The notes beneath the pieces were generated by a model. The model saw nothing but the letters and a program-made list of their open reading frames with translations, did no database searches and was not told where the DNA came from. Both the position numbers and the translations under genes were made by a program. A stretch of DNA of 63,183 bases from Planctomycetota bacterium (GTDB lineage: Bacteria > Planctomycetota > Planctomycetia > Pirellulales > UBA1268), in NCBI GenBank assembly GCA_016872555.1, contig VGZO01000023.1, forward strand, positions 1 to 63,183. The letters are read 5' to 3'. The number at the start of each line of letters is the position of its first letter. Position 1 is the first letter of the stretch. Positions 1 to 63,183 of the stretch are shown here, in pieces.

Positions 1-249
1 CTCGTGTGGCGCATCGTGACGAGCATGGCCGTGCCGTTGCCGCCGCGGGATGCGGCGGCGGCCGACCGTGGGAACCCTTGGCGTTCCCACCGGTCGGCCA
101 AGCGGAACGAGGCCATGGATGGCTCGTGTGGCGCATCGTGACGAGCATGGCCGTGCCGTTGCCGCCGCGGGATGCGGCGGCGGCCGACCGTGGGAACCCT
201 TGGCGTTCCCACCGGTCGGCCAAGCGGAACGAGGCCATGGATGGCTCGT
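1..249. repeat. Two tandem copies of a 122-bp direct repeat
   Basis: Bases 1-122 recur without visible change at 123-244, and 245-249 begins a third copy (ctcgt) before the sequence diverges. The array may extend left of the window. Each unit contains a GC hairpin (GCCGCCGC / GCGGCGGC, 39-59 in copy 1) followed directly by a longer bulged stem (61-98 and 183-220), and ends with GCCATGGATGGC (112-123, 234-245). No convincing gene is encoded here. The array sits 10 bp past the stop codon of the cardiolipin synthase gene, so it lies in its 3' region. Confidence 0.9.
61..98. repeat. Bulged hairpin with CCTTGGC loop (copy 1; copy 2 at 183-220)
   Basis: A 7-bp lower stem (61-67 with 92-98) and an 8-bp upper stem (68-75 with 83-90) are separated by one unpaired C at 91 on the 3' arm. 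The loop is CCTTGGC (76-82). The exact copy in the second tandem unit is at 183-220. A hairpin with the same dimensions, bulge and loop but different stem bases lies at 38734-38771. Whether it acts as RNA (terminator or processing site) or as DNA (a mobile palindromic repeat) cannot be told from the sequence. Confidence 0.75.
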
Positions 250-259
250 TCCGCGCTCT

Positions 260-1774
260 TCACAGATACGGCGCGAACAGCCGGGCGATGCCGTCGCGGA
301 GGCGGATCGGCAGGCTCCGCCCGTCGACCTCGTCGAGCGTCACGCGCCGGCTCCGGGCGATCGTGGCGGCGACGTGGGCGTCGAGGCGGCCGGCGAGCTC
401 GCGGTCGTGGGCCTCGACGTTGAACTCGAAGTTCAGCCGCATGCTGCGCTCGTCCCAGTTGCCGCTGCCGAACATCACCCAGGCGCCGTCGACGATCATC
501 AGCTTGGTGTGGTCGAACGGCGGGGGTGAGAGCCAGACACGGCAGCCGTGGCCGAGCACCTGCCAGAGCAGCGCCGTGCCGGCCCACTGGACGAGCGAGA
601 GGTTGTTCTCACCGGGGATCACGATGTCGACCTCCACGCCGCGCAGCGCCGCCACGTCGAGGCTCCGGCAGATCGTGTCGTCGGGGAGGAAATACGGCGT
701 CATCACACGCACGCTATGCCGCGCCGCCGCCAGTGCCCCGGCGATCACGAGCTTGATCCGGCCGAGGTCGTCGTCGTCGGGGCCGAAGCGGATCCCGCGG
801 GCGAGCACGGTGCCGGCTGGCGCCGTCACCGGATGCCAGGCCGGATCGGCGTCGAGCCGCTCGTCGGCGGCGAACGCCCAATCCTCCACGAACACCTCGA
901 GCAGCTGCGTGACGACCGGGCCGGCGAGGGCGAAGTGCATGTCGCGGACCGGATGGGCCGGCGCACGCGACAGCCGGCAGCCCTCGCGGATGTTGAGGCC
1001 GCCGGTGAAGCCGAGCGATCCGTCGACGACCATGATCTTGCGGTGGTTGCGGAGGTTGGCGTAGGCGAGGAACACCGGGACGCTGGTGGGGAGAAACTCG
1101 CGTGCCGGTACCCCCGCGGCGGCGAGGGCGTCGAGGATCGGCGGGCGCGTGTAGTGCGCGCCGATGCCGTCGACGAGGACGCGCACGGCGACGCCGCGGG
1201 CCACGGCGCGGCCGAGCGCGGCGGCGAACTCGCGCCCCGTGGCGTCGTTGTCGAAGATGTAGGACGAAAGACCGATGCTGCGCGTGGCGCCGTCGATCGC
1301 CGCCAGCATGCTCGGGTAGGCCTCGTCGCCACCGTCGAGCGGCTCGATCCGGTTGCCGTCGAGGAGGCCCTGGCGAGTGATCCGGTCGACGACGTCGACC
1401 AGCGAGCGCAGCCCTTCCCCGTCGCGCCCGACGGCGGCGTCGAGCCGCGCCGGGGTCGCGACCGCAGCCGCGAGGCGGTGCGACACGGCGCGGCGGCCGA
1501 GGCGGAGCTGGAGGGCACGGGAGCGGATGCGGTTGACGCCGAACAACGCGTAGGCGATCGCGCCGACGATCGGCGAGAACCAGATCAGGCCGACCCAGCC
1601 GATCGTGCTCCGCGTGTCGCGCTTGGTGAGGATCGCGTGGACCGAGGTGAACACCGAGATGGCGACGATCGCCACCGCCAGCACGTGCGGCCACAGCGCC
1701 CGCCACACGCCCCAGGCGTGCACGAGCGCCTCGACCGTCCCGTTGGCCCCCGCGGCAGCTCCGTCAGCCCCCAT
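260..1774 (-). CDS. cls: Cardiolipin synthase / phospholipase D family protein
   Basis: A 504-residue membrane enzyme that would condense two phosphatidylglycerols, or PG with another phospholipid, to cardiolipin. It shows two N-terminal membrane segments (about residues 28-48 and 58-80) of the PLDc_N type and then two phospholipase D HKD motifs: HRKIMVVD (H244, K246, D251) and HTKLMIVD (H422, K424, D429), each followed by the usual G-[GS]-x-N. The length is normal for bacterial Cls. The ATG at 1774 lies inside the 3' end of the upstream oxidoreductase gene (11-bp overlap), which suggests translational coupling. PLD family members with other phosphatidyl-transfer activities cannot be excluded, but the two membrane segments favour Cls. 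Confidence 0.9.
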   Translation of the reverse strand: MGADGAAAGANGTVEALVHAWGVWRALWPHVLAVAIVAISVFTSVHAILTKRDTRSTIGWVGLIWFSPIVGAIAYALFGVNRIRSRALQLRLGRRAVSHRLAAAVATPARLDAAVGRDGEGLRSLVDVVDRITRQGLLDGNRIEPLDGGDEAYPSMLAAIDGATRSIGLSSYIFDNDATGREFAAALGRAVARGVAVRVLVDGIGAHYTRPPILDALAAAGVPAREFLPTSVPVFLAYANLRNHRKIMVVDGSLGFTGGLNIREGCRLSRAPAHPVRDMHFALAGPVVTQLLEVFVEDWAFAADERLDADPAWHPVTAPAGTVLARGIRFGPDDDDLGRIKLVIAGALAAARHSVRVMTPYFLPDDTICRSLDVAALRGVEVDIVIPGENNLSLVQWAGTALLWQVLGHGCRVWLSPPPFDHTKLMIVDGAWVMFGSGNWDERSMRLNFEFNVEAHDRELAGRLDAHVAATIARSRRVTLDEVDGRSLPIRLRDGIARLFAPYL

Positions 1775-3203
1775 GGCCGGCCTTGATCGCCGCCAGCGCC
1801 GCGCGGTCGGGCTCGAGCGCCTTGTAGAACGGATCGAGGGGAAAGCAGCCGCTCCGCAGGCCGTTCCGCGGCGCCGAAGTGCAATCGCTGAACGTGCGGC
1901 AGACGCGCCCCCGTGCCGGTGCCCGGCCGGCGAGGACGTCGGCGGGAAACTCAGGGCAGGAAAGCACCATCCGCCCGAGGCCGACGAGGTCGGCCCACCC
2001 GCGGCGCACGACCGCCTGAGCGGCGTGCGGCAGGTATTCCTGGAGGTAGGTGTAGCCGGAGCCGACGAGCGTCATCGTCGGCACCGCGGCTTTCACGCGC
2101 GCCGTGGCCTCGATCTGCCGCCAGACGCCGACCAGCGGATCCTCCGGCGGCGGATAGCCGTCGGACGGGGGAAACGCCGCCGGTCGGAGGAGGTGGGGCG
2201 TGGCGTAGGGATTGCCGGCCGAGCAGTTGACCGCGACGACGCCGGCCCGCGCGAGCAAGCGCACCAGTTCGATCGGCTCGGCGAGATCGGGCCGCGTAGG
2301 GTCGGCCGGGTCGACGCCGAACCCGCAGTCGTACGGCTCGGAACCGGTCGGGCAGGGCGCGCCGTGGTCGCCGGCGCGGTGCCAGGGGACGGTGTCGAAC
2401 AGCGACAGGCGGACGCCGACGAGCAGGCCGGGGCAGGCGGCGCGGATCCGGCCGACAAGCTCGAGCAGCAGCCGCGACCGCCCGGCGAGATCGCCGCCGA
2501 ACCGGCCCGGGCGGCGCCGGGCGCCGAGGAACTCGTGGACGAGGTAGCCATGGCAGGCCTTGACGTCGACCATGTCGAAGCCGGCCTCCGCGGCGAGCCG
2601 CGCCGCGGCGACGTAGCGGTCGACGAGCCGCTCGACCCCGTCGTCGTCGAGCACGGGAAGCGACGGATCGACGCCGTGGCGCTCGTCGAGGAGCGGATGG
2701 TGGCCGGCGATCACTGGCCGCCGCGGGCCGGGGCCGGGGCGCGAGAAGCGCCCCGAATGGGTCAGCTGGAGGGCGACGACGAGATCGCCGTCGTCGCCGT
2801 GGGCGGCGCGGTGGCTCGCGCGGAGCGTGTCGAGGAGGAGCCGCAGGCCGTCGGCGCCGCAGGCGGGGGCGACGAGCTGGTTGGGATTGGCGCGCCCCTC
2901 GTGGACGACCGCCACGGCCTCGCCCCCCCACACGAGCTTGGCGCCGCTAACGCCGAAGTGGCCCCAGCGGCGGAGGAGGATCGCGGTCGGCCGGCCGTCG
3001 GCGGTGGCGTCCCAGCCCTCCATCGGATGGATGCACCACCGGTTGCCGACCGTGCGCCCGCCGATCGCTCGGGGCGCGGCCAACGGCGAACCAGCCGCGG
3101 CCGACAGCGGCTCATCGTCGAACGGGATCGGGGCACCGAGGGCGGCGCAGTGTTCGCGCAGTGCGGCGACCGCGTGGAACCGTGCGATCCGGGGAAAGGC
3201 CAT
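1764..3203 (-). CDS. NADH:flavin oxidoreductase (Old Yellow Enzyme family)
   Basis: A 479-residue TIM-barrel flavoenzyme. Visible family features are the HSGRFSRP segment (the H-S-G-R flavin loop), a KACHGYLVHEFL segment matching the substrate-binding H-x-x-Y/H-x-L-x-x-F/L-L-S-P region of OYEs, and a C-terminal GLGRMVLSCPEFP segment matching the FMN phosphate site. A Cys-rich tail (C-R-T-F-S-D-C) is reminiscent of the longer 2,4-dienoyl-CoA reductase-like branch, but no complete 4Fe-4S motif or NAD domain follows. The start is set at the ATG at 3203; the reading frame is open further upstream, but that extension looks non-coding. It is divergent from the DapA-like gene and overlaps cls. The substrate is unknown. 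Confidence 0.8.
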   Translation of the reverse strand: MAFPRIARFHAVAALREHCAALGAPIPFDDEPLSAAAGSPLAAPRAIGGRTVGNRWCIHPMEGWDATADGRPTAILLRRWGHFGVSGAKLVWGGEAVAVVHEGRANPNQLVAPACGADGLRLLLDTLRASHRAAHGDDGDLVVALQLTHSGRFSRPGPGPRRPVIAGHHPLLDERHGVDPSLPVLDDDGVERLVDRYVAAARLAAEAGFDMVDVKACHGYLVHEFLGARRRPGRFGGDLAGRSRLLLELVGRIRAACPGLLVGVRLSLFDTVPWHRAGDHGAPCPTGSEPYDCGFGVDPADPTRPDLAEPIELVRLLARAGVVAVNCSAGNPYATPHLLRPAAFPPSDGYPPPEDPLVGVWRQIEATARVKAAVPTMTLVGSGYTYLQEYLPHAAQAVVRRGWADLVGLGRMVLSCPEFPADVLAGRAPARGRVCRTFSDCTSAPRNGLRSGCFPLDPFYKALEPDRAALAAIKAGHGG

Positions 3204-3273
3204 GGAACGATTCCGTGGGGGGAGCGCATGATACCCGCCGCCCCGCCCCGCCGGTCCCGGAGCCCCCGCCGAC

Positions 3274-4260
3274 GTGACACCGTCCATCACCCCGGCAGTG
3301 CAACCCGACCGACTGGCGATGGTGCGCCCGCGGCGCGTGATCAGCGGGATCTCCGCGATCCTCCTGCCGTGCACCGCGTCGGGGGCGATCGACTGGGACG
3401 GCTTCGCCTCCCATGTCGCGCGGACCGCTGCGGCGGGGATCGTGCCCGCGGTCAACATGGACACGGGCTACGTCCAGCTCCTCGACGACGCCACCCGGCG
3501 TCGCGTGCTCGAGGTGGCGCGGGGTGTGCTCGGCCCGGCGCGCGACGGCGATCTCGTCGCCGGATGCTGTGTCGTCGATCGCCCGGGCGACCCGTTCGCA
3601 GAGCACCTCCATCTCGGGGAGGCCGAGCCGGTCGTCGCCGCCGGTGCGACGCCGGTGCTATTTCCCTCGTTCGGCCTCAACGCCGGCGACGAAGCCGACG
3701 TGATCGCACGGCTGGGGCGGCTCGCCCCGCGGCTGCCCGAGTTCATCGGCTTCGAACTGGCGGCGGCGTTCGTCCCCTGCGGCCGGATCCTGTCGCTCGC
3801 GGGCTACGGCGAGCTGATGGCGATCCCGAACTGCCTCGGCGCCAAGCATTCGTCGCTGTCACGGCGGCTCGAATGGGAGCGCCTCGCCCTCCGCGACCGG
3901 ACGCGCGCCGGGTTTCGGGTGTTCACCGGCAACGACCTGGCGATCGACATGGTCCGCTACGGCAGCGATTGGCTGCTCGGGTTGTCGACCGCCTGGCCAG
4001 AGGCGTTCGCGCGGCGCGACCGCTGGTGGGCCGAGGGTGATTCCCGGTTCGACGAGCTCGACGACGCGCTCCAAACGCTCGGCGACTTCGCCTTCCGCCG
4101 TCCCGTGCCCGCCTACAAGCACTCGATGGCGCAGGTCCTCCATCTGCGTGGGCTGGTCTCGTCCGACGAGCCGTTTCCCGGCAGCCCGCGCCGGCCGGCG
4201 AGCGACCGGGAGATCCTGGCGACGATCATCGAGCGGATCGAGGCCGCGCTCGAGGCGTGA
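3274..4260 (+). CDS. DapA-family aldolase/lyase (dihydrodipicolinate synthase-like)
   Basis: A 328-residue protein of the class I (Schiff-base) DapA/NAL superfamily. The likely Schiff-base lysine is K191 in CLGAKHSSLS, and the N-terminal GISAILLPCTASGAIDW segment matches the family's first strand (V-x-T-P-F/L). The usual catalytic tyrosine segment (P-Y-Y) is not obvious: the equivalent stretch reads FPSFGLN. It is therefore more likely a paralogue acting on another 2-oxo acid than the lysine-pathway enzyme. GTG at 3274 is used as the start, with an in-frame ATG at 3319 as the alternative. It is divergent from the flavin oxidoreductase, with 70 bp between the two starts. Confidence 0.75.
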   Translation: MTPSITPAVQPDRLAMVRPRRVISGISAILLPCTASGAIDWDGFASHVARTAAAGIVPAVNMDTGYVQLLDDATRRRVLEVARGVLGPARDGDLVAGCCVVDRPGDPFAEHLHLGEAEPVVAAGATPVLFPSFGLNAGDEADVIARLGRLAPRLPEFIGFELAAAFVPCGRILSLAGYGELMAIPNCLGAKHSSLSRRLEWERLALRDRTRAGFRVFTGNDLAIDMVRYGSDWLLGLSTAWPEAFARRDRWWAEGDSRFDELDDALQTLGDFAFRRPVPAYKHSMAQVLHLRGLVSSDEPFPGSPRRPASDREILATIIERIEAALEA

Positions 4261-4302
4261 CGGCGATCGGGACCGTGGTGTGGTCGATCCGCCGCGCCGG
4301 GG

Positions 4303-5208
4303 TCAAAACACGTTGGGCACGAAGGCCCCGCCGCGGCAGCGGACGAGGTGGCCGAGCGCCGCGATCTGGCCGGTCGTCTCGAGGGCGTCGCGGTAGACCG
4401 GGTCGTGGAACCCCTCGATGTCGATGCTCCCGCGCCACCCGGCCATCCGCAGCGTGCCGATCAGATCGGTCCAGTTGGTGTCACCGAACCCTGGCGTGCG
4501 GTGGTGGACGTACTGCACGCCGCCGCGGATCCCGTGGGTCCGGATCACGTCCCAGAGGATCGTGGCGTCCTTGCCATGGACGTGCCAGATCCGATGGGCC
4601 CAGCGGCGCAGCTGGGGGAGCGGATCGACGAGGCTCACGAGCTGGTGGCACGGCTCCCACTCGAGGCCGAGCACCGGGCTGTCGACGGCGGCGAACATTG
4701 CCTCCCAGGCCTGCGGGGCGTGGGCGATATTCCAGTCGCCGCTGTCCCACGTGCCGCGCTTGTCGCAGTTCTCGAAGGCGATGCGCACGCCGTGGTCCTC
4801 GGCGCGCTTGGCCAGCGCCCCGAACACGCGTGCGAACGGCCCGTAGCTCTCCGGCACCGGGCGGCCCGTGATCCGCCCCGCGAAGCCGGTGACGAGGTCG
4901 CAGCCGAACAGATGGGCCGCGTCGATGAGCCGCTCCCAGTCGGTGACCGTCTCGGGGCTGGTGAGCGGATTGCCGTAGACGCCGATGCAGCTCACGCGGC
5001 GCGGCACGTCGTGGGGCCCGACCGGCCAAGCCTCGACGACGCGGCGGACGCGCTCGGCGAGCCCCGCCAGGTCAGCGTCGCCGACCGACCGGCCGAACGC
5101 GATCTGAAACGTCTCGAACCCGTGCGGCAGGAGTTGGCCGATCACCTCGGCGCTGCGCTCGTGGGCCGGCACGAGCGTGCCGATGCGGATGTCGTCGTGG
5201 GCGTTCAT
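4303..5208 (-). CDS. Sugar phosphate isomerase/epimerase family TIM barrel
   Basis: A 301-residue AP-endonuclease-2/xylose-isomerase-like TIM barrel. Supporting features are the starting strand IRIGTLVP, the metal-binding segments IAFENCDK, LGLEWEPCHQL and IWHVHGKDA, and the C-terminal GSIDIEGFHDP. The pattern E...D/H...H..D...E at successive strand ends is that of a divalent-metal isomerase/epimerase. The start is at ATG 5208 (MNAHDDIR); an in-frame ATG 13 codons upstream adds only Arg/Pro-rich sequence. It is convergent with the DapA-like gene (42 bp between stops). These proteins are abundant in planctomycetes, and the sugar substrate cannot be assigned. Confidence 0.8.
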   Translation of the reverse strand: MNAHDDIRIGTLVPAHERSAEVIGQLLPHGFETFQIAFGRSVGDADLAGLAERVRRVVEAWPVGPHDVPRRVSCIGVYGNPLTSPETVTDWERLIDAAHLFGCDLVTGFAGRITGRPVPESYGPFARVFGALAKRAEDHGVRIAFENCDKRGTWDSGDWNIAHAPQAWEAMFAAVDSPVLGLEWEPCHQLVSLVDPLPQLRRWAHRIWHVHGKDATILWDVIRTHGIRGGVQYVHHRTPGFGDTNWTDLIGTLRMAGWRGSIDIEGFHDPVYRDALETTGQIAALGHLVRCRGGAFVPNVF

Positions 5209-5324
5209 CCGCCCGATCGTACCGCGCGGGACGGGCCCACGCGGCATGATCAGGTAGGGTTCAGGCGATCGTTACGAGCGGCCCATGGCCCAGGGTAGGT
5301 CGCGGTATGCGGCCGACACGACCC

Positions 5325-5345
5325 GGGAAACGCTCGGCGTTTTCC
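5325..5345. terminator. Possible terminator hairpin downstream of the pseudopilin gene
   Basis: GGGAAACGC (5325-5333) pairs with GCGTTTTCC (5337-5345) across a TCG loop with one mismatch. It lies 60 bp past the stop codon of the minus-strand DUF1559 gene. There is no clear U-tract on that strand, so rho-independent termination is only a possibility. Confidence 0.3.
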
Positions 5346-5405
5346 GCGGTTGCCAGAGTGGACACCGGCCTCAGAGGGCTTTGGCCGAGGGCAGCTCGCG
5401 CAGGC

Positions 5406-6452
5406 TCAATCGACGTTCGCGTTCTCGCCGAGCTGGGCCGAGATCAACGCCGCGATGACCGTGATGTCGGTCATGTCGGCGAAAAACGTCACGCGGCCGT
5501 CGCAAAACACCGCCATCGCCCCGCCGGGGTGGAACGAATAGATCTCGTTGCTCGAGTTGACGTTCATCGCTGCCGGACCGAGCGACGTCACACCATCGGT
5601 CGTAAAGCCGTCGACCCAGAACTCCGAGTCGGGATCGGCCCAACCGGCACCGCTGGCACGCGAGCCGTTGATCTTCGTCCGTCCGCGGTACAGGAACGGG
5701 CGCCCCGCGTCTTCGACCCAGGCCATCGTCTTGGACGTGCCGTCGGTGATCGTCGCGATCGTGCTCTTGGCGCGGCTGTTGAAGAACGGCGGGCTCATCC
5801 CCGTGGTGAACGACGAGATCGTGCTGATCGGAAGGATCGCTCCGGTGTACTGGGCCCTGTCGGTCGCCGGGTCGGACGAGTTGTAGCCAGGGATCGGTGG
5901 GATGAGGTTGTACGGGGCGAGGCCGAGTCTGCCGTTCACGCCGTTGGCGAGCGAGTAGTCGAGCGGCGCCGCCAGCCATCGCGGGGCGGCGGTGCTGTTG
6001 GGGGCGTTGCCGGTGTCGAGCCGAGGGGAATCGGGCGTCGACGGGCAAATGAAGCTCGAGATCTGGGTGGCGATCACGGCCGCGTTGGCCGAGCCGCTCC
6101 AGGTGGTCTTGAGGTCATAGCGGTTGTAGAGGTTCGACTCCTCGATATAGGGCAGGATAAACAACCCTGGACCGTGCTGGATCGCTCCGCTGGCAGGCGC
6201 TGGGATGTTGAATTCGACGACCGGATAGCCCGGCGCCGCGTCCACTCGCGCCGGCGGGAAGAACTTCCGTGCGCTCTCGAAGTTGTGGAGGGCCAGGCCG
6301 ATCTGCTTGAGGTTGTTGGAGCAGGCCGAGCGCCGGGCGGCCTCGCGGGCCGCCTGGACGGCGGGAAGGAGCAAGCCGACGAGCGTGCCGATGATGGCGA
6401 TTACCACCAGCAGTTCGACGAGGGTGAAGCCGCGTTGCGCGGGGCGTTGCAT
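5406..6452 (-). CDS. DUF1559 pseudopilin-like protein (prepilin N-terminus)
   Basis: A 348-residue protein of the DUF1559 family, greatly expanded in planctomycetes. It has a short basic leader, a prepilin peptidase site (RG|FTLVELL, cleavage after G8, E13 being the pilin Glu) and a 20-residue hydrophobic helix, followed by the conserved [20 protein letters not shown] segment. The C-terminal [18 protein letters not shown] is the H-x9-DG signature. It is expected to be processed by a prepilin peptidase and exported by a type II secretion/type IV pilus-like machine; its role in the envelope is unknown. A small lipoprotein gene lies 54 bp upstream on the same strand, so the two may be one transcript. 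Confidence 0.92.
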
Positions 6453-6506
6453 GGTCGGTCTCCAGGGCTGGTCAGGATGAGAATCGAATGAAAAATACGG
6501 GCGCTG

Positions 6507-6971
6507 TCAGGGCACGAGACGGATCGGCGGAAGATCGGTCTTTTTTCGCTCCACTGTCACGCGGATGCCGCTGGTCGAAGGGTCCGCATACTTCAGCGGG
6601 ATCACCGTCGCCCCCTTGATACGGCGCGGTTGGTCATCCCCCTCGTCCGACGTCGGGTGGACCATCGCGACGCCGACGCTGTACTCCCCGGCAGGCGCCC
6701 CGTCGGCGGAGGTGTAGGTGCGGACGGAGAACCGGCCCTCGGCGTCGGTGAACGCCTGCGGCAGTTCCTTCCACTTGAAATTCGTCTTGTCGATGGCGTG
6801 GAACACGACCGTCGCTCCCACCAGCGGCTTTCCGTCGTACTCGATCGAGCCGGTCACCGGCCACGTCGGCTGCTGATTCGGCTTCGAGCAGCCGGAAACG
6901 ACCGTGGCGACAACGACGATCGTGACCCACAAAGGCATCGCCGACAGGAAAGATCGGAACTGGTCGGTCAT
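6507..6971 (-). CDS. Small lipoprotein with transthyretin-like (carboxypeptidase-regulatory) fold
   Basis: A 154-residue exported protein. The hydrophobic signal (PLWVTIVVVATVVSG) ends in a lipobox, V-S-G-C. The mature part opens with WPVTGSIEYDGKPLVGATVVF, the pattern of planctomycete carboxypeptidase-regulatory-like lipoproteins (a beta sandwich with G-x-V-x-Y/F-D-G-K-P-L). The segment AFTDAEGRFSV and the final strand fit the same fold. Such genes commonly sit beside DUF1559 pseudopilin genes, as here (54 bp upstream, same strand). The start is at ATG 6971; a second ATG (MPLWV) is also possible. No enzymatic function is visible. Confidence 0.8.
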   Translation of the reverse strand: MTDQFRSFLSAMPLWVTIVVVATVVSGCSKPNQQPTWPVTGSIEYDGKPLVGATVVFHAIDKTNFKWKELPQAFTDAEGRFSVRTYTSADGAPAGEYSVGVAMVHPTSDEGDDQPRRIKGATVIPLKYADPSTSGIRVTVERKKTDLPPIRLVP

Positions 6972-7166
6972 GGGAAAGCACGCTCCGCTGGAAAACCACA
7001 ACGTTCTACCCGCAAGGGATTTGGGGGCGATGAGCCGATCGCGAGGAATCGGTGAGGAATCGACGGCCGAGCGAATCGGTCTGGAGACGACCTGTTCCTG
7101 GGGTTGGGGCACGATGAGAGGTATCCTCGCGAGGATGTCGTCGCCCACGCCGCGGATCCTCCACCG

Positions 7167-7607
7167 ATGAACAAAGCCTTTTGTCGCGAGCCCGACTCCG
7201 GCCCGCCGCGCTGCCCCGGCTGCGGCGCCGAGGGGACCCCCGTCACCCCCGAGGCCGTCGCGGCGCACGTCACCGGCGGCGCGGCGGCGACGCTCGCCGA
7301 GCCGGTGTCGTGCTGCATCACCGAGTCGTGCTCGGTCGCCTACTTCGACCTCTTCGAGCGCTCGATCCCGCTCGCCGACGCCCACGGCTTCTTCTGGCCA
7401 AAGGACCCCGCCGGGCCGCTGTGCGCCTGCCATGGGCTGACCTGCGACGACGTCGATGCCGACGTCGCCGAGGGAAAGCCGTCGCGCGTCCGCGCGGTCG
7501 TCGAGAAGGCGGGGGCGGGGGGCGCCGAGTGTGCCGCCAAGAGCGCCGATGGCCAGAGCTGCCTGGCGCGGGTCCAGCGGGAATACATCCGGCGGCGCGG
7601 CGGGTGA
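7167..7607 (+). CDS. Cys-rich CopZ-N-like metalloprotein ([2Fe-2S]/Zn)
   Basis: A 146-residue protein with an N-terminal CPGC, then C-C-I-T-E-S-C-S-V-A-Y-F, then C-A-C-H-G-L-T and a distal Cys pair. This order (CPxC, CxxxxCxVxYF, Bfd-like CxCxxxT, late Cys) resembles the N-terminal domain of the Archaeoglobus copper chaperone CopZ, which holds a zinc and a [2Fe-2S] cluster. Known CopZ adds a C-terminal heavy-metal-associated domain; here there is none and no copper ATPase nearby. The last Cys pattern is looser than in Bfd (single Cys residues rather than a clear CxxC), so cluster binding is inferred. The start is at ATG 7167. The stop is one base before the next gene, so the two are probably cotranslated. 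Confidence 0.65.
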   Translation: MNKAFCREPDSGPPRCPGCGAEGTPVTPEAVAAHVTGGAAATLAEPVSCCITESCSVAYFDLFERSIPLADAHGFFWPKDPAGPLCACHGLTCDDVDADVAEGKPSRVRAVVEKAGAGGAECAAKSADGQSCLARVQREYIRRRGG

Positions 7608-7608
7608 G

Positions 7609-8316
7609 ATGCGGCTGTTCTCTTGGAACATCCACAAGGGTATCGGCGGCCGCGACCGGCGCTACTCCCTGGACCGGATCGTCGCCGCGATCGAGGCGGA
7701 GAACCCCGACATCGTCTGCCTCCAGGAGGTCGACCGGCTCGTCCGCCGCAGCGGCCACGACGACCAGCCGCGCCTCCTCGCCGCCACGCTCCACGGCCAC
7801 GCCGTCTACCAGGCCAACGTCGCCGTCGGAACGGGGGGCTACGGCAATCTCGTCCTCTCGCGCTGGCCGGTCGCCAGCCGCCACCGGCTGTCGCTGCGCC
7901 AGGGAACGCGCAAGCCGCGCGGTGCCCAGCTCGTCGTACTCGACACGCCCGAAGGGGCCCTGCACGTCGTCCACACCCACCTCGGCCTCGCCGAGCGGGA
8001 GCGGCAGTGGCAGGTGCAGCGCCTCGTCGGCCACGCGCTGTTCCGCTCGGCGGCTGAGCTCCCCACGCTGCTCGTCGGCGATTTCAACGACTGGCGCGAC
8101 CGGCTCGCCGGCGGTCTGGCGGAGCACGGCTTCCGGCAGGTGACGGCGCCGGCGAGCCGGTTCCGCAGCTTCCCGGCGTGGCTCGCGCTCGGCAGCCTCG
8201 ACAAGGCATTCGTGCGCGGCGCGGTGGAGATCCGGCAGGCCCGGATCGTGCGCACGGCGCTGACGCGCGAGGCGAGCGACCACCTGCCGCTGGTGGTCGA
8301 TTTCCACATTCGGTGA
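7609..8316 (+). CDS. Endonuclease/exonuclease/phosphatase (EEP) family protein
   Basis: A 235-residue EEP-fold hydrolase. The motifs are in order: SWNIHKG (Asn metal/active site), CLQEVDR (Glu metal ligand), HTHLGL, LVGDFNDW (the D-x-N catalytic pair) and C-terminal SDHLPLVVDF (the catalytic D-H). The set is complete, so it should be an active Mg-dependent phosphodiesterase or phosphatase; DNA, phospholipid and nucleotide substrates are all possible. It has no signal peptide. It starts one base after the stop of the CopZ-N-like gene. Confidence 0.88.
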   Translation: MRLFSWNIHKGIGGRDRRYSLDRIVAAIEAENPDIVCLQEVDRLVRRSGHDDQPRLLAATLHGHAVYQANVAVGTGGYGNLVLSRWPVASRHRLSLRQGTRKPRGAQLVVLDTPEGALHVVHTHLGLAERERQWQVQRLVGHALFRSAAELPTLLVGDFNDWRDRLAGGLAEHGFRQVTAPASRFRSFPAWLALGSLDKAFVRGAVEIRQARIVRTALTREASDHLPLVVDFHIR

Positions 8317-8350
8317 GAGTCATCCGTCGGCGGGGCGGGTGCCGCCCGTC

Positions 8351-9694
8351 TCACCGCGCGCCCGCGGGCGCTGCCCCCAGCGCTGCCAGCACGTCGGTGG
8401 CGGCGGCGATCGTGGCGGCGATGTCGGCGTCGGTGTGGGCGGCGGAGAAAAACAACGCCTCGTACTGGCTGCAAGGGAGATAGATGCCGCGGTCGATCAT
8501 CCCCCAGAAGTAACGGCCGTAGGCGGCGGTGTCGCTGCGGCTGGCGGAGCGCCAGCCGGTGACCGGTTCGGGCTCGCCGCCGCGCTGGAAGAAGATCGTC
8601 AGCATGCTGCCGCGCCGTGCCACCCAGGCGGTCACGCCGGCCGTCGCCGCGGCGTCGCGGAGCCCCTTTTCGAGCAGCGCACCCTGCCGCTCCAGTCGCG
8701 CGTAGGGGGGACGCTCGCGGAGCTCCTCGAGCGTCGCCGTCCCCGCCGCCACGGCGAGCGGATTACCGGAGAGCGTCCCGGCCTGGAACACCTTCCCGGC
8801 CGGCAGCACCTGATCCATGAGGTCGGCCCGGCCGCCGTAGGCCGCCAGCGGCAGGCCGCCGCCGACGATCTTGCCGAGGACCGTCATGTCGGGCGTGACG
8901 CCGAGGATCTCCTGGGCGCCGCCGAGCGCCAGCCGGAACCCCGTCATCACCTCGTCGAACACGAGCACAGCCCCGTGCTTCGTCGTCAGTCGCCGCAGGG
9001 CGTCGAGGAACTCGCGCGACGGGACGACGAGCCCCATGTTGCCGACGACCGGCTCGAGGAGCACCGCGGCGATCGTGTCGCCGCGCGCGGCGAACAGCTC
9101 CTCGACCGCCTGGCAGTCGTTGTATTCGAGGACCACCGTGTCGCGCGCCGTGCCGGCGGTGACGCCAGGCGAATCGGGCACGCCGAGCGTGGCTGCCGAC
9201 GAGCCTGCCGCGACCAGCAGGGCGTCGGCGTGGCCGTGGTAGTTGCCGGCGAACTTGACGATTCCCTCGCGCCCCGTGGCGCCGCGCGCCAGCCGCACGA
9301 CGCTCATCGCCGCCTCCGTGCCGCTGCTGACGAGGCGCACCTTCTCGATGCTCGGCACCGCGGCGACGATCAGGCTCGCCAGCCGGCTCTCGGCCTCGGT
9401 CGGCGCGCCAAAACTCGTGCCGGTCCCGAGCGCCCCCGCGATTGCCGCCATCACTCGCGGATGGCGATGGCCGAGGATCATTGGCCCCCACGAGCCGATG
9501 TAGTCGAGGTAGCGGTGGCCGTCGATGTCGGTGAGCCACTGGCCGCGGGCGCTGGAGAAGAAGATCGGCTCGCCGCCGACGCCGCCGAACGCCCGGGCGG
9601 GGGAGTTCACGCCGCCGGGGATCAGCCGTTTGGCGCGGGCGAAGGCTTCATGGCTGCGAGGGCGCGGAATCGCGGACGGTGTCGGATCGGCCAT
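8351..9694 (-). CDS. hemL: Glutamate-1-semialdehyde 2,1-aminomutase
   Basis: A 447-residue PLP enzyme that converts glutamate-1-semialdehyde to 5-aminolevulinate, the C5-pathway entry to haem. The family signatures are RLIPGGVNSPARAF at the N-terminus, GSWGPMILGH, SSGTEAAMSVVRLAR, KFAGNYHGHAD, FDEVMTGFR and the PLP-lysine segment GKIVGGGLPLAAYGGR. The length is slightly above the usual 425-430. The start is ATG 9694. It lies 46 bp downstream of a Ser/Thr kinase gene on the same strand and may share its transcript. It is convergent with the EEP gene. Confidence 0.95.
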   Translation of the reverse strand: MADPTPSAIPRPRSHEAFARAKRLIPGGVNSPARAFGGVGGEPIFFSSARGQWLTDIDGHRYLDYIGSWGPMILGHRHPRVMAAIAGALGTGTSFGAPTEAESRLASLIVAAVPSIEKVRLVSSGTEAAMSVVRLARGATGREGIVKFAGNYHGHADALLVAAGSSAATLGVPDSPGVTAGTARDTVVLEYNDCQAVEELFAARGDTIAAVLLEPVVGNMGLVVPSREFLDALRRLTTKHGAVLVFDEVMTGFRLALGGAQEILGVTPDMTVLGKIVGGGLPLAAYGGRADLMDQVLPAGKVFQAGTLSGNPLAVAAGTATLEELRERPPYARLERQGALLEKGLRDAAATAGVTAWVARRGSMLTIFFQRGGEPEPVTGWRSASRSDTAAYGRYFWGMIDRGIYLPCSQYEALFFSAAHTDADIAATIAAATDVLAALGAAPAGAR

Positions 9695-9740
9695 CGACGG
9701 GCTCCGGGGAAGCGAGGATGGCCGCCGCGCGGCCGCGGAC

Positions 9741-11693
9741 TCAGGGGCGGGCCGGGCCGACCGGGGCGGACCGCGCGCCGCCCGCCGTGCCGTCGAGAAG
9801 CCGGCGGGCCTCGGCGACGAGCGCCGCGGCATGGTCGCGCCCGCCGTAGGTGGTGATCACGCTCTCGAGGATCTCGCGGCGCCGCGTCTCGAGGGCGGCC
9901 CGCGGTGCCGGCGGAGCCTGCTGCGCCTGGGCGGCGAGCCGGGCGGCATCGGCGAGCTTCTGGCGGATCGCGACGAGATCCTCCTCGGCGTCGCGCCGGG
10001 CTTCGGGCTTGATCTCCATCAGCCGCCGTCGGGCGAGCAGGAGCCACTGCATGTCGTCGGAGAGGCGCGTCGAGGGGAGGTCGTCGGCCTCGCGGAGCAT
10101 GTCGGCATGGCCGGCGAGGAGCGCGTCGAGCGCGTCGACGGCGGCGTTGCGGTCGGTCCCGGCACGGGCGGTGGCCGCGTAGTATTCGCGCTTCAGCCGC
10201 GGCGGGTCGGCGTCGAGCGGGAGCTTCGACCGCTTCTCCAGCGCGTCGAGCAGGAGCGTCAAGCGGCGTTCGTCCACCTCGCCGAACCGCGCATCGTCGG
10301 GAAAACGCTTGACGAACGTGTCGATGTCGCGCCGGGCATCGCGCGGGTCGGCCTCCGGGTCGGTGATCACCCGGCGGATCCGGCCATAGAGCTGGTCGGC
10401 CGTGGTGGGGCGGAACAGGAGCCAGAAGCCGTAGCCGGCGGCCGCGGTGAGCGCGAGCGCCGCCGTCCAGCGCCAGGCCGCCTGCAGCATGTCGAGGCGT
10501 TGCTGCCGGCGTTTGGCGACGCGCTCGAGATCCTCGACCGTCGTGAACCGCGTGCGCCGCACCGGGGTGGGCTCCACGGCGGGCAGTGCGGGTGCCTCGG
10601 GGCGGTTGCCGGTCGGTCGCGTCTCGGGCTTGCCGGCGGTGCCGTCGCGGCCGACGCGCTTGGTGGCCGGGGGGCGGACCGGCTCGTGCTGCCGAGCGGG
10701 GACTGCCGACGCGCCCTGCGGCGGCTGCATCACGGTGGTGTGGCTGTCGGCGTCGGCCGGATCGCCCGGAAGCTCGAGCGTCGGCTTGCCGATCACGAGT
10801 TGCTCGGTGCGCGTGTCCCCTTCGCCGCGGGCGTCCGGGGTCGGCGGCGGCGTCTCCGCCTCGGGGACGACGACCTCGATCGCCGACAGCAGCCGCCCGA
10901 GGGCCAGGGCGCTGGCCGGCCGCGCGGCCGGGTCCTTGGCGAGCAGCCGGTCGATCAACTCCTCGAGGAGCGGCGGCACGTCGGGCGCGACACTGCCGAC
11001 GCGCTGCGGCTTCTCCGTCCGCTGCCGATGGATGATCACCGTCGCCTGGTCGCCGCGGAACGGCGGCCGCCCCGCGAGCATCGCGTACATCACCAGACCG
11101 AGGGCGTAGAGGTCGGTGCGGTGATCGACCGGCCGGCCTGCCGCCTGTTCCGGCGACATGTATTCGGCCGTCCCGATGATCGAGCCGTGCGAGGTGTGGG
11201 TGCCGCTGGCAAACAGCTTGGCGATCCCGAAATCGGCGAGCTTGATCGCCTCGAGGCTCCCTGCCGATTCGGGGACGAGCAGATTGGCCGGCTTCAGGTC
11301 GCGGTGCACGACGCCATGGTCGTGCGCCACCTTCAACGCCCGGGAGATCGCCAGGGCGGCGGTCACCGTCTCGCGCCAGCTGTAGCGCCGCCCGTCGCGG
11401 AGGAGCTGCTCGAGGCTCGCGCCGCGCACCAATTCCATCGCGAAATACGGGGTGCCCTCCTCCTCTCCGAAGGCGAGGAGCTGCACGATGCCGGGATGGC
11501 GCAGGTTCTTGAGCGTGTCGATCTCGGCATGGAACCGGCGTCGCAGCGACGGGTCCTCGGCGAGGTGGGCGGCGAGGACCTTCACCGCCACCGTCTTGGT
11601 GGTGGTGGTGTCGGTCGCCTCATAGACCGCCCCCATGCCACCGCGGCCGAGCCGCCGGGTGACCGCGTAGGGACCCAATCGCGTCGGTTCCAT
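9741..11693 (-). CDS. Membrane Ser/Thr protein kinase (Hanks type)
   Basis: A 650-residue kinase. The catalytic domain (about 8-270) has the glycine loop LGRGGMGAVY, K38 in VAVK, HRDLKPAN (D132), DFG (154-156) and the GTAEYMSPEQ activation/P+1 segment, so it should be active. A Pro-rich linker follows, then one membrane helix (about 407-427, WTAALALTAAAGYGFWLLF), then about 220 residues of charged, helical extracytoplasmic sequence with no recognised sensor domain. The start is ATG 11693, 96 bp from the divergent MmgE/PrpD gene. The target is unknown. Transcription could run on into hemL. Confidence 0.9.
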   Translation of the reverse strand: MEPTRLGPYAVTRRLGRGGMGAVYEATDTTTTKTVAVKVLAAHLAEDPSLRRRFHAEIDTLKNLRHPGIVQLLAFGEEEGTPYFAMELVRGASLEQLLRDGRRYSWRETVTAALAISRALKVAHDHGVVHRDLKPANLLVPESAGSLEAIKLADFGIAKLFASGTHTSHGSIIGTAEYMSPEQAAGRPVDHRTDLYALGLVMYAMLAGRPPFRGDQATVIIHRQRTEKPQRVGSVAPDVPPLLEELIDRLLAKDPAARPASALALGRLLSAIEVVVPEAETPPPTPDARGEGDTRTEQLVIGKPTLELPGDPADADSHTTVMQPPQGASAVPARQHEPVRPPATKRVGRDGTAGKPETRPTGNRPEAPALPAVEPTPVRRTRFTTVEDLERVAKRRQQRLDMLQAAWRWTAALALTAAAGYGFWLLFRPTTADQLYGRIRRVITDPEADPRDARRDIDTFVKRFPDDARFGEVDERRLTLLLDALEKRSKLPLDADPPRLKREYYAATARAGTDRNAAVDALDALLAGHADMLREADDLPSTRLSDDMQWLLLARRRLMEIKPEARRDAEEDLVAIRQKLADAARLAAQAQQAPPAPRAALETRRREILESVITTYGGRDHAAALVAEARRLLDGTAGGARSAPVGPARP

Positions 11694-11789
11694 GGATCCA
11701 TTGTAGCCGCACGACCGGCGTGCCGGCGGCGCCGGGAGGGGTCCGCTGCGATAGAACAAGCGGGTTTCCCATCCTCCCGGAGTCCCGCC

Positions 11790-13307
11790 GTGTCGGCCAC
11801 GCGTCTCCTTCCCCGCGACACCAACCAGGCCCGCGGCCTGGCCCGTTATTGCCGCGAGTTTCTCGCCGGCGCCACCCCCGCCCAACCCACGCTGGCGGCG
11901 GTGGAGCGGTTTCACCTCGACAGCGTGGGCTGCGGGGTGTCGGCACTGGCGCACGGGGCGGATGCCCCCACGATCCTCCGCCGCGAGGCGCTCGCGAGCC
12001 CCCCGCAGCGCGGCACGGCAGGCGTGGTCTGTTTCGGGTCGACGGCGCGGTGCGACGCCCCGCGCGCCGTCGCCGCCAACGCGTCGGCGGTCCGCGAATG
12101 GGATGCCAACGGCACCAATTTCGGCCACGACGCCGCCCGCGGCCGCGCGGCCGGTGAGTTCGGCCACAACGATTGGTATCCGGTGGCGATCGCGGCCGCC
12201 ACCGAGGCCCGCCTCGACGGCGACGCCGCGCTGCGGCTGATGCTCCTCGTCGACGAGATCCGCGGCCGGCTGGCCGAGGTCTTCGCGCTGCGCCGCTACG
12301 CGATCGATCACGTCCACCACGGCGCCGTCGCCAGCGCCGCGGCGTTCACCGCCGCGCTCGGCGGCGACGAAGCCGCGATCGAGTCGGCGATCGGCCTGGT
12401 CGTCGCCCACTATGTCCCGTTCCGCGCGATCCGCGCCGGCCACCAGCTCTCCGACAGCAAGGGGGCGTCGGCGGCGCTGGCCGCCGAGACGGCCGTGACC
12501 GCCGCGCGGCGGGCGCTGGCGGGGTTCCGCGGTCCGGCCGACGTGTTCCGCAACCCGCTGGCGCTGTACCGGCGCTTCGAGCCCTGCCCCGACGGCAAGA
12601 GCCCGTTCGACCTCGAGCTCGGCTGGTCGGGCGACGAGTTCACGATCCACTCGATGCACTTCAAGCTCGGTCTCTACGAGCACCAATCGGCCGGCTGCCT
12701 CCAGGCGCTCGTCGATCTGCTGGCCCGCGAGCCGCGCCTCGCCGCGGCGCTCGAAGGCATCGAGCGGATCGTGGTGCGGATCTACGAGCCGGCCTTTTCG
12801 ATCATCGCCGACCCCGCCAAGCGCACCCCCACGACCCGGCAGAGCGCCGACCACTCGCTCCCCTACATCCTCGCGCGGAGCCTCCTCAAGGCGGCGGCAT
12901 CTCCGGCCGGCCACGCGCCGGGGTGGGCGGAGTTGATGCTCCTCCCCGACGACTACTCCGCGGCGGCGCTTGCCGACCCGGCGGTGGCCCGGCTCATCGG
13001 GCGCCTCGTGATCGAGCACGGCGGGAGCGAGTACGACAGCCTCTATCCCGATGGCATCCCCACGAGCCTGTCGATCGACCATGCGGCGTTCGGCCGGTTG
13101 GACAGCGGCCTGGTGCGCCATCCGCTCGGCCACGCCCGGGCCGATGCGGTGCGGACCATGGAGCTGGTCGACCTGAAATTCCGGCGCCTCGCCGCCGACG
13201 GCGTCGCCGATCCAGCGGCGCTGGCAGCGCAGGTGCGATTGGCGGGCCGGTCGGCGGCGGACGTGGCCGAGCTGTACGCCTTCCCGATCCGCGGCTACAG
13301 CACCTGA
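11790..13307 (+). CDS. MmgE/PrpD family protein
   Basis: A 505-residue member of the MmgE/PrpD fold, which includes 2-methylcitrate dehydratase, cis-aconitate decarboxylase and iminodisuccinate epimerase. Recognisable parts are the N-terminal helical domain (FHLDSVGCGVSAL, ANASAVREWDANGTNF), the KGASAALAAETAV segment, the lid-like FHSMHFKLGLYEHQSAGCLQ analogue region and TPTTRQSADHSLPYI, where the A/S-D-H-S-L-P-Y motif is typical of the family. No prpB or prpC neighbours are present, so methylcitrate dehydratase activity should not be assumed. The start is GTG 11790. Confidence 0.82.
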   Translation: MSATRLLPRDTNQARGLARYCREFLAGATPAQPTLAAVERFHLDSVGCGVSALAHGADAPTILRREALASPPQRGTAGVVCFGSTARCDAPRAVAANASAVREWDANGTNFGHDAARGRAAGEFGHNDWYPVAIAAATEARLDGDAALRLMLLVDEIRGRLAEVFALRRYAIDHVHHGAVASAAAFTAALGGDEAAIESAIGLVVAHYVPFRAIRAGHQLSDSKGASAALAAETAVTAARRALAGFRGPADVFRNPLALYRRFEPCPDGKSPFDLELGWSGDEFTIHSMHFKLGLYEHQSAGCLQALVDLLAREPRLAAALEGIERIVVRIYEPAFSIIADPAKRTPTTRQSADHSLPYILARSLLKAAASPAGHAPGWAELMLLPDDYSAAALADPAVARLIGRLVIEHGGSEYDSLYPDGIPTSLSIDHAAFGRLDSGLVRHPLGHARADAVRTMELVDLKFRRLAADGVADPAALAAQVRLAGRSAADVAELYAFPIRGYST

Positions 13308-13356
13308 CCGGTGGCGGCGCGCCCGTCGGGAGGGCACGAGGCTGTAGGCTTGGGTC

Positions 13357-13378
13357 GAGGGCCGACGCCGTCGGCCTC
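13357..13378 (+). terminator. GC hairpin after the MmgE/PrpD gene
   Basis: GAGGGCCGAC (13357-13366), loop GCC, GTCGGCCTC (13370-13378), 50 bp after the stop codon at 13307 and just before the ribosome site of the next gene. There is no T-tract, so it is either a weak terminator or a 5'-leader hairpin of the EF-hand gene. Confidence 0.35.
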
Positions 13379-13403
13379 AGGCTGAACCGAGCGGAGGTGA
13401 CCC

Positions 13404-14144
13404 GTGAGCAATTTGAGCATGTCTTGGAGGTGCCTTGCCGCGGCATTGGCGCTCGCCGTCTGCCTGGCTGCTGCCCCGCCGGCGGTGGCCCAGCCCGCAC
13501 CGGAACAACCTGCCAAGCCGCCGGCCGATCCGCCGCGCCGCGGCCTCGGTGGCTTGCTCGACCGCGCCGGCGACAGGATCCGCGCCGAGGCGACGAAGCG
13601 CTTCGACCGCAACGGCGACGGCCGGCTCGACGATGCCGAGCGCGCCGCGGCCCTCGACGCGCTCAAGGAGAAGGGAGCCGACCTCGAGGGGCAGGTACGG
13701 GCGTTCATGCTCGCCCGGTTCGACGCCGACTCCAGCGGCACGCTCGACGAGGGCGAGCGGAAGAGGGCCCTCGACGAGGTGATGGCGCAGGTGGAGCGCA
13801 ACGGCCCGCTGGTGAAGTCGACGATCCTCGGCGCCGCGGTGCGCCGGTTCGACATCGACGGCGACGGCACGCTCGACGGCACCGAGCGGACCGCGCTCGG
13901 CGACGAGATCGCGCGCCGCTGGCTCGACCAGGGCGCCGGCGACGGCACGGCGGCCCGCGCGGTGACGCGCGAGGCGCTGCGAAAGACGCTCCTCGACCGC
14001 TTCGACGCCGACCGCGACGGCCGGCTCGACGACCCCGAGCGGGCCGCCGCCGCGGCCGAGATCGAGTCGATCCTCGGCGAGGCGGCGAAACCCGCCGCCA
14101 CAGTCCCGGCAGCTGACCCGCAGCCGCGGAGGCCCGGCAGCTGA
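13404..14144 (+). CDS. Secreted EF-hand protein with four calcium-binding loops
   Basis: A 246-residue exported protein. A signal peptide (about residues 1-30, ending A-V-A-Q) is followed by a Pro-rich stretch and four canonical EF-hand loops: 68-79 (DRNGDGRLDDAE), 107-118 (DADSSGTLDEGE), 150-161 (DIDGDGTLDGTE) and 201-212 (DADRDGRLDDPE). All have acidic residues at positions 1, 3 and 12 and Gly at 6, so calcium binding is likely. A strong GGAGGTGA at 13393-13400 sets the GTG start at 13404. The 3' end runs into a 28-bp tandem repeat (14108-14219), which supplies the last residues and the stop codon, so the original C-terminus may have been different. Confidence 0.85.
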   Translation: MSNLSMSWRCLAAALALAVCLAAAPPAVAQPAPEQPAKPPADPPRRGLGGLLDRAGDRIRAEATKRFDRNGDGRLDDAERAAALDALKEKGADLEGQVRAFMLARFDADSSGTLDEGERKRALDEVMAQVERNGPLVKSTILGAAVRRFDIDGDGTLDGTERTALGDEIARRWLDQGAGDGTAARAVTREALRKTLLDRFDADRDGRLDDPERAAAAAEIESILGEAAKPAATVPAADPQPRRPGS

Positions 14145-14219
14145 CCCGCAGCCGCGGAGGCCCGGCAGCTGACCCGCAGCCGCGGAGGCCCGGCAGCTGA
14201 CCCGCAGCCGCGGAGGCCC
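14108..14219. repeat. Four exact tandem copies of a 28-bp repeat
   Basis: The unit begins GGCAGCTGACCCGCAGCCGC and ends GGAGGCCC. Copies are at 14108-14135, 14136-14163, 14164-14191 and 14192-14219. Each unit carries the palindromes CAGCTG and CCGCGG and one TGA. It covers the last 12 codons of the EF-hand gene and reaches to 4 bp before the stop of the convergent amidohydrolase. Because 28 is not a multiple of 3, copy number changes would alter the frame, but copy 2 always ends the EF-hand frame with TGA. Confidence 0.95.
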
Positions 14220-14223
14220 GCCG

Positions 14224-15456
14224 TCACTCCTCACGGGGCCAGATCGTCTTCCCCTCCTTGATCGTCCCGACGACGGGGATCGCGCCGATCGAGTCGGTCG
14301 GCACGTCGAGCGGATTCTTGCCGAGGATCACCAGGTCGGCGAGTTTGCCCGGTTCGAGCGTCCCTTTCGAACGCTCCTCTTTGAGCTCGTGGACGAACAC
14401 CGGCCGGTGGTCGCGCATCCCGTGCTTGGCCACCGCCTTCTCGATCGCCGCCAGCGCCTGGTCGGCGACGGCGTCGCCGTTGATGTGCATGTGGATCTGG
14501 AAGCTGGTTGGCCAGAAGCGGTCGAAGGCGGCGTCGAGGACCTCGTCGGGGATCTGGCGGTAGGCGCGGTACTCCCCCTCCTTGCCCGGCGGATTGGCGG
14601 CGTAGGGCTCCTTCATCCAGGCCGTGTCGAGGCTGCCGTCGAGCCAGAACGTGATGCCGCCGAGGCGGACGCGGTTGACGTAGCGCGTGTCGAGGTCGGG
14701 GCGGGCGGCGAGCAGCCGCGCCGCGGGGGAGCCCGTTCCGCTCTCCGCCTCCTTCACCGCGGCGTCGACGCGGTAGGCGGCCGCGAGGGCGGCATCGACG
14801 TTGGAATCCTTGGCCGCCACGTAGAGGTCGATCGGGAGGAGGTTCTCCGCCATCGCGTGGAGGACGATGTCGATGTCGTCGTTGCCGAGGCCGAGGCCCG
14901 CCTCCATGGCCGTGGTCTGGCCGTAGCTGGCCCAGACGCGGGCGGCACCGGTGATCGCATCGGCGGCGAGCTTGCCGGTGAACGGCGGGCGCTTCGCGCG
15001 GATCGCGTTGAGCGCCGTCTCCTCCATCGGGCCGGCGAGGCTCTTGCCGTCGGGGCCGCGGGCGAACGCGCCGCCGGCGGGGTCGGGTGTGTCGGCCGTG
15101 ATCCCGGCGACTTCGAAGACCTTCGAGTTCCCGGCGCCGAGGTGGCCGGAACTGTCGACGATCAGGACCGGGACGGTCGTCGAGACGGTGTCGAGCTCGG
15201 CACGCGACGGCGTCCGGTTCTCGGCGAGTTTCTTGGCCTGGTAGCCGAAGCCGACGATCCAGCCGCCGGGCGGCACCTTCGCGGCCTGGGCCTTCATCCG
15301 CGCCAGGGCCTCGGCGATCTCGGGCTTCTCGCCGCGCATCGTGAGGATCGGTCCGCCGGTGTAGATCGTGTCGGCGGTCTGGGCGGAGGCGGGGGCGGCG
15401 GCCGTCGCCACGACGACGGCCAGCGCGATGACGACAAGACGGTGAAGGACGATCAC
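14224..15456 (-). pseudogene. Amidohydrolase_3 (YtcJ-like) gene with two internal in-frame losses
   Basis: A continuous 410-residue frame with a signal peptide (hydrophobic core LVVIALAVVVATA, cleavage near ASAQ). It resembles exported amidohydrolase_3/YtcJ-like enzymes, which usually have about 550-620 residues. Conserved parts present are TIYTGGPILTM at the start, VDSSGHLGAGNSKVFE, QIHMHINGDAVADQAL, and the C-terminal KGTLEPGKLADLVILGKNPL. Two stretches expected from the family appear missing: the GFIDxHxH segment between PEIAEAL and KVPPGGWIVG, and about 120 residues between RPVFVH and ELKEERSKGT that hold later metal ligands. Loss of both would destroy the metal site. The frame stays open, so it may be a young pseudogene or a repurposed protein. 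The start is GTG 15456, or an ATG at 15519 in the same frame. Confidence 0.6.
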
Positions 15457-15638
15457 GAGTGGTGTTCCCCCGGGGGCCGTGAAAAGGAATCGGGCCAGAG
15501 GATAGCGGCCCGGTGCCACCGGCGCGAACCGCCTCCCGAGGCGGCGGACGCCGGCGCCCGCTGGGGCGTGCGACGGGCTTGGGCTCCCGCCGGCGATCTG
15601 CGAGAAGAGGGCACCGTTCCGCGTCCTGCCGCCGCCCC

Positions 15639-16523
15639 ATGCCCCCCACCCCGCTCATCGGCCTGATCGCGATCGACAAGCCGTCGGGGGCGACGTCGCG
15701 CGCCGTCGTCGATGTCGTCGCCCGCGCGGCCGGCACGAAGGCGGTCGGCCACGCCGGCACGCTCGACCCGCTGGCGTGCGGCGTCGTGATCGTCTGCCTC
15801 GGCCCGGCGACGCGCCTCGTCGACCATCTCCACGAGCTGCCGAAGCACTACCGGGCGACGTTCCTCCTCGGCCGGTCGAGTCCCTCCGACGACCTCGAGA
15901 CGGCGCTGGTCGTCGAGGACGATCCGCTCCGCCCCGCACCCGCGGCGATCGCCGCTGCCGCCCGCGCGCTCGAAGGCGACATCCTCCAACGCCCCTGCGA
16001 CTACTCGGCGGTCCACGTCGACGGCAAGCGCGCCTACCGGCTCGCGCGCAAGGGGCGCGTGCTCGATCTGGCGCCCAAACCGGTCCGGATCGACCGGCTG
16101 GCGATCAGCGCCTACGACTGGCCGCGGCTCGACGTCGACATCGTCTGCTCGTCGGGGACGTTCGTCCGCGCGATCGGCCGCGACCTCGCCGCGGCGCTCG
16201 GCACGACGGCGGTGATGGAAGCGCTCGAGCGCACCGCGATCGGCCCGTTCTGGCGTGCCGCTGCCGTCGACCCCGACGCGGTCACCCCGACGGCGCTCGT
16301 CGGTCTGCTGCAGCCGGCGCTCGCCGCCGTGCCCCATCTGGCGCGGCTGACGGTGAACCGCCAGGATCGCGACGCCCTGGCGCTGGGGCGGCCGATCACG
16401 CTGCCGCCGGAAGCGCCCGAGGCGCTCGCCGCGGTCGATGAAGAAGGTCTTCTCGTCGGCATCCTCCGCGCCCTGCCGGGCGGCGGGCACCGGCTGCGCC
16501 CGAGCTTCATCGGGCGGAACTGA
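15639..16523 (+). CDS. truB: tRNA pseudouridine(55) synthase
   Basis: A 294-residue enzyme that makes pseudouridine 55 in the T loop of tRNAs. The catalytic Asp is D43 in HAGTLDPLA. Other motifs are IDKPSGATS, the YSAVHVDGKRAYRLAR segment and CSSGTFVRAIGRDL, all standard TruB. The length is typical of the form with a short C-terminal domain. The start is ATG 15639. Its 3' end overlaps the pxpA stop by 17 bp, tail to tail. Confidence 0.95.
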   Translation: MPPTPLIGLIAIDKPSGATSRAVVDVVARAAGTKAVGHAGTLDPLACGVVIVCLGPATRLVDHLHELPKHYRATFLLGRSSPSDDLETALVVEDDPLRPAPAAIAAAARALEGDILQRPCDYSAVHVDGKRAYRLARKGRVLDLAPKPVRIDRLAISAYDWPRLDVDIVCSSGTFVRAIGRDLAAALGTTAVMEALERTAIGPFWRAAAVDPDAVTPTALVGLLQPALAAVPHLARLTVNRQDRDALALGRPITLPPEAPEALAAVDEEGLLVGILRALPGGGHRLRPSFIGRN

Positions 16524-17271
16524 ACGGCGCGACGGTCACGCCGGCGGCATCGAGTGCCGCGCGCACGGCGCCGGCGAGCGCGGCGGCGTTCGGCGTGTCG
16601 CCATGGATGCAGATGGTGTCGGCACGCACCGGCAGCGCGGCGCCGTCGGCAGCCGCGACGATTCCCGCTGTCACCATCCGCAGTGCCCGGGCGGCCACCG
16701 CCGCCGCGTCGTGGAGGACGGCGCCGGGGAAACCACGGGGCGTGAGCGTGCCATCGGCCCCGTAGCCACGGTCGGCGAACGCCTCGCTGGCGACCGCGAG
16801 TCCGCCGTCGGTGCCGGCACGGAGCAGCGCGCCGCCGGACAGACCCACGAGTACGAGCCGCGGGTCGATCGCGCGCACCGCCGCGACCACGGCGTCGGCC
16901 ACGCGGCGGTCGGTCGCCGCGGTGGCGTAGAGGGCACCGTGCGGCTTCACATGGGCGAGCCGCACCCCGGCAGCGGCGGCGATCGTGGCGAGCGCTCCGA
17001 TCTGCGCTTCGAGCGCCGCGGTGAGCCGCGCCGGGGCGATCGCGATCGGCCGTCGTCCGAAACCCGCGCGGTCGGGATACGACGGGTGCGCTCCGACCGC
17101 CACGCCACGGGCGCCCGCGAGGCGGACCGTGCGCGCCATCGAGCCGGCATCGCCGGCGTGGCCGCCGCAGGCGATGGAGCAGCTGCTCACGATCGCCAGG
17201 AGCGCCGCATCGGCGTCGCCATCGCCCTCACCCATGTCGGCATTGAGATCGACGCGGTGCCGGCCCGTCAT
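16507..17271 (-). CDS. pxpA: 5-oxoprolinase subunit PxpA (LamB/YcsF family)
   Basis: A 254-residue protein; with PxpB and PxpC it hydrolyses 5-oxoproline (pyroglutamate) to glutamate using ATP. The signatures are VDLNADMGEG at the N-terminus, SCSIACGGHAGD, GAHPSYPDRAGFGRR, VKPHGALYA, SEAFADRGYGADGTLTPR and CIHGDTPNA, all typical of the family. It is the last gene of a pxpB-pxpC-pxpA operon. Its ATG overlaps the pxpC stop by 4 bp (ATGA). Confidence 0.95.
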   Translation of the reverse strand: MTGRHRVDLNADMGEGDGDADAALLAIVSSCSIACGGHAGDAGSMARTVRLAGARGVAVGAHPSYPDRAGFGRRPIAIAPARLTAALEAQIGALATIAAAAGVRLAHVKPHGALYATAATDRRVADAVVAAVRAIDPRLVLVGLSGGALLRAGTDGGLAVASEAFADRGYGADGTLTPRGFPGAVLHDAAAVAARALRMVTAGIVAAADGAALPVRADTICIHGDTPNAAALAGAVRAALDAAGVTVAPFSSAR

Positions 17272-18221
17272 CGGTGCGTCTCCGCGCACGCCAGCCCGGC
17301 GCCGAGTCGGGCGAGGGCGCTGCGGCGCTCCCGGCACAGCGCCAGCGCCTCGTCGAGCCCCACCTCGTGGAACCGGAGCGTCTCCCCCGGCATCGTCTGC
17401 GCGACGATCGGGAGGTCGACGGTGATCACGACGCCGATTCTCGGGTAGCCGCCGGTCACCGGCGCGTCGGCCAGGAGCACGATCGGCAGGCCCCCGGGGG
17501 GCACCTGCACCGTGCCCGGAAGCACCGACTGCGAGAGCATGTCGCGCGGTGCCGCGAGGGGAAGCGGCGCTCCGGCGAGGCGGCATCCCATCCGGTCGCT
17601 GGCGGCGGTCAGCGTGTAGGGGGAGGTGGCGAAGGTGTCGCGCGCGGCCGCCGTGAACCAGCCGGCTTCGGGGCCGGCGACGAAGCGCACCCTTCCGCCT
17701 CCGTGGCTGCGGAGGTCGGGGGCCAGCGCCGGCCCGGACGGCGGTCGCCGTGCGGGCTCCGGACCGATCGGGAGCAGGTCGCCGGTCCGCAGCGCCCGCC
17801 CGCCAAGGCCGCCGAGGCCGGCGCGCAGGTCGGTGGCGCGGCTGCCGAGCACGGAGGCGACGTCGATGCCTCCGGCGACGGCGAGGATCGCCCGGCAGCC
17901 GCTGCGGCGTCCGGCGAACTCGATGCAGGCGTCGGCCGGCAGGTCGTGCGCCCGCCACGGCGGGCAGGGCCGGCCGTCGACCCGCATGCCGAGGTCGGCG
18001 CCGGAGAGCGCGATCGTGGTCGGCCGATCGACGGACAGCGCCGGGCCGAGGAGTGTCATCTCGAGCGCCGCCGTGCCCGCCGGGTTGCCGACGAGCAGGT
18101 TGGCGGTGACGAGGGCCAAGGTGTCGGCGGCGCCGCCGGGGACGATGCCCCGGCCGCGGTGGCCGGGGCGGCCGAGATCCTGCACCGTGGTCTGGCCGGC
18201 CGCGCGCACGACGTGGATCAT
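17268..18221 (-). CDS. pxpC: 5-oxoprolinase subunit PxpC (biotin-dependent carboxyltransferase-like)
   Basis: A 317-residue PxpC/KipA-type protein. The N-terminal IHVVRAAGQTTVQDLGRPGHRG is diagnostic (the T-x-Q-D-x-G-R-x-G pattern), followed by GGAADTLALVTANLLVGNP. The C-terminal part carries SQSVLPGTVQVPPGGLPIVL and GGYPRIGVVITVD. It works with PxpA and PxpB in pyroglutamate salvage. It overlaps pxpB at its start and pxpA at its end by 4 bp each, so the three subunits are probably made in fixed ratio. Confidence 0.95.
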   Translation of the reverse strand: MIHVVRAAGQTTVQDLGRPGHRGRGIVPGGAADTLALVTANLLVGNPAGTAALEMTLLGPALSVDRPTTIALSGADLGMRVDGRPCPPWRAHDLPADACIEFAGRRSGCRAILAVAGGIDVASVLGSRATDLRAGLGGLGGRALRTGDLLPIGPEPARRPPSGPALAPDLRSHGGGRVRFVAGPEAGWFTAAARDTFATSPYTLTAASDRMGCRLAGAPLPLAAPRDMLSQSVLPGTVQVPPGGLPIVLLADAPVTGGYPRIGVVITVDLPIVAQTMPGETLRFHEVGLDEALALCRERRSALARLGAGLACAETHR

Positions 18222-18910
18222 CGTTCGGCCTCCGCCACGAGGCGGACGAACTCGCCGGCATCGATCGGGGTGAAGCGCACGACGTCGCCGGCGGCGAGGC
18301 GCGTCGGTGGATCGTGATCGGGGCGGAAGAGAGCCAGCGGTGTGCGGCCGATGATCCGCCAGCCACCGGGGGAGGCGAGCGGATAGATGCCGGTGCGGTC
18401 GCCGGCGATCCCCACGGCGCCGGCGGGCACCTCCGTGCGCGGCTCAGCCAGCCGCGGCGTGGCGAGCGCCGCCGGCAAGCCGACGAGATAGGGAAACCCC
18501 GGGAGGAAGCCGATCATCGCCACGCGATACTCCGCGCCGGCGTGGAGGCGGATCACGTCGTCGGCGGCGAGGCCGGCATGGGCGGCGATGGAGTCGAGGT
18601 CGGGGCCGTGGACGCCGCCGTAACACACCGGCAGCGACACGACGCACGGTGCCGCGGCCGCGCGATCGGCACGGGCCGCGAGGAGTCGGCCGACGAGGGG
18701 ACCGAGCAGCGTTGCAGACGTGATGCCCGGATCGAAGAACAGCGTGACGGTCGCCGAGGCGGCGGCCACGTCGACCACCCCGGGCAGGTCGGCGGCGGCC
18801 AGGCACGCGACCGCGCCGCGCACCGCCTCGATCGTGGCGGTGTCGCCCGCGGCGCCGTCGGGGGCGATGCGGATGACGAGGGCGGAATCTCCGAGCGACG
18901 AGAGCCGCAC
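18218..18910 (-). CDS. pxpB: 5-oxoprolinase subunit PxpB (KipI family)
   Basis: A 230-residue protein of the allophanate hydrolase subunit 1/KipI fold. The start VRLSSLGDSALVIR matches the family opening (G-D-x-A-L), and GPDLDSIAAHAGLAADDVI, MIGFLPGFPYLVGL and VGIAGDRTGIYPLASPGGWRIIG are the conserved blocks. No ATG fits; GTG 18910 is chosen because it precedes the first conserved strand. It is the first gene of the pxpBCA operon, divergent from the DUF1549/DUF1553 gene with 139 bp between. Confidence 0.93.
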   Translation of the reverse strand: MRLSSLGDSALVIRIAPDGAAGDTATIEAVRGAVACLAAADLPGVVDVAAASATVTLFFDPGITSATLLGPLVGRLLAARADRAAAAPCVVSLPVCYGGVHGPDLDSIAAHAGLAADDVIRLHAGAEYRVAMIGFLPGFPYLVGLPAALATPRLAEPRTEVPAGAVGIAGDRTGIYPLASPGGWRIIGRTPLALFRPDHDPPTRLAAGDVVRFTPIDAGEFVRLVAEAER

Positions 18911-19049
18911 GCGCCGGTTCCGGGAGGGAAGTCGGGGTGGGGGACGGTGGCGAACCCATAGTAGGATACGGACCGGGCCGCGGCGGTGGTCCGCGGTGTC
19001 TGCGGAACGGCCACGCGCCGAAGCGGCGGGGCAGCGGAACGGGTGAGTG

Positions 19050-22000
19050 ATGACGCGACTGCAGGTGTTCGCCAGTGCGGCTTGCTGCCTGATTGCCGGC
19101 GCGGGGGGATTCTCCGGGGTGACGCGCGGCGCCGGGCCGGAGCCGATCTCGTTCGACCGCGACATCCGCCCGATCCTCTCCGACAGCTGCTATTTCTGCC
19201 ACGGCCCCGATTCGGCCAACCGCCAGGCGGGCCTCCGCCTCGACCGCCGCGAGAGCGCCACGACGGCGCTCGACGGCGGTGCGACGGCGATCGTCGCCGG
19301 TGATCCCGCTGCCAGCGCCCTCCTCGAGCGGATCACCTCCACCGATCCCGACCTCGTCATGCCGCCCCCCGAGGCGAAGCTCGGCCGGCTCGCCCCGGAG
19401 CAGGTCGATCTCCTGCGCCGGTGGATCGCCGCCGGTGCGGTCTACGAGCCCCACTGGGCGTTTGTCGCGCCCGCCGACGCGCCGCTGCCCCCTGCCAGCG
19501 ACTCGAGCGGCGACCATCCGCTCGACCGGATCGTCGCCGAGCGGCTCGCCGACCGCGGGCTCGCGCTCCAGCCGGAGGCCGACCGGGCGACGCTCGTTCG
19601 CCGCGCGACGTTCGACCTCACCGGCCTGCCGCCGACACCCGAGGAGGTCCGGGCGTTCGTCGCCGACGGCGCGCCGGACGCCTACGAGCGCCTCCTCGAC
19701 CGGCTCCTCGCCAGCCCGCGCTACGGCGAGCGGATGGCGGCCGACTGGATGGACGTCGCCCGCTATGCCGACAGCTACGGGTTCCAGGTCGACCGCGACC
19801 GGCCGATGTGGCCGTGGCGCGACTGGGTGATCGCCGCCTTCAACCGCAACCTCCCCTGGAACGACTTCGTCACCTGGCAGTTGGCCGGCGACCTTCTCCC
19901 GGGCGCCACCGACGAGCAGATCCTCGCCACCGCCTTCAACCGGCTCCACCAGCAGGAGGCCGAGGGGGGGAGCGTCGAGGAGGAATACCGCGTCAACCAC
20001 GTCAACGACCGGACGACGACGTTCGGCACGGCGTTCCTCGGGCTGACGCTCGAGTGTGCCCGGTGCCACGACCACAAGTTCGATCCCGTCTCGCAGCGCG
20101 AGTACTACCAGCTGTTCGCGTTCTTCGACGACGTCGACGAGGCCGGGCTGTATTCGTTCTTCACCCCCGCGGTGCCGACACCGAAGCTGGCGCTGCCCGA
20201 CGAGCCGACGCGCGCCGCCCTGGCCCGGGCGGAGGCGGAGTGCGAGCTGGCGCTGACCGACGTGGCGCGGAGCGAGGGCGCCGCGATGGCGGCGGCGACG
20301 GACTGGGCGGCGGGGCGCGGCACGCTTCCCGCCGACGTCCACCGCGGCGAGGTGCCCGGCGAGCTGGTGCATTACGACTTCGAGGCGCGCGGGGGCGACG
20401 GCAAGTTCCCCAGCTGGCTGTCGATCCGCGACGGCGCCACGTCGCCGGCTGACAACCGCCTCGTGCCGGGGCGCGACGGCAACGCCGTGGCCCTCACCGG
20501 CGACCACCCGGTGCAGACACCGGTCGGTAATTTCCGCCGCAGCCAGCCGTTCACGATCGCCGCCTGGGTGCGCGTGCCGGAGGCCTACTCGCGGGCCGTG
20601 CTCTGGCACCGCTCGCAGGCCTGGACCGACGCCGGGAGCCGCGGCTACGAGCTGCTCGTCGAGGACGGGCGGTTGAAGTGGTCGCTGATCCACTTCTGGC
20701 CGGGAGACGCGGCCAGCGTGCGCACCGCCGAGCCGGTGCCGACGGGGCGCTGGGCGCATGTCGCGGTGACCAGCGACGGCTCGGGGCGCGCGGCGGGCCT
20801 GTCGATCGTCGTCGACGGCCGGCCGGCGGCGCTCGAGACGGTGCGCGACGGCTTGTCACGCGAAATCACCGGCGGCGGTGGCGACCACGTGCGGATCGGC
20901 GAGCGGATGCGCGACAACGGCTTCAAGGGGGGCCTCGTCGACGACTTCCGCGTCTTCTCCCGGCGCCTCGCGCCGCTCGAGATCCAGGAGTTGGTCCGGC
21001 CGGGGACGATCCGCGATCTCGTCGCCGCGCCGCCGGCCGACCCGGCGGCGGCGGCCGAAGCCGCCTGGCTCGTCGGCGGCTACGTCGCCGCCGCGCTCGA
21101 TCCCGACGTGGCCGTCGCGCGCGATCGGCTCGCGGCGGCACGGCGGGCGCGCGACGACCTCGCCGAGCGGCCGGCGGAGATCATGGTGATGCGCGAGCTG
21201 GCGGTGCCGAAGACGGCCTACGTGCTGGCGCGCGGCGACTACGACAAGCGCCGCGACCCGGTGCAGCCCGACACGCCCGCCTTCCTTCCCCCCTTCCCGG
21301 CCGACGCGCCGCGCAACCGCCTCGGCCTGGCGCGCTGGCTGACCGCGCCCGACCACCCGCTGCTGGCGCGGGTCACGGTCAACCGGGTGTGGCAGGGGCT
21401 GTTCGGCCTCGGGCTGGTGAAGACGCCGGAGGATCTCGGCAGCCAGTCGCCGCGCCCCGAGCACCGCGAAGCGCTCGATTGGCTGGCGCGCGACTTCGCC
21501 CGCGACTGGGACATGAAGCGGCTCCTCGCGACGATCATGACCTCGCGCAGCTACCGGCAGCGGAGCGGCGCCGCGGAGCAGGTCGAGGCCGACGACCCGG
21601 CGAATGTGTGGCTGGCGCGCGGGCCGCGGCACCGGCTCCCCGGCGAGATGATCCGCGACGGGATCCTCGCGGCGGCGGGGCTGCTCGTCGAGCGCGTCGG
21701 GGGCCCGAGCGTCAATCCCTACGACCTCCCCGAATCGTTCAAGCCGTCGGCGGCCGGGAGCGGCGAGGCCCTCTACCGGCGCAGCCTGTACACGTTCTGG
21801 CGGCGCACCGGCCCGGCGCCGGTGCTCGAGAGCTTCGACGTGCCGAAGCGCGTCGTCTGCGTCGCCCGGCGCGACGTCACCAACACGCCGCTCCACGCCC
21901 TGGTGCTCCTCAACGGTCCGCAGTTCGTCGAGGCGGCGCGGGTCCTTGCCGAGCGGCTCCTCGCCTCCGGCGCGGCGCCGGACGACGCCCTGGTGACCGC

Positions 22001-22229
22001 GTTCGAACGGCTCACCTGCCGGCCCCCCGACGAGGCCGAGCGGGCGATCCTCCGCGACCTTCTCGCCGGGCAGCGCGAGTGGTACGCCGCCCATCCCGAC
22101 GAGGCTGCCAAGCTCGTCGCGGTGGGGAGCATGAAGCCGGCCGAGGGCGTGCCGGCGGTCGAGGTGGCGGCGGTCGCCGCCGCGGTCAACGCCCTGATGA
22201 ATCATGACGGCTGCGTGGTGAAGCGCTGA
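19050..22229 (+). CDS. PSCyt1-DUF1549-LamG-DUF1553 planctomycete cytochrome protein
   Basis: An exported 1059-residue protein. After a signal peptide it has a PSCyt1 domain with a C-Y-F-C-H haem c motif (C47, C50, H51), a DUF1549 domain (about 150-390, with RATFDLTGLPPTPEEV and ECARCHDHKFDP, a second CxxCH-like motif), a LamG/concanavalin-like insert (about 438-649) and a C-terminal DUF1553 domain (RLGLARWLTAPDHPLLARV, FDVPKR, NTPLHALVLLN). Such proteins are typical of planctomycetes and nearly always precede a DUF1501 gene, as here. They are thought to act on complex polysaccharides, but no reaction is proven. ATG 19050 is used; a GTG directly before it is equally possible. Confidence 0.93.
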   Translation: MTRLQVFASAACCLIAGAGGFSGVTRGAGPEPISFDRDIRPILSDSCYFCHGPDSANRQAGLRLDRRESATTALDGGATAIVAGDPAASALLERITSTDPDLVMPPPEAKLGRLAPEQVDLLRRWIAAGAVYEPHWAFVAPADAPLPPASDSSGDHPLDRIVAERLADRGLALQPEADRATLVRRATFDLTGLPPTPEEVRAFVADGAPDAYERLLDRLLASPRYGERMAADWMDVARYADSYGFQVDRDRPMWPWRDWVIAAFNRNLPWNDFVTWQLAGDLLPGATDEQILATAFNRLHQQEAEGGSVEEEYRVNHVNDRTTTFGTAFLGLTLECARCHDHKFDPVSQREYYQLFAFFDDVDEAGLYSFFTPAVPTPKLALPDEPTRAALARAEAECELALTDVARSEGAAMAAATDWAAGRGTLPADVHRGEVPGELVHYDFEARGGDGKFPSWLSIRDGATSPADNRLVPGRDGNAVALTGDHPVQTPVGNFRRSQPFTIAAWVRVPEAYSRAVLWHRSQAWTDAGSRGYELLVEDGRLKWSLIHFWPGDAASVRTAEPVPTGRWAHVAVTSDGSGRAAGLSIVVDGRPAALETVRDGLSREITGGGGDHVRIGERMRDNGFKGGLVDDFRVFSRRLAPLEIQELVRPGTIRDLVAAPPADPAAAAEAAWLVGGYVAAALDPDVAVARDRLAAARRARDDLAERPAEIMVMRELAVPKTAYVLARGDYDKRRDPVQPDTPAFLPPFPADAPRNRLGLARWLTAPDHPLLARVTVNRVWQGLFGLGLVKTPEDLGSQSPRPEHREALDWLARDFARDWDMKRLLATIMTSRSYRQRSGAAEQVEADDPANVWLARGPRHRLPGEMIRDGILAAAGLLVERVGGPSVNPYDLPESFKPSAAGSGEALYRRSLYTFWRRTGPAPVLESFDVPKRVVCVARRDVTNTPLHALVLLNGPQFVEAARVLAERLLASGAAPDDALVTAFERLTCRPPDEAERAILRDLLAGQREWYAAHPDEAAKLVAVGSMKPAEGVPAVEVAAVAAAVNALMNHDGCVVKR

Positions 22230-22266
22230 GCCCGCCGGCACGGCACCCGACGACCGGAGCGACGCG

Positions 22267-23733
22267 ATGACCCGATTCCGACGCGATGAACCGCCGGTGG
22301 TGCTTCCGACCGCGGCTGCGGGCCGGCGCGAGCTGCTCGCGCGCAGCGCCCTGGGGTTCGGCGGGCTGGCGCTGGCGAGCCTCCTCGCCGGCGAGGGACG
22401 GACCGACCACCCCGCGGGTGACGCGGTCGCCGGGATCCCCGCCGGCTGCCATTTCGCGCCGCGCGCCAAGCGCGTGATCTACCTCTTCCAGTCGGGTGGT
22501 CCGTCGCAGCTCGACCTCTACGACTACAAGCCCGAGTTGGTGGCGCGGACCGGCGAGCAGCTCCCCGCCAGCATCCGCGGCGGCCAACGCCTCACCGGGA
22601 TGAGCGGCAACCAGAGCTCGATCCCGATGGTCGGCTCGTCGCTTTCGTTCGCGCGCTACGGACAGTCGGGCGCGTGGCTCAGCGAAGCCCTGCCGTTCAC
22701 CGCCGCGGTCGCCGACCGGCTGTGTTTCGTGAAGGGGATGTACACCGAGAGCATCAACCACGGGCCCGGCGTGACCTTCATGCAGAGCGGTTCGCAGATC
22801 CCCGGCCGGCCGAGCATCGGCGCCTGGCTCGACTACGGCCTCGGGCGCTCGAGCGACGACCTCCCCTCGTTCGTCGTCCTGATCACGAAAAACAAGGGGG
22901 GCCAGCCGCTGATGTCGCACCTGTGGGGCGCGGGGTTCCTCCCCACGCAGCACCAGGGGGTCCGGTTCCGCTCGGGCGGCGACCCGGTGCTGTATCTCGG
23001 CAATCCCCCCGGCGTCTCGGCGGCGAGCCGGCGCCGGGCACTCGACGGCCTCCGCGCCCTCCACGAGCATGCCGGCGCCGACGCCGAGATTGCCACGCGG
23101 ATCGCCAACTACGAGCTCGCCTTCCGGATGCAGGCCAGCGTCCCGGAGGTGACCGACTTCTCCGACGAGCCGGCGCACGTCATCGAGCGCTACGGCCCCG
23201 ACGCCAAGGATCCCGGCACGTTCGCCGCCAATTGCCTCCTCGCCCGCCGTCTCGCCGAGCGCGGGGTGCGCTTCATCCAGCTCTACCACCAGGACTGGGA
23301 CCACCACGGCGGCCTCCCCGGCGGGATCCGCGGCGAGTGCAAGCAGACCGACCAGCCCGCCGCCGCGCTCGTCGAAGACCTGGCGGCACGCGGGATGCTC
23401 GACGAGACGCTCGTCGTCTGGGGAGGGGAGTTCGGACGCACCAACTACTGCCAAGGGCTGTACACGCCCGGCGGCGGCTACGGGCGCGACCACCATCCGC
23501 GCTGCTTCACGATCTGGATGGCCGGCGGCGGGATCCGCGGCGGCACGTCGTTCGGCGAGACCGACGACCTCGGCTACAACGTGGCCCGCGACGGCGTCCA
23601 CGTCCACGACCTCCACGCCACGATGCTCCACCTGCTGGGCATCGACCACGAGCGCCTCACCTACCGTTTCCAGGGGCGCCGCTACCGCCTCACCGACGTC
23701 CACGGCCGGATCGTGCGCGAGATCCTCGCCTAG
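22267..23733 (+). CDS. DUF1501 domain protein (alkaline-phosphatase-like fold)
   Basis: A 488-residue protein, partner of the DUF1549/DUF1553 gene 37 bp upstream. The N-terminus has a twin-arginine-like export signal (GRRELLARSALGFGGLALAS). Conserved DUF1501 parts are RVIYLFQSGGPSQLDLYDYKP, the W-G-G-E-F-G-R-T block (LVVWGGEFGRTNYC), GRDHHPRCFTIWMAGGG and the C-terminal DLHATMLHLLGIDHE. The fold is related to sulfatases and phosphatases, with the Asp and His residues placed to bind metal, but the substrate is unknown. It probably acts in the periplasm with its partner. Confidence 0.93.
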   Translation: MTRFRRDEPPVVLPTAAAGRRELLARSALGFGGLALASLLAGEGRTDHPAGDAVAGIPAGCHFAPRAKRVIYLFQSGGPSQLDLYDYKPELVARTGEQLPASIRGGQRLTGMSGNQSSIPMVGSSLSFARYGQSGAWLSEALPFTAAVADRLCFVKGMYTESINHGPGVTFMQSGSQIPGRPSIGAWLDYGLGRSSDDLPSFVVLITKNKGGQPLMSHLWGAGFLPTQHQGVRFRSGGDPVLYLGNPPGVSAASRRRALDGLRALHEHAGADAEIATRIANYELAFRMQASVPEVTDFSDEPAHVIERYGPDAKDPGTFAANCLLARRLAERGVRFIQLYHQDWDHHGGLPGGIRGECKQTDQPAAALVEDLAARGMLDETLVVWGGEFGRTNYCQGLYTPGGGYGRDHHPRCFTIWMAGGGIRGGTSFGETDDLGYNVARDGVHVHDLHATMLHLLGIDHERLTYRFQGRRYRLTDVHGRIVREILA

Positions 23734-23770
23734 CCGCCACGCTCCGGTTCCCGACCGCCGACGGGGGGAG

Positions 23771-23776
23771 TAGACT
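23771..23776 (+). promoter_or_regulatory. Possible -10 element (TAGACT) upstream of the TlpA gene
   Basis: TAGACT followed by GCCG, about 110 bp before the ATG at 23886. It is one of four TAxACT-[GC]-C sites placed upstream of genes in this window. No good -35 box is seen. Confidence 0.3.
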
Positions 23777-23885
23777 GCCGGCGCTGGAGGGACCGGTCCT
23801 GTCGCTCGCCGCGCTCCGCAACGTCCGCGCGCCCGACGCCGGTGTGTCCCTCCCTCGCCCGCTTCCCCCTTGGAGGATCTTTCCC

Positions 23886-25019
23886 ATGCGTGTTCCATCG
23901 AACCGTTTTCCGTTCGCCGTCGTCGCGGTCCTCGCGCTGGCGGGGTGGGCTTCCAGCGCCTCGACCCGGGCCGACGAATTCGGCATCGGCTCGAAGGCGC
24001 CGGCGCTCGACATCGAGCACTGGGTGCAGAAGGCCGGCCGCGACGCCGACGGCAAGTTCGAGCCGATCACGAAGTTCGAGAAGGGGAAGGTCTACGTCGT
24101 CGAGTTCTGGGCGACCTGGTGCCCCCCCTGCCGCACGAGCATGCCGCATCTGAGCGAACTGCAGGAGAAGTTCGCCGAAAAGGGGGTCACGGTGATCAGC
24201 GTCAGCGACGAGGACCTCGACACGGTCACGGAGTTCCTCGAGACCGACGCCGAGGGGGGCAAGACCTACGGTGAGATCACCGCCAACTACCTGCTCACCA
24301 CCGACCCCGACGGTTCGGTGTCGCGCGACTACATGGAGGCCGCCGGCCAGAGCGGCATCCCCACCGCGTTCATCGTCGGCAAGACGGGGGAGATCGAGTG
24401 GATCGGTCACCCGATGCAGATGGACGACCCGCTGGCGGAGATCGTCTCCGGCGAGTTCGACCGCGAGGCGTTCGCGGCGACCTCCCGGGAGATGAACGAG
24501 ATCCAGCAGAAGTTCCGCGGCGTGGTAGCGCTGATGCAGCAGGGCAAGGCCGCCGAGGCGGTGGCGCTGATCGATTCGTGGATCGACGACGTCAAGAGCC
24601 CGGAGGTCAAGGCGCGCCTCAAGCAGATCCGCAGCCAGATCGCGATGGCGGCCGGCGGTGATCTCGCGGTCGAGGCGTTCGCTTCGGCGGCAAAGGAGGC
24701 CAACGACTCGGCCGAGGCGCTCAACGAGCTGGCGTGGAACGTCGTCATGGCCGCCCAGCAGGGCAACGACGTGCCCGACGCGCTGGTCGCCGCGGCCGTG
24801 GCCGCCGCCGAGCGCGGCGTGGAGCTCGATGCGAAGAATGGCAACGTCCTCGACACGCTCGCCCACCTCTACGAGATGCAGGGCAAGCTCGACAGGGCGC
24901 TCGCCGTCCAGCGGAAGGCCCTCGACAACGCCTCCGAGGCGGCGATCGAATCGATCCGCGGCTACCTCGAGGAGCTCGAGGTGAAGGTCCGCGAGGCGAA
25001 GACGGGCGTTGGCAAGTGA
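23886..25019 (+). CDS. TlpA-family thioredoxin with C-terminal TPR region
   Basis: A 377-residue exported protein. The signal peptide (about 1-30) precedes a thioredoxin-like domain with the redox motif W-C-P-P-C (C79, C82) in VVEFWATWCPPCRTSMPHL and the cis-Pro segment SGIPTAFIVGKTGEIEWIG. From about residue 230 the sequence is helical, with TPR-like repeats (LNELAWNVV, NVLDTLAHLYEMQGKLDRAL). It should act as a periplasmic thiol-disulfide reductase or carrier, with the TPR part for partner binding. A strong GGAGG lies 9 bp before ATG 23886. It stands alone between the DUF1501 and ftsK genes. Confidence 0.9.
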   Translation: MRVPSNRFPFAVVAVLALAGWASSASTRADEFGIGSKAPALDIEHWVQKAGRDADGKFEPITKFEKGKVYVVEFWATWCPPCRTSMPHLSELQEKFAEKGVTVISVSDEDLDTVTEFLETDAEGGKTYGEITANYLLTTDPDGSVSRDYMEAAGQSGIPTAFIVGKTGEIEWIGHPMQMDDPLAEIVSGEFDREAFAATSREMNEIQQKFRGVVALMQQGKAAEAVALIDSWIDDVKSPEVKARLKQIRSQIAMAAGGDLAVEAFASAAKEANDSAEALNELAWNVVMAAQQGNDVPDALVAAAVAAAERGVELDAKNGNVLDTLAHLYEMQGKLDRALAVQRKALDNASEAAIESIRGYLEELEVKVREAKTGVGK

Positions 25020-25141
25020 CGGCACGGCCGGCACGACCGGCACGGCCGAAGTGATCCTCACGACCGGGCAGCGTCGGGGCCATCCCCGCCGCCGCCCGGC
25101 ACGGGGGTGGCGGGTAGAGTTCCGGTGGAAAGGACTCCACC

Positions 25142-28036
25142 ATGGCCACCATCCCGCGCCGCGGCGCCGCCGCGCGCCCCTTCCCCCCCTCGCGCCCTCT
25201 CGTCGCGCTTCCCCCGGCGGCGAGCCCTGAAGAAGGCATCGTCGCGTCGACCGACCGCCTCCGCGGGATCGCGGGCCTGGTGCTGCTGGCGGTCGTGGTC
25301 CTCCTCGCGGTGGCACTGGCGACGTTCGATCCCGCCGATCCACCGGCGGGAAGCGTCTTTCCCCCGCCCGTCGGACCGGCCAACGCCTGTGGTCTCGTCG
25401 GCGCGATCGTGGCGGCGAGTCTCATCAGCGCCTTCGGCCACGCCTCCTGGTTGGTCGTCCTCCTGCTGGCCGCGCTCGACTGGCAGCTGCTCCGCCGCCG
25501 CGCGCTGGCCGACCTTCCGCTGCGGACCACCGGCGCCGTGCTCGCCACGCTCGGGCTGTGCACGCTCATGGCGTTGCTGCTGCCGGCCTGGGTCGCGCGG
25601 CCCGTGTGGGGCCCCGGTGGCAGGCTCGGGGCGTTGGGGAGGTTTTTCGCCGAGGGCTGGCTCGCGCCCACTGGCGCCGTGATCGCCGCCGTCGGCGTCG
25701 CCCTTGCCGGCGGCTGGCTCCTCGCCGAAGCCTGGCTCGTCGCCGTGGGGCACGGCGTGATCGCGATCGCGACGGCGATCGGCGCCGGCGTGGCCGCCGC
25801 CGTCGCTCTCGTCGCCGGGGGAGGCCGCCGGGCCGCCGAGGCGATGGCCGCGCTGCCCGTTCCGGCGCTCGCCACGAAGGAACCGAGCGTCGCCGCAGCG
25901 CCTCTCCGCCCGGCCATCGACCTCACGGCTGACGACGACACCGACCACGCCTACGACGCCGACCACGCCGCCGACGACGGCCCGACGATCCGCGTCCGCC
26001 GCCGCGCCGTCGCCGCCACGCTACCGCCGGAAGACGACGACTCGTTCATCGACGACGACTCGGTCGCAGCCGACGAGCCGAGCGACGCCTCGGACGACGA
26101 CGACGCCGTCGCGGCGCCGGCTCCCGCCGTGGCGCGGCCGGTGCCGATCCGCTCGACGGCCAACCGGCGCCAGGCGGTGAGCGTGGTCGAGCTGTCGCCC
26201 GATCCGGCGGCCGAGTACGAGCTCCCCGGCCTCGACCTTCTCCTCCCCGCCGAGCACATGCACCTCGAGGAGCAGGAGCAGGAGGTGCGCGAGCGGGCGC
26301 GCGTGCTCGAGAAGACGTTCGGCGACTTCGGGTTCAAGGTCCGCGTCGTCGAGATCGAGACCGGACCGGTGATCTCGCAGTACGAGATCGAGCTCGAGGC
26401 CGGCCTGCGGCTGGCGAAGATCGCCAACCTCGCCGACGACCTGGCGATCGCGCTGCGCGTGCCGAGCGTGCGGATCGTCGCCCCGATCCCGGGGAAGAAC
26501 TCGGTCGGCATCGAGGTCCCCAACACCACCCGGCAGATGGTCCGCCTCCGCGAGGTGATCGAGGAGACGCAGGCCAAGAGCCGGGCGATGAAGATCCCGA
26601 TCTACCTCGGCAAGGACGTGGCCGGCAATCCGATGGTGGTCGACATGGCCGCCATGCCCCACCTCCTCATCGCCGGCCGCACCGGCACCGGCAAGAGCGT
26701 CTGCCTCAATTCGATCATCGTGTCGATGCTGATGACGCGCCGGCCCGACGAGGTGCGGATGCTGTTGATCGACCCGAAGATGGTCGAGCTGACGCCCTAC
26801 AAGTCGCTCCCCCACCTCATGCACCCGGTCGTCACCGACATGAAGAAGGCCGAGGCGATCCTCGCCTGGGCGGTGCAGAAGATGGAGGAACGCTACGCGC
26901 TGTTGGCCAAGGTCGGCGTCCGTCACCTCACGCAATACAACCAGATCGGCCGCGAGGAGCTGATCCGGCGGATCAACCCGCCGAGCCAGGAGGAGGCCGA
27001 CGCGATCCCGACGACGATGCCGTTCATCGTGATGATCGCCGACGAGATCGCCGACATGATGATGACCGCCGGCAAGGAGATCGAGCAGCACATCATCCGC
27101 CTCGCCCAGAAGAGCCGCGCGGTCGGGATCCACCTGATCCTCGCCACGCAGAAGCCGACCGTCGACGTGATCACCGGCCTGATCAAGAGCAACCTGCCGG
27201 CGCGGATCGCGTTCCAGGTCGCGAGCCGCACCGACAGCCGCGTCGTCCTCGACGAGATGGGGGCCGAGCGCCTCCTCGGCAACGGCGACATGCTGTTCCT
27301 CTCCCCGGGCACCAGCCAGATCCTCCGTGGCCAGGGCACCTACGTCAGCGACGACGAGATCGGCCGCGTGATGGCCGCGGTCGGCACCGACACGCCGCAG
27401 TACGCCGCGGAGCTGGTCAACCTCCAGCCCGCCGGCGCCGCCGACGCCCAGGCCACCCCCGCCGGCTCGCCGCAGGACAAGGACGACCTCTACGACGCCG
27501 CCGTCGAGGTGGTGATCCGCGAGGGGCGCGGCAGCGTGTCGCTCCTCCAGCGCGCCCTCGGCGTGGGCTACGGCCGCGGCGCGCGGCTGATCGACTTCAT
27601 GGCCGAAGACGGCGTCGTCGGCCAGTATGCCGGCAGCCAGGCGCGCGAGGTCCTCCTCACGATGGAGCAGTGGGCGTCGCGGAAGGGCACGCCGGCCCCG
27701 CCCCCCGATCCCGCCCCGCGGAAGCTGAAGATCCAGCCGCATGCCGGCGAGCCCCAGCCGGCGGGAGGGCTGACCGCGAAACAGGTGGGGCGCCCTGCCC
27801 CCGAGCCGGTCGAGTTCGAGACTGACGACGACGACGAGGGCGAGGGGGACGACGACGGCGAGTCGTTCGAGCAGGACGACGCGTTCGCCGAGGCGGACGC
27901 CGACGCCGACGCTCTCGACACGTTTTCCGCCACGTCAGACGACGACGAGGCCTGGGAAGACGATGCGTCTGCCGACGACGGCTCGGCCGTTGACGACGAC
28001 GAAGCCGCCGCGTCCGACGCGGACGACGACGACTGA
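25142..28036 (+). CDS. ftsK: FtsK/SpoIIIE DNA translocase with acidic C-terminal tail
   Basis: A 964-residue hexameric DNA pump for chromosome segregation at division. About four membrane helices lie within residues 45-240, then a D/E-rich linker (about 265-335). The motor has Walker A GRTGTGKS (K518, S519) and the LLIDPKMVEL segment (D544). Further conserved blocks are KKAEAILAWAVQKMEERY, IADEIADMMMTAGKEIE and SHLILATQKPTVDVITG-like sequence. A DNA-reading gamma winged helix follows (about 780-845, GSVSLLQRALGVGYGRGARLID). Unusually, about 75 residues follow it that are roughly half Asp/Glu with no Lys, Arg or His. The start is ATG 25142. Confidence 0.95.
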   Translation: MATIPRRGAAARPFPPSRPLVALPPAASPEEGIVASTDRLRGIAGLVLLAVVVLLAVALATFDPADPPAGSVFPPPVGPANACGLVGAIVAASLISAFGHASWLVVLLLAALDWQLLRRRALADLPLRTTGAVLATLGLCTLMALLLPAWVARPVWGPGGRLGALGRFFAEGWLAPTGAVIAAVGVALAGGWLLAEAWLVAVGHGVIAIATAIGAGVAAAVALVAGGGRRAAEAMAALPVPALATKEPSVAAAPLRPAIDLTADDDTDHAYDADHAADDGPTIRVRRRAVAATLPPEDDDSFIDDDSVAADEPSDASDDDDAVAAPAPAVARPVPIRSTANRRQAVSVVELSPDPAAEYELPGLDLLLPAEHMHLEEQEQEVRERARVLEKTFGDFGFKVRVVEIETGPVISQYEIELEAGLRLAKIANLADDLAIALRVPSVRIVAPIPGKNSVGIEVPNTTRQMVRLREVIEETQAKSRAMKIPIYLGKDVAGNPMVVDMAAMPHLLIAGRTGTGKSVCLNSIIVSMLMTRRPDEVRMLLIDPKMVELTPYKSLPHLMHPVVTDMKKAEAILAWAVQKMEERYALLAKVGVRHLTQYNQIGREELIRRINPPSQEEADAIPTTMPFIVMIADEIADMMMTAGKEIEQHIIRLAQKSRAVGIHLILATQKPTVDVITGLIKSNLPARIAFQVASRTDSRVVLDEMGAERLLGNGDMLFLSPGTSQILRGQGTYVSDDEIGRVMAAVGTDTPQYAAELVNLQPAGAADAQATPAGSPQDKDDLYDAAVEVVIREGRGSVSLLQRALGVGYGRGARLIDFMAEDGVVGQYAGSQAREVLLTMEQWASRKGTPAPPPDPAPRKLKIQPHAGEPQPAGGLTAKQVGRPAPEPVEFETDDDDEGEGDDDGESFEQDDAFAEADADADALDTFSATSDDDEAWEDDASADDGSAVDDDEAAASDADDDD

Positions 28037-28067
28037 GCCCTCGGCCAGGCTCGCCCCGGCGAGCCCG

Positions 28068-28322
28068 TCAGCCGGCCCGTCGGCCGTGGCTTCCGGGATC
28101 GAGCCCGTCCGGTGCCCGGTCCCCGCCGTGATCGAGCGACACGATCAGGAGCGGCTCGACCACCGACCAAGTATCGTCGGCCGCCCCCACGATCACCCGC
28201 CGCGGCGTCAGGGCGACGAAGTCGGGGTGCGGCACGGGCAGCGACCGACCGTCGGCCAGCCGGATCGAAAACGGCACGAACGGCTGCGCGTGAAGTGCCT
28301 CGCGAACGCCGGCGATGTCCAT
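28068..28322 (-). CDS. Small conserved hypothetical protein
   Basis: An 84-residue protein starting MDIAGVREALHAQPFVPFSI and containing LADGRSLPVPHPDFVALTPRR, then a strand VVEPLLIVSLD. I recognise this as a small family seen repeatedly in planctomycete genomes (V-R-x-A-L-x-A-x-P-F-x-P-F followed by L-A-D-G-R and a P-H-P-[ED]-F-V block), without known function. The predicted fold is a compact alpha/beta. A good promoter candidate lies upstream on the same strand (28359-28386). It is convergent with ftsK, 31 bp from its stop. Confidence 0.65.
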   Translation of the reverse strand: MDIAGVREALHAQPFVPFSIRLADGRSLPVPHPDFVALTPRRVIVGAADDTWSVVEPLLIVSLDHGGDRAPDGLDPGSHGRRAG

Positions 28323-28358
28323 GGGGAAAGTGTCCTCGCAAGCCCCGTGGTCGTCTAA

Positions 28359-28386
28359 CCTATACATGCGTTCCCTTCGCCGTCAA
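28359..28386 (-). promoter_or_regulatory. Sigma-70-like promoter for the 84-residue hypothetical gene
   Basis: On the minus strand TTGACG (28381-28386) is followed after 16 bp by TATAGG (28359-28364). Transcription would begin near 28352, giving a leader of about 30 nt before the ATG at 28322. The AT-rich boxes stand out in very GC-rich DNA. Confidence 0.45.
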
Positions 28387-28577
28387 GAAGGCAGCACCGC
28401 GGCGCATCTTTTCAGTTCGCGTCGCGCCACTGCCACCGCGCGGGCGGCATGGGTAGGGCCAGAAATGCCCGGCGTTCGGTCGATATCCGGTCGCCGTGGA
28501 TTCGGGTCGGTGGTTCAGTTGAGGGGTGTGGGCGACAAGCACTACGGGGATGGCCTCCACCCGCCGGGAGTCACTCG

Positions 28578-29798
28578 ATGAGAAAGCCCGTGCTCTGGAT
28601 CGTGGCGTCTCTCGCCGCGGTCGTCGCGGTCGTCGCGGTCGGGCAGTGGCGCGCGGCCGCGGCCGAGGCGCTGCGCGCCAAGCGCCGCGTCTACACGACG
28701 ACGCTCGAGAAGCTCGAGGCTGTCCTCGACACCCGCGACCGGCGGCGGGTCAGCGACGTCTTCGCCGACGCCGTCGCCGCCCATCGCGCCGCCTATGGCG
28801 CTGCCGCCGCCATGCCGCTCGAGTTGGCGATCCTCCGGTCGGCGATCGATCGCTCGCTGGCGACGTGCGTGGGGCACGAGGCGGAGGTCACGGCCGTCGC
28901 CTTCAGTCCCGACGGGAAGCGGCTGGCCACGGCCTCCGTCGATGGCACCGCCGGGATCTGGGACGCGGCCACTGGAGCGTCGCTTGGCGTCCTTCGGGGA
29001 CACCGCCAGCCGCTCACGGTGATCGCCTTCGCCCCCGACGGCCGCAGCCTGGCGACCGGGTCGGCCGATGGCCGGTTGTCGATCTGGGACACCGCGACGA
29101 AAACCGTGCGGGCCGATCTGAAGGGACACACCTGGTCGATCACCGCGCTTGCTTTCAGTCCAAACGGCAGCCGCCTCGTCACCGGATCGACCGACAAGAC
29201 GGCGCGGGTCTGGGACGTGGCCAGCGGAGCGACGGTCGTCGTGCTCTCCGGGCACGTCGACCGGCTCAATGCCGTCGCCTTCAGCCCCGACGGCACGCTC
29301 CTCGCGACCGGGTCGAGAGACCGTACGGCGCGGATCTGGAGCGTGGCGACGGGGAGCCAGCGTGCCGTCTGCACGGGGCACGATCTCGCGGTCACGAGCC
29401 TCGCCTTCAGCCCCGACGGCACTCGCCTCGCGACCGGATCGGACGACGCGACGGCACGGATCTGGAACGCGGCGACGGGGGCGGAGGTGGCGACCCTCAC
29501 CGGGCACTCACTTCCGATCACGAGCCTCGCGTTCGCCCCCGACGGTACGCGCCTGGCGACGGGCTCGCGCGACAAGACCGCGCGGGTGTGGGAGGCCTCG
29601 TCGGGGGTGTCGCTGGCGGTGCTCGCGGGACATGCCGGTCCGGTCAATTCACTCGCCTTCCGCCCCGACGGCCGCTGTCTGGCGACGGGGTCGGACGACG
29701 GCCCGGCCCGTCTGTGGGGCCTGTCGAACGCCGAGATCCACGAGAATCGCCTTGCCGCGACAGCCACCGACCCGGGCCAACGGTCCGGCCGCGACTGA
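28578..29798 (+). CDS. Membrane-anchored WD40 seven-bladed propeller protein
   Basis: A 406-residue protein. A single N-terminal membrane helix (about 5-24) is followed by about 70 helical residues and then seven WD40 repeats. Each repeat opens with G-H and carries A-F-[SAR]-P-[DN]-G, L-[AV]-T-[GA]-S and an I/V-W (for example VTAVAFSPDGKRLATASVDG). Seven repeats make one closed propeller, so it is probably a binding platform rather than an enzyme. The repeats are close in DNA as well as protein, with a period of about 126 bp, which points to recent internal duplication. The last blade ends W-G-L and the frame stops 24 residues later, where a nucleotide-cyclase remnant begins. Confidence 0.88.
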   Translation: MRKPVLWIVASLAAVVAVVAVGQWRAAAAEALRAKRRVYTTTLEKLEAVLDTRDRRRVSDVFADAVAAHRAAYGAAAAMPLELAILRSAIDRSLATCVGHEAEVTAVAFSPDGKRLATASVDGTAGIWDAATGASLGVLRGHRQPLTVIAFAPDGRSLATGSADGRLSIWDTATKTVRADLKGHTWSITALAFSPNGSRLVTGSTDKTARVWDVASGATVVVLSGHVDRLNAVAFSPDGTLLATGSRDRTARIWSVATGSQRAVCTGHDLAVTSLAFSPDGTRLATGSDDATARIWNAATGAEVATLTGHSLPITSLAFAPDGTRLATGSRDKTARVWEASSGVSLAVLAGHAGPVNSLAFRPDGRCLATGSDDGPARLWGLSNAEIHENRLAATATDPGQRSGRD

Positions 29799-30004
29799 CG
29801 GCGATCGACATCGCCCAGGCCGCGCGCCTCGAACCGAAGACACCTCCGGGGCAGGTCTATGCCACCGAGGCGTTCGCGGCCCGTGCGGCGCTCGAGAGCC
29901 ACGCCGCGTTCCGCTGCACGTTCGTGCGGCAGCTCGACTTTGACAAGCGCTACGGGTCGTTTCCGACCTACGTCGTCTCGCGCGGGGCGACATCAGCGGA
30001 ATGA
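29799..30004 (+). pseudogene. C-terminal remnant of a class III adenylate/guanylate cyclase-like protein
   Basis: In the +1 frame relative to the WD40 gene the sequence reads AARLEPKTPPGQVYATEAFA, then FRCTFVRQLDFDKRYGSFPTY, then a stop at 30002-30004. This resembles the last part of a class III cyclase catalytic domain (A-A-R-[IL]-E-P-x-T-P-P-G-x-V-Y-A-[ST]-E-x-F-A-A ... Y-V-G-x-x-x-x-x-K-x-Y-G-x-F-P-x-Y), seen in many bacterial signalling proteins. About 67 residues remain, with no start codon and no metal-binding part, so it cannot be active. It lies 157 bp upstream of the NO synthase that carries cyclic-nucleotide-binding domains. Confidence 0.5.
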
Positions 30005-30111
30005 CCGAATGATCGTGTCGTAGTCGGCATTCCGCACGGGATGATGTCTCGTCTCCCCACGGTACCCTGCCAGCGGCACGGCTGCCCAGGAGCCCCGGCG
30101 CGGCTGCCCGG

Positions 30112-30117
30112 TACACT
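30112..30117 (+). promoter_or_regulatory. Possible -10 element (TACACT) for the NO synthase gene
   Basis: CCGG-TACACT-GCCG, 45 bp before the ATG at 30162, in the same form as the sites before cimA (36798) and the terminal kinase (61070). No clear -35 box. Confidence 0.35.
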
Positions 30118-30161
30118 GCCGCCGGTCCCGGATCGGTCGTCCCGCGCCCTCTCTCGCCGCC

Positions 30162-33100
30162 ATGCTCTCCCCCACGCAGCGCGATCTGGTCAGGCAGTCA
30201 CTCGGCGACCTGCTCGCCGCCAGCCCGGGGGCCGACGTCGACGCGCTCGCGACCGCGGCGACGCGCCTCGACGTGGCCGAGGGGGAGGTGCTCGTCACCG
30301 AAGGCGAGCCGGCCGGCGATGCCTATGTGCTCCTGGCGGGGCGGTTCGGGGTCTATGTCCGCGGCGCCGGCGCGGGGCTGCGCCGGATCGACACCGTCGA
30401 ACGCCCCGGCTCCTTCCTCGGCGAACAGGCGCTCGTCGCCGGGCGCCACTTCCGCACCGCGACCGTGCTGGCGCTCGAGCCGGCGACCGTGGCCGTGCTG
30501 CCCGGGGCGCTGTTGGGAGCGCGGATCGCCACTGACCCGGCCGCCGGCGCCGCGCTGCAGCGCCAGTCGGTCGAAAACGCGTGGCGCAAGTGGCGCGCGT
30601 TGGCCGCCGAGCTCGCCGGCGCCACCGGGGCGGCGCCGGCCCAGTCGCGGCAGCTCCGCGCGGGGGAGGTGCTGTTCGAGCCGGGCGATCCCTCGACGCA
30701 TGCCTACTTCGTCCTCGGCGGCGAGATCGGCCTCTGGCATCCGGGGTGCCCGGAACCGAGCGAGACGATCGGCCCCGGGCTGCTCGTCGGCGAGCGCGGC
30801 ACGCTCGCCGGCCGGCCACGCCGGCTCCGCGCGGCGGCGCTGTCGGCCGCCGAGCTGTTGGTCATCGAGGCGACGGCGCTCGAGGGCTCGCGGCGCGGCA
30901 CGGGGCCGTTCGCGACGATGCTCGAGGGCCTCGCCACCGCCCACGACCTCCCCACGCTCGGCACCGCGTACCGGTATCTCGCCCATGTCGGCGACGAGTC
31001 GTGCATCGTCACCGACTATTCGGGGTCGGCCGCGGGGCGGGTGCGCGTCCGCCACTTTCCCGCCGGTCCACGCACCGAGGCGGTTCGCAGCGGCGCTGCT
31101 GAAGTGCCGCGCGACGTCGTCTCATCTCCCGATGGCACCGTCTCGATCATGCTCGGCGACGGCGACAGGCTCGTCGGCCTGTCGACGACCGGCGCCTGGC
31201 CGCACCTGCCGGCGCTGATGGGGCTGCTCCTGCGCGGCGGCGCGGTCGCCGACTGGCAGCGCCGGGCATTCACCGCGACCGGGAGTTGGCTCGAGGAGGC
31301 GGCGGCGCAGCGCGTGCCGACTGGCGCCGAGATCGTCTGCAGTTGCACGCTGGCGACGGCGGGGGCGATCCGCACCGCCGCGGCCCGGGCGGCGACGGTC
31401 GAGGATCTGGTGCGCGTGACCGGCGCCGGCGGCGTGTGTGGTGGCTGCCGCGGCCGGCTGGCGGCCCTCCTCGGCGGCGGTGGCTTCGCGCTGTGCCGCG
31501 TGGAGATCGCGCCGCTGGCCGTCGGTGCGGTGCGCGCCCGGCTCGTGCCGATCGACTCGCGCCCGCTGCCGGCCGCGGCCGTCGGCCAGCACGTACGCGT
31601 CGAGGGGCTGATCGACGGCCGCTGGGTCGGCCGCCCCTACACGCTCACCGCCGCCCGCCCCGACGGCTACGAGCTCGGGGTCAAGCTCGAGGAAGGGGGC
31701 CTGTTCTCCCCCTGGTTGGCCGCCGCCGGGCCAGACACGCTGGTGCGCGTGCTGCCGCCGCAGGGAGAGTGCTGCCCCGCGGCCGACGGCCCGGCGACGC
31801 TGGTGTATGTCGTCGCCGGCATCGGCGTGACGCCGGCGATCGCGGCGGTGCGGAGCCTGGCGGCGACGCGGCGGATCCGGGTGATCTTTTCCGCGCGCTC
31901 CCGCGACGCCGCACCCTACCTGGCGGAGCTCGAGGCAGCGGCCAAGGCCGGACGGATCGGCCTCGAGACCTGGTGGTCCGCGAGCCAGGGGCGGATCAGC
32001 GGCGCGGCGCTTCGTCAGCGCGTGGCGGCCGAAGGCGCGTGCGACGTGATCGCGTGTGGCCCGGCCGACTTCAATGCCACCGTCGCCGCCGCCCTCGCCG
32101 GCTTGCCCGGCGTGGCCGTGGCCTGCGAGAGCTTCGACCATCCGCTCCGCGGCGAGGGAAGTGTCGGCCGCCCCGGCGGCTGGCGGCGCCGGCCGTTCAC
32201 GCCGGCCGGTCCCCCCGGGGGCGAGGTGACGATCGCCACGACGCTGCCCGCGGTCGAACAAGCGGAGCGGTTCCTCCTGCAGTACTTCGCCGAGCAACGC
32301 CCCGGCACCGATCCGGCCCAGCGGATCACGCGCGTCAGGGAGGCGTTCGCGGCGACCGGCACGTGGCGGAAGACCGCCGACGAGTTGGCGTTCGCCGCCC
32401 GGCTCGCGTGGCGCAACGCCGGCCGCTGCGTCGGCCGGCTCCACTGGCAGGCGCTCCACCTCCGCGACTGCCGCCACCTCGATACTCCCGACGACATCGC
32501 CGAGGCGCTGTTCGAGCACCTCCGCTTCGCCTTCAACGGCGGCAACATCCGCCCGGCGATCACCGTCTTCGCCCCCACCACGCCCGACCGCCCCGCGCCG
32601 CGGGTCTGGAACCCGCAGCTGCTCCGCTACGCCGGGCTCCGCCTCCGCTCGGGACGCCAGGTGGGCGACCCGGCGCAAAACGCCCTCACGCGCCGGATCA
32701 TCGACCTCGGCTGGGAGCCCCCCGGCACCGACTTCGACCTCCTCCCGCTGGTGATCGAGACGCCGACCACCGGCCCGCGCCTCTATCCCCTCCCCGCCGA
32801 CTGCCGCCCAGAGGTGCCGCTGTCGCACCCCGATCATCCCTGGTTGGCGGCGCGGGGGCTCAAGTGGTACGCCGTGCCTGCCGTCAGCGACATGGCCCTC
32901 GACGCCGGTGGAGTCACCTACCCGTTCGCCCCGTTCAACGGCTGGTACCTCGACGCCGAGATCGCCGCGCGCAACTTCACCGACGCCGACCGCTACGACC
33001 TCCTCCCCGAGATCGCCGAGCGGATGGGGCTCGACATCGGCAACGACCGGACGCTGTGGCGCGACAAGGCGCAGCTCATGCTCACCGAGGCGGTGCTCTG

Positions 33101-33341
33101 GTCGTTCGACCGGGCGGGGGTGAAGATCGCCGACCACCACGCCGTCGGCCACGAGTTTCTCGAGTTTTGCCGCAACGAGCAGGCCGCCGGCCGCGAGCCC
33201 TACGGCCGCTGGATGTGGCTCGTGCCCCCGGTCGCGGCGTCGACGTCGGTGCTGTATCGCGAGCCGTTCAAGGACGTGTCGCTCAAGCCCGCCTACCGTT
33301 ACCAGCGGCCGGTGTGGGCCGACGGACCGGCAGCAGGGTGA
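30162..33341 (+). CDS. nos: Self-sufficient nitric oxide synthase with cNMP-binding, [2Fe-2S], FAD/NAD and NOS oxygenase domains
   Basis: A 1059-residue fusion. Domain order: a CRP-type cNMP-binding domain (about 36-125) whose phosphate cassette is kept (FLGEQAL, R98 in RTATV); a second, degenerate one (about 165-245); an unassigned part (265-385); a Bfd-like [2Fe-2S] domain with C393xC395 and C426xxC429; an FR-type FAD domain (R491-P-Y-T-L-T) and NAD domain (GIGVTP 553-558, CGPADF 632-637); and a full NOS oxygenase (about 696-1052). The oxygenase has WRNAGRCVGR with haem ligand C756, FNGWYLDAEIAARN with the arginine-binding Glu E933, and RWMWLVPPVAASTSV. It should make NO and citrulline from arginine using NAD(P)H without a separate reductase. 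Sorangium NOS also carries an N-terminal iron-sulfur/FAD/NAD reductase. The cNMP domains suggest allosteric control. The next gene starts 14 bp later. Confidence 0.93.
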   Translation: MLSPTQRDLVRQSLGDLLAASPGADVDALATAATRLDVAEGEVLVTEGEPAGDAYVLLAGRFGVYVRGAGAGLRRIDTVERPGSFLGEQALVAGRHFRTATVLALEPATVAVLPGALLGARIATDPAAGAALQRQSVENAWRKWRALAAELAGATGAAPAQSRQLRAGEVLFEPGDPSTHAYFVLGGEIGLWHPGCPEPSETIGPGLLVGERGTLAGRPRRLRAAALSAAELLVIEATALEGSRRGTGPFATMLEGLATAHDLPTLGTAYRYLAHVGDESCIVTDYSGSAAGRVRVRHFPAGPRTEAVRSGAAEVPRDVVSSPDGTVSIMLGDGDRLVGLSTTGAWPHLPALMGLLLRGGAVADWQRRAFTATGSWLEEAAAQRVPTGAEIVCSCTLATAGAIRTAAARAATVEDLVRVTGAGGVCGGCRGRLAALLGGGGFALCRVEIAPLAVGAVRARLVPIDSRPLPAAAVGQHVRVEGLIDGRWVGRPYTLTAARPDGYELGVKLEEGGLFSPWLAAAGPDTLVRVLPPQGECCPAADGPATLVYVVAGIGVTPAIAAVRSLAATRRIRVIFSARSRDAAPYLAELEAAAKAGRIGLETWWSASQGRISGAALRQRVAAEGACDVIACGPADFNATVAAALAGLPGVAVACESFDHPLRGEGSVGRPGGWRRRPFTPAGPPGGEVTIATTLPAVEQAERFLLQYFAEQRPGTDPAQRITRVREAFAATGTWRKTADELAFAARLAWRNAGRCVGRLHWQALHLRDCRHLDTPDDIAEALFEHLRFAFNGGNIRPAITVFAPTTPDRPAPRVWNPQLLRYAGLRLRSGRQVGDPAQNALTRRIIDLGWEPPGTDFDLLPLVIETPTTGPRLYPLPADCRPEVPLSHPDHPWLAARGLKWYAVPAVSDMALDAGGVTYPFAPFNGWYLDAEIAARNFTDADRYDLLPEIAERMGLDIGNDRTLWRDKAQLMLTEAVLWSFDRAGVKIADHHAVGHEFLEFCRNEQAAGREPYGRWMWLVPPVAASTSVLYREPFKDVSLKPAYRYQRPVWADGPAAG

Positions 33342-33355
33342 CGGGAGGACGGACG

Positions 33356-36300
33356 ATGGCGTGGAAGCGGGTGGCGTGGGCGGCGGTGCTCGGTGCCTGC
33401 GCGACGGTCGGCGCTCCACGGGGCGGGAGCGCCCCGCCGGCCGTGCCGGGGATCGAGCCGCCGCCGCCGGCGCGGGAGCCGCGCGTGGCGCCGGCGAGCG
33501 ACGAACCGGTCGGCGCCGCGGCGGCGATCGGGGTGCCGGAGGGGTTCACGGTCGAGCCGTTCGCGGCCGAGCCGCTGATCGCCAACCCGGTCGCGTTCAC
33601 GATCGACCGGGCGACGGGCGTGGTCTACGCCTGCGAGGCGTTCCGCGCCCACAAGGGGGTCGGCGACAACGTCCGGATCAACGACGACACCTGGCTCGAC
33701 GCCGACCTGGCCTCGCGCCACGTCGACGACAGGTTCGCGTTCATGGTTCGCCTGCTCGGCGACCGGGCGCCGGAGTGGGTCGCCGAGACCGACCGCGTCC
33801 GCCGGATCGTCGACAGCGACGGCGACGGCCGCGCCGACCGGGCGACCGTCTTCGCCGACGGGTTCAACCGGCTCGTCGACGGCCATGCCGCGGGGATTGT
33901 CGCCCGGCGCGGCGCCGTCTGGCTGGCCTGCATCCCGTCGCTCTACCACCTCGTCGATGCCGACGGCGACGGGATCGCCGAGCGGCGCGAGCCGCTCCAC
34001 ACCGGCTACGGCGTGCGCGTCGCCATCCAGGGCCACGATCTCCACGGACTCACGCTCGGCCCCGACGGCCGGCTGTGGTTTTCGATCGGCGACCGCGGCT
34101 ACGCCGTCGACGGGGGCGACGGCTCCCTCCAGAACCCGGAGAGTGGCGCCGTGTTCCGCTGCGAGACCGACGGCTCGGGGCTCGAGGTCGTCCACACCGG
34201 ACTGCGCAACCCGCAGGAGCTCGCCTTCGACGACCTCGGCAACTTGTTTACCGTCGACAACAACACCGACGGCGGCGACAAGACGAGACTCGTGTGGATC
34301 GTGCCGGGGGGCGACTCCGGCTGGCGCGGGCCGGTGCAGTACCTCCCCGACCGCGGGCCGTTCAACCGCGAGGAGCTGTGGCGGACGGCATTCCCGGGGC
34401 AGGCGGCGTTCATCGTGCCGCCGCTGGCCCACATCGGCGCCGGGCCGGCGGGCTTCGCCGCCGATCCCGGCACACTGCCGGAACCCTGGCGCGGCCGGTT
34501 CTTCCTCGCCGATTTCCGCGGCGCCGCCGCCACCAGCTCGGTGCGCAGCTTCCGGATCGAGCCGGCCGGCAGCGCCTTTGCCGCCGTCGATGAGGAGGAG
34601 ACGTTTCGCCACGTCCTCGCGACCGACGTCGAGATCGGCCCCGATGGCGCGGTGTGGGTGAGCGACTGGGTCCACGGCTGGGACGGCCTCGGCAAGGGGC
34701 GGCTGTGGCGCTTCGTCCCCCGCCCCGCCGATCCCGCCGCGGCGGCCGCGCACTCGCGCGCCGTCGCCGAGGTCCGCACGCTCCTCGCCGGCGACTGGAC
34801 GGCGCTGCCCTCCCCCCGGCTCACCGAACTGCTGGCCCATGCCGATCGGCGGATCCGGCTCGAAGCGCAGTGGGAGCTGGCGCGGCGCGGCGACGACGCG
34901 GCGCTCCGCGCCCGGCTGGCGGCCGACGAGCCGCTGCTCGCCGTCGTCCACGCGCTGTGGGGCATCGAGCAGATCGCCCGGCGGCTGCCTGCCGGCGACG
35001 CGCGCCGCCGGACGCTGACCGACGACCTCCTCGGCCGGCTCGGCGATCCGCGCCGCGAGGTGCGCCTCGTCGCCGCGCGCTGCCTCGGCGACCAGGCCCC
35101 CGCCGCGGGCCCGGCGATCGCGGCGCTGGTGCCGCGCCTCGACGACGGCGATCCGTTCGTCCGCGGCGCCGCGGCGATCGCTATCGGCCGCCTCGCCGGC
35201 AGCGCTCCCGATTCGCTCGACCGGCAGGCGCTCGTCGGGCGGATCGTCGCGGCGATCGCGGCCGCCGGCGCGCGCGACGCCACGCCCGATCCCCATGCCC
35301 GTCATCCGCTGGTCATGGCCCTCGCCGGTGCCGCCGATGGCCCGGCGCTCGGCGCGCTGCTCGGCCATCCCGACCGGGCCGTGCGGCTCGCCGCCGTCCT
35401 CGCCCTCCGCCGCCACGGTGATCCGGCGATCGCCCGCGCCCTCGACGACGCCGACGCGGCGATCGTCGTCGAAGCGGCCCGCGCGATCCACGACGTTCCG
35501 ATCGCGGCGGCCACCCGGGCGCTCGCCGGCAAGCTCCTCACCGGTCCGCGCGAGGGCCTCGACGGCGACGCCTTCCTGCGCCGGGCCCTGGCCGCCGCCG
35601 AGCGCGAGGGGACGGAGGCCGACGCCGAGCGAGTCGCCGCGCTGGCGGCCAGCGCCGGCATGCCGGCGGCCCGGCGGCTCGAGGTGCTGGCGCTGCTGGC
35701 CGGCTGGGCGGCGCCGCGGCCGCGCGACCGGGTGATCGGCAGCTGGCGGCCGTTCGAGCCGCGCGATGCCGAGCCGGCGCGCCGGGCACTCGCCGCCGTG
35801 ATTCCCACGCTGCTGGCCACCGACGACGAGGCGGTGCGCACCGCGGCGCTCGACGCCGCGGCGACGCTCGGCATCGACGGCGTCGCCGCCCTCCTCGCCG
35901 CCGCCGTCACCGACGGCGGCCGCCCCGCCGCGGCGCGAGGGGCCGCCCTCGAAGCGCTCGGCAACGTCGATGGAGCCGCGGCGCTCGAGTTGACGCGGGG
36001 ACTCGCCGCCGCGCCGGCCGCTGCACTACGCACCGCGGCGTGGCGCGTCCGGGTGCGCCACGGCGCCACCGCGGGGCTCGCCGACGAGCTCGCCTCCGCT
36101 CTCGGCACCCGGGCCGCCGACGACGAGCGCCTCCGCGAGCAGCAGGCGGCGCTCGGGATTCTCGGGCAGCTCGGAGATGCCGCGCCTACAACGCTGCTCG
36201 ACCGTCTCGCGGCGGCGCTGGGCAGCGGCGCCGGCGATCCGCGGCTCCGGCTCGAGACCCTCGCGCTCGTCGGCGACCGCGTGCCCACCGCCCTGCGCAC

Positions 36301-36784
36301 GGCCATCGAGAGTGCCGGTGACGATCTCCTCGACGGGGGCGACGCCGCCCGCGGCCGGGAGGTCTTCCTGCACCGTGCCACGGTCGAGTGCCTCCGCTGC
36401 CACCGGGTCGGGGACGGCGGTGGGGAGGTCGGGCCGCGCCTCGACGGGATCGGCTCGCGGCGCGACCGGGCCTATCTCCTCGAGAGCCTGCGCGAACCGA
36501 GCGCCCGGATCGCCGACGGCTACCGCACGGTCGTGCTCGTCACCGCCGATGGCCGGACCGAAGCGGGGATCGTGCGCACGGAGAGCGCCGAGGAGATCGT
36601 GCTCGTCCGCGCCGACGGCAGTCTCACGCGCGTCCCGGTGGCCGACATCGAGGACCGGCGCGACGGGGCGTCTGCCATGCCGGCCGAGTTGGCCACGCGC
36701 CTCTCGCGGCGCGATCTCCGCGACCTCGTCGCCTGGCTCGCGTCGCTCCGCGACGAGCCGGCAGCGGCCGGTGCGCGGCCCTGA
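33356..36784 (+). CDS. PVC-type haem CxxCH propeller/HEAT protein
   Basis: An 1142-residue exported protein of a planctomycete/verrucomicrobial family. A signal peptide and Pro-rich stretch are followed by a sorbosone-dehydrogenase-like beta propeller (about 60-460, with GFTVEPFAAEPLIANPVAF, GLTLGPDGRLWFSIGDRG, NPQELAFDDLGNLFTVDNN and VSDWVHGW). Next comes a long HEAT-repeat region (about 470-985) and a C-terminal cytochrome c-like domain with C1012-L-R-C1015-H1016, ending in a GYRTVVLVTADGRTEAGIV strand domain. It is probably a periplasmic PQQ- or metal-dependent sugar oxidoreductase with its own haem. It begins 14 bp after the NO synthase, with a GGGAGG site, so the two are likely cotranscribed. 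Why they would be linked is not clear. Confidence 0.9.
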   Translation: MAWKRVAWAAVLGACATVGAPRGGSAPPAVPGIEPPPPAREPRVAPASDEPVGAAAAIGVPEGFTVEPFAAEPLIANPVAFTIDRATGVVYACEAFRAHKGVGDNVRINDDTWLDADLASRHVDDRFAFMVRLLGDRAPEWVAETDRVRRIVDSDGDGRADRATVFADGFNRLVDGHAAGIVARRGAVWLACIPSLYHLVDADGDGIAERREPLHTGYGVRVAIQGHDLHGLTLGPDGRLWFSIGDRGYAVDGGDGSLQNPESGAVFRCETDGSGLEVVHTGLRNPQELAFDDLGNLFTVDNNTDGGDKTRLVWIVPGGDSGWRGPVQYLPDRGPFNREELWRTAFPGQAAFIVPPLAHIGAGPAGFAADPGTLPEPWRGRFFLADFRGAAATSSVRSFRIEPAGSAFAAVDEEETFRHVLATDVEIGPDGAVWVSDWVHGWDGLGKGRLWRFVPRPADPAAAAAHSRAVAEVRTLLAGDWTALPSPRLTELLAHADRRIRLEAQWELARRGDDAALRARLAADEPLLAVVHALWGIEQIARRLPAGDARRRTLTDDLLGRLGDPRREVRLVAARCLGDQAPAAGPAIAALVPRLDDGDPFVRGAAAIAIGRLAGSAPDSLDRQALVGRIVAAIAAAGARDATPDPHARHPLVMALAGAADGPALGALLGHPDRAVRLAAVLALRRHGDPAIARALDDADAAIVVEAARAIHDVPIAAATRALAGKLLTGPREGLDGDAFLRRALAAAEREGTEADAERVAALAASAGMPAARRLEVLALLAGWAAPRPRDRVIGSWRPFEPRDAEPARRALAAVIPTLLATDDEAVRTAALDAAATLGIDGVAALLAAAVTDGGRPAAARGAALEALGNVDGAAALELTRGLAAAPAAALRTAAWRVRVRHGATAGLADELASALGTRAADDERLREQQAALGILGQLGDAAPTTLLDRLAAALGSGAGDPRLRLETLALVGDRVPTALRTAIESAGDDLLDGGDAARGREVFLHRATVECLRCHRVGDGGGEVGPRLDGIGSRRDRAYLLESLREPSARIADGYRTVVLVTADGRTEAGIVRTESAEEIVLVRADGSLTRVPVADIEDRRDGASAMPAELATRLSRRDLRDLVAWLASLRDEPAAAGARP

Positions 36785-36797
36785 GGGGGAGCCGGGC

Positions 36798-36803
36798 TAT
36801 ACT
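36798..36803 (+). promoter_or_regulatory. Possible -10 element (TATACT) for cimA
   Basis: GGGC-TATACT-CCG, 37 bp before the ATG at 36841 and 13 bp after the upstream stop. It is the best match to the recurrent TAxACT pattern of this window. No -35 box is visible. Confidence 0.4.
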
Positions 36804-36840
36804 CCGCTCCCTGCCATCCGCTCCCCTGCCCCGCGCTCCG

Positions 36841-38451
36841 ATGACCCACCCGCGCACGATCGAGATCTACGACACCACGCTCCGCGACGGTGCCCAGGGG
36901 GAAGGGGTCCACTTCTCGCTCGCCGACAAGCTGGCGATCACGCGGCGCCTCGACGCCGCCGGGATCGACTTCGTCGAAGGGGGCTATCCGCTCTCCAATC
37001 CCAAGGATGCCGAGTATTTCGCGCTCGTGCGCGATCTCCCCCTCGCCCACGCGAGGGTGGTGGCGTTCGGGATGACGAGGCGCCGCGGCATGGCGGCCGC
37101 CGACGACCCCGGGATGCGCGCGCTGCTCGACGCCGGCACGGCGGTGATCGCGATCGTCGGCAAGACGTCGGCGTTTCACGTCGCCGAGGTGCTGGGTGTG
37201 TCGCGCGAGGAGAACCTGGCGATGATCGCCGAGACGGTCGGCCATCTCGTCGCGTCGGGCCGCGAGGTGTTTTACGACGCCGAGCACTTCTTCGACGGCT
37301 GGAAGCTCGACGCGCCCTACGCCGCCGAGACGATCCTGGCCGCGGCCCGCGCCGGCGCCACGCGGATCGTGCTCTGCGACACCAACGGCGGCACGCTCCC
37401 CGACGAGCTGGCGCGGATCGTGCGCGAGGCGGTCGACGTCCTCCGCGCCGCCGACCTCGACCAGGGGGTCGGGATCCACTGCCACAACGACTGCGATCTC
37501 GCCACGGCCAATTCGCTCGCCGCGGTCGCGGCCGGTGCGATCCAGGTGCAGGGCACGATCAACGGTCTCGGCGAGCGCTGCGGCAATGCCGACCTGATCG
37601 CGGTCGTCGCCAATCTCGCGCTGAAGTCCGCCGGCCACGTCGTGCTCGGCGGGGCCGGCACCGCCCACCTCACCGAGCTGTCGCGGTTCGTCTACGAGAC
37701 CGCGAACATGTCGTATCGCCCCGGGCAGCCGTTCGTGGGGTCGAGCGCGTTCGCGCACAAGGGAGGGATGCACGTCCACGCCGTCGCCAAGGCGACGAGC
37801 TCCTACGAGCACGTCGCCCCCGAGGCGGTGGGTAACTCGCGGCGGATCCTCGTCAGCGAGCTCTCCGGCCGGTCGAACATCCAGGCCCTCGTTGCCCGCC
37901 CCGACCTGCGCCACGACCGGGCGCTGATGGAGCGCGTCCTCGCCGAGGTCTGCCGGTTGGAAAACGACGGCTGGCAGTTCGAGGCGGCGGGGGCGAGCTT
38001 CGATCTGCTCGTCGAGCGCTGTGCCGGGACGTTCCGGCCGGTATTCGACAAGCTGGCCTACAACGTCGCCGTCGAGAGCCGGGTCGCGCCCGGACAGGCC
38101 GAGGAGACGCTCACCGAGGCGACGGTCAAGCTCCGGGTGGGCGACGAGACGCGCCACGAGGTCGCCGAGGGGGACGGCCCCGTCAACGCTCTCGACGCGG
38201 CGGTCCGCAAGGCGCTCGAGCCGCGCTATCCGGCGGTACGATCGATGCACCTGCTGGACTACAAGGTGCGGGTGATCAACGGCCAGGAGGGCACGGCGGC
38301 GAAGGTCCGCGTGTCGATCGAAAGCACCGACGGCCACGACATCTGGGGCACGGTCGGCGTCAGCGAGAACGTCATCGAAGCCAGTTGGCTGGCACTCGCC
38401 GACGCGTTCCACCACCACATCGCCCGCTCGGCCTCCCGGCAGGCTCCCTGA
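36841..38451 (+). CDS. cimA: Citramalate synthase (CimA; 2-isopropylmalate synthase family)
   Basis: A 536-residue enzyme that would condense pyruvate and acetyl-CoA to (R)-citramalate, opening the threonine-independent route to isoleucine. It has the HMGL-like barrel start EIYDTTLRDGAQGEGVHFSL (R-D-G substrate site), the metal-ligand motif GIHCHNDCDLA, the GTINGLGERCGNADL block, and the GMHVHAVAKATSSYEHV segment that marks the CimA branch. The LeuA-type regulatory domain is at the C-terminus (about 400-530). The overall length and the DGAQGEG motif fit the CimA/LeuA2 type better than classical LeuA. The start is ATG 36841. Confidence 0.88.
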   Translation: MTHPRTIEIYDTTLRDGAQGEGVHFSLADKLAITRRLDAAGIDFVEGGYPLSNPKDAEYFALVRDLPLAHARVVAFGMTRRRGMAAADDPGMRALLDAGTAVIAIVGKTSAFHVAEVLGVSREENLAMIAETVGHLVASGREVFYDAEHFFDGWKLDAPYAAETILAAARAGATRIVLCDTNGGTLPDELARIVREAVDVLRAADLDQGVGIHCHNDCDLATANSLAAVAAGAIQVQGTINGLGERCGNADLIAVVANLALKSAGHVVLGGAGTAHLTELSRFVYETANMSYRPGQPFVGSSAFAHKGGMHVHAVAKATSSYEHVAPEAVGNSRRILVSELSGRSNIQALVARPDLRHDRALMERVLAEVCRLENDGWQFEAAGASFDLLVERCAGTFRPVFDKLAYNVAVESRVAPGQAEETLTEATVKLRVGDETRHEVAEGDGPVNALDAAVRKALEPRYPAVRSMHLLDYKVRVINGQEGTAAKVRVSIESTDGHDIWGTVGVSENVIEASWLALADAFHHHIARSASRQAP

Positions 38452-38733
38452 TGGCGGAGCGCCGTCCCGGCGTCGGCTTACGGTCGCCTGGCTGGATTGC
38501 GTGTTCTGGTGCGGGGTCGGGGCTGCCCACGCCCCGTCGCCGGACGCTCACTGCGGCCTTCCAGGCCTCCGGTCGCTCGCAGACGACTTCGCTTCGCCAT
38601 CCATGGCTCCGCTCGTCGCCTGAACGCCGGCTCCCGGGGCATGGGCAGCCCCTCAGCGCTCGTGGTGGTTCACCCACCGCACCCCTGCCGCCGCCCACTG
38701 GCGGCGGCCACGGTCGCCGGGAGGTGCGACCGC

Positions 38734-38771
38734 CGCGGGCGAGGGACACCTTGGCTGTCCCTCCGCCCGCG
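38734..38771. repeat. Bulged hairpin with CCTTGGC loop (third copy, different stem sequence)
   Basis: A lower stem of 7 bp (38734-38740 with 38765-38771), one unpaired C at 38764 on the 3' arm, an upper stem of 8 bp (38741-38748 with 38756-38763) and the loop CCTTGGC (38749-38755). Its dimensions, bulge position and loop equal those at 61-98 and 183-220, while most paired bases differ. Confidence 0.75.
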
Positions 38772-38775
38772 TAAG

Positions 38776-38803
38776 CCCGCGGGGGCCACGATGGCCCCGC
38801 GGG
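38776..38803 (-). terminator. Strong GC hairpin at the 3' end of the DUF6268-like gene
   Basis: CCCGCGGGGGCC (38776-38787), loop ACGAT, GGCCCCGCGGG (38793-38803), with one bulged G. It begins 9 bp beyond the stop of the minus-strand gene. There is no U-run, so it is a candidate bidirectional block or RNA 3'-end stabiliser rather than a proven terminator. Confidence 0.35.
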
Positions 38804-38811
38804 CGCGAAAG

Positions 38812-39906
38812 TCAGAAAGTCGCTCCGAGAGAGAGCATGAGGGCGTCGGACGGGTTGTATTCGGGGGTACCGTTGGCCGAGATCGTGCGCGAGAAGACGT
38901 AGCCGACCTCGCCGACGCCGGCGATCGTGCGGCTGCGAAACACCTCGAGGCCGAGCACCACACGGAGGTCGCTCGAGGTGACGACGGCGGTCGAATCGTC
39001 GGGCATCGTCACCGCCCACGTGCCGCCGGCGAATTGGCAGGCGACGTAGCCCCAGGCCGCCCCGCCCCCGGCGAGGTCGGCGATCTTGCGCGAGAGACGC
39101 GAGCGCGGTACGAGCAGTTCGAGGCGCGTGTCGGCGCGCGGCGACCAGATCAGCCCGCCCACCGGCAGCACGCGAAGGTCGAGTTGGCGGACCACGGCGG
39201 CACCGGCCAGGAGCGAGAAGGCGTCGGTGACACGGACATCGACGATTCCCCAGCCGGTGAGCTGGAACGCACGCGGGTTCCAGGAGCGGTAGTCGCCGTA
39301 GACGCCCGGCGTGATGCCGAGGCCGAGGCCGAGGCGCTCGGTGAGCGGCGTCCGCCAGGTGACGTCGATCGACGAGTCGTAGACGGTCGAGGGGAGTTCG
39401 AGCACGTCGGGGGGCTGCCAGAAGTGGAACCCGAACCCGGGGGTGACCGTCAGCGCCGGCAGGTCGTCGAACCACACCGGCGCCAGTGTCAGCGCCAGCG
39501 GCACGTCGACCATCCCGAAGCCGTCGGCCGGGCCGCGCGGGATCCAGGTCGCCGACAGGCTGCGGGCGTACCAGAAGCGGCGCTGCGTGCGCTGCTCACC
39601 CCACGGCGGTCCGAGGCCGTCGGTGTCGGGCCCCTGCCCCGGCGCCAACGGCGTGGCGGGGACGATCGCGCCGGCCGGGATCACGCCATCGAAGGCGAAC
39701 GGCTCCCCGCCCGGGAACTCCGTGGCCAGGTGATCGGGCACGAGCGGTGCAACGCTGATGCCGCCGGGGAACACGCCGGGCGACTGGCCTCGAGCACTCG
39801 TGGCACCGGAGAGAACGACGAGGACGGCGACCACGCATGCGCTCCCTCGAGGGCACGGCGCCCGCGGCATCGATCGCTGGCAGCGCGCCGTCGGCGTCAT
39901 GGCCAT
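38812..39906 (-). CDS. Outer-membrane beta-barrel-like protein (DUF6268-type)
   Basis: An exported protein of about 364 residues. The signal peptide core is ACVVAVLVVLSGATSARG. The mature part alternates hydrophobic strands with turns, as expected of a barrel: FWYARSLSATWIPRG, ALTVTPGFGFHFWQPP, LGLGLGITPGVYGDY, FQLTGWGIVDVRVTD, GEVGYVFSRTI and a C-terminal strand ending in aromatic Phe (LMLSLGATF). The pattern matches the DUF6268 family of planctomycetes. No transport role is known. ATG 39906 is used; ATG 39870 would give a more usual signal peptide length. Confidence 0.65.
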   Translation of the reverse strand: MAMTPTARCQRSMPRAPCPRGSACVVAVLVVLSGATSARGQSPGVFPGGISVAPLVPDHLATEFPGGEPFAFDGVIPAGAIVPATPLAPGQGPDTDGLGPPWGEQRTQRRFWYARSLSATWIPRGPADGFGMVDVPLALTLAPVWFDDLPALTVTPGFGFHFWQPPDVLELPSTVYDSSIDVTWRTPLTERLGLGLGITPGVYGDYRSWNPRAFQLTGWGIVDVRVTDAFSLLAGAAVVRQLDLRVLPVGGLIWSPRADTRLELLVPRSRLSRKIADLAGGGAAWGYVACQFAGGTWAVTMPDDSTAVVTSSDLRVVLGLEVFRSRTIAGVGEVGYVFSRTISANGTPEYNPSDALMLSLGATF

Positions 39907-40195
39907 GGGAGGGAAACCCGCGCGCCGTCCTTCTGCGACTGCGAAAAGCCGGCGCAGGATCGGAATCCTGGGAAGTGGCGGACCGTAGCAAGGCGGGCGG
40001 ACGGGGGTCAATTGCAGGCGGCGGGGGATGTCACGTGGCGGCGGTCGGGGGACATGGGCACCTTCGGTCCGGGCCGCCCGATCGTCAGGCTCAACCCGCG
40101 CCGCCACCCGATCCGATAGCAGGCCCTGGTCGGCGATCGGATCGTCGTCGGATCCCGGGGTCTTCGTCTCAACGCCCTCCTGTCGGAGCATCGCC

Positions 40196-41185
40196 ATGCG
40201 CGTCTCGTCGGGTCTGCTCCTCGGCGCCTGCCTTGCCGGTGTGACGGCGGTGCCCGCGCCGGCGCAAGGAGTGCTCGCCAAAGCCCGCTATGCCAGTCCG
40301 GTGATCGCCGGAACGGTCGCCGGACTTGCGCTGCCGCTCCCGACCGCCACCGCGCCGGCCGTGCCCGCGGCGGCGCATGGCGGCGGCGACGGGTCGGTGA
40401 ACATCGGCGCTGACGGCACCGTGACGTTCTCGCCCGGAGCGGTCGGCAGCGTGGACGGCGGCACCGTTTGCGTGATGCCGGCTCACCCTGGTGATCTGCC
40501 GGCGGGCGTTCCCGGTGGCGACGGCCCGCTGCTCACCAACATGCCGCTGCTGCCGGCGCCCGACGGGTTCGCGCCGCCGGACGGCCTCGTGCCCGACGTG
40601 GCGGTCACGGCCGTCGATGCCGCGGTCGCCGCTGCCGTCGCGCCCCAGGGCGGTCAGCAGGTGATCGCGGTCACCGGCACGCCGACGCCTGCGGCCCTGC
40701 TCCGCGCCGCCAACGCCGCCAATGCTGCCGCCGGCCAGGCAGGTGGCGAGGCCTCCGGGCTTGCCGCGCAGATCCGTGCCCAGGCGCGGGCCGTGGCCGG
40801 CACGTTTCGCAATCGCGCGAGCGGTGGCAAGACGATCGGTGCCGGAGTCGCTGCCTTCGGGATCCCCGCCGATGCCCGTCCACTCGGCGCCGCGCCGCGT
40901 GCGCCGGGAGTACCCGCCCCCGCGTCGGGGCCGGCGGCCGGGCTGCCGCGCGTCCATCTGCCGCATTCGGGGGCCGCCCCGGCCGGCCCGACGCCCCTGC
41001 CGAACACGCCCGCCGTCGCGGCCACCACCGCAGCGGGTGCCCAGGCGGCGGCGACCGCAGCCCCCGCCGCGCGGGCCGGCGTCGCTGCCGCGCTGGGGGG
41101 CACCGCCCGTGTCGTCGCGCCGGCGGGCGCCGCCGCTCCCCGGTGGCGCGACCGGTTCAGTTTCGCGTCGCCGCTGGGCCGCTGA
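40196..41185 (+). CDS. Secreted Ala/Pro/Gly-rich hypothetical protein
   Basis: A 329-residue protein I do not recognise. A clear signal peptide (MRVSSGLLLGACLAGVTAVP, cleavage near APAQ) precedes a low-complexity chain that is very rich in Ala, Pro and Gly, with a few strand-like parts (GSVNIGADGTVTFSPGAVGS, GGQQVIAVTGTPTPAALL) and one Cys. The C-terminus is basic/aromatic (APRWRDRFSFASPLGR). The composition suggests an extended wall or matrix protein. Start at ATG 40196. It stands alone between two minus-strand genes. Confidence 0.55.
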   Translation: MRVSSGLLLGACLAGVTAVPAPAQGVLAKARYASPVIAGTVAGLALPLPTATAPAVPAAAHGGGDGSVNIGADGTVTFSPGAVGSVDGGTVCVMPAHPGDLPAGVPGGDGPLLTNMPLLPAPDGFAPPDGLVPDVAVTAVDAAVAAAVAPQGGQQVIAVTGTPTPAALLRAANAANAAAGQAGGEASGLAAQIRAQARAVAGTFRNRASGGKTIGAGVAAFGIPADARPLGAAPRAPGVPAPASGPAAGLPRVHLPHSGAAPAGPTPLPNTPAVAATTAAGAQAAATAAPAARAGVAAALGGTARVVAPAGAAAPRWRDRFSFASPLGR

Positions 41186-41234
41186 CACTTTGCCACCGGC
41201 GGGCAACGCCGCGATCCGGGGGGCCGATCGGGCC

Positions 41235-42215
41235 TCAGCGCCAATCGATGCTCCGAGACTCGATTCCCGCCAGCCGCGCGGTGGAGGCGTAGTCGCGAAG
41301 CCCCGCCGTCGCTCCCAGCCCGGTGACACAGCAGGCCGCCGCGGCCGCGCCGAGGAGGCCGGCCTCACGCGGGGCATGCCCGCGCAGCGTGCCGGTGAGG
41401 AGACCGGCAAGGAGGGAGTCTCCCGCGCCGGTCGTGTCGACGACCGGACCAGGGGCCGGCAGGCACGGAACCTCGACCCACTCTCCGTCGCGCGGGGAGA
41501 GGAGCGTGCCCCGGGCGCCGAGCTTCACGCCGACCACGCCTGCGGCACCGTGGCTGCGGTAGCAGGCGATGATCGAGCGCGGATCGTCGAGGCCGGTTTG
41601 GTGGCGCGCCTCGGCGAGGCTCGGAACGTACAGGTCGACCAGTGGCAGCGCCGGGGCGACGGTAGCCAGCAGCCCCCCGTCGCCGGCGGTCTCGAGGGCC
41701 ACCAGACAGCCGGCTGACTTGACGATGGCCAGCGCCGCGGCCACGTCGCGCTCGAGCGCCGGCAGCAGGCCGACGTAGCCGATCACCGCCAGCCGCGCCG
41801 TGGCGAACCGTGCGGCGTGCCGGCGGAAGAAGCCGGCGTCGATCGCCGTCGGCGCGCCACCGTGATGGGCGAAGCTGCGCTCACCACCGGGGTCGATGAG
41901 CACGGCGGTGGTGCTCGTGGCTGCGTCGCCGACAGTCTCCACGGCCGCGACGTCGAGCCCCTCGGCCGCGAGCCGCGCGCGGATCAGCGTGCCCCAGGGA
42001 TCGTCCCCGACGAGCGTCGCCGCTGCCACGCGCATCCCCAGCCGGGCCATCCCGATCCCGGTGTTGGCCACGATCCCGCCGGTGGTGACCTCGATCGGCC
42101 CGACGTGGAACAGTGTCCCCGAGCCGATCCCGGTGGCGAGCGGGACGGGGCGGACGAGGATGTCGGCGACACAGGTGCCGCAGACGATCGCGTCGAATGG
42201 TCGGCGGTCTGGCAT
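41235..42215 (-). CDS. PfkB-family carbohydrate/nucleoside kinase
   Basis: A 326-residue sugar kinase of the ribokinase/PfkB superfamily. It has the first strand DAIVCGTCVADILVR, the substrate lid GGIVANTGIGMARLG (the G-G-x-x-x-N signature), and the C-terminal catalytic/anion hole motif DTTGAGDS with base D266. The sugar is unknown. ATG 42215 is chosen; two further in-frame ATGs lie 15 and 20 codons upstream. It follows the glycosyltransferase gene on the same strand (93 bp apart). Confidence 0.85.
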   Translation of the reverse strand: MPDRRPFDAIVCGTCVADILVRPVPLATGIGSGTLFHVGPIEVTTGGIVANTGIGMARLGMRVAAATLVGDDPWGTLIRARLAAEGLDVAAVETVGDAATSTTAVLIDPGGERSFAHHGGAPTAIDAGFFRRHAARFATARLAVIGYVGLLPALERDVAAALAIVKSAGCLVALETAGDGGLLATVAPALPLVDLYVPSLAEARHQTGLDDPRSIIACYRSHGAAGVVGVKLGARGTLLSPRDGEWVEVPCLPAPGPVVDTTGAGDSLLAGLLTGTLRGHAPREAGLLGAAAAACCVTGLGATAGLRDYASTARLAGIESRSIDWR

Positions 42216-42308
42216 CGCGAAGGATCTCACGCCATCGGGGGTACGGCGGTGGGGAGTCATGAACCGCCTCGTCATGCCGGCGGCTCACCGGGTCAGCCGA
42301 CGCGATCC

Positions 42309-43448
42309 TCAATCGAACACCACGCACTGCGGTGCCGTGCCGCCGGAGACCAGCCACCGTTTCACTTCCAGCGCCTTTTGGCCGATGACGCGCCAGGAGA
42401 AGTCCGCCTTCATCCACTCCTGGCCGCGGCGCCCCATCGCGCGCCGTTCCTCCGTGGGGAGGGCCATCGCGTGGCGGAGGGCCGCCGCCATCGCCTCCGG
42501 ACCGTGGGCGATCCACCAGCCGCAGCGACGGGTCTCGAGGCCTTCCCACGGCGCGCCCTTGGTGGAGATCACGGGGGTTCCGCAGACGAGGCTTTCCGCG
42601 ACGGTCATCGCGAAGTTCTCGTTGAGCGTCGGCAACGCGAACAGTTCCGCGTCGACGAGGGCCTGGAGTTTGGCATCCTCGAACAGGGGGCCCGAGATCC
42701 CGAGGCGCTCGACGCCGAGGCTCGCCGCCAACCGCTCCAGTTCACCGGCATGGCCGTTCTCATCGGGGCCGATGATGTCCAACTCCCAGTCCGGGAACTG
42801 CTCCGACACCATCGCCCAGGCCTTCACGAGCCTGTCGAGCCCTTTCTTCGGGTGGATCCGGCCGATCGTGATCACCCGTTTCCGGGGCAGTGGGCGGCGC
42901 CGCGGCACGGTCACCGGCGGATCGATACCGTTGGGAATCAGCGCCGTCGGCTGCCGTAGGCCGAGGCGGCGGATCTCACGGTATTCCTCGTGGCAGGTGG
43001 CCCGGAAGCAGTCGACCTGGCCGAGGGTGTCCCACTGCCAGAGGTGCCATGCCACGCGCTTCTTGGCCCGCGAAAAGCGCAGCGCTGCAGGGCCGAGCAT
43101 GCCGTGCGGCGAGAGCATCAACGGTCGGTCGAGCCGGCGCGCCACGTCTGCCGGGTAAATGTTGGGCAGCTGCCACAGGCCGTGGATGTGGTACAGGTCG
43201 ATCGAGCGGTCGAAGAGCGCGTCGTGGAGATCACGCGAGCAGCCGAGACGACTGACAACCGGGATCTCGGCGTAGTCGGACGAAAAACGGCGGAGGTATC
43301 CTCCGGCGCGGTTCTCCGCGGGGTCGCCGAGGGTGTAGAGCCACGCGTCGACACCGAGCGATCGCATCACCGTCGCGAGGCGGTCCACCGAATAGGTCGT
43401 GCCCGCCGCCGGGTTGTCGATCGACGACACGCAGTGGATGACCTTCAT
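42309..43448 (-). CDS. Glycosyltransferase, GT4-like
   Basis: A 379-residue GT-B fold sugar transferase. The N-terminal domain begins MKVIHCVSSIDNPAAGTTYS, and HIHGLWQLPN and LSPHGMLGPAAL are typical of GT4 enzymes that build exopolysaccharide or O-antigen-like chains. The C-terminal nucleotide-sugar domain has ITIGRIHPKKGLDRLVKAW, and the E-x7-E motif in ENFAMTVAESLVCGTPVIST. It is probably cytoplasmic or membrane-associated. It lies between pit and the PfkB kinase on the same strand, with gaps of 192 and 93 bp, so one transcript is possible but not certain. Confidence 0.88.
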   Translation of the reverse strand: MKVIHCVSSIDNPAAGTTYSVDRLATVMRSLGVDAWLYTLGDPAENRAGGYLRRFSSDYAEIPVVSRLGCSRDLHDALFDRSIDLYHIHGLWQLPNIYPADVARRLDRPLMLSPHGMLGPAALRFSRAKKRVAWHLWQWDTLGQVDCFRATCHEEYREIRRLGLRQPTALIPNGIDPPVTVPRRRPLPRKRVITIGRIHPKKGLDRLVKAWAMVSEQFPDWELDIIGPDENGHAGELERLAASLGVERLGISGPLFEDAKLQALVDAELFALPTLNENFAMTVAESLVCGTPVISTKGAPWEGLETRRCGWWIAHGPEAMAAALRHAMALPTEERRAMGRRGQEWMKADFSWRVIGQKALEVKRWLVSGGTAPQCVVFD

Positions 43449-43640
43449 GGTGTCCGGCCGCGATGCAGGGAAAATCGGGAGCGGGCCTCCCCTCGTGACC
43501 CCCAATCATAGGGAAGTCCGTAGCCGGCCTCCCCACGGCCTACCTTGCACGCCCGAAAGGTTGGGCATGATCGAGTGGACTCGAAGGCGGCAGCGATGGC
43601 TGCGGTTCGCGCCGGGAGGGGCCGTCGCTCCCCGCGGCGA

Positions 43641-45194
43641 TCACGTCACCACGGTCGTCGCCAACCAGTAGAGCAACGCCGACAGCCCGATCACGGCCGG
43701 CAGCGTGAGCACCCAGGCAAGGGCGATCTTCCGGACGGTGTCGCGCTGGAGGCCGGCGCGCTCCGCCCACATCGTGCCGGCGACGCCGCTGGACAGGACG
43801 TGTGTCGTGCTCACCGGCATGTGGAACCGGTCGGCCATCCCGATCGTCGTGGCGGCGATCAACTCGGCGACCGCCCCTTGGGCGTAGGTGAGGTGCGATT
43901 TGCCGATCTTCTCGCCGACCGTGACCACGATCCGCTCCCAGCCGACCATCGTTCCCAGACCGAGGCACAGGGCGACGCCGAGCACGACCCACCAGGGAAC
44001 GTATTCGACGGGCCGCGCCAGGTCCCTGGCGATCGCCTTGAGGTCGTCGCGGCGCTCGTGCGGGAGGAGGTGGCCGAATTCCCGCAGCAGCGTCCGCACC
44101 GTCGTGCCGAGCTCGACCAGTGCCGTCCGCACGCGCCAGCGCTGCTCGGGAGACAGTTCGGCGCTGCTCCCCGCCGTCCCCACCGTGTCGCGCAGCGCCG
44201 TCACCACCGGCAGCGGGTCGAGCGTGTCGAGGACCGGGTCGCCCCCTTCCAGCGGCTTGACCAGGCGATGGACCATATCGGACTCGAAGGATGCCTCCTG
44301 GGCCAGGGCCGCCGAACGCGACAGGCGCTCGACCCGGGCGTTGGCGACGTGGAGCTCCTTGAGGGCGTTCATCAGTGCCGCCAGGTCGGGGCGTGCCAGC
44401 TCGCCTTCGAGGCGCTTCGCGGCCGCGACCGCCTTGGTGAGGTCGCCATCGCGCGCCGCCGGGTCGAGCGCGTAGGTTGCGGGCAAGATCCCGATCAGGA
44501 TCAACATCACCAGGCCCATCCCCTTCTGCCCGTCGTTGGAACCGTGCGCGAAGCTGACGCCGGTGCACGTCCCCACCAGCAGTGCCCTGACCCACCATGG
44601 CGGCGGCTCGTCGCCTGTCGGCGGTCGGAACAGCCGCGGCGAGTGGATCAGCGACCGGCACAGCCACAACAGGATCGCGGCGGCGAGAAAGCCGATCAGC
44701 GGCGAGAGCAACAGCGCCGTGATCACCTCGGTGACCTTGTGCCAGTTGACCCCCTTGAACGGCGAGCCACGCTCGAGCCAGGCATTCATCATCCCCACCC
44801 CCATGATCGAGCCGATCAGGGCGTGGGAGCTGGATGCCGGCAGCCCCTTGTACCAGGTGGCGAAGTTCCAGGTGATCGCCGACACCAGCAGCGCCAGGAC
44901 CATCGCCAGGCCGCGCCCGGAACGGATGTCGACGAGGAGATCGACCGGGAGTAGGTGGACGATGCTGAACGCCACGCCGATACCGCCGGCATAGACGCCG
45001 ATGAAGTTCCAGATCCCCGACCAGACGACCGCCGCGGTCGGCCGCAGGCTGCGGGTGTAGATCACCGTCGCCACGGCGTTGGCTGTGTCGTGGAAGCCGT
45101 TGATGCACTCGAAGGCGAACGCGATTCCGAGGGCGATCAGGAGGATCGCCAATTGGCCGGTCCCGAGCGAGCCGAGGGCCTCGAAAAATTCCAT
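43641..45194 (-). CDS. pit: Low-affinity inorganic phosphate transporter (Pit)
   Basis: A 517-residue membrane carrier of the PiT family for phosphate or metal-phosphate symport. The two family repeats are seen: GFHDTANAVATVIYTRSLRP near the N-terminus (G-x-N/H-D-x-A-N-A) and VSFAHGSNDGQKGMG, with a matching PVSTTHVLSSGVAGTMWA in the C-terminal half and ASSSHALIGSIMG in the N-terminal half. Between the halves lies a large hydrophilic insert of about 150 residues, charged and helical (EARPDLAALMNALKELHVA-like). The start is ATG 45194. It is divergent from the pterin dehydratase gene. Confidence 0.93.
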   Translation of the reverse strand: MEFFEALGSLGTGQLAILLIALGIAFAFECINGFHDTANAVATVIYTRSLRPTAAVVWSGIWNFIGVYAGGIGVAFSIVHLLPVDLLVDIRSGRGLAMVLALLVSAITWNFATWYKGLPASSSHALIGSIMGVGMMNAWLERGSPFKGVNWHKVTEVITALLLSPLIGFLAAAILLWLCRSLIHSPRLFRPPTGDEPPPWWVRALLVGTCTGVSFAHGSNDGQKGMGLVMLILIGILPATYALDPAARDGDLTKAVAAAKRLEGELARPDLAALMNALKELHVANARVERLSRSAALAQEASFESDMVHRLVKPLEGGDPVLDTLDPLPVVTALRDTVGTAGSSAELSPEQRWRVRTALVELGTTVRTLLREFGHLLPHERRDDLKAIARDLARPVEYVPWWVVLGVALCLGLGTMVGWERIVVTVGEKIGKSHLTYAQGAVAELIAATTIGMADRFHMPVSTTHVLSSGVAGTMWAERAGLQRDTVRKIALAWVLTLPAVIGLSALLYWLATTVVT

Positions 45195-45348
45195 CGCGCG
45201 CTCCCCGAATCGGTCTCTTGGCCGAATCGATACCGTTTGCCACGGCACCCTAGCAGCGATCTGTGAGTACCGTGTGAGTGCCGGGGCTGGTCTGGAGCCG
45301 GCCGGCGGGGATAATGCCCCGGTTCGACGAACATGTCGGGAGGGATTC

Positions 45349-45741
45349 ATGGACGATTGTCCGGTGAGGCCGGTCGGCGAGTTGGCAGGGGGGGCATGCG
45401 TGCCCTGCGAAGGGGGCGTGCCGCGTTACTCGGCCGAAGCGGCCGGCCGCCAGGTCGCGCTGTTTCCCGGCTGGCGGCTCACGCACGACGCCACGCGGAT
45501 CCGCCGCGACTGGACCGCGCGGAGCTTCGTGGCGGCGATGGCATTCCTCAACCGCGTGGCCGACCTCGCCGAGGCCGAGCGCCACCATCCCGACGTGCAC
45601 CTCGAGGGCTACCGGCAGGTGTGGATCGAGATCCACACGCACGCCATCGGCGGCTTGTCGGAAAACGACTTCATCCTCGCCGCCAAGATCGATGCCCTCG
45701 GGCCCCCCGACGCGCCGCGGCAGCGGGGCGAGGCTGGCTGA
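45349..45741 (+). CDS. phhB: 4a-hydroxytetrahydrobiopterin dehydratase (pterin-4a-carbinolamine dehydratase)
   Basis: A 130-residue enzyme that dehydrates 4a-hydroxytetrahydropterin, recycling the cofactor of aromatic amino acid hydroxylases, or acts in molybdopterin-related metabolism. It has the motif EAERHHPDVHLEGY (catalytic H79, H80) and VWIEIHTHAIGGLSENDF (H97). About 30 extra residues at the N-terminus, with two Cys, precede the domain. A GGGAGGG site lies just before ATG 45349. No aromatic hydroxylase is in the window. It is divergent from pit. Confidence 0.88.
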   Translation: MDDCPVRPVGELAGGACVPCEGGVPRYSAEAAGRQVALFPGWRLTHDATRIRRDWTARSFVAAMAFLNRVADLAEAERHHPDVHLEGYRQVWIEIHTHAIGGLSENDFILAAKIDALGPPDAPRQRGEAG

Positions 45742-46124
45742 ACGACCGCACACCGCCCCCTGCGTCCGGCACGGGCGGCGGGCCATGTGACTGCGACAGG
45801 TACTCGGGCGACATGGCTCGGGTTGTGTCGCCGAGGGGCACGCTTCGGGTTCTTGACCGAGCGCTGCCGAGTCCAGTGAGCGCGACATCTGCAGAGCCCG
45901 AGCTGAGGCTGAGTCCGCCGCGATGACCCACGGAAATACCGGATGGACCGGTCTTTGGGGCGTGTGGGGCTGTTTTTGTGCCGATGTTTTGGGGGTCCGG
46001 TTCGGGGATTCCCTGCGGCGTGACATTTCCGGCAGGCCGTCGCCCATGGGGATGGGACAGTCAGTGAGACGGTTCCCGCAGGAAGACAGTTCTCGAAGAG
46101 GCCCGCCGGGCCGGGGAGGAGACG
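45742..46124. other. Gene-free intergenic region (383 bp)
   Basis: No convincing gene. A weak inverted repeat (GGCGACA ... TGTCGCC) lies in the first third, and a T-rich patch (CTGTTTTTGTG) near the middle is unusual for this DNA and might belong to a promoter or terminator. The ribosome site GGGAGGAGA precedes the DUF2339 gene. Confidence 0.5.
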
Positions 46125-48494
46125 ATGGAAGTCCTGCTGCTCCTGGTGTGCGTGGGAGTCGTCGCGCTCTTCGTCCAGATCCTCAACACCCGACAGGACA
46201 TCCGCGGGCTCATCACTGGTCAGGACCTGACCAATCGCGGGCTGAAGTGGGTGTCGGGCCAAGTCGAGCAGCTCGAACGCCTCCAGCGGTCAACGCTCGA
46301 GCGGCTCGACGCCCACGGTGGTCCCGCAGCGGGTCCCGGAGCTCCTTCCGAAGCTGGTCCCGGAGCCGAGTCGGCCGATTCCCCAGCGGTGGTGGCGACA
46401 TCGCTCGCGGAATCGCGGCGCACGTCCGAGAGCGTCGTGCCTTCCGCAGCCTCGCCCACCGGGGTCGCGCCGGCCACGCCCGTGCCACTGGCAGCGGGTT
46501 GGGCCGCCGTGGTGGCTTCCCTGGCGACTCCGGTCGAGCATGCCGAGCCGGTGCTGCCTGCCATGACAGGCGACCCGGTGCTACCGGTCGTGTCGCGGTC
46601 GGTGACGCGGGCACGTGATTCGCGCCCACCGGAGTCGGCCGTCGTGCCGGCAGCGACTGCCTCAGCGTCGGCGGACGCACCGCGCGTCGCGCCGCGTGTC
46701 ACGCCGCCACCGGCGCCCAGCCGGTTCGAACAGGCGGCTGCCGACGCGCTTGCCAAGATCCGGAACTGGATCATCGTCGGCGAGGAGCACGTGCCGGCCG
46801 GGATGTCGCGGGAGTACGCGATCGCCAGCCAGTGGCTGCTGCGCGTCGGGATCGTGATCGTCGTCGCCGCGCTCGGGTTCTTCCTCAAGTATTCGATCGA
46901 CAACGGCTGGATCGGGCCGCTGGCGCGCGTGATGCTGACCGCGATCGCGGGCCTGTCGATGATCATCGGCGGCACCCGCCTCCTCGGAAAACGCTACGCC
47001 CTGATCGGCCAGGGGTTGATCGGCGGCGGCTTGGCGGCGCTGTATTTCGCCGTCTTCGCCGCCCACCAGTTCTTCGGCCTGATCGAGGCCGAGCCGGCGT
47101 TCGCGCTGTTGGCGGCGGTCACGCTGCTGGCCGGGTTCATCGCCGTCCGCTTCGATTCGATGCTCGTCGCCGTCCTGGGGATCATCGGCGGCTACGCGAC
47201 GCCGTTCATGCTCCAGACCTCGGGCGTGGTGCTCCCCGCCCTGTCCGCGCACTACGACGACAGCCGGTTCGCCGAGGTGTTTCCGTTCCTCGTCGGCTTC
47301 TTCGCGCTGTTCTCGACCGCGACGTTCCTGTTCCAGTTCGTCCGTGGCCAGCGCGGCAACCTCCTCGACATCCTCGCGCTGTTGGTCAATGCCGGCGTGT
47401 TCTTCGCGGTCGGGGCGCGGATGATCGATGCCGCGTTCGGCCGGCAGTGGGTCGGGGCGCTGGCGTTGGCGTTGGCCGCATTCTACGCGCTACACGTCTC
47501 GATCATGCTCGGCCGCCGCCTCGTGGACCGCGAGCTGATCGTCACGTTCCTCGGCCTGTCGGCGCTGTTCCTGACGCTGACGATGCCGCTGGTGCTGTCC
47601 GCGGAGTGGGTCACGGCCAGCTGGGCGGTGCAGGCCGTGGTGATGCTGTGGATGGCCGACCGGATCGGCAGCCGGTTCCTCCGCTCGACGGCGGTCGTGG
47701 TCCTGGTGCTGGTGATAACGCGGTTCGGGTTCATCGACCTGCCGACGTCGTTCGGCGGCCGTGCCGTGCCGTTCGAGGAGATCACGCGCGCCGAGTTCCT
47801 CCGGCTCCTCGCCGGCCGGGTGGCATCGTTCGGGGTCCCGATCGCGGCCTTCGCCACGGCGGCCGGCCTGCTGCGGCGCGCCGCCGAGAACGGGGAACGC
47901 GGCGGGAGCGAGGGGCGGCTGGTGACCGCCGGCAACGACATCGGTCCCGGTGCCGACCGGGGCCTCGGGAGGGTCGGCGACGTGATCCTGATCGCGACTG
48001 CGGCGATGTTCGGCCTCTACGTCCACCTCGAGGTCGATCGCACCGTCGGCTTCCTCTACGATCCGTTGCGGCTGCCCCTGCGGACGGTGGTCTGGGTGGC
48101 GGGGGCGGCGGTGCTGCTGGCACAGGCGCGGCGCTGGAGCGGTGAACTGGCCGCACCGCTGTTCGTCGCCGTCCTCGTCGCCATCGGCGCCAAACTCGTG
48201 CTCTGGGACATGGCCGCCTGGGGCGCCTTCCGCGGCGCCGCGGCGGGGCCGGGCCACCCGGCCTACGTGTACACGGGGCCGTATTCGTTCGCCGCCGCGG
48301 CGTTCCGGGCGCTCGACTTCGGCGCCGTGGCGGGTTTCCTCGCGGCCACCATCGCCCTCCTCGGCACCCGCCGGCCGTGGGCGACGAAGAGGAGCGGGTG
48401 CACCGTCGCCGCGGTGGCGCTGGGCTGGCTGTGGAGCACGCTGGAGGTGAACTCGGCGCTGTACGAGTTTGCCCCGGGCTTCCGGGCGGGGTGA
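46125..48494 (+). CDS. DUF2339 multi-spanning membrane protein (frameshifted, main part)
   Basis: A 789-residue protein. After an N-terminal membrane helix ([20 protein letters not shown]) and a soluble Ala/Pro/Glu linker of about 170 residues come some 20 hydrophobic segments of the DUF2339 family; [30 protein letters not shown]-like and [20 protein letters not shown] are recognisable. The frame ends at TGA 48492-48494 in the middle of the conserved C-terminus ([10 protein letters not shown]). The rest of the domain continues in another frame from 48491. Restoring one G in the run GCGGGG at 48487-48491 would fuse the two. The next gene is DUF3999, a known partner. Function unknown. Confidence 0.85.
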
Positions 48495-48763
48495 CGATCG
48501 TCTGGGCGCTGTTCGCCCTCGCCTTGATCATCGCCGGGATCTCCCGTCGGCGGGCGGAGGTCCGCTACGCGGGGCTGGCGCTGTTCACGGTCGTGACCCT
48601 GAAGATCTTCTTACGGGACCTCGCCGAGCTCGACACGCTGTGGCGGATCGTGGCGTTCATCGTCCTCGGCCTGCTGTTCATCGCCGGGTCGTTCCTCTAC
48701 CTGCGGTTCCGCGAGCGCGTCACCGGCGAGGATTCCCTCCCGAAACCCGAGGTGACTCGATGA
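48491..48763 (+). CDS. C-terminal part of DUF2339 protein in a second frame
   Basis: About 90 residues: [36 protein letters not shown] and [20 protein letters not shown], three membrane helices that continue the DUF2339 domain. The candidate start GTG 48491 overlaps the upstream TGA (GTGA), so it could be translated by reinitiation or coupling, reached by a -1 slip on the G run, or lost through a real frameshift or a sequence error. Its stop overlaps the ATG of the DUF3999 gene (ATGA). Confidence 0.6.
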
Positions 48764-50229
48764 GATCGTTCCCGGTGGCGGTCGCCCGGTCGGCGTGGCT
48801 CGCGGCGATCCTCTGCCAGGCGGCGGTCGCCGGCGACGTGGTCGGCGGCCTGCGCTTCCGCAGCGACCTCGCCGTGCCCCCCCGGTCGGCCGACGATCTG
48901 GTGGGGGTCCGGGTCGATGGCCCCGTCGCCGACGGCTGTGCGGAGCGGTTCGCCGACCTCCGGGTGATCGATTCCACAGGGCGCGAGGTGCCGTTCGTCC
49001 TTCGCACCGACACGGTCGTGACACAGCGCACCGTGCGCCTCACGTTCGCGCTCGGCGGCGTCGACCTCGAACCGCGCGACGACGGCGGGCTCGTGATCGC
49101 GTTCACGATCGATCCCGAGCGCCATCCCGAGCCGATCGCCGGATTCCGGATCGTCACTCCGCTGGTCAACTTCGAGCAGCGCGTGCGCCTCGATCGCCGG
49201 CAGGCCGACGGGGGCTGGAAGGCGCTCGTCGAGGAGGGGCTCCTCTGCGACTACACGCAGTGGATGGACGTGCGCAACTCCGAGATCACCGTGCCCGACG
49301 CGTGGCGCCGCGCTCCCGGGGGCACGTTTCGGATCACGATCGACGAGGCCACCGCCGAGCAGCGCTCGCAGGCGACCGAGGTCGTGCGCTCACTGGCCGC
49401 CGGGGTCGAGACGGCGGTCGAGGAACGGTTTCGGCTGGTTCGGCAGCCGTTTCGGATCGACAGCATCGAGGGCTGGTACGACGAGACGGTTGCCGACCGC
49501 CGCGCTGCCGACCCGGTCGCGCGCCGCGTCGAGACGTTCACCGTGACCGAGGATCCCACCGCGAAGGTCACCCGGATCGGATTCACGACCGGCGGCAGCC
49601 CTCTGACGGCGCTGCGGCTCGAGCTCGCCGACCGCAACATCGCCCGCGACGTTACCGTGACCGGGCCTGCCCCGCAGGCCGAGCCGGGGCGCCTGCCGCC
49701 GGCGCGGCCGGTGGTGGGTGGGGGCCGGATCGAGCGGCTCGACCTCCGCGGGCTCCAGCGCGAGCAGCTCACCGTGCCGATCCACTCCACGGTCCGTGGG
49801 CCGCTCGAGATCGTGATCGCCAACGGCGACAGCCCGCCGCCGCGGGTGACGGGAGTCGAGGCCCTCGGGCCGGCGGTCACCGCGGTGTTCATCGCCCGCC
49901 CCGGCGAAACCTACCGGCTCGCCTACGGGTTGCCGGCCGGAGCCACGCCGCTCCCGGCTCCACGGTACGACACGGCCGCGATCGAGGCGGCGCTCGCCGC
50001 CGGGCGACTGCCGACAACGGTCGCGCCCGGCGTGGCGGCGGAGGTCGCGGTGGCCCGGCCGGCGCCGGCGCCCGGCGCGGCGGTTCGCGACCTCACCGGC
50101 GATCCGTGGCTGCTGGGGGCCGTGATCGTCGCGCTGGCGATGGCGGTGCTCGTGGCGCTGGTGCAGGCTGTGCGGCGCATCGAGAACCTGCCCCCCGACG
50201 ACGGGGATCGGCCGCGCGACGGGGTATGA
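48760..50229 (+). CDS. DUF3999 family exported membrane protein
   Basis: A 489-residue protein with a signal peptide (AWLAAILCQAAVAG), a large beta-rich extracytoplasmic part (RFADLRVIDSTGREVPFVLR, then several repeats of strand-turn units) and one C-terminal membrane helix (WLLGAVIVALAMAVLVALVQ) with a short acidic tail. The arrangement is that of DUF3999, which usually follows a DUF2339 gene. The start ATG overlaps the stop of the DUF2339 C-terminal frame by 4 bp, so coupled translation is likely. Function unknown. Confidence 0.82.
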   Translation: MRSFPVAVARSAWLAAILCQAAVAGDVVGGLRFRSDLAVPPRSADDLVGVRVDGPVADGCAERFADLRVIDSTGREVPFVLRTDTVVTQRTVRLTFALGGVDLEPRDDGGLVIAFTIDPERHPEPIAGFRIVTPLVNFEQRVRLDRRQADGGWKALVEEGLLCDYTQWMDVRNSEITVPDAWRRAPGGTFRITIDEATAEQRSQATEVVRSLAAGVETAVEERFRLVRQPFRIDSIEGWYDETVADRRAADPVARRVETFTVTEDPTAKVTRIGFTTGGSPLTALRLELADRNIARDVTVTGPAPQAEPGRLPPARPVVGGGRIERLDLRGLQREQLTVPIHSTVRGPLEIVIANGDSPPPRVTGVEALGPAVTAVFIARPGETYRLAYGLPAGATPLPAPRYDTAAIEAALAAGRLPTTVAPGVAAEVAVARPAPAPGAAVRDLTGDPWLLGAVIVALAMAVLVALVQAVRRIENLPPDDGDRPRDGV

Positions 50230-50264
50230 CGCCGGTCATGCGGGCCCGTGCCGGTCGGCGCGAA

Positions 50265-51296
50265 TCACCCGAGCAGGTGCTCGAGGACGAGGCGCTCGAG
50301 GGCTTCGTAGTCGCGGGCGGCGATGCACTGCGCCGCCACGCTCTCCGGGAACGTCCGCGCCTTCTCGACGAGCTTGAGGAACACCGCCTTGCTCGTCGCC
50401 AGATGTGCCGCCGCCTTGTCCGCCGGCTGCGTGCGCTGCGCCTTGACGTCGAAGCCGACGTAGCCCGTCGACGCGAAGCCGGCCCTCTCGAGGACCCGGA
50501 CCTGATCGAACGCGCCGCGCAGGTTGGCGGCGCCGAAGACCTTGTCTTGGTCGTACTTGAGGCCGTTCTGGTCGTTGAGATGGACCCCCCAGAGCTTGCC
50601 GGCGGCGAGCGCGAACCCCATTTCGTCAGAGGGGTCGAGGCCGGCGAGGATCGCGTGGGCGCTCTCGATGAGCACGCCGACGCGCGCCGGATCGGCACAC
50701 CGCGCGCCGAGTGCCAGCGCGTGGCCGATCGTCGGCAGGAAGGCGGTGTCGACCGGCTCGTTGGGCTTGGGCTCGATCGCGATCTTCACCGTCGGGCTCG
50801 CCGACAGCATCGCGTCGATCGCGGCGATCAGCTGCCGTGAGGCGGTGACCGGGTCCTTGCTCTCGCGGACCCCCGTCCCCTCGCGCGCCGGCCACATCAC
50901 CATCAGCTCCGTGCCCAACGCCATCGCCACGTCGACGGCGCGCTTCGAGCGCTCGATCGCCCACGTCCGTGCCGCTGGATCGTTGGCGGTGTAGCCGCCG
51001 TCGACGCCGAGCGGATGCTCCCAGAGACGGGCGGCGACGAACTCCGCCACCAGCCCCATCCCCTGGAGCTTCTTCCGCATCGACTCGGCCGCCTTCGTGA
51101 TCTGGGCCGGCGACAGATCCTCGAGGTCGGGAACGGCGTCGTCGTCGTGGAACTGGATGGCGTGGAAGCCGAGGTCGACCGCCGTCCGCAGCACGTCGTC
51201 GAAGGCGACGGCAGGACGGACCGGCGGGCCGAAGGGATCGGCGCCGCGGCCGAGGTTCCAGGGGCCGACGGAGAAGCGGTACTCGGCGGAAGCCAT
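50265..51296 (-). CDS. Xylose isomerase-like TIM barrel
   Basis: A 343-residue protein close to class I xylose isomerases. It has RFSVGPWNLGRGADPFG at the N-terminus, FHDDDAVP (the H/D catalytic pair), the metal-site motif IEPKPNEP, WGVHLNDQNGLKYDQDKVFG, and FDVKAQRTQP. It is shorter than typical enzymes (about 380-440), and the expected second Glu/His segment reads LIESAHAILAGL. It may be a true xylose isomerase or a planctomycete paralogue for another sugar. The start is ATG 51296, divergent from the next gene. Confidence 0.75.
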   Translation of the reverse strand: MASAEYRFSVGPWNLGRGADPFGPPVRPAVAFDDVLRTAVDLGFHAIQFHDDDAVPDLEDLSPAQITKAAESMRKKLQGMGLVAEFVAARLWEHPLGVDGGYTANDPAARTWAIERSKRAVDVAMALGTELMVMWPAREGTGVRESKDPVTASRQLIAAIDAMLSASPTVKIAIEPKPNEPVDTAFLPTIGHALALGARCADPARVGVLIESAHAILAGLDPSDEMGFALAAGKLWGVHLNDQNGLKYDQDKVFGAANLRGAFDQVRVLERAGFASTGYVGFDVKAQRTQPADKAAAHLATSKAVFLKLVEKARTFPESVAAQCIAARDYEALERLVLEHLLG

Positions 51297-51433
51297 GGCG
51301 TTGGTTCCCGGGGTGGGCCGCGGGGCACGGCGCCGCGGCGGGTGGACAGGGCGACAGTCTACCGCGACGATGGCGGGCCCGGAGGCGGCATCCCGCCGCC
51401 GGCGATTCCCTCCCCCGCCCCGGCCGGCCCCCG

Positions 51434-52501
51434 ATGCACACCCCCGCGGTCACCAAGTCGCTCGACGTCAAGCTCGCCCGGATCGTCGCCGATCCCTCGT
51501 GCCGCGACTTCATCCTCGCCGACGCCAAGGACGCCGACATGGCGTTCGGCCTGTCGGCACCGGGGGTCAAGCCAAGCGGGACCGTCGAACACGGGCCCTT
51601 TTTCTCGATCGCCGACTACCGGGAGAACATCCGCCGGCTCGTCGCCCAGGGGCTGCTCGACATCATGCTCATGAGCGCGAGCACGGCCGAGATCGTCGCG
51701 CTCGACGAGGGGCTGTTCACCACCAGCCACGTCACGCCGGCGGTGCGGATGAACGACACCACCGACATCTGGCTGGCGGCGGGCAGCGGCGGCTACACGC
51801 GCCAGCCCGCCCTCCCCTTCTCGACCGTCACGATCCCGCAGGCCCAGTGCGGCCGGGTCGACTGCCGCCACGCCGACATCGGCCGCGGCGTGAACCTGGG
51901 GCTGTTCTCGCTGACCCTCAACGACGACGCCGCGCTCGACCGGGCGATGCTCGAGGCCTACCGCGCGTTTCGCCTCGAGGCGGAGCGTCACTCGTTCCGC
52001 CACTTCCTCGAGGTCTTCTATCCCAACGCGCTGGGACGCGTGCCGGGCAAGGCCGCCGACGAGCGCCCGCGCGACGTCGCCAGGTTCCTCGCCGACCACG
52101 TCGCCCGGGCGCTGGCGGGCGTGCCGCGTGCCGGACGGCCGATCTTCCTCAAGATCCCCTACCTCGGCCCCGAGGTCACCGAGCAGCTCGCCGCCTACGA
52201 CCGGTCGGTCGTCGTCGGGATCCTCGGCGGCTCGGCCGGCACGACGCACGACGCGTTCGCGCTGGTCGAGCAGGCCAAGGCGCACGGCGCCCGCGTCGCC
52301 CTGTTCGGCCGGAAGATCAACGCCGCCGACAACCAGCTCCTGTTCGTCGAGCACCTCCGCCGCGTCGCCGACGGCGACCTGCCGGCGGCCGAGGGGGTCC
52401 GGGCCTACCATGGCGCCCTCCAGGCGCGGTCGATCCGGCCGCGGCGGAGCCTCGACGACGACATGGCCCTCACCCCCACCGCCCAGGCCTACGGCGGCTG
52501 A
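51434..52501 (+). CDS. Conserved protein of unknown function, possible aldolase-type barrel
   Basis: A 355-residue cytoplasmic protein that I do not recognise firmly. The text suggests an alpha/beta barrel: strands VVVGILGGSAG, ARVALFGRKI, a phosphate-site-like GGSAGT and a C-terminal helix after NQLLFVEHLRRVADGDLP, reminiscent of class I (DhnA/LsrF-type) aldolases. A Lys in FLKIPYLGPEV might serve as a Schiff-base residue, but this is a guess. It starts a run of four same-strand genes ending at 55094 (RidA, NIPSNAP and FG-GAP follow within 12-100 bp). ATG 51434. Confidence 0.5.
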   Translation: MHTPAVTKSLDVKLARIVADPSCRDFILADAKDADMAFGLSAPGVKPSGTVEHGPFFSIADYRENIRRLVAQGLLDIMLMSASTAEIVALDEGLFTTSHVTPAVRMNDTTDIWLAAGSGGYTRQPALPFSTVTIPQAQCGRVDCRHADIGRGVNLGLFSLTLNDDAALDRAMLEAYRAFRLEAERHSFRHFLEVFYPNALGRVPGKAADERPRDVARFLADHVARALAGVPRAGRPIFLKIPYLGPEVTEQLAAYDRSVVVGILGGSAGTTHDAFALVEQAKAHGARVALFGRKINAADNQLLFVEHLRRVADGDLPAAEGVRAYHGALQARSIRPRRSLDDDMALTPTAQAYGG

Positions 52502-52527
52502 TCCCCGTCACGCCCACGAGGCTCACC

Positions 52528-52989
52528 ATGACCCCTTCGCAGCGGCTCGAGGCCCTCGGCGTCGCGCTCCCGCCGGCGCCCAAGGCGATCGGCGCCTACG
52601 TGCCGACGCTCCTCCACGGCGGGCAGCTGCTCACGTCGGGGCATCTGCCGCTCCTGCCCGACGGCACGCTCATCCGCGGCAAGGTCGGCGCCGATCTGGA
52701 TCTCGCCGCCGGCAAGGCGGCGGCCCGGCAGGCGGGGTTGGCGATCGTCGCGAGCGTGATCGCGGCCGTCGGCAGCGTCGATCGGGTCGCCCGGGTGGTG
52801 AAGGTGCTGGGGCTGGTCAATTCAGCCCCCGACTTCCTCTCGCATCCGGCGGTCGTCAACGGCGCGAGCGAATTGTTCGCCGAGATCTGGGGCCCCGACG
52901 CGGGCGTCGGCGTGCGGAGCAGCGTCGGCGTCGGCTCGTTGCCCGAGGGAGTGCCGGTGGAGATCGAGGTGGTGTTCGACGTGGCATGA
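52528..52989 (+). CDS. RidA/YjgF family protein
   Basis: A 153-residue protein of the longer YjgF/chorismate mutase-like subgroup. It has KAIGAYVPTLLHGGQLLTSG, the AGKAAARQAGLAIVASVIAAVG helix, VVKVLGLVNSAPDF and GVRSSVGVGSLPEGVPVEIE. The Arg in GVRSSVG matches the carboxylate-binding Arg of RidA deaminases. It probably hydrolyses reactive enamines/imines or binds a small ligand. It lies 26 bp after the possible aldolase gene. Confidence 0.88.
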   Translation: MTPSQRLEALGVALPPAPKAIGAYVPTLLHGGQLLTSGHLPLLPDGTLIRGKVGADLDLAAGKAAARQAGLAIVASVIAAVGSVDRVARVVKVLGLVNSAPDFLSHPAVVNGASELFAEIWGPDAGVGVRSSVGVGSLPEGVPVEIEVVFDVA

Positions 52990-53002
52990 GGGGAGGACCG
53001 GG

Positions 53003-53773
53003 ATGCGAAGCGCATGGGCGGCGATCGTGGTGGCGGGGATGATGGCGGCGGGCGCGGCAGCCCACGCCGGCGATGGGCGTCTCTACGAGATGCGCGTCTA
53101 CTACGCGGCCGAGGGGAAGCTCGAGGCGCTCCACGCCCGGTTCCGCGACCACACCGTCGCCCTGTTCGCCAAGCACGGCATGACCAACGTCGGCTACTTC
53201 GTGCCGGCCGGCGACAACCCGCAGCGCAAGCTCGTCTACTTCCTCTCGTTCCCCGACCGGGCGGCGCGCGACGCGGCGTTCAAGGCGTTCGGCGCCGACC
53301 CGGCCTGGGAGGCGGCGCGGAGCGCGTCGGAGAAGGACGGCAAGATCGTCGACCGGATCGAATCGACGTTTCTCGTCACCACCGACTATTCGCCGGCGCT
53401 CGCCGTCCCCGAGTCGAAGGCCCCCCGCGCCTTCGAGCTGCGCACCTACCGGGCCACGCCGGGCAACCTGCCGGCCCTCAACGCCCGGTTCCGCGACCAC
53501 ACGATGAAGCTGTTCGCCCACCACGGGATGAACAACCTCGTCTACTGGAACGTCGCCCCGGGGAATCCGCAGGCCGAAACGCTGCTGGTCTATCTGTTGA
53601 CCCACGCCACCGAGGACAAGGCCAAGGCGTCGTTCGCGGCGTTCCGCCAGGACCCGGAGTGGCTCGCCGCCCGGAAGGCCTCCGAGGAGAAGGCGGGGGG
53701 CTCGCTCACCGAGGCGAAGGACGGCGTGGTCAGCGAGTTTCTCGTGCCGACCGACTATTCACCGCTCAAGTGA
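53003..53773 (+). CDS. Exported NIPSNAP-family protein with two domains
   Basis: A 256-residue protein with a signal peptide (AAIVVAGMMAAGAAAHAG) and two NIPSNAP (dimeric alpha/beta-barrel) domains: first YEMRVYYAAEGKLEALHARF with FAKHGMTNVGYFVPAGDN, then FELRTYRATPGNLPALNARF with FAHHGMNNLVYWNVAPGN. The halves clearly arose by duplication. It is common in planctomycetes and its function is unknown. It starts 13 bp after the RidA gene. Confidence 0.9.
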   Translation: MRSAWAAIVVAGMMAAGAAAHAGDGRLYEMRVYYAAEGKLEALHARFRDHTVALFAKHGMTNVGYFVPAGDNPQRKLVYFLSFPDRAARDAAFKAFGADPAWEAARSASEKDGKIVDRIESTFLVTTDYSPALAVPESKAPRAFELRTYRATPGNLPALNARFRDHTMKLFAHHGMNNLVYWNVAPGNPQAETLLVYLLTHATEDKAKASFAAFRQDPEWLAARKASEEKAGGSLTEAKDGVVSEFLVPTDYSPLK

Positions 53774-53873
53774 GGCAGAGCCGGGCGTGACCGCCCCGCG
53801 CGGGGACGATAGTTTGGCGTGACCGATTCCCGCCGGCGACCCGGCCGGCGGACGAACCCTCAGGGAGGTGCCG

Positions 53874-55094
53874 ATGCAGATCGCACGCGGATCAAGAAGC
53901 GCCGGGCTGGCGGCGTGGGGACTCGTGCTGGCGGGAGTCACGGCGACCGCCCGCGCCGAGACGGCGCCAGGATTCGAGCGCTTCCTGCTCACCGAGGCGT
54001 TCCACGCCGAGGCGGCAGGGATCGGCGACTTCGACGGCGACGGCCACGGCGACGTCGTCTACGGGCCGTATTGGTACGCCGGCCCCGACTTCAAGGCGCG
54101 GTTCGAGATCTACGCGCCAAAGGACTTCGATCCCAACCAGTACTCCAACAACTTCATGACCGCCGTGGCCGACGTCGATGCCGACGGCAAGCCCGACGTG
54201 CTGGTCAACGAGTGGCCGGGCAAGGAGGTCAACTGGTTCAAGAACCCCGGCGGCCGTGCCGGCGGCTGGACGAAGCACCTCGTCCACCCGGTGGTCGACA
54301 ACGAATCCCCCGACTGGCTCGACGTCACCGGTGACGGCCGGGGCGAGCTCGTGTTCCACACCGGCGGTGTGCTCGGTTTCGCGCAACCCGCCGACACGAC
54401 CGGCACCGAACGGTGGGCGTTCCGCCCCTGCTCGGAGAAGGAGCCATGGGGGCAGTACCAGCACGGCCTCGGCGTCGGCGACGTCAATGGCGACGGCCGC
54501 CCCGACCTGCTGATGGCGGGGGGCTGGTGGGAGCAGCCGGCGCCGGTCGCGGCCGGGCAGACACCGCCGGTCTGGAAGAAGCATCCGTTCGCGTTCGGCA
54601 GCGGCGGGGCGCAGATGCACTGCTCCGACGTCGACGGCGACGCCGACGCCGACGTCGTCACGAGCCTCGTCGCCCACGGCTACGGTCTGGCGTGGTTCGA
54701 GCAGGTGAAGAAGGAGGGGGCGATCGATTTCGTGCCCCACATGATCCTGCCCGCCGAGGGGGACAAGGGGCTCGACGGCGTGCAGTTCTCGCAGCTCCAC
54801 TCCGTGGCGATGGCCGACATGGACGGCGACGGCCTCGAGGACATCGTCACCGGCAAGCGCTTCTGGGCCCACGGTCCGAAGGGGGATCCCGACCCGGGCG
54901 GGACCCCGTTCCTCTACTGGTTCAAGCTCGGCCGCAAGGACGGCACGGCCACCTGGACGGCCCACCGGATCGACGATGCCTCGGGTGTCGGCACGCAGGT
55001 GGCCGTCGGCGATCTCAATGGCGACGGCCGCCCCGACATCGCCGTGGGCAACAAGAAGGGGGGCTTCGTCTTCGTCCAGAGGCCGAAGGGGTGA
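53874..55094 (+). CDS. Exported FG-GAP/VCBS seven-bladed propeller protein
   Basis: A 406-residue protein with a signal peptide and seven FG-GAP-type calcium loops: DFDGDGHGD, DVDADGKPD, the degenerate DVTGDGRGE, DVNGDGRPD, DVDGDADAD, DMDGDGLED and DLNGDGRPD. Seven repeats make one full propeller, as in alpha-integrin-like proteins. It probably has a binding or structural role in the periplasm or at the surface. Start at ATG 53874, after a GGGAGGTG site (a GTG two codons earlier is also in frame). It is the last gene of the four-gene run; a hairpin with a short T-tract follows. Confidence 0.88.
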   Translation: MQIARGSRSAGLAAWGLVLAGVTATARAETAPGFERFLLTEAFHAEAAGIGDFDGDGHGDVVYGPYWYAGPDFKARFEIYAPKDFDPNQYSNNFMTAVADVDADGKPDVLVNEWPGKEVNWFKNPGGRAGGWTKHLVHPVVDNESPDWLDVTGDGRGELVFHTGGVLGFAQPADTTGTERWAFRPCSEKEPWGQYQHGLGVGDVNGDGRPDLLMAGGWWEQPAPVAAGQTPPVWKKHPFAFGSGGAQMHCSDVDGDADADVVTSLVAHGYGLAWFEQVKKEGAIDFVPHMILPAEGDKGLDGVQFSQLHSVAMADMDGDGLEDIVTGKRFWAHGPKGDPDPGGTPFLYWFKLGRKDGTATWTAHRIDDASGVGTQVAVGDLNGDGRPDIAVGNKKGGFVFVQRPKG

Positions 55095-55157
55095 CAGTGC
55101 GATGATGGCGCGCTTGGCCGCGATCGATCCGATGCACGTTGCCCGGGGAAGGGAGGA

Positions 55158-55179
55158 ACCGCTACAAGAGCGGTCTTTT
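55158..55179 (+). terminator. Possible rho-independent terminator before valS
   Basis: ACCGCT (55158-55163), loop ACAAG, AGCGGT (55169-55174), followed by CTTTT. It lies 64 bp after the FG-GAP gene stop and 24 bp before the valS start. The stem is short, so it could also be a 5'-leader hairpin. Confidence 0.4.
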
Positions 55180-55202
55180 CCCAAGTGGTCCATCTGACAC
55201 CG

Positions 55203-58200
55203 ATGCACGAGCTCCCCAAGCACTACGACCACCGCGCCGCGCAGGAGCGCTGCCAGCGCCTCTGGGACGCCGGTCGCCTCTGGCACGCCGAGCCCCGGCC
55301 CGCCCCCGGCCAGCGCGTGTTTTCGATCGTCATCCCGCCGCCCAACGTGACCGGTGCGCTCCACCTCGGGCACGCCCTCAACAACACGCTCCAAGACGTG
55401 CTCGTGCGGACGCGGCGGATGCAGGGCTGCCTGACCCTGTGGATGCCCGGCACCGACCACGCCGGGATCGCCACGCAGGCGGTCGTCGAGAAGCGCCTCT
55501 TCGAGGAGGAGAAGCGCACGCGCCACGACCTCGGGCGCGAGAAGCTCGTCGGGCGGATCTGGGCCTGGAAGGACCAGTACGAAAAGCGGATCCTCGGCCA
55601 GCTCCGTGAACTGGGCGCCAGCTGCGACTGGGAGCGGACGCGCTTCACGCTCGACGAGCAGTGCGCCCGCGCGGTGCGCGAGGCGTTCCTCCGCCTCTTC
55701 CGCCGCGGCCTCGTCCACCGCGGCAAGCGGCTCGTCAACTGGGACACCTTCCTGCAGACGGCGATCAGCGACGACGAGGTGTTTCACGAGACGGTCAAGG
55801 GGCACTTCTGGCACGTCCGCTACGACGTCATCGACCCGCGCCCCGGTGAGCCGACGAGCGTCACGGTGGCGACGACGCGTCCCGAAACCCTCCTCGGCGA
55901 CACCGCCGTCGCCGTCCACCCCGAGCCGGCCCGCGCGCTCAACGAGACGGAAGCCGCCCTCCGTTCGAAGCGTGCCGAGGCCGCAGCCAAAGACGCGCCC
56001 GCGCTCGACGCCGAGCTCGACGAGCTCGGGCGGCGCCGCCGCGACCTCCTCCCCGGGCTCGAGCGCCTCGCGGCGATGGCGCGCGACGGCCGCCAGGTGC
56101 GCCTGCCGCTGGCCGGCCGGACGATTCCGCTGGTCGCCGACGCCTGGGCCAAGCCCGAACTGGGGAGCGGCTGCGTGAAGATCACGCCGGCCCACGACCA
56201 CAATGACTACGAGGTCGGCAAGCGCCAGGGGCTGCCCCTGCTCAACATCCTCGAGCCCGACGGGCGCCTGTCGGCTGCCGCCGGGGCCTATGCCGGCCTG
56301 TCGATCCAGCAGGCGCGCGCGAAGGTGGTCGCCGATCTCGAGGCCCTCGGGCAGGTGGAGTCGGTGGAGGACCGGATCATCGAGCTGGCCCACTCCGACC
56401 GCTCGAAGACGCCGATCGAGCCCTACCTTGCCGACCAGTGGTTCATCCGGATGGCCGAGCTGGCCCAGCCGGCGCTCGACGCCGTGACGGGCGGCGCGGT
56501 GCGGATCGTGCCCGAGCGCTACGCCAAGAGCTACGTCGACTGGCTGAGCGAAAAGCGCGACTGGCCGGTGGGGCGGCAGTTGTGGTGGGGCCACCGGATC
56601 CCGATCTGGCAGATCGACGGCGTCGCCGAGGCCGACCTCGCCGCGGCATTCGCCGGGCGCGACGACGTCGCCTGGCAGCCCGACGGCGCCGGGGGATGGT
56701 TCGTCTGCTCGTCGGCCGACCCGCTCGGCGTCGAGCGCGTCGCGGGGCGCGACCTCGTCCAGGAGCCCGACGTCCTCGACACCTGGTTCTCGTCGGCGCT
56801 GTGGCCCCATTCCACGCTCGGCTGGCCCGACGCCACGCCCGAGCTGGCCTGCTTCTATCCGACCTCCACGCTGGTCACCAGCCGCGACATCCTCACGCTG
56901 TGGGTGGCGCGGATGGTGATCATGGGGCTGTTCGACACCGGGAAGATCCCCTTCTCCGAGGTCGTCATCCACCCCAAGATCCTCGACCGCTACGGCGAGG
57001 GGATGAGCAAGAGCAAGGGCAACGGCGTCGACCCGCTCGACGTCATCGACCTGCTCGGGGCCGACGCGCTCCGCTTCGGGATGGTGAGCATGGCGACCGA
57101 GACGCAGGACGTGCGGATGCCGGTGATGTTCCAGTGCCCGGCGTGCGACATGCGGATCGACCAGACCACCGCCAACCGGATGCTTCCCGCCATCGAGTGC
57201 CCGCGCTGCAAGAAGAGCTTCAAGACGCAGTGGGCCCAGGCGGAGCCCGACGTGGCGCTGCCGCGCGGCCCGGCGGTGAGCGAGAAATTCGAGGCCGGCC
57301 GCAACTTCTCCAACAAGCTCTGGAACGCGACGCGCTTCGTCCTCATGAACCTCGCCGACGCCGACGGCGCCGATCCCTACGCCGGCGCCGATTGGTCGGC
57401 GCCGGGGGCGCTCGTGCCCGAGTCCCTCGAGGATCGCTGGCTCGCCAGCCGGCTGGCGACGGTCAGCCGCGAAGTGACCGCCGCGATCGACGAGGCGCGG
57501 TTCGCCGAGGCGGGGCGGCTGCTGTATGCGTTTGCCTGGGACGAGTTTTGCAGCGCCTACCTCGAGCTGTGCAAGGCGCGGCTCGCCGACCCGGCCGCGC
57601 GCGACCGCACGCGGGGAATGCTCGTGGTCGCCCTCGACACGATCCTCCGCCTCCTCCATCCGATCATGCCGTTTCTCACCGAGGAGATCTGGCAGCATCT
57701 CCGCGAGGCCTTGCCGGCGCGGCGCCTCCCCTGGGACGGCGGTCGGGCGCCGGCCGAGTCGATCATGGTGGCACGGTGGCCGGAGCCGCCGGCGGCGTGG
57801 ATCGACGAGGCGACCGAGGCACGCTTTGGCACGTTCCTCGCCGTGGTGGGCGCGATCCGCGAGATCCGCGCCCGGCAGAACGTGCCGCCGAAGACGCGCG
57901 TCCCCGTGGTGATCCGCGTTGGCAGCGACACCGCCGCGCTCCTCCAGCCGCTGGCGGGGGCGCTCGAGGGCATGGCGACGGCCCGGCTCGTGGCCCTTGG
58001 TCCGGAGGCGACCGGTGCCCCGGGGGCGGCGCTGGCCAGTGCCGCCGGCTGCGAGATCCACGTCGACCTGGCGGAGCTCGTCGATGTCGGTGCCGAGACG
58101 GCCCGCCTCGAGAAGGAGATCGAGATCTGCACCAAGAGCATCGCCGGCAAGCGCGCCATGCTCGACAACGAGGGATTCGTGTCGCGGGCCAAGCCGGAGA

Positions 58201-58295
58201 AGGTGGCCGAGGAGCGGGCCCGGCTGGCGGAACTGGAGGAGAAGCTCGCCAAGGCTGTGGCCGCCCGGGCGGCGCTGGTCGCCCGGAAGGGCTGA
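55203..58295 (+). CDS. valS: Valine-tRNA ligase with zinc-ribbon-like insert
   Basis: A 1030-residue class I synthetase charging tRNA-Val. It has the HLGH (54-57) and GMSKS (600-604) ATP motifs, the CP1 editing domain (VATTRPETLLGDTAVAV, CVKITPAHDHNDYEVG) and a C-terminal coiled coil (about 955-1025). Two oddities stand out. About 60 charged helical residues (about 241-300) interrupt the editing domain. Between GMSKS and EAGRNFSNKLWNATRF lies an insert with C645xxC648 and C666xxC669, a likely zinc ribbon. ATG 55203 is chosen; an upstream in-frame ATG adds only six residues. Confidence 0.96.
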   Translation: MHELPKHYDHRAAQERCQRLWDAGRLWHAEPRPAPGQRVFSIVIPPPNVTGALHLGHALNNTLQDVLVRTRRMQGCLTLWMPGTDHAGIATQAVVEKRLFEEEKRTRHDLGREKLVGRIWAWKDQYEKRILGQLRELGASCDWERTRFTLDEQCARAVREAFLRLFRRGLVHRGKRLVNWDTFLQTAISDDEVFHETVKGHFWHVRYDVIDPRPGEPTSVTVATTRPETLLGDTAVAVHPEPARALNETEAALRSKRAEAAAKDAPALDAELDELGRRRRDLLPGLERLAAMARDGRQVRLPLAGRTIPLVADAWAKPELGSGCVKITPAHDHNDYEVGKRQGLPLLNILEPDGRLSAAAGAYAGLSIQQARAKVVADLEALGQVESVEDRIIELAHSDRSKTPIEPYLADQWFIRMAELAQPALDAVTGGAVRIVPERYAKSYVDWLSEKRDWPVGRQLWWGHRIPIWQIDGVAEADLAAAFAGRDDVAWQPDGAGGWFVCSSADPLGVERVAGRDLVQEPDVLDTWFSSALWPHSTLGWPDATPELACFYPTSTLVTSRDILTLWVARMVIMGLFDTGKIPFSEVVIHPKILDRYGEGMSKSKGNGVDPLDVIDLLGADALRFGMVSMATETQDVRMPVMFQCPACDMRIDQTTANRMLPAIECPRCKKSFKTQWAQAEPDVALPRGPAVSEKFEAGRNFSNKLWNATRFVLMNLADADGADPYAGADWSAPGALVPESLEDRWLASRLATVSREVTAAIDEARFAEAGRLLYAFAWDEFCSAYLELCKARLADPAARDRTRGMLVVALDTILRLLHPIMPFLTEEIWQHLREALPARRLPWDGGRAPAESIMVARWPEPPAAWIDEATEARFGTFLAVVGAIREIRARQNVPPKTRVPVVIRVGSDTAALLQPLAGALEGMATARLVALGPEATGAPGAALASAAGCEIHVDLAELVDVGAETARLEKEIEICTKSIAGKRAMLDNEGFVSRAKPEKVAEERARLAELEEKLAKAVAARAALVARKG

Positions 58296-58362
58296 CCTGG
58301 CCCGATCGGGGTGGTCCTCGGGGTATGATGGAAGTGTCCTACCTCACCCCGGAGGAGTCCCG

Positions 58363-58767
58363 ATGAGCGTGCAGATGGAGCTCTCGCGGATCATCATCAG
58401 CGAGATCAACGACCAGCAGGTGGTGTATCTCAAGGAGGTCGACGGGGAGCGGACGTTTCCGATCCTCATCGGCCTGTTCGAGGCGACGAGCATCGACCGC
58501 CGCGTGAAGCACCATTCCTCGCCGCGGCCGCTGACCCACGACCTGCTCGTGGCCGTGGTGGAATCGCTCGGGGGGGAGTTTCAGGACGTCGTCATCAGCG
58601 AGCTCAAGGACCACACCTACTACGCCATGATCCGGATCCGCCGCGACGGCGAACTGCTGGAGATCGATTCGCGCCCTTCCGACGCGATCGCCGTGGCGGT
58701 GACCTGCGATCCGAATCTGCCGATCTACGTCTCCGAGGATGTCCTCGCCGACGTCCTCGGCGGCTGA
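58363..58767 (+). CDS. Bifunctional nuclease family protein (DUF151)
   Basis: A 134-residue protein of the bifunctional nuclease (BFN) domain family. It shows VVYLKEVDGERTFPILIG near the N-terminus, the RPLTHDLLVAVVESLGGE segment and the conserved RPSDAIAVAV. DNase and RNase activity has been reported for some members, but its role in bacteria is not settled. A strong GGAGGAG precedes ATG 58363. It starts 67 bp after valS and may be cotranscribed. Confidence 0.9.
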   Translation: MSVQMELSRIIISEINDQQVVYLKEVDGERTFPILIGLFEATSIDRRVKHHSSPRPLTHDLLVAVVESLGGEFQDVVISELKDHTYYAMIRIRRDGELLEIDSRPSDAIAVAVTCDPNLPIYVSEDVLADVLGG

Positions 58768-58868
58768 CCCTCGGCCGCACCGCACCGGGCCGCGGCGTGA
58801 CTCGCGTGCGTTCCGCCGCGGCGACATGCTGACGCCGCCTGCTTTCGCTCGATCTTCGGAGGCCCATC

Positions 58869-59996
58869 GTGGCGCGTGTCCCTGCTCTCGCCCCGTCGTC
58901 GGCCGCCGATCCGCGCCTCGGTGGCGGGCCGGTCGCCGCCCTGCCCACAGCCGCCGGCGGGGACGTCGTTCCCGGGTGTCAGTTTGCCAGCGACAACACC
59001 GCCGGCATCTGCCCCGAGGCGTTGGCGGCGCTCGAGCGGGCCAATGCCGGCAGCGTGCCGAGCTACGGCGACGACCCCTGGACGACGCGCGCCTGCGACG
59101 CGATCCGCGAGCTGTTCGAGCACGACGCCGACGTGTTTTTCGTCTTCAACGGCACCGCGGCCAACGCCCTGGCGCTGGCTGCCGCCTGCCGGAGTCACCA
59201 CGCGATCCTGTGCCACGAGATCGCCCACGTCGAGGCCGACGAGTGCGGGGCACCGGCGTTTTTCGCACCTGGCACGAAGCTCCTGCTGCTGCCGGGCGAG
59301 GGGGCGAAGCTCCGCCCCGACTCGATCCGTGCTGCCGCCGAGCGCCGCCGCGACATCCACTACTCCAAGCCGCGCGCCGTGAGCGTGACGCAGGCCACGG
59401 AACTGTCGACCATCTATTCGCCCGACGAGATCGCGGCGATCGGCGCGACCTGCCGTGAGCTCGGCCTCGCCCTCCACATGGACGGGGCCCGATTCGCCAA
59501 CGCCGTCGCCGCGCTTGGCGTCGCCCCCAAGGCGATCACGTGGCAGGCCGGCGTCGACGTGCTCTGCCTGGGCGGCACGAAAAACGGCATCGCGGTCGGC
59601 GAGGCGGTGGTGTTTTTCGACAAGCAGCTCGCCGCCGACTTCGCCTGGCGCTGCAAGCAGGCGGGGCAGTTGGCGTCGAAGATGCGCTACGTCTCGGCCC
59701 CGTGGGTCGGTCTGGTCGAACAGGGCGTGTGGCTTGCCAACGCGCGGCGGGCCAACGCCGCGGCCGCGCGGCTCGAGGCCGGCTTCCGCACGGTCGCCGG
59801 AATCGACGTCCTCGGGGCTCGCGCTGCCAACGCGCTGTTCGTGCGTCTCTCCCCCGCGATCGCCGCCCACCTCCGCGGCCGCGGCTGGAGATTCTACGAG
59901 TTTCCCGGTTCCGGCGGGCAGCGCTTCATGTGCTCGTGGGCGACGACCGACGCCGAGGTCGACGCGCTCGTCGCCGACGCCCGGGCCGCGTCGTAG
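58869..59996 (+). CDS. ltaE: Low-specificity L-threonine aldolase family protein
   Basis: A 375-residue PLP enzyme of fold type I that splits L-threonine (or allo-threonine) to glycine and acetaldehyde. It has FASDNTAGICPEALAAL, FVFNGTAANALAL, EIAHVEADECGAP, LALHMDGARFANA and the PLP lysine K238 in CLGGTKNG. The first 35 residues are an Ala/Pro-rich extension not needed for the fold. GTG 58869 follows a GGAGG site. Confidence 0.88.
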   Translation: MARVPALAPSSAADPRLGGGPVAALPTAAGGDVVPGCQFASDNTAGICPEALAALERANAGSVPSYGDDPWTTRACDAIRELFEHDADVFFVFNGTAANALALAAACRSHHAILCHEIAHVEADECGAPAFFAPGTKLLLLPGEGAKLRPDSIRAAAERRRDIHYSKPRAVSVTQATELSTIYSPDEIAAIGATCRELGLALHMDGARFANAVAALGVAPKAITWQAGVDVLCLGGTKNGIAVGEAVVFFDKQLAADFAWRCKQAGQLASKMRYVSAPWVGLVEQGVWLANARRANAAAARLEAGFRTVAGIDVLGARAANALFVRLSPAIAAHLRGRGWRFYEFPGSGGQRFMCSWATTDAEVDALVADARAAS

Positions 59997-60026
59997 CACG
60001 TCCCGGGCGTCGGCCACCTGCGTCCG

Positions 60027-60773
60027 TCAGACCGCTGCCCTTCGGCTCCGCCGCTGAGCGACGCAGGCCAGGCAGCCGACCACGAGTGCCAGCACAGGCG
60101 CGGCCGACCCCGGATCGATCTCCGGCACCATGGCCTGTGTGTAGGTGTTGGACACACCATCGAGCTGGCCGAATTGGCCGAGGACGATCGTGTCGCGCAC
60201 CCAGACCTGCGTCGGATCACCGGCCAGCGGCACCGGCCCGGCGGGGCTGCCATTGACGCTCGTCAGCGCCGCGAGATTTCCTGCCCCGGCGGTGCCCGAT
60301 TGGAACAGCGAAAACGTGCTGTACACGTCCTTGTAGACCGTCACCGTATCCACGAGGTGGACGGTGTCGAGGGCGACCGTGCTCAGGTGGTACGGCGACG
60401 ACGGGATGACGTCGACGCGGTAGCCGAGCGTGTAGGTCCCCCCCGGCACGAGGTTGCCGAGGTTCTGCAACGACAGCGAATGGACGTTGCCGATCAGGCT
60501 GTCGACGACCTTGATGCTTTCCGGCCCGCCCGTACCGGTCATTACGAAGCCCGACTGATCGAGATACGTGAAGCTCTTGTCGTCGAGCGTCCACGTCCCC
60601 GGGGGATTCCCGGCCGTGGAGCCACTGCTGAACGTGAGGATGTTGCCGATCTGGAGGATGCCGCCGCGCGCGGCTCCCGTGGTGACAACCAACAGTGCCA
60701 CGCCGAGCGCGGCTCCGAGACTCCGCCGGCGCGACCGGCCGGCGAGAAGGGAAAACGTCGTCTTCAACCGCAT
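60027..60773 (-). CDS. Exported protein with PEP-CTERM-like (EIDPGS) sorting signal
   Basis: A 248-residue protein: signal peptide (LGAALGVALLVVTTGAARG), a beta-sandwich-like domain (FSSGSTAGNPPGTWTLDDKS, YTLGYRVDVIPSSPYHLS), then a C-terminal sorting signal VPEIDPGSAAPVLALVVG followed by C-L-A-C and a basic RRSRRAAV end. The EIDPGS motif is a planctomycete variant of PEP-CTERM: conserved motif, membrane helix, basic tail. It should be processed and anchored by an exosortase-like protease. Start at ATG 60773; an earlier ATG at 60782 overlaps the ribosome site. Confidence 0.78.
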   Translation of the reverse strand: MRLKTTFSLLAGRSRRRSLGAALGVALLVVTTGAARGGILQIGNILTFSSGSTAGNPPGTWTLDDKSFTYLDQSGFVMTGTGGPESIKVVDSLIGNVHSLSLQNLGNLVPGGTYTLGYRVDVIPSSPYHLSTVALDTVHLVDTVTVYKDVYSTFSLFQSGTAGAGNLAALTSVNGSPAGPVPLAGDPTQVWVRDTIVLGQFGQLDGVSNTYTQAMVPEIDPGSAAPVLALVVGCLACVAQRRSRRAAV

Positions 60774-61142
60774 GGTGATCATCTCCGGAAAGGGAAAAAC
60801 CACGACACCGTCTGTCGGGCGATCCCTGCCGGAAACGCTCAGGCCGAGGCCGAGGCCCCGACCCGTGCGGCCAAACGCTCGTCGCGCCCTGGCCGCAAGG
60901 CAACCGTAGAACTGTCCCCCGCCGCGGGCAAGGGCCGCCAACCGGCGGCGAGTCTTGCAACACCCCGCCGCATGTTCGGCGGCTCGCACATGCGTATCGC
61001 GCGCGGACACGCCGCCGAAGCTGGCAGACGGGAGCGACTGTCCGGTTAGTCACCCCCCTGACCGTGCGGTACACTCCGATCTGGATCGCGTCTGCCCGCG
61101 CTCTCGCCAGCCGGTCGGTCGCTTCCCGCAGGGATTGCCGAC
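60774..61142. other. Divergent intergenic region (369 bp)
   Basis: Lies between the divergent starts of the sorted surface protein and the kinase. No gene is seen. It contains a short GCCGAG repeat (about 60841-60856) and a -10-like site, GCGG-TACACT-CCG (61070-61075), 67 bp before the kinase start, matching those before nos and cimA. Confidence 0.5.
61070..61075 (+). promoter_or_regulatory. Possible -10 element (TACACT) for the kinase-STAND gene
   Basis: GCGG-TACACT-CCG, 67 bp before GTG 61143. Same pattern as at 30112 and 36798. No clear -35 box. Confidence 0.35.
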
Positions 61143-63183
61143 GTGACGCCCGATCCCGAACAGGTCGCCGCCGTTGCCGCGCGGATCACCGATCCGGTTC
61201 TCCGCGAGCGCTTCACCAGCGCCGTGTCGCGCGGCGAAGCGCTGTCCACCGAAGAGTTATTGCGCATCCTCAGCACCTGCGCCGACCGAGACTGGCAGGG
61301 GCTCGTCATTGGCTGGGTGAAGCCGGAGAGCGCTCGTCGCAGCGACATCGAGCGGTTGCTGTCGGTCGGCGCCGTCGAGAGCGACGACCTCCTCGACGGC
61401 CGCCTCGACGACCATGCCGAGACCGGCGCGGGGGCTCTCACCGGGCCCGGCGCGGTGCCGCAGGCGAAGCGGTCTACGGTCGACCGCGACGAGGGCGCTT
61501 CCCCGTCGCGACCGGAGCGGATCGGCCGGTATCGGATCCTCCGCTATGTCGGCGGGGGTGGCTTCGGCCATGTCTGGCAGGGGTGGGACGACGACCTCGA
61601 CCGGCCGGTGGCGGTCAAGGTGCCCAACGCCAGGAGGATCGGCGACACCGCGGCGGTCGACAGCTTCCTCGCCGAGGCGCGGCAGGCGGCGGCGCTGGCC
61701 CACCCGCATCTGGTGCCGGTCTACGAGGTCGGCCGCGACGGCGACGGGGGGATGTTCATCGTCAGCCAGTTCATCAACGGGTTCACGCTCCGCCAGCGTC
61801 TCGACCAGGGCCCGGTGCCCGCCGCCGAGGCGGCCCGGCTCGTGGCCACGGTCGCGCGGGCGCTGCACCATGCCCACACGCAGGGGGCGGGGCTGATCCA
61901 CCGCGACGTCAAGCCGGCCAACATCCTCATCGACGAGGCCACCGGCGCCCCGTTCCTGGCCGACTTCGGCTTGGCGATCGCGCAGACCCGGTCGCTGGCT
62001 GAAAACGACGTCGCCGGCACGCCCGCCTACATGAGCCCCGAGCAGACGAAGGGGGAAATCCTCGATCGGCGCAGCGACGTCTTTTCGTTGGGAGCGGTGC
62101 TCTACGAGCTGCTCACGCGCGGCAAGGCCTTTTCCGGCGCCTCGACCCACGAGATCCTCGCCGCCGTCGCCCGCGCCCGGCCGGTGCCGCCGCGCGACTG
62201 CGACCCGACGATTCCCGGCGAGCTCGAACGGATCTGCCTGTGCGCGCTGGCCCAGGCGAAATCGGCGCGCTACCAGTCGGCCGCGCTGTTTGCCGACGAC
62301 CTCGACGCCTGGCTCGGCGAGCGCTCCACGACGGCCACCGCCGAAGCCGACGCACCGGTCGTGCCCAAGGGGCTCCGCAGTTTCGACGGCGACGACGCCC
62401 GGTTCTTCCTCCAGCTCCTCCCCGGCCCGCGCGGCCGCGACGGCCTCCCCGAGAGCATCCGCTTCTGGAAGACGCGCTTCGACGAGACCGACCCCGACAA
62501 GACCTTCGCGATCGGCCTGCTCTACGGCCCGAGCGGCTGCGGCAAATCGTCGCTGGTCAAGGCGGGCATCGTGCCGCGGCTCGGCCCGGGCGTACGGGCG
62601 ATCGTCCTCGAAGCCTCCGCCGACGACACCGAGTCGCGGCTCCTCAAGGCGCTGCGCAAAGCCGTTCCCGCCCTGCCGGCCGAGGGCGGGTTGCTCGCGG
62701 CGCTGGCGCGGGTCCGCGACATCGCCAGCGGCAAGGTGGTGATCGTGCTCGATCAATTCGAGCAGTGGCTCCAGGCCCACCCCGATCCTGCCGACACCGA
62801 CCTGGTGGGGGGGCTACGGCAGTGCGACGGAGCGAAGCTCCAGGCGCTGGTCCTTGTGCGCGACGATTTCGGCCTGGCCGCCAATCGGTTCATGGACGCG
62901 GTCGAGACGCGGATCGAGCAGGGGCGAAATTACGCCACGATCGATTCCTTCCCGACCGACCACGCCCGCGACGTGCTCGTGCGCTTTGGCCAGGGGCTCG
63001 GCCGGCTGCCGCGCCTGGCGACGAGCTTTTCCGATGATGAGAAGGCGTTCGTCGATCAGGCAATCGCCGGGCTGGCCGGCGACGAAAAGCGCGTGGTGCC
63101 CGTCCAGCTCGCGCTGTTTGCCGATCTCGTCAAGTCGCGCCCCTGGACACCGGCCACGCTCGACAGCCTCGGTGAGACGGCCG
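61143..63183 (+). CDS. Ser/Thr protein kinase fused to STAND-type NTPase (partial, runs off the window)
   Basis: At least 680 residues; the frame is still open at the last base. An N-terminal helical part of about 120 residues is followed by a Hanks kinase (about 127-395) with the glycine loop YVGGGGFGHVW, VAVKVP, HRDVKPAN (D255), DFG (274-276) and GTPAYMSPEQ, all intact. Next is a P-loop domain with GPSGCGKSS (K468) and a Walker B-like VVIVLDQFEQW, of the novel-STAND type seen in planctomycete and cyanobacterial kinases. WD40 repeats often follow in this class, but that part is outside the window. The start is GTG 61143, before the first stable helix. Confidence 0.85.
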   Translation, partial: MTPDPEQVAAVAARITDPVLRERFTSAVSRGEALSTEELLRILSTCADRDWQGLVIGWVKPESARRSDIERLLSVGAVESDDLLDGRLDDHAETGAGALTGPGAVPQAKRSTVDRDEGASPSRPERIGRYRILRYVGGGGFGHVWQGWDDDLDRPVAVKVPNARRIGDTAAVDSFLAEARQAAALAHPHLVPVYEVGRDGDGGMFIVSQFINGFTLRQRLDQGPVPAAEAARLVATVARALHHAHTQGAGLIHRDVKPANILIDEATGAPFLADFGLAIAQTRSLAENDVAGTPAYMSPEQTKGEILDRRSDVFSLGAVLYELLTRGKAFSGASTHEILAAVARARPVPPRDCDPTIPGELERICLCALAQAKSARYQSAALFADDLDAWLGERSTTATAEADAPVVPKGLRSFDGDDARFFLQLLPGPRGRDGLPESIRFWKTRFDETDPDKTFAIGLLYGPSGCGKSSLVKAGIVPRLGPGVRAIVLEASADDTESRLLKALRKAVPALPAEGGLLAALARVRDIASGKVVIVLDQFEQWLQAHPDPADTDLVGGLRQCDGAKLQALVLVRDDFGLAANRFMDAVETRIEQGRNYATIDSFPTDHARDVLVRFGQGLGRLPRLATSFSDDEKAFVDQAIAGLAGDEKRVVPVQLALFADLVKSRPWTPATLDSLGETA

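Follow-up and report, generated by a model that had tools for sequence, protein, structure and literature searches.

Second-messenger control, exerted through Ca2+/calmodulin, is a hallmark of animal NO synthases (NOS). Among bacteria the characterised NOS of Sorangium cellulosum (scNOS) combines a 2Fe2S ferredoxin, FAD and NAD units and the oxygenase in this order (PMC3701330), and the review descriptions of it mention no cyclic-nucleotide-binding (cNMP) domain (PMC3701330, PMC9311577). The NOS of Synechococcus is organised as C2-globin-oxygenase-diflavin, and Ca2+ control has recently been shown for a cyanobacterial NOS (PMC12922734, PMC6104048). On this point a 2026 paper on syNOS notes only auxiliary domains in some prokaryotic NOS. 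A fusion of cNMP domains to NOS was not found described in the literature searched, which largely lacked subscription papers.

The window, i.e. the whole stretch of 63,183 nt analysed here, carries on its plus strand a complete CDS of 1059 aa (30162..33341) with the order tandem cNMP, Bfd-FAD-NAD reductase and NOS oxygenase, as judged from the frame, Pfam and the starts of orthologues. Like scNOS it joins N-terminal 2Fe2S, FAD and NAD units and a C-terminal oxygenase in one chain; the two are set apart only by what the reviews describe for scNOS (a 2Fe2S ferredoxin, no cNMP domain mentioned). With oxygenase-only NOS of the B. subtilis type it shares the oxygenase with haem Cys and arginine-binding Glu, but those enzymes have neither reductase nor sensor. 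Synechococcus NOS is likewise self-sufficient and has N-terminal regulatory domains; in contrast, its reductase is a C-terminal diflavin (FMN/FAD) unit and it responds to Ca2+ instead of a cyclic nucleotide. Mammalian NOS resembles the window protein in its homologous oxygenase and in an electron supply under second-messenger control, as we predict it here, but differs by a C-terminal diflavin reductase, a zinc site and the use of calmodulin. We regard the window protein as a variant of self-sufficient bacterial NOS that is probably regulated by a cyclic nucleotide, and cNMP domains on such an enzyme may be new relative to scNOS as the reviews describe it.

The frame runs from an ATG at 30162 to a stop codon ending at 33341 with no interruption, and its start matches the equivalent starts in the orthologues L001, from a named planctomycete MAG, and L013 (G393), which are 79% and 80% identical to the window protein, respectively. 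A domain search found cNMP_binding (twice), Fer2_BFD and NO_synthase. A first-pass annotation had read from the bare letters a NOS with its own N-terminal reductase, carrying Bfd-type cysteines, FAD and NAD motifs and a complete oxygenase in one uninterrupted frame. All of this holds: the order Bfd-FAD-NAD-NOS lies in a single frame, so that no break separates reductase and oxygenase, and the individual motifs are given below. A chance ORF or a misassembly is ruled out by the orthologues, by selection and by FtsK and PVC-type neighbours conserved in the genus; chance in particular is excluded because there are four orthologues at 51-80% identity and the within-genus dN/dS is 0.07-0.39 per domain. 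As to the neighbours, ftsK lies on one side of the NOS gene in the window and in L013. On the other side, beginning at 33356, 14 bases past the NOS stop codon, lies a gene for a PVC-type HEAT/cytochrome c protein; a homologue in L001 sits further downstream. Other relatives show halogenase-like and MarR genes (G449) or two SPFH (Band 7) genes (G399) near the NOS gene; an operon partner common to all NOS relatives was not found among the neighbourhoods examined. The AlphaFold model of the whole chain (pLDDT 46) is too poor for a fold search or for inter-domain contacts, and the model of aa 256-446 (pLDDT 52.8) is likewise too poor for either.

The layout is rare. Of 392 Planctomycetota genomes sampled, 4 contain PF02898; in the window's own family its occurrence is patchy (5 of 72 genomes, distributed over three genera). 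All five family members have the fused layout, G399 (L012) without the second cNMP domain. The core layout is thus kept in four relatives of the same family and, moreover, in one protein from a distant planctomycete family (G171, family f51). There, a tandem cNMP part with two near-canonical cassettes (Pfam 4e-37) directly precedes Bfd-FAD-NAD-NOS across an apparent frameshift. The frame changes beside a C run at about 6500-6525 of L011, where the cNMP tandem gives way to the remainder of an otherwise intact gene; left unrepaired here, the change may reflect either faulty assembly or a genuine split. A search of the genome contig collection with the full protein matched only the genus-level relative L001. 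In the NOS tree the five family members group together on a long stem (support 100/100); G171 has no firm place there, and it may or may not derive from the same fusion event as the window family.

The NOS oxygenase domain (aa 698-1052, 32253..33317) is supported by PF02898, which covers positions 6-361 of 362 in the model (E 1e-131), and by structure-database matches (E 6e-98), among which Bacillus-type and mammalian NOS are closest. Alignment with solved NOS places the haem-thiolate Cys756 at 32427..32429 and the arginine-binding Glu933 at 32958..32960. Both are invariant in five homologues, as are R937, W1017 and W1019, and the first-pass annotation had named the same Cys and Glu. The pterin site keeps R937, W1017 and W1019, yet the Phe-His that solved NOS have towards the C-terminal end of this site (VFHQE in eNOS, IFHRS in 2flq) is replaced by L1031-Y1032; the roles of these residues in the pterin pocket are presumably those generally known from NOS structures. 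Leu-Tyr (VLYRE or VLYQE) is found in all five family members and G171 keeps Phe-His. In the window the site reads SVLYRE (aa 1029-1034, 33246-33263). Because the pocket is altered in this way throughout the window clade, its cofactor use or preference may differ from that of other NOS. Going further, the protein might be an inefficient NO maker with an arginine-dependent or haem-oxidase side activity, using a different pterin or none, for which the Leu-Tyr exchange and the long stem of the clade could be taken as signs. Since the haem Cys, the arginine-binding Glu, R937 and both Trp are invariant and the NO_synthase match is that strong, we consider such altered chemistry very improbable.

The reductase includes a Bfd-type [2Fe-2S] domain (aa 391-437, 31332..31472; PF04324, E 5e-10) whose cysteines are arranged as C393/C395 (CxC), X30 and C426/C429 (CxxC). 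PF04324 was found in 6 of 6 NOS-linked homologues scanned; the profile of the domain matches Bfd structures such as 6e6r, and NCBIfam assigns 389-437 to the Bfd part of NirB. The FAD-binding domain (aa 441-540, 31482..31781) contains RPYTLT with RPYT at 491, and the NAD(P)-binding domain (aa 545-660, 31794..32141) contains GIGVTP at 553 and CGP at 632; both are supported by profile matches. FAD_binding_6 at 473-536 stays below threshold in the window protein (19.2 vs 21.1 bits) but exceeds it in homologues (best 3e-6), and NAD_binding_1 was matched in two of them. Moreover an NCBIfam flavohaemoprotein model matches 461-646 (E 7e-13), and the nearest solved relatives of the reductase part are Hmp and other FAD/NAD reductases. 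Residues 263-388 (30948..31325) have no Pfam match of their own. They are called NirB-like because in the related family f21, treated below, the NirB match (TIGR02374) runs continuously over this segment and the Bfd domain; by analogy the region would be a NirB-like segment rather than a linker.

At the N-terminus Pfam PF00027 (cNMP_binding) matches two stretches (E 2e-25), cNMP1 at aa 38-118 (30273..30515) and cNMP2 at aa 163-241 (30648..30884). The closest solved relatives of aa 1-258 are the cNMP domains of PKG, PKA-R and Mll3241. The phosphate-binding cassette of cNMP1 (aa 86-101, LGEQALVAGRHFRTAT, 30417..30464) is complete: GEQAL at 87 provides G87 and E88 and is followed by R98, T99 and A100, i.e. 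the pattern Gly-Glu...Arg-[Ser/Thr]-Ala. The cassette of cNMP2 (aa 209-225, VGERGTLAGRPRRLRAA, 30786..30836) retains GE and one Arg, but R-L-R-A replaces R-[ST]-A. An intact first and a degenerate second domain is also what had been claimed before. The R-[ST]-A motif is missing from cNMP2 throughout the window clade, and in L018 (G449) the cassette Arg is absent as well. For cNMP1, GE, L, R and A of the cassette are retained in L001, L013, L018 and G171; between the window and L018 the cassette is 50% identical (8/16) compared to 26% (22/85) for the rest of the domain. CRP relatives that bind no cNMP typically lose the Gly, Glu and Arg of the cassette. In G399 cNMP2 is lost and cNMP1 has GK for GE while NOS and reductase are intact. 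Because of these losses next to an intact NOS, cNMP binding seems dispensable at least in G399 and is, judging from the sequences, not indispensable everywhere.

Selection was evaluated module by module as dN/dS (NG86) between the window and its genus relatives. At this level purifying selection acts on all modules, with an overall dN/dS of 0.21-0.23. For cNMP1 the two relatives show 70% and 76% identity with dN/dS of 0.39 and 0.17, for cNMP2 93% and 89% with 0.07 and 0.16. The degenerate cNMP2 is thus the most conserved sensor module, ahead of cNMP1 with its intact motif. One may ask whether the cNMP domains, in a self-sufficient NOS with no ligand control, are remnants or have a structural role only, for dimerisation or as a scaffold. 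This would fit the degenerate motif of cNMP2, the intact NOS and reductase of G399 and a cNMP1 that within the genus has diverged more than the NOS domain. It fits less well with a cNMP1 cassette kept in four other lineages despite low overall identity and with the low dN/dS of both domains, and we regard it as unlikely, also in view of the family f21.

The host has possible sources of a cyclic nucleotide. Its genome encodes three class III cyclases, all on contigs other than the NOS contig, and further cNMP proteins; that no cyclase gene adjoins the NOS gene is a point against regulation by a cyclic nucleotide. Residues were assigned by eye. In the receiver-linked cyclase on contig C47 the two metal Asp are present together with the Lys/Asp pair that characterises adenylyl cyclases, whereas the one on C20 has no second metal Asp. 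Since the signature residues of an adenylyl cyclase are thus intact in one of the encoded enzymes, a ligand would be available in principle and cAMP is the most likely predicted ligand of cNMP1; the R-T-A motif alone does not discriminate cAMP from cGMP. On C20 (L023) the degenerate class III cyclase lies close to an MscS-like channel ending in a cNMP domain. A different ligand is conceivable as well, namely a cyclic pyrimidine nucleotide, haem or NO as product feedback, or a metabolite. The cNMP fold is versatile, the Pycsar effector PycTIR, whose ligand is a cyclic pyrimidine nucleotide, is among the matches of the domains, and the strong selection on the degenerate cNMP2 suggests a non-canonical role. 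With Gly, Glu and Arg retained in cNMP1 and no pyrimidine-cyclase neighbour of the NOS gene found, such a ligand appears improbable to us.

Searching 392 planctomycete genomes with aa 256-665 of the window protein yielded, in addition to NOS proteins, matches in 10 genomes of family f21 (10 of 16 sampled from that family; loci L042, L044-L051 and L053-L056), where the tandem-cNMP/Bfd/FAD/NAD module stands without NOS. To find this block on a different haem output is new in the present analysis. Full-length copies are frames of 857-908 aa with two canonical cNMP domains, a NirB-like segment, Bfd, FAD and NAD. They share the N-terminal sensor/reductase block with the window protein (32-37% identity over Bfd-FAD-NAD), but end in a predicted membrane b cytochrome and not in NOS. 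This hydrophobic C-terminal domain matches no Pfam family above threshold and has five invariant His in nine sequences, including two pairs with a spacing of 14 residues. From this we infer that the domain is a di-haem b cytochrome in the membrane, similar in kind to ferric reductases and b561. A neighbour gene with five CxxCH motifs (pentahaem cytochrome c) is present in the three f21 loci examined (G190, G043 and G177), and succinate dehydrogenase/fumarate reductase-like genes lie upstream in G190 and G101; Pfam was applied to the neighbour genes of G190 only. Seemingly, the f21 protein looks like a cyclic-nucleotide-gated exporter of electrons from NAD(P)H to the periplasm.

Because the tandem-cNMP block recurs in f21 without NOS, it belongs with the reductase and not with NOS. 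In the tree of the reductase, which lacks an outgroup, the branches are long. Since the cNMP domains travel with the reductase, cyclic-nucleotide gating of the electron supply is favoured over a merely structural role, against which the canonical state of both f21 cassettes and the fusion to the same reductase in two output contexts also speak. Tentatively, planctomycetes could possess a portable module for cyclic-nucleotide-gated electron delivery from NAD(P)H, made up of the cNMP tandem, the NirB-like segment with Bfd, and FAD/NAD. It would be plugged onto unrelated haem outputs, namely a soluble NOS oxygenase in the window protein and in the remote family of G171, and a transmembrane di-haem b cytochrome partnered by a pentahaem cytochrome c in f21, and would gate electron flow directly. 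If so, it would be a bacterial analogue of the Ca2+/calmodulin control of NOS. That such a block is also attached to a predicted membrane cytochrome points to a more widely used principle by which cyclic nucleotides would control redox flow.

Taken together, we consider it reasonably probable that the window protein is a self-sufficient bacterial NOS in which a cyclic nucleotide controls the supply of electrons. FAD would be reduced by NAD(P)H, and from FAD the electrons would reach the haem of the C-terminal oxygenase by way of the Bfd-type [2Fe-2S] cluster, a path suggested by the domain order and by scNOS as reviews describe it. The oxygenase would turn L-arginine into citrulline and NO, as expected from the domain identity and from catalytic residues that are all preserved. 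The two cNMP domains in tandem at the N-terminus, in a PKA-R/PKG-like arrangement, would act as a switch in which cNMP1 binds the ligand and cNMP2 is probably a rigid relay onto the Bfd/FAD unit, permitting or blocking the reach of the cluster to the haem. The identity of the ligand, whether it activates or inhibits, and the route of the electrons are what we infer from the features above. In such a protein cAMP/cGMP and NO would be connected on a single bacterial chain, with the signal running from cyclic nucleotide to NO and thus opposite to the animal NO-to-cGMP pathway. The gating idea is open to a direct test with soluble recombinant protein.

Outside the fused layout, NOS genes were seen in other surroundings. 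Viral contigs gave no match. Among plasmids 14 records matched, the best match of each spanning the oxygenase only, and no window-type reductase was found in the plasmid records searched. The NOS oxygenase of G270 (L014) lies in a frame of 589 aa that has no window-type reductase. Here and on a Novosphingobium plasmid (L040), in unrelated bacteria, the NOS gene adjoins radical-SAM genes, the neighbour in G270 being judged by eye from its sequence. On a Nostoc plasmid (L020) NOS lies between SDR genes, followed by desaturase and aminotransferase genes. These three surroundings possibly represent nitration or natural-product clusters.
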